Assembly: GCF_000454545.1 (NCBI RefSeq)
Contig: NZ_CM002139.1
Span: forward strand, 4,116,148-4,128,529
Direction: 5' to 3'
Origin: Xanthomonas cassavae CFBP 4642
Lineage (GTDB): Bacteria; Pseudomonadota; Gammaproteobacteria; Xanthomonadales; Xanthomonadaceae
DNA length: 12,382 bases
The notes beneath the pieces were generated by a model. The model saw nothing but the letters and a program-made list of their open reading frames with translations. It was not told the origin of the DNA and searched no databases. Numbering within the stretch: position 1 is the first letter of the stretch; every line of letters starts with the position of its first letter. Positions 1-12,382 of the stretch are shown here, in pieces. The position numbers and the translations under genes are program-made.

Positions 1-93
1 GACGCCGACGGCCTATGCCCAGCACCTGGCCAACAGCGATATCATCAACCCCGGACTCTAAACCCGACTGCTACTCAGGATGGGGGGACGTCG
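1..93 (+). mobile_element. 3' end of an IS (IS3-family-like), left copy
   Basis: This is the terminal part of an insertion sequence entering from outside the window. It holds the last codons of a transposase (stop at 59-61) and 32 bp of non-coding end reaching about base 93. All 93 bases are identical to the reverse complement of 12281-12373. Beyond base 93 the two copies diverge completely, which places the element's end there to within a base or so. The insertion lies inside the helicase gene read on the opposite strand and supplies its last codons and stop. The IS3 assignment rests only on the C-terminal peptide style; the ends do not show the usual terminal TG/CA of that family, so the family is tentative. 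Confidence 0.8.
2..61 (+). CDS. IS transposase, C-terminal fragment (left copy)
   Basis: This is an open frame entering from the left edge and ending in TAA at 59-61. It encodes TPTAYAQHLANSDIINPGL. The Thr-Pro-Thr-x-Tyr/Phe style of ending resembles the C-terminus of IS3-family OrfB (integrase-core, DDE) transposases. The catalytic core lies outside the window. The same peptide is encoded at the right edge on the other strand, where three further upstream residues (Gly-Gly-Met) are visible. Confidence 0.6.
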   Translation, partial: TPTAYAQHLANSDIINPGL

Positions 94-2377
94 ACCCGCT
101 GGCCGCATAGATCATGTTCCGAAGCGGATGAGAGTCCCCGGGAACACAGTCTTCGATGAGAATCGCCACGTCCGCTTCAAGCCCTTTCGCCTGATGATAT
201 GTGCAAACTCTCAGTCCCGCATAATTCTTCTCTGGAAATTCTGCCGATAAAATATTTCGAATGCCCCGCCGCCTAGTCATTACAATCACGAGTTCATTGC
301 TCGCGTTTATCCTGGACTTCGCGGATTTGTATTGATTCTCAATGAAAGGAACCAAAATCTTCACTGACTCATTGTCGTCTATCTTCTTTTTTTGATCACC
401 ATAAGTAATAAGCTTGACCCCGTGGTCGTCATGATGAGTCTTAATAACTGCAACACTAGTCTTTGACACCTTTTTTTTCACTCGCGAAAGTAAGCGTTCA
501 GCGTCTTGCACGATCGGTTCCACCGAGCGAAAATTGTTCTTGAATAAAAGCTGCCGCACACTACCGAGATCCGCGTGGACAGGAAAGTATCTGCCGAAAT
601 CAATGAATAATTGCGGCGCGCTGCCTCGCCAGCCATAGATCGATTGCCAGTCATCACCAATGGCCATAATACTCACTCCGCGTGTTTGATCGCCTGTGAG
701 CAGCCCCTTTTGCGCCACTTTTAACCAATTAACAATAAGGGGTGAAATGTCTTGAAACTCATCCACCAAAAGATGTCGCATAGACTGAGAACTTTGGTTA
801 AGCAAACTTGTACTTCCAGCAGCGTGGGTGAGTGCAAGGAATGCGCGATTGTAAGTATGAACGCCCTTCTCTCCGAGGAATTTATTCAGGTGCGGCCAAA
901 AGCGGCCAAGGGCGCGGCAAAAGTAGACCGTCTTATCTACACATTGGGGAGCGGGAATTTTTTCCAGCAAAGCACCGACCTCCCAACCCAGCGTTTCGAT
1001 GAATGAACCCTGGACAAAAAGCGCCTCGTAGATCAAAGTCGATTTCATCTCTCCATCAAGCTTTACATCAAAAATTGGAGCTATTGAAGTTGACTGCCCA
1101 TTTGCCGAACTAGCAATCCAGTCATTCCAACGCTTATAATTCGCCAAGTCGCTTTCATTCTTTATGTAGATGTAATCGCGCCCTGCATATCGCGTCAAAA
1201 TTTGAATTCGAAGCCCTAAACATACTGAAAATTTAAGTCCATCATTGCCGCCTAATTTGGCATCTTTTTCTGCCTCACTGAGATTAGGCGAGAAGCCCAA
1301 GACGATAGGCGTCCGCGTATGCTCATGAACGCCATTAGCGTAGAACTTATGCTGACCTTCCACAATTGCCAGCTCTACTGAGTCGACATCGACAACCCCA
1401 TCAAATGGCCAACCATGCGCCTCCCACGATTTGTTGCACAGCTCTACAACCTGCTTATCCCGACGACCCGAGTGAAAAATCGACGTCTTCTTGATTTCTT
1501 TATCGGATTGGGAGTTGGGCCCAGAAAAAATTTCAGCTTTAAAAATTTCAGTGACTGCCTGACGAAATACGACATCCGTGAAAAAGAGTTTTCTATAAGC
1601 TTCGGCAATAAGTTCTACCTGGGCTTCATTGAGTTTGCTGACGCTTGCTGGGTTATCGACGTCTCCGTTATCGCTATCTTCAACAAAGCGGTCAGCAGTA
1701 GAATTTTTCAAGTTCTCAAAAAACTTCCGCCCAGGTAGCGCGCAACTCGCTTGCCGATACAGAACGGAATGAAAAGTTCTAACTTTTTCTTTTGCCCAGC
1801 TCTCCCAGGCCGGTGGAGCAATGCCATGGCGCCAAAGACTAAGGACCTCGATGAGCTTTCTGCGTAGCTCGACACACGAATCTTTGGTAAAGGAAATGAC
1901 TGTGATTTCGTGATCAGGAATGTTCAGATATTCCAGCATATAAACAATACGAAGAACCAGTGTCGTTGATTTACCCGATCCGGCACCGGCAGAAACACAA
2001 GTGGCGGGATGATCCGTCAGAATCATTTCCCATTGTTCATCTGTTGGTGCCTTAATGAGACCCCCCGCCACCTTTTGCTCTACATCGCTTTTCATCAAAC
2101 TGGCGGTCGACACATCCCCCAATCGTGATGGCCCATATAAGCCCTCATCTATGGCCTTGACTTGCAACGGCGCTGCTTCAACCACTTCGTAAATAAGGCG
2201 CCCCTCTGCGAACCCCTCACTCTGGCCCACCGCCTTACCCTGATCGAATCCTTCTTTCCCCCCCTTTCGATGAGCATCTTTCTGAATCCGTTCGATATGC
2301 GTCGCGATGCACCACGCTAAAATCTCTGTGAAGCCCCAACGAACTTTGTCCCAAATTTTTGAAAGCATTGCCGACAT
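71..2377 (-). CDS. UvrD/Rep-like SF1A helicase, C-terminus cut off by IS
   Basis: This is a superfamily 1A DNA helicase/ATPase of the UvrD/Rep type. Motifs seen: Walker A GAGSGKST (131-138) just after a Q-motif-like TDEQ (112-115); motif Ia around ISFTKD (161-166); Ib TFHSVLY (201-207); Walker B LLVDEFQD (536-543); motif III with GDDWQSIYGWRGS (574-586); motif IV NNFRS (614-618); motif V TYHQAKGLEAD (726-736). Motif VI, with its arginine finger (VTRAR-like), should follow but is absent. After Gly761 the frame runs into the IS at about base 93 and adds only STSPHPE before a stop. Residues about 211-530, between Ib and II, form a long insertion with no motif I recognise. The N-terminal ~100 residues are helical and charged. 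It lies 62 bp downstream of the SH3-domain gene on the same strand and is probably co-transcribed with it. An AGGA precedes the start at close spacing; Met4 is an alternative start. The gene looks more AT-rich than the integrase and the large helicase. As it stands the protein is probably inactive as a helicase. Confidence 0.9.
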   Translation of the reverse strand: MSAMLSKIWDKVRWGFTEILAWCIATHIERIQKDAHRKGGKEGFDQGKAVGQSEGFAEGRLIYEVVEAAPLQVKAIDEGLYGPSRLGDVSTASLMKSDVEQKVAGGLIKAPTDEQWEMILTDHPATCVSAGAGSGKSTTLVLRIVYMLEYLNIPDHEITVISFTKDSCVELRRKLIEVLSLWRHGIAPPAWESWAKEKVRTFHSVLYRQASCALPGRKFFENLKNSTADRFVEDSDNGDVDNPASVSKLNEAQVELIAEAYRKLFFTDVVFRQAVTEIFKAEIFSGPNSQSDKEIKKTSIFHSGRRDKQVVELCNKSWEAHGWPFDGVVDVDSVELAIVEGQHKFYANGVHEHTRTPIVLGFSPNLSEAEKDAKLGGNDGLKFSVCLGLRIQILTRYAGRDYIYIKNESDLANYKRWNDWIASSANGQSTSIAPIFDVKLDGEMKSTLIYEALFVQGSFIETLGWEVGALLEKIPAPQCVDKTVYFCRALGRFWPHLNKFLGEKGVHTYNRAFLALTHAAGSTSLLNQSSQSMRHLLVDEFQDISPLIVNWLKVAQKGLLTGDQTRGVSIMAIGDDWQSIYGWRGSAPQLFIDFGRYFPVHADLGSVRQLLFKNNFRSVEPIVQDAERLLSRVKKKVSKTSVAVIKTHHDDHGVKLITYGDQKKKIDDNESVKILVPFIENQYKSAKSRINASNELVIVMTRRRGIRNILSAEFPEKNYAGLRVCTYHQAKGLEADVAILIEDCVPGDSHPLRNMIYAASGSTSPHPE

Positions 2378-2439
2378 AGGTCCTGTAAATTTGAACAGTG
2401 CGATATCTTGATATCACTCGACACACGTCAACAACTTGG

Positions 2440-3621
2440 CTAGTCATTTACGTGACGCAAGTGCTTCTTCATAACCCATCCCTCAACCACTGTGCCTTCA
2501 TCATTGACGGTGCGGATGAAGCGCCACTTGCCAGCAGCCTGCCATACCTGGACTTCGTCGCCTCGCCGAAGCTCACCCGCTAATGGCCCGGCAGGAGATG
2601 AGCGCAGCGGAGCTCGCAGGGGTAAGACTTCAAAGCTTTGAGAAACAACTTGTAACGCAATCTGAGCAGTCAGGAGCGCTTCTAAACGGGCTACATCAGC
2701 TTTATGCTCTTCTTGCTCAGTGGTGATAGTTGCTTTGAGTTGATGTATTTCTGAGCGCAGCTCGTCTTGGTCGCGACGACCGCTGATGTCACTGTAAACA
2801 AACATCAAGATACCGAACATAAATTGAAGCAACTCTTTGCGCTCTTTCGGATCTGAGAGCGTATGGCGGACTGCGGTGGTGAGCCACGTGACCCATGCGA
2901 CAAGCAGAACTGCCCGTTCGGGAGCGCCGAGATCCTCCTCGCTCTCAAAATCCGCGTATCGAACAGATGCGAGCTCATTGGACTCTAGGTCCGCGAGTGC
3001 TCGATCCACGAGCGCTTGCATGCCATGACCGACAGCAGCAGCTTGCCATGCTTTGAATTGGTCGCTTTGTGAAAGACGAGTAGCCAATTCGAAAGGCTCG
3101 CCAAGCTGCCCAATAAAGCGGTTAATTGACTCGCGGTGTGCGTTAAAGGCGCGGATACTCTCGCCAATCTTCGATAGCCCAAAGTTGAAATCCCTATCCC
3201 AACTTTTCGCAAGTTCGCGGGTTTGATCCATCTGCTTGATCAAAGGGCCGATGCTACTTTGAAATGTGCGTAAAGCATTGATATCGGAATCCCAAGGCAG
3301 CCGCTCGCGCCGACCTAAACCGGTGAATTGCCGCAGGATTTGATCTTGCTGAAACATGGCCTCTTGGAGCTGCCCGAGCATAGGTCCTGTGTTAACCGTC
3401 CGGGCTAGCTGCTCCTGATAAAAGGCAAGCTCAGTCCCCTGAGAGCGCTTGATTGCCTTACCAAGGGGTGACAGGGAGTCAGAGAAGCTCAGTGCCCTCT
3501 TGATCGCATCGTTTTGCAGAGTGCTGCCCAAGACTTGCGTCTTCGACGTGGAACCAATCACCCCAAACCTCTTGGACGTGTCGTTTAACGAATTTCCGTC
3601 ATCACCCGCGTCGTTGGTCAC
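2440..3621 (-). CDS. Coiled-coil protein with hydrophobic segments and C-terminal SH3-like domain
   Basis: I do not recognise the family as a whole. The 393-residue protein has a long, mostly helical polar N-terminal part (1-230), hydrophobic stretches at about 236-251 and 264-278 that could be a membrane hairpin, a charged heptad-like coiled coil at about 283-320, and a C-terminal bacterial SH3-like (SH3_3) domain at about 331-391. That domain shows LPLRAPLRSSP, then LRRGDEVQVW, then GKWRFIRT, ending EGWVMKKHL, the usual order of conserved strands. Bacterial SH3 domains often bind peptidoglycan or peptides, but with no signal peptide here an internal sensor or scaffold is as likely. The start is GTG, chosen because GGAG lies 9 nt upstream and the next in-frame upstream ATG is separated from it by a stop. 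It is the first gene of a probable two-gene operon with the truncated helicase, so it may sense or recruit for that helicase. Confidence 0.75.
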   Translation of the reverse strand: MTNDAGDDGNSLNDTSKRFGVIGSTSKTQVLGSTLQNDAIKRALSFSDSLSPLGKAIKRSQGTELAFYQEQLARTVNTGPMLGQLQEAMFQQDQILRQFTGLGRRERLPWDSDINALRTFQSSIGPLIKQMDQTRELAKSWDRDFNFGLSKIGESIRAFNAHRESINRFIGQLGEPFELATRLSQSDQFKAWQAAAVGHGMQALVDRALADLESNELASVRYADFESEEDLGAPERAVLLVAWVTWLTTAVRHTLSDPKERKELLQFMFGILMFVYSDISGRRDQDELRSEIHQLKATITTEQEEHKADVARLEALLTAQIALQVVSQSFEVLPLRAPLRSSPAGPLAGELRRGDEVQVWQAAGKWRFIRTVNDEGTVVEGWVMKKHLRHVND

Positions 3622-3630
3622 GGCTCATTG

Positions 3631-3634
3631 CTCC
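3631..3634 (-). promoter_or_regulatory. Ribosome binding site for the SH3-domain gene
   Basis: GGAG on the minus strand lies 9 nt before a GTG codon. An ATG slightly further upstream (first base 3636) is in frame but runs into TGA two codons later, so the GGAG-GTG pair decides the start. Confidence 0.55.
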
Positions 3635-3785
3635 ATAAGTAGTCGATTTGCAGCATAGTAGATCGCAGGTGCCGAAAGGGCGATCTCATCACAGGGCAAA
3701 CTACAGCACAATATGAGCCGAATTATGTCTCAAATTCTGCGACTCCCAGACTGACCGCTATCGGCCTGGAAGGACAAAACTCGAA

Positions 3786-3824
3786 TTGCCTAACTGTCTT
3801 CTTAAGAGTAATTAGATTAGGCAA
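3786..3824. repeat. Inverted pair TTGCCTAA ... TTAGGCAA
   Basis: Two perfect 8-base arms at 3786-3793 and 3817-3824 are separated by 23 bases. The loop is too long for a simple terminator and there is no T-tract after it. The same octamer recurs at 4035-4042 and at 10531-10538, so this looks like a protein-binding repeat rather than an RNA hairpin. Confidence 0.5.
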
Positions 3825-4034
3825 ACCCCACCGCATTTATCTTAAGTTCATTTTATTTGCGTGAGATTTCTCCCACTTTTGCCCGTTTGTTACTTTTAAA
3901 CACTACATGCGCATTGATGGTTTCAAACCCATTTATATAGCGTCAATCATTGCCCCATATAGCTTGCCGAGAAAATTTTTTATGAAATTCAAACTGAAAA
4001 CGCGGCTGTTTTAATGGCAATTAGCGAGATCACC

Positions 4035-4042
4035 TTAGGCAA
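4035..4042 (+). repeat. Third TTAGGCAA octamer, upstream of the integrase
   Basis: This is a perfect copy of the octamer found as an inverted pair at 3786-3824. It lies 33 bp upstream of the candidate -35 box of the integrase, so a regulator or the integrase itself could bind here. Confidence 0.4.
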
Positions 4043-4074
4043 TCATCGGCACGAAATTCTGTCCTATTTTATCA

Positions 4075-4102
4075 TTGACAGAAAATCCCCTCCCCTTATC
4101 AA
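4075..4102 (+). promoter_or_regulatory. Candidate sigma-70 promoter of the integrase
   Basis: A perfect TTGACA (-35, 4075-4080) is followed after 16 bp by TATCAA (-10, 4097-4102, four of six consensus bases). Transcription would begin about 20 bases before the ATG at 4132. The ribosome binding site in between is weak. Confidence 0.4.
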
Positions 4103-4131
4103 ACGTCTACCTCCTCAAAATTGGATAGTAG

Positions 4132-5523
4132 ATGCACTTTAAACACTCTCAACTTCACAAGTATTTGCAGCACCCCAAAGGTCAGTTATTTATCCGAAGC
4201 ATTCGCATCGGCAAAGTCGAATTCACTGACATGGTCGTTCAAGACCGAGCCGGCGCGCTTCACCTTCAGGATTTGGTCCAAGCGACCTATGACCATCATG
4301 AAAAGCTGCGACGGCTTCGCCGATCCGGAACTCGCTATCCCGAGCCTTTGCCCTTGGCCACTCCGGCGCGACTCCTCTCTGAAGAGGTGGACGACTTCCT
4401 CAAAGACAAGGAGCGGCAGAACCTTCGCACCACTACGATTGATGCTTATCGCCGCACTCTTGCCATCTTGCACCGGGTGAGCGGCAACACCTCTGTTGCT
4501 CGGATCGAGCACACGCATATCTACCAAATGTGGGATCTGCTGCGATGGGCACCCGAAGACTTCATGACCAACCCCAAGCACCAAGGGTTGAGCGTCGATG
4601 CCTTGATCGCCAAAGGTCAACGCCAAGGGCGGGCTCAACCGGCCAACGCCACCCTGGAACTGCATCGGCGCTTCCTCGCGTCCTTCTTCAACACCCTGGT
4701 CAAAGCTCGTGCCATCCCGCACTCGCCCATGGATGCGTTCAAGCCGGCCAGAGAAGAGCTACTGGCTGATCAGGACGAGCCCGAGCGGCTTCTCTCACCA
4801 GAAGAAATCCAGAAGATCTTCAACCCCGAAACCTTCCTGCCTTGGGCCAAGAAGTATCCGCACCGTTGGTGGTGCCCGCTCATTGCGCTTTACACAGGCG
4901 CCCGGATCAATGAGATCGCGCAGCTCAAAGTGGCTGACATCGTCCAAGATCAAGGCGTGTGGTGCTTCTCGATACAAAAAACCGTGGATGAGGATCTGGC
5001 GCAAAGCGCGGGTAAGCGCAGCCGTCAAAGCCTGAAAGGCAAGAGCGCCATCCGTAAGGTGCCGATCCACGACAGTCTTCTCCAAGCAGGCTTCCTCGAC
5101 TTCCTGGCGGACATCAAGGCGTCTGGTCACCCGCGCCTCTTCCCGAACCTGTCGGCTGGCACCTGCCGCAAGACCGGGGAGCCAAACGGACGCTACAGCC
5201 AGGGCTTCGTCAACCAGTTTGCTGCCTACTTGAAAGGCCTAGGCTTCGGCAAAGGGATCGGATCGCACGCCTTCCGCCATACCCTGGCAACAGAACTCGA
5301 TGCAAAGGGAGTGCGGGTTGAGCACATTGCCTTGATCACAGGTCACGCGCTCAACAAGAAGGCGCCCGTGCTGCAGGACAACTATGTCCACAAATCGGCC
5401 GGGAACACCCGGAAGATCCAAGTAGAAGCGCTCGGCCACTATCAGCCGGCTGTGACGCTGCCGAGCTATGTGCGTGGGCAGTTTAGAGAGAAGCTGAAAA
5501 GGGGAGCTAAGACCTATCCATGA
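4132..5523 (+). CDS. Tyrosine recombinase/phage-type integrase
   Basis: This is a site-specific recombinase of the tyrosine (lambda-integrase) family. It would catalyse integration or excision of a mobile island through a covalent 3'-phosphotyrosine intermediate. All catalytic residues are visible: Arg258 in TGARINEI, Lys309 in AIRKVPIH, His379 and Arg382 in HAFRH, His405 in ITGH, and the nucleophile Tyr418 in DNYVH. A SAM-like core-binding domain lies at about 80-200. The N-terminus begins abruptly just after two in-frame TAG codons. Related long integrases usually carry another N-terminal segment (a YYFRRRIP-like arm-binding region, DUF6538 type) before the LFIRSIRIG-like stretch found here at 19-27, so about 50-60 residues may be missing. 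The ribosome binding site is weak. It presumably once moved some or all of this island. I could not see its attachment site. Confidence 0.9.
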   Translation: MHFKHSQLHKYLQHPKGQLFIRSIRIGKVEFTDMVVQDRAGALHLQDLVQATYDHHEKLRRLRRSGTRYPEPLPLATPARLLSEEVDDFLKDKERQNLRTTTIDAYRRTLAILHRVSGNTSVARIEHTHIYQMWDLLRWAPEDFMTNPKHQGLSVDALIAKGQRQGRAQPANATLELHRRFLASFFNTLVKARAIPHSPMDAFKPAREELLADQDEPERLLSPEEIQKIFNPETFLPWAKKYPHRWWCPLIALYTGARINEIAQLKVADIVQDQGVWCFSIQKTVDEDLAQSAGKRSRQSLKGKSAIRKVPIHDSLLQAGFLDFLADIKASGHPRLFPNLSAGTCRKTGEPNGRYSQGFVNQFAAYLKGLGFGKGIGSHAFRHTLATELDAKGVRVEHIALITGHALNKKAPVLQDNYVHKSAGNTRKIQVEALGHYQPAVTLPSYVRGQFREKLKRGAKTYP

Positions 5524-5531
5524 ATCTTGAC

Positions 5532-5661
5532 GGCCGCCTTATACTGCAATAGCACATTGGTGTCAGGGATGAGGCAGAGGATGTCGGACATCACAGATCA
5601 TTGATCGAAAGGCGGCAATCAAGGATAGTGGGTAACGCTGCGCTCGTGGCCGCGTTATACT
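5532..5661. repeat. Imperfect direct repeat GGCCGC(C/G)TTATACT
   Basis: Two 14-base copies, at 5532-5545 and 5648-5661, differ at one base and lie 116 bp apart. Both sit in the gap between the integrase stop and the next gene. Each ends in TATACT, which resembles a -10 box, so they could be duplicated promoter or regulator sites. No good -35 box is spaced from either. Confidence 0.35.
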
Positions 5662-5680
5662 TCGCGAACTTACTCAACGG

Positions 5681-6127
5681 ATGAGAGTCATGGCGTTTGT
5701 AGATGCTGTAAGGAATATTCTGGGGGCGCTTGACGATTACTGGGAAAGAATTGCGTTGAGACTTGAAATTTGGGGCTTTAAGCCATTTCAAGCTGCGGTA
5801 TTGATCGCTTGGATGATCGCGCATCAACGTGATGGCAAAACAAGCCTCAGCGAGCAGGACGCGGCGCTTCTTAGGCCACTTGAAGATCAGCTAGTCGATG
5901 CTATGACAGCCGGAAAAGCCTCAGCAGAAGCACAGCAGTTGCACAGCCTGCTTCCCACTCAGTTTGACTGGATCACGTGGGACGAGCTTAGGAAGGAGGC
6001 ACTTGGCATAGATCCACGCCCAACTGTTCTGGCTTACCTTTTTGCCGCTTATTTGCGCGGCGAACTGACCCGAGCCAACTTGCGGAAGATGATTAAGGCG
6101 GTGCAGGCGTCAATGAGCTACGGCTAG
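5681..6127 (+). CDS. Small protein of unknown function
   Basis: I do not recognise this 148-residue protein. It is predominantly helical, soluble and rich in Ala and Leu. It has a mildly hydrophobic stretch at about 37-47 (FQAAVLIAWMI), too short and mixed for a clear membrane span, and a C-terminal helical segment of about 45 residues with several basic residues. No catalytic motif is visible. Met4 (base 5690) is an alternative start with GAGA closely upstream. It follows the integrase by 157 bp on the same strand and converges on the next gene, whose stop is only 9 bases away. Its codon use looks ordinary, so it is probably a real gene. It could be an accessory gene of the island. Confidence 0.6.
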   Translation: MRVMAFVDAVRNILGALDDYWERIALRLEIWGFKPFQAAVLIAWMIAHQRDGKTSLSEQDAALLRPLEDQLVDAMTAGKASAEAQQLHSLLPTQFDWITWDELRKEALGIDPRPTVLAYLFAAYLRGELTRANLRKMIKAVQASMSYG

Positions 6128-6136
6128 AGCTTTTCG

Positions 6137-6826
6137 TCAGAGACGGGCGGGAGCAGAGGTGACCTTAAGATTTGGGCTGCCAACCGAGAGGGAATTTCGA
6201 ACACGTTTGGCATCCTCGCGCATGCAAAGCAGCTCCATATTCGCACACTCCTTGGCATCCATATAAATGCAAGCTACATGGCCACAGCGGGACCAAAGCA
6301 GGGCCATGCATGCTTCGTGCGAGGCGCGTTGGGCGAGATCAAAAGCATCACACAAAGTCTCGCTTACCTCAACGCGTGCCATCATTCGCTCTAAGCACAA
6401 TGCATCCCCAATGAAGGCGACGCACTCGGCAAGCTTCACCAATTGCAAGTCGCTCAAACCCTGACCGTCAGGATACTGCTCCATGATCAACCGGATCATT
6501 TCTGCTCGAAAAGATGAGCGGGCGAACAGCAGCGTGAGCACAACGGTCAGCTGATCATCGACATGAAAATTGCCTTGCAAACGACCCATCATCCAGTGGC
6601 AACGCATGCATGCCATGGATAGTGCGGGCAACACGACATCCATCATGTCGGGCTCGTCAAGGAGCCACGCGAGGTCTTTAGCACTGGTCGCTCCCAGCAG
6701 CTCGTCCAGCCAGGGCGCAGCATCATGGACGCCTGTCGCCATCCACCTCGATTGATGAGCGCAAGCTTCGCTCCAAGCTTCTAGGATTTCGAATTTCGTC
6801 GGACAACGCCGCGTGGCTTGGCTCAT
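6137..6826 (-). CDS. Cys/Met-rich helical protein of unknown function
   Basis: The gene is probably 229 residues long. A longer open frame starts at a TTG at 6871, but GGAG lies six bases before the ATG at 6826 and decides the start. The protein is helical and rich in cysteine (12) and methionine. Residues about 145-200 show a helix-turn-helix periodicity (AFIGD followed by ALCLERMM, then repeated Ala/Cys-Leu-Leu patterns) that recalls degenerate ankyrin-like repeats. I see no enzyme motif. The cysteines are scattered rather than in CxxC pairs, apart from a CMRC cluster. It converges on the 5681-6127 gene and is divergent from the large helicase, sharing the roughly 180 bp upstream region with it. 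Confidence 0.6.
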   Translation of the reverse strand: MSQATRRCPTKFEILEAWSEACAHQSRWMATGVHDAAPWLDELLGATSAKDLAWLLDEPDMMDVVLPALSMACMRCHWMMGRLQGNFHVDDQLTVVLTLLFARSSFRAEMIRLIMEQYPDGQGLSDLQLVKLAECVAFIGDALCLERMMARVEVSETLCDAFDLAQRASHEACMALLWSRCGHVACIYMDAKECANMELLCMREDAKRVRNSLSVGSPNLKVTSAPARL

Positions 6827-6830
6827 GAAT

Positions 6831-6836
6831 AGCTCC
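6831..6836 (-). promoter_or_regulatory. Ribosome binding site deciding the start at 6826
   Basis: GGAGCT on the minus strand has GGAG six bases from the ATG at 6826. The upstream TTG candidate at 6871 has no such sequence, so the shorter protein is preferred. Confidence 0.55.
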
Positions 6837-6948
6837 AAGCACGAGACTAAGATCTCTAAGCATCTTGTCAATTCGCATCATCGGCACGATTCGAGAGCAT
6901 TTCTGCTGGCCAGATCAATCAGTTGGCCTTCTTCTTGATCACAAAGCC

Positions 6949-6976
6949 TTGCTAGCGCCAAAGCTTGTCCTACACT
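6949..6976 (+). promoter_or_regulatory. Candidate promoter of the large helicase gene
   Basis: TTGCTA (6949-6954) and TACACT (6971-6976) are separated by 16 bp, giving a plausible sigma-70 promoter about 31 bases before the ATG at 7008. The ribosome binding site of that ATG is weak (GAG only). Confidence 0.35.
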
Positions 6977-7007
6977 GCATGGGTAGCCCGCAGACCTGAG
7001 CCCACGG

Positions 7008-10000
7008 ATGAGCCGCCCGCACTTATCTAAATCCATTGACCAGCTCGAAGAGCTTTACGCTGAATCCCTTTCTGACGAGGCCACGCTTGCAGAACTCGCG
7101 GAGGAACTTGGCTTTCGCCGAACTCCGCGTGCCAAGGAGCTTGCTACGGAGGTGGTCAATGCCTTGGGTCGCTACCGGGCACAGGGCCGGGCTGACAGCG
7201 CGCACAACCAGGCGCCGCTTGCGCCACGCGACGCCTCAACCGAGCCAACGCGCCCTCGTCCTGAGCCGAGCGATATGGCGGAGCAGCAGGCTGGGCCCAC
7301 CATCCCCCCGCCTGAATTCGAACCGGTGAACTACACCAATCGCGCTCCCGATATCCTGGATGCTTGGTCAGCTCTGGAAGTGCTATCGCCCACCACCTTC
7401 AAGCGACGCGCAGAGCTTGCGAGCAACATAGCGCAAAACATCGTCTCGATTGGACCAGGGCTGCCTTGGGATGGCGGCTCCGCCCGCTCTAAGCCGAACT
7501 TCAAGGTCTACTTTCATATCATCCTCGGAACGCTTGCCGCTGAGCCCGCTTTCGGCAAGCTTCTCACGCGTTTTCAAGACGCACGCCCCAACCCGCCCAA
7601 CATCAAGGGCGAGGTCGTTCTGGCATCGATCTTGGTCGACAAAGACGGACTTCTGGCTGGCGACATGCCGGTAACCCTCTCGGCTTTTGGCTGGGGCCTA
7701 CCTGTTGCGCTCGAAGGCTCATTGCTCGATTTGGCTTCCTGGACGAGGGAAGAAGGTCGCCTGATTGAAGGCCTCACCAAACAGCTCCGCCCCGATCCAA
7801 GTGGGACGGATACGCCGATCGCTTACGCCACGCTTCAAAAGGCGTTCTCCTGGCTGGTGCAAACCCTCAGACTCCCTGCCGAGCTGGTGCAGGGCCCGCA
7901 ATTTGCCGTCGCTGCCTACATGGGCTTTCGAAGCAGCCTCGTTCCGGATCCGCTCCTGCTCAACAGCTTCTTCTTGCGCGACCTGGCCCGAGCCAAGGAT
8001 CGCGCAATGCGTCAAAAGCTTCCGTCAGCACTGGCGCGCTTCTTGGGGCAGACCAAGCCCTCGGAGCGGCATGACCTTTTGCATGACCGCCAAGCGCTTG
8101 ACCAGGCATTGTCGCCTGCCATTGCGCCCCTTGGGCGCTGGGTCACTCCACCTAACCAGCGTCCGGCGCTCTTACAGCAGGTGGCGGTAAACCTCGCCTC
8201 GCAGTTGCCTAAGACGAGCCCCTTGCTGGGCGTCAATGGCCCTCCTGGCACGGGCAAGAGCACGCTACTACGCGATGTCATGGCCGATCAGCTGACGCGT
8301 CGGGCCGAGGCCATGTGCGCCTTCGATGATCCCAAAAAGGCCTTCAAATCTGCATGGAGTAAACGCATCCGAGGTGAAAATCAGGAGCTATTTTCTCTTG
8401 ATCTGTCGCTTCGTGGTTTCGAAATGGTCGTGGCAAGCTCGAACAACAAAGCAGTCGAGAACATCAGCGAAGAGATCCCGGCACTCGGCTCCATTGCCAA
8501 GGAAAGCACGCTTCGTTACTTCGAGCCTTTGGCAACCCAGCTGCTTGGCAAAGATGCCTGGGGTCTTTCGGCAGCTGTCCTGGGGAACGGCACCAACCGC
8601 TCCCGCTTTCGAAAGGCGTTTTGGACAGAATCGCATCTCTCGTTCAAGACCTACCTGGAACGCGTTAGTGGCATCACGCCGCGCCAAGAATCTGATCGCG
8701 AGGGCTTAGCTGAGCTTTGCCAAGCCCCTGCAAGTCCAGTTGAGGCCATGGCGCGTTGGCAGCAAGCGAAACAGCACTTCCAAGCTTGCTCAGCGCAAGT
8801 GCGCAAGCGCTTGGCGGAATTGGAGTCGCTTCGACAGGCACTCGGTGCCCTGCCTACTCTACGGAAACGCGAGCAATATGCCTCACAGCAAAGGGCCGAT
8901 GCTGAGCGAAATGCTGCCATTGCTATAGAGACTTGGCAGACAGCACAATCGATATCAACCAACGCCGGGAGCCAGCTTGGAGGCAGCCGGGAAGCGCTGA
9001 GCCAACATGAGCGGGATCGTCCTGGTTTGTTCGCCCTGAAACGCCTGTTTGGTTCGACCAGCGTCAAGCAGTGGGAGGCCGCAAATACACACCTCGCTCG
9101 CGAGCATGATCAAGCACAAGTTGCCTATCGGAAATTAAAGTCCAAAGAAGATGCCGCCCTCCAAGCGTCTGAGCAGGCGCGAAAAGCCGCCCATGATATC
9201 GCCGCATCTCACGTCACAGCAAAGGATGCGCTGGACAAGGCCCTTGCTCGATGCGCAAGCGTTCAAGTGGGCGACGGCGCTTGCGTGCTTGATGCGAGTT
9301 TCCACGATCTTGCACACGGCGCCAAGAATTTGGCGTTGCCTTGGCTGGATCGCGATCTTCAAACCCAGCGTTCTGAACTGTTTGAAGCGGCAATGGATGT
9401 CCACCGCGCCTTTATCGATGCGGCAGCCTTACCACTACTTCGCAACTTGAATGGGCTTGTCGGCAGCAACTTCAAGCTTGGCGCCGATCGCAAGCAATTG
9501 GCAGCAGATCTATGGGCAAGCTTGTTCCTTGTGGTGCCAGTCATTTCCACTGCTTTTGCATCAGTCGAACGTATGCTCAACCAGCTTCCTGATGAGAGCC
9601 TAGGTTGGTTACTCGTCGATGAAGCTGGCCAAGCAACGCCTCAGTCGACCGTTGGTGCACTCCTTCGAACCAAGCACGCGCTCATTGTGGGCGATCCATT
9701 GCAGGTAGAGCCCGTGGTCCCGCTGCCGCCCGTGCTTACGCAAGCGGTGATGCGCGAGTTTAAGGTTGATTCGGATCGCTTTGCTGCTCCTAACGCTTCT
9801 GCCCAAACGCTTGCTGACGACGGAAGCCTGCATTGCGCGCGCTTTGAAACCACATCAGGTTCTCGCGCGGTTGGTGCGCCGCTGTTGGTGCACAGGCGCT
9901 GCGCCTCGCCAATGTTTGAGATTTCCAACCGTGTGGCCTACAACAACCTCATGGTCCAAGCCAAAGTGCCTGGTGTTTCGATCATCCGGGATGCCTTGGG

Positions 10001-10451
10001 TCCTTCACGCTGGATCGAGGTTTGTGGCAGTGGACGGGATAAGTATTCGCCCGAGGAAGGCGAGCAGGTGATCGCGCTCTTACGGTTGTTGCAGAGGGCT
10101 AGCATCGCTCCTGACCTCTATGTCGTCACACCGTTTGTCGTCGTGCAAGACGAGCTTCGGGAGCTCGTTCGTCGCTCAGGCTTGCTTACCGGTTGGGTGA
10201 ATAGCCCTTACGAGTGGACTAAAGAGCGCATTGGCACTGTGCACACTGTTCAAGGTCGCGAAGCCCAAGCCGTGATCTTCGTGCTGGGCGCTCCGCAAGC
10301 TGCCCAGCATGGTGCGCGCGGCTGGGCTGGATCGACGCCGAACCTCCTCAATGTTGCAGTCACGCGTGCCAAGGAGGCAGTGTATGTAGTTGGCAATCGA
10401 TCGCTTTGGTCAGGAGCCGGGCACTTCGCGATGCTTGACCAGATGCTTTGA
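7008..10451 (+). CDS. Large SF1B (COG1112/Upf1-like) helicase with coiled-coil insertion
   Basis: This is an ATP-dependent nucleic-acid helicase of superfamily 1B (AAA_11/AAA_12 type, as in Upf1, Dna2 and COG1112), 1147 residues. Motifs: Walker A GPPGTGKST (411-419); Ia around ASSNNKAVENI (476-486); Walker B LLVDEAGQ (868-875); motif III VGDPLQVEPV (894-903); motif IV region HRRCASPMFEISNR (from 962); motif V TVQGREAQAV (1080-1089); motif VI NVAVTRAK (1115-1122) with Arg1120 as likely arginine finger. All are intact, so the ATPase should be active. Before the motor lie a helical N-terminus (1-60), a Pro-rich linker (about 66-107) and an N-terminal domain (about 108-280) of unknown fold. Between Ia and II is a long Ala/Gln/Glu/Lys-rich coiled-coil insertion (about 575-745). 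No kinase domain is seen. It heads a same-strand cluster with PLD and NYN nuclease genes, which suggests a nucleic-acid defence role: the helicase may find or unwind the target and the partners cut it. The stop is a TGA followed directly by TAA. Confidence 0.9.
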   Translation: MSRPHLSKSIDQLEELYAESLSDEATLAELAEELGFRRTPRAKELATEVVNALGRYRAQGRADSAHNQAPLAPRDASTEPTRPRPEPSDMAEQQAGPTIPPPEFEPVNYTNRAPDILDAWSALEVLSPTTFKRRAELASNIAQNIVSIGPGLPWDGGSARSKPNFKVYFHIILGTLAAEPAFGKLLTRFQDARPNPPNIKGEVVLASILVDKDGLLAGDMPVTLSAFGWGLPVALEGSLLDLASWTREEGRLIEGLTKQLRPDPSGTDTPIAYATLQKAFSWLVQTLRLPAELVQGPQFAVAAYMGFRSSLVPDPLLLNSFFLRDLARAKDRAMRQKLPSALARFLGQTKPSERHDLLHDRQALDQALSPAIAPLGRWVTPPNQRPALLQQVAVNLASQLPKTSPLLGVNGPPGTGKSTLLRDVMADQLTRRAEAMCAFDDPKKAFKSAWSKRIRGENQELFSLDLSLRGFEMVVASSNNKAVENISEEIPALGSIAKESTLRYFEPLATQLLGKDAWGLSAAVLGNGTNRSRFRKAFWTESHLSFKTYLERVSGITPRQESDREGLAELCQAPASPVEAMARWQQAKQHFQACSAQVRKRLAELESLRQALGALPTLRKREQYASQQRADAERNAAIAIETWQTAQSISTNAGSQLGGSREALSQHERDRPGLFALKRLFGSTSVKQWEAANTHLAREHDQAQVAYRKLKSKEDAALQASEQARKAAHDIAASHVTAKDALDKALARCASVQVGDGACVLDASFHDLAHGAKNLALPWLDRDLQTQRSELFEAAMDVHRAFIDAAALPLLRNLNGLVGSNFKLGADRKQLAADLWASLFLVVPVISTAFASVERMLNQLPDESLGWLLVDEAGQATPQSTVGALLRTKHALIVGDPLQVEPVVPLPPVLTQAVMREFKVDSDRFAAPNASAQTLADDGSLHCARFETTSGSRAVGAPLLVHRRCASPMFEISNRVAYNNLMVQAKVPGVSIIRDALGPSRWIEVCGSGRDKYSPEEGEQVIALLRLLQRASIAPDLYVVTPFVVVQDELRELVRRSGLLTGWVNSPYEWTKERIGTVHTVQGREAQAVIFVLGAPQAAQHGARGWAGSTPNLLNVAVTRAKEAVYVVGNRSLWSGAGHFAMLDQML

Positions 10452-10462
10452 TAAGAACGATC

Positions 10463-10538
10463 TGCCTAAGCGAAGTTTTGAACTAAGCCTTTTTTAAAAG
10501 AAACGCCACCTGCACTTCAAAGGAAAGCGGTTAGGCAA
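10463..10538. repeat. TGCCTAA / TTAGGCAA inverted pair before the PLD gene
   Basis: TGCCTAA at 10463-10469 and TTAGGCAA at 10531-10538 match the octamer repeated upstream of the integrase. They lie in the 174-bp gap between the large helicase and the PLD gene, about 90 bp before the PLD start. This suggests a common DNA-binding protein for both gaps. Confidence 0.35.
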
Positions 10539-10611
10539 GCGAGCTATGCATTCCCAGCTTACACAACTGACTGAACTTGGATAGTTCGCACCAAGTGGCC
10601 TACACAGAAAT

Positions 10612-10616
10612 GGAGG
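10612..10616 (+). promoter_or_regulatory. Strong ribosome binding site of the PLD gene
   Basis: A perfect GGAGG lies 9 bases before the ATG at 10626. It is the best Shine-Dalgarno sequence in the cluster, which suggests that the nuclease is made efficiently and independently of the helicase. Confidence 0.6.
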
Positions 10617-10625
10617 ATTTGCAAC

Positions 10626-11201
10626 ATGGCAGTTCTCATCAAAGATCAGAAAGATCTGGTCGATTGGGTCAAAGGGCAGGATACTGACCTTGATCTTGCA
10701 GTAGCGTTCTGGGGAACTAACGCTTCAACGATTTTGCAACTAAGCAAGCCTAGTCGAAGCGTTCGTGTCATCTTGGAGCTAAGCCAGGGAGCAACGAACA
10801 TCACAGAGGTCAGGACCCTGATGACGCTCAAAGGCGTCCAGGTCAAGACACTGGATCGCCTCCACGCCAAGGCTTACATCGCCGCAGATGAGATGGTGAT
10901 CGGGAGTGCGAATGCATCATCTGGTGGACTTGGTGTCGCTGGATTTGAACACCTCCACTGGAAAGAGCTTGGCTTCCGCACCAGTGATCAAGTGTCATTG
11001 GCTGAGGCAAAGGCCTGGTTCGAAGTGTTATGGACCGAAGCCAGAATGATTGAACCGAGCGAACTTGATCGTCTAGAAAAGCTCCACGAGATTAGAAAGA
11101 CGCAAGCCGTTCCAATGGTCTCCAATGGGTCGACGCTCGATGCTTTGAAAAATCATCCTGAGTTCTTCGCTGACCAGGAAATCTGGATCACTGTTGTGTG
11201 A
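10626..11201 (+). CDS. PLD-family (HKD) nuclease, possibly the N-terminal part of a split protein
   Basis: This is a phospholipase D superfamily protein with one HKD motif. His80 and Lys82 in LHAKAYIA are followed by VIGSANASSGGLG (91-103), the usual GSxN part, and an acidic Glu114 (KELGF) takes the usual late position. Single-motif PLD proteins normally act as dimers, and most bacterial examples near helicases are nucleases. No signal peptide is visible, so it should act in the cytoplasm. It lies 174 bp after the large helicase and overlaps the next gene by four bases. At 191 residues it is short, and its last residues (EIWITVV) read smoothly into the next frame if one TG of the TGTGTG at the stop were absent. 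It may therefore be the N-terminal part of a ~313-residue protein. With its HKD motif intact it could still be active. Confidence 0.85.
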   Translation: MAVLIKDQKDLVDWVKGQDTDLDLAVAFWGTNASTILQLSKPSRSVRVILELSQGATNITEVRTLMTLKGVQVKTLDRLHAKAYIAADEMVIGSANASSGGLGVAGFEHLHWKELGFRTSDQVSLAEAKAWFEVLWTEARMIEPSELDRLEKLHEIRKTQAVPMVSNGSTLDALKNHPEFFADQEIWITVV

Positions 11202-11569
11202 CCAGCAAGCTTAGTGAGGCACAAGAGGCGAAGCGCAAGAAACAGCAGGATGAAAGTCCGGGCATTGAAATCTATGCCTACGCACGATGGCCGAAGATGC
11301 CTCAAAACGCAACCATCATCAGTTTTACTTGGTATCGAGGACATAAATTCAAAGCCGATAAACCACTCATCTATCAAACTCCCGATGGGCGCCAGCCTGG
11401 TGAGATGCAATACATCCAGCCAGGAAATCTTCCTTGGTTCGAACTTGGCAACCTCAAAGAATGGGAAAACGCGGTGATCAATTTCCGTGATGGCAATTTG
11501 GCCAAGTGGCAGCGGGATCATGGCCTCTATATGCGGCTCCGTGATTTCAAAGAATATATTGATAATTAG
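11198..11569 (+). CDS. 123-residue protein coupled to, or split from, the PLD nuclease
   Basis: I do not recognise a named domain. The protein starts with a charged Lys/Glu/Gln helix (1-20), then a compact aromatic region (IEIYAYARWPKMP, ATIISFTWYRG, PWFELGNLKEWENAV, WQRDHG) that looks like a small beta-rich domain with conserved tryptophans. The only start is GTG in a GTGA overlap with the PLD stop. It has no Shine-Dalgarno sequence at proper spacing (AGGAA lies 17 bases upstream), so it depends on translational coupling to the PLD gene or is the C-terminal half of that gene after a frameshift. The stop is 12 bp before the NYN gene. A target-recognition or dimerisation domain for the nuclease is possible but not shown. 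Confidence 0.65.
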   Translation: MTSKLSEAQEAKRKKQQDESPGIEIYAYARWPKMPQNATIISFTWYRGHKFKADKPLIYQTPDGRQPGEMQYIQPGNLPWFELGNLKEWENAVINFRDGNLAKWQRDHGLYMRLRDFKEYIDN

Positions 11570-11581
11570 ATAAGGAAGATC

Positions 11582-12316
11582 ATGGCACACCAACAGGATG
11601 GAACGGTCGCGGTTATGATCGACTGCGACAATGTAGCACCAGCGATTATCGATTTCGCGCTCCTTATGGCAGCGCAGGCAGGTCGTGTGATCCTTCGGCG
11701 GGGTTATGGAAACAAAGCAACGCTCAGCAACTCTTGGGAGCAAGCATTAGTCCGGCAGGCGTTCACCCCATGCCTCCAATACCAATACGCGTCTAAAAAG
11801 AATACTGCTGACATCGCTCTGGCTCTTGATGCTCAAGAAGCGCTGTTCGACAAGCGTGCAGAGGTCTTTTGCCTTGTCACCAGTGATTCGGATTTTGCAT
11901 ACCTTAGTCGCAGACTGAGAGAGCGAGGCGCAACGGTTTTCATAGTGGGCGAGGCAAAAACGCCTGATGCCCTGCGTAATGCTTGTGATCGATTCTTTGA
12001 ATGGAGTCCGGAGCAGGCAGCTGCGGAAGCGCCTGATGCGGAGACACCAGAAGCAAAACCTGCGGCTCCTACTCAACTCAAGTCTGTCGCTGTGTCTACC
12101 CAATCGGCAAAGATCAAACGTCGGCCGCGATTTGTCGTGGAAGCTGTCTCTCTGCTTGCAGCGGGAACACCGGATGGCAGGGTCAGCGTGAGCGCGCTGA
12201 GTCAGTATTTGAAACGTGCAGACTCAGCCTTCTCTCCAAGTGCCTACGGGCACTCTGGACTCGTTGACATGTTGAAGACCCGACGTCCCCCCATCCTGAG
12301 TAGCAGTCGGGTTTAG
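11582..12316 (+). CDS. NYN (PIN-like) RNase with LOTUS/OST-HTH domain, truncated by IS
   Basis: This is a NYN-domain protein of the LabA/DUF88 type, related to PIN nucleases and likely a metal-dependent RNase. The acidic active-site residues are visible: Asp14 and Asp16 in MIDCDN, Asp77 in KNTADIAL, and Asp102 and Asp104 in TSDSDF (100-105). The NYN domain spans about 8-140. An Ala/Pro/Glu-rich linker (144-175) leads to a LOTUS/OST-HTH RNA-binding domain from about 178 (RPRFVVEAVSLL, VSVSALSQYLKR, FSPSAYGHSGLVDML). That domain is cut after Thr233 (base 12280), where the IS begins. The last 11 residues (RRPPILSSSRV) and the stop come from the IS. The final strands of the LOTUS domain are missing, so RNA binding is probably impaired, while the catalytic domain is whole. 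A good AGGA lies before the ATG. It follows the 123-residue gene by 12 bp, in one operon with the PLD gene. Confidence 0.88.
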   Translation: MAHQQDGTVAVMIDCDNVAPAIIDFALLMAAQAGRVILRRGYGNKATLSNSWEQALVRQAFTPCLQYQYASKKNTADIALALDAQEALFDKRAEVFCLVTSDSDFAYLSRRLRERGATVFIVGEAKTPDALRNACDRFFEWSPEQAAAEAPDAETPEAKPAAPTQLKSVAVSTQSAKIKRRPRFVVEAVSLLAAGTPDGRVSVSALSQYLKRADSAFSPSAYGHSGLVDMLKTRRPPILSSSRV

Positions 12317-12382
12317 AGTCCGGGGTTGATGATATCGCTGTTGGCCAGGTGCTGGGCATAGGCCGTCGGCGTCATTCCGCCG
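12281..12382 (-). mobile_element. 3' end of the same IS, right copy, inverted
   Basis: This is the same element end as at 1-93 but on the opposite strand: 12281-12373 is its exact reverse complement, and nine further bases of the element follow. It interrupts the NYN-LOTUS gene. The two copies point their transposase 3' ends at each other across 12.2 kb, as in an inverted composite transposon, although the outer halves and target duplications lie outside the window. Confidence 0.8.
12313..12382 (-). CDS. IS transposase, C-terminal fragment (right copy)
   Basis: This is the minus-strand C-terminal end of the transposase, with its stop codon at 12315-12313 and 22 residues in view. It begins Gly-Gly-Met-Thr-Pro and then continues as in the left copy. 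The body of the gene is beyond the right edge. Confidence 0.6.
   Translation of the reverse strand, partial: GGMTPTAYAQHLANSDIINPGL

What the first reader, a model, noticed from the sequence alone, without database searches (positions are those of the whole stretch)
7008..12280. SF1B helicase, PLD nuclease and NYN-LOTUS RNase in one cluster: Mokosh-like candidate
Mokosh systems, as I recall them, combine a COG1112-type helicase with a PLD nuclease, either as two genes (with a kinase domain on the helicase) or as one fused gene. Here the helicase has no visible kinase, the PLD is separate, and a 123-residue protein and a NYN-LOTUS RNase complete the operon. This arrangement could be a new variant or a distinct RNA-targeting system in which the helicase senses foreign nucleic acid and two nucleases act on it.
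Basis: partly seen in the sequence, partly recalled or inferred. Interest (0 to 1): 0.75.

Follow-up and report, generated by a model that had tools for sequence, protein, structure and literature searches.

The report
Helicase operon with swappable nuclease slot
In what is likely a Xanthomonas chromosome, a UPF1-like helicase gene is followed by a PLD-nuclease-family gene split into two reading frames and a NYN-LOTUS gene cut short by an insertion sequence; relatives carry similar helicase and NYN-LOTUS genes around a different, Mrr-type nuclease gene, so the set is likely a mix-and-match defence against foreign DNA or RNA that is probably broken here.

Summary
The genes are real, but the reading needs three corrections. 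(1) The "123-residue protein" is not a fourth gene. It is the C-terminal part of the PLD gene, which is split into two frames; an intact 313-residue relative matches the two pieces end to end at 97% and 94%. The NYN-LOTUS gene ends inside an insertion sequence. The window copy is therefore probably decayed. (2) The helicase is a UPF1-like SF1B enzyme related to Mokosh helicases (PADLOC MkoC 4e-58). It has no fused PLD and no kinase, and the PLD matches no MkoB model. It works like part of Mokosh but fails the membership tests. (3) Four of 35 genus genomes and one X. hortorum plasmid carry helicase – Mrr-type nuclease – NYN-LOTUS in the same order. Here PLD occupies the Mrr slot. The PLD family also sits inside GmrSD/type I, McrBC-type and TerY-P operons elsewhere. 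NYN-LOTUS often occurs without the helicase, and most related helicases examined lack both partners. Best reading: a modular defence operon with an exchangeable nuclease slot and an optional RNase. It is a new variant of a known kind; its function is untested.

The parts
7008..10451 (+). UPF1-like SF1B helicase, 1147 aa; Walker A GPPGTGKS at 8238, Walker B LLVDEAGQA at 9609, further motifs at 9690, 10236, 10353; long helical (coiled-coil-like) insert at residues 577-751
10626..11201 (+). N-terminal part (191 aa) of a PLD-family nuclease gene; corresponds to the whole PLD fold of the modelled relative and holds the HxK...GSxN motif (10863 on)
11198..11569 (+). C-terminal part (123 aa) of the same PLD gene, in another frame; not a separate gene
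11582..12316 (+). NYN-LOTUS predicted RNase, 244 aa, LOTUS domain cut short; acidic NYN motifs present (11621, 11804, 11882)
   Evidence: truncation
12282..12382 (-). end of an insertion sequence (recalled as IS3-like) that truncates the NYN-LOTUS gene; the copy continues past the window and past an assembly gap (single N)
10452..10625 (+). 174-nt gap between helicase and PLD; no terminator-like site found there

Best explanation
This locus is a copy, probably decayed, of a modular gene set (likely one operon) in which a UPF1-like helicase is followed by a nuclease slot (PLD-family here, Mrr-type in relatives) and by a NYN-LOTUS predicted RNase, and an intact copy would likely defend the cell by having the helicase move along foreign nucleic acid while the partner nucleases cut it. 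Shown: the gene order, the same order with a non-homologous middle gene in relatives, helicase and nuclease motifs present, the split PLD frame and the truncated LOTUS domain. Inferred: that the genes are co-transcribed here; that the helicase is the sensor or motor; that PLD and Mrr do equivalent cutting jobs; that NYN-LOTUS acts on RNA as an add-on arm; that the window copy no longer works in full.
Against: No function was tested. The PLD version of the operon is seen once, in a damaged copy, so the PLD could be a chance neighbour. The five Mrr versions are nearly identical and amount to about one lineage. NYN-LOTUS is a common mobile gene in this genus: 15 places of the close subfamily in 35 genomes, 5 with the long helicase. 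It can also adjoin an Rhs gene or genes annotated like Gabija. Of 40 long helicase loci, 24 have no same-strand ORF of 80 aa or more within 120 nt downstream, 5 of these close to a contig end, so the helicase may often act alone. An 88%-identical helicase (L105) is followed by an 86-aa ORF, not PLD. No NYN or Mrr is linked to the PLD family in 11 of 12 other loci by the searches made (one search finds NYN in G761 only, of the five loci it searched; searches find none in the other seven).
Confidence: 0.55

Rival explanations
1. The helicase is a complete single-gene defence or nucleic-acid maintenance factor; PLD and NYN-LOTUS are unrelated mobile genes that happen to lie downstream.
For: 24 of 40 long helicase loci have no close same-strand downstream ORF; 0 of 93 related loci have a relative of the window PLD by single-sequence search with the window ORF; NYN has an upstream element of its own in 9 of 10 helicase-less loci; 174-nt gap before PLD.
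Against: 5 of 5 long helicases in the genus set are followed by NYN at the end of the run, same strand, with a 12-nt gap before NYN in both versions; helicase-Mrr pairing also in Agrobacterium.
Confidence: 0.3
2. It is a true Mokosh system, type II split into two genes or type I that lost its kinase, with the PLD as its MkoB-like nuclease.
For: Helicase scores best against MkoC and MkoA; a PLD gene follows.
Against: No fused PLD (the helicase match ends at profile position 950 of 1136), no kinase domain, PLD has no MkoB hit although the fused control L071 does, profile comparison probability 10%. MkoC scores at least as good are given by all seven relatives scanned, of which only L071 is fused to PLD. 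In a quick tree the fused control falls outside the clade of the window helicase, with long-branch doubt.
Confidence: 0.08
3. It is a relic with no present role (this can hold together with the best explanation): two of three genes are damaged and the block is flanked by insertion sequences on a mobile island.
For: PLD split; LOTUS truncated and insertion-sequence ends at both window edges.
Against: The helicase is full length with its motifs; the PLD catalytic motif and the NYN acidic motifs lie in intact pieces, and the genome has a second NYN-LOTUS.
Confidence: 0.35

Closest known systems
Mokosh type II (MkoC) and type I (MkoA/MkoB)
   Same: Related SF1 helicase (MkoC 4e-58 over profile 264-950) and a PLD-type nuclease nearby
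   Different: PLD is a separate gene with no MkoB match; no kinase; NYN-LOTUS added; middle gene is Mrr in relatives
CoCoNuT type II/III CnuH-CnuE (UPF1-like helicase with HEPN, Vsr or PLD effectors; PMC11090510, passages read)
   Same: UPF1-like helicase with a helical, coiled-coil-like insert and interchangeable nuclease effectors, including PLD
   Different: No McrB/McrC (CnuB/CnuC) family among the nine window proteins; helicase N-termini were not compared directly
Type IV restriction: Mrr-like REase and SauUSI
   Same: The slot holds an Mrr-type nuclease in relatives (PADLOC mREase_IV 7.2e-79); the PLD model is nearest SauUSI and NucT
   Different: SauUSI fuses PLD to a helicase in one protein (recalled); no modified-base reader was recognised here
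Bacterial NYN (LK-nuclease) with OST-HTH; eukaryotic MARF1
   Same: NYN plus LOTUS architecture
   Different: Described in 2010 as having no conserved gene neighbourhood with known RNA-processing systems and as possibly standalone (PMC2848206, passages read); here it ends a helicase-nuclease gene run
TerY-P (STK-OB) defence module
   Same: Same PLD family follows TerY-PP2C-STK_OB in G243
   Different: No TerY-P model hit in the nine window proteins

Membership tests
Mokosh type II (MkoC) | MkoC-type RNA-helicase-like domain (feature list from a passage of PMC10740426) | tested here: met
   PADLOC MkoC 4e-58, residues 402-1137
Mokosh type II (MkoC) | C-terminal nuclease (PLD) domain in the same protein | tested here: not met
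   Match stops at profile 950 of 1136, no PLD in the 1147 aa; control L071 matches to 1135
Mokosh type I (MkoA/MkoB) | kinase domain on the helicase (recalled) | tested here: not met
   No protein-kinase family for the helicase at E up to 0.1
Mokosh type I (MkoA/MkoB) | MkoB-type PLD partner | tested here: not met
   No MkoB hit for the 191-aa piece (E up to 0.1) or the intact 312-aa relative (E up to 0.01); control L071 MkoB 1.2e-19; hhalign probability 10%
UPF1-like SF1B helicases | SF1 motifs and UPF1/IGHMBP2-like core | tested here: met
CoCoNuT | McrB-like GTPase and McrC partner | tested here: not met
   None among the nine window proteins; other places of the genome not tested
Helicase-Mrr-NYN operon (this report) | Mrr-type nuclease between helicase and NYN | tested here: not met
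   PLD instead; tblastn of Mrr against the window best E 0.27
NYN-LOTUS (LK-nuclease plus OST-HTH) | NYN domain with acidic residues | tested here: met
   PF01936 9.9e-28; DCDN, TADIALALD, SDSDF
NYN-LOTUS (LK-nuclease plus OST-HTH) | complete LOTUS domain | tested here: not met
   OST-HTH 8-53 of 71 only, cut by an insertion sequence; relative L134 has 15-70 of 71
any anti-phage system | measured protection | not testable with these tools
   no experiment

The most novel reading that the evidence does not exclude
A new defence family built as a cassette: a UPF1-like helicase core, an exchangeable type-IV-style nuclease slot (Mrr or PLD) that attacks DNA, and a MARF1-like NYN-LOTUS RNase that attacks transcripts. 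It would hit foreign DNA and RNA together and would give bacterial NYN-LOTUS proteins their first partner system.
Probability: 0.25. Interest if true: 0.75.

Novelty: new variant of a known kind. Interest (0 to 1): 0.5.

Why it matters
If right, it shows a helicase motor keeping its place while its nuclease is exchanged for an unrelated one, which would explain how finders built on fixed gene sets could mislabel such loci as Mokosh. It also links bacterial NYN-LOTUS proteins, reported in 2010 to have no conserved neighbourhood with known RNA-processing systems (PMC2848206, passages), to a UPF1-like helicase. Mokosh itself has been compared with the eukaryotic piRNA pathway (PMC11291487, passages), and eukaryotes use UPF1/MOV10-type helicases, PLD6/Zucchini and MARF1 in RNA decay and silencing (partly recalled), so the bacterial set would be a natural comparison.

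Tried and rejected
Rejected: the 123-aa ORF as a novel protein. It found no homologue alone, probably because that search admits only proteins up to 1.75 times the query's length; it is PLD's C-terminus. Rejected: Mokosh membership. Rejected: a widely conserved helicase-PLD-NYN set. Led nowhere: Rfam (no match); promoter and terminator scan (below the shuffled mean); solved structures for NYN by sequence (none); viral contigs with the intact PLD (none) and with NYN (one, L222; an ORF list shows no ORF of the helicase's size); near plasmid DNA (none); PLD in the genus of G170 (0 of 20). The repeated ~137-nt element was considered as a leading-region promoter; its start looks to me like the 3' end of a tRNA-Ser gene (recalled, not tested), so this was left open. 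The C-terminal domain of the PLD family was not searched alone, so its fold is barely tested. The helicase tree is a quick one with long branches. Paper searches for prior description; no listed title describes a helicase-Mrr/PLD-NYN operon, but lists are capped, subscription journals are mostly not held, and the original Mokosh paper was not read.

Full report
What is there. The window is G000:C6:4116148-4128529 of a 5.27-Mb genome. Nearest named relatives of the helicase and the PLD are Xanthomonas proteins, so the host is likely Xanthomonas; the genome itself is unnamed. On the + strand lie a helicase (7008-10451), a PLD-family ORF (10626-11201), a 123-aa ORF (11198-11569) and a NYN-LOTUS ORF (11582-12316).

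NYN-LOTUS is cut. The OST-HTH match covers 8-53 of 71 positions; the relative in L134 covers 15-70. The gene runs into an inverted-repeat end of an insertion sequence, and a second copy in inverted orientation ends the window on the left, each with an assembly gap of one N. The NYN acidic motifs are present.

Neighbours of relatives. A scan of 84,980 species genomes confirmed 354 relatives and kept the best 80 (79 loci); viral contigs gave 14: 93 loci. In none was a relative of the window PLD or 123-aa ORF found by single-sequence search, and NYN had one weak hit; the intact 312-aa PLD relative adds L045 (E 8.8e-6), about 3.6 kb from its helicase; with a NYN profile the only hit in these loci is again L080, E 5.9e-4. 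With a motif test on 105 loci (these and later ones, some duplicates), four helicases carry a PLD themselves and only the window has a PLD neighbour within 5 kb. Of 40 long-form loci (window left out; L005/L138 and L017/L140 are the same places), 4 have the Mrr gene and 24 have no same-strand ORF of 80 aa or more within 120 nt downstream, 5 of these near a contig end.

The slot. In the genus, 5 of 35 genomes have the long helicase (weaker, partial matches in 8 more). In 4 of them it is followed by a 542-aa protein and a 265-aa NYN-LOTUS; the fifth is the window. The 542-aa protein is an Mrr_cat nuclease (5.5e-29; PADLOC mREase_IV 7.2e-79). An X. hortorum plasmid has the same trio, annotated DEAD/DEAH box helicase, restriction endonuclease and NYN protein. 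Two Agrobacterium plasmids have helicase and Mrr; no NYN was found in their 8-kb flanks. Other Mrr relatives stand without the helicase: 4 plasmid loci viewed and the 9 genomes matched of 398 in the phylum (no helicase found in the stretches held, some of them short). Helicase and NYN of the two forms are 57% and 63% identical, and nothing of the Mrr gene is left in the window. An 88%-identical helicase in G170 shares DNA with the window only from just before its start to its stop; after it comes an 86-aa ORF. So the helicase keeps its place while what follows changes.

NYN-LOTUS has its own life. The close subfamily has 15 places in the 35 genus genomes: three are short fragments (G303, a second one in G381, G325), and G285, G389 and the window's copy are split or truncated. 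Five of the 15 are with the long helicase. Ten helicase-less loci were fetched (L185-L194); no trace of helicase, Mrr or PLD was found in them by tblastn. In 9 of the 10 (not L191) a ~137-nt element, or its last ~90 nt, lies just before NYN; in 5 of 5 helicase-Mrr-NYN loci the element lies just before the helicase. In the five helicase-less loci compared with L136, DNA homology resumes within 5 nt of the NYN start. The helicase-Mrr pair therefore sits between the element and NYN; insertion or precise loss would both explain it. The window lacks the element by BLAST. Of the 35 genus genomes, 31 have at least one NYN-LOTUS match, mostly a more distant copy of about 32-34% identity.

The PLD family travels among defence operons. 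Of 12 other loci (7, 5), all were fetched and part of the neighbours of 9 were scanned against families. Four lie in clear defence operons: TerY-PP2C-STK_OB-PLD (G243), PLD-AAA_5-McrBC component (G022), GmrSD-PLD-HsdR (G005, one small gene between), HsdM-HsdS-GmrSD-PLD-HsdR (G499, two unassigned genes between). PADLOC did not recognise the G022 McrBC component. In G761 the PLD lies divergent to a NYN-OST-HTH gene. For the other seven no such operon was seen: four were scanned in part and three (G340, G702, G436) not at all.

Reading. The parts fit a helicase motor with a cutter, where Mrr and PLD, both of kinds seen in type IV restriction, fill the same slot, and NYN-LOTUS is an optional predicted RNase. 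CoCoNuTs set a precedent: there a UPF1-like helicase is paired with HEPN, Vsr or PLD effectors (PMC11090510, passages). Mokosh is the nearest named relative, but the fused PLD, kinase and MkoB tests fail. Function, target and co-transcription are inferred. The window copy is probably not fully working.

Papers. Passages only were read of PMC11090510, PMC10952713, PMC11291487, PMC2848206, PMC8195603, PMC12926258, PMC10740426, PMC12278908; others were seen only in search listings. The original Mokosh paper was not seen; its features are recalled or from PMC10740426.

Noticed in passing
L136:3859-3995 and 9 helicase-less NYN loci (L185-L190, L192-L194): A ~137-nt element recurs before NYN-LOTUS or before helicase-Mrr on what look like Xanthomonas mobile elements, twice in L188 and L189; its first 18 nt look like the 3' end of a tRNA-Ser gene (recalled, untested). 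Function unexplained.
   Followed up: partly
window 71-2377 (-): UvrD-like helicase (GajB 3.6e-23 in PADLOC) whose C-terminus is cut by the left insertion-sequence copy.
   Followed up: partly
window 1-92 and 12282-12382, L002:12041-12241, L003:4429-4633: Two copies of one insertion sequence in inverted orientation bracket the contig, each interrupted by a single-N assembly gap. A second pair of identical transposase-like genes lies further out (L002:9054-10019, L003:11450-12415).
   Followed up: partly
window 4132-5523 and L003 about 4820-5060: Tyrosine integrase and, beyond the right insertion sequence, what looks by eye like a second copy of its C-terminal part.
   Followed up: no
L002 1587-11340: By eye: VirD4/TraG-like, zeta-toxin-like and MobA-like genes upstream, so the block may lie in a conjugative-element-like island; not domain-tested.
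   Followed up: no
L003 7339-9593: By eye: a HAD plus phosphoribosyltransferase-like gene overlapping a DprA-like gene, a possible further defence pair; not domain-tested.
   Followed up: no
L185, L188, L189, L190, L193: NYN-LOTUS (a fragment in L193) lies divergent to a ~1590-aa gene; the copy in L190 is an Rhs protein, the others were judged by size and place only.
   Followed up: partly
L197 (Polaromonas plasmid pPNAP03): A NYN-LOTUS relative lies between an N-6 methylase/helicase block and an AAA ATPase-UvrD pair that looks like Gabija (annotation).
   Followed up: no
L208 1668-2810 (Agrobacterium leguminum plasmid): A gene annotated as a PIN-domain protein lies two genes upstream of the helicase-Mrr pair; whether it plays the NYN role there was not tested.
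   Followed up: no
window 2440-3621 (-), 5681-6127 (+), 6137-6871 (-): Three ORFs of 393, 148 and 244 aa without a Pfam family above its cut-off and without a PADLOC match.
   Followed up: no
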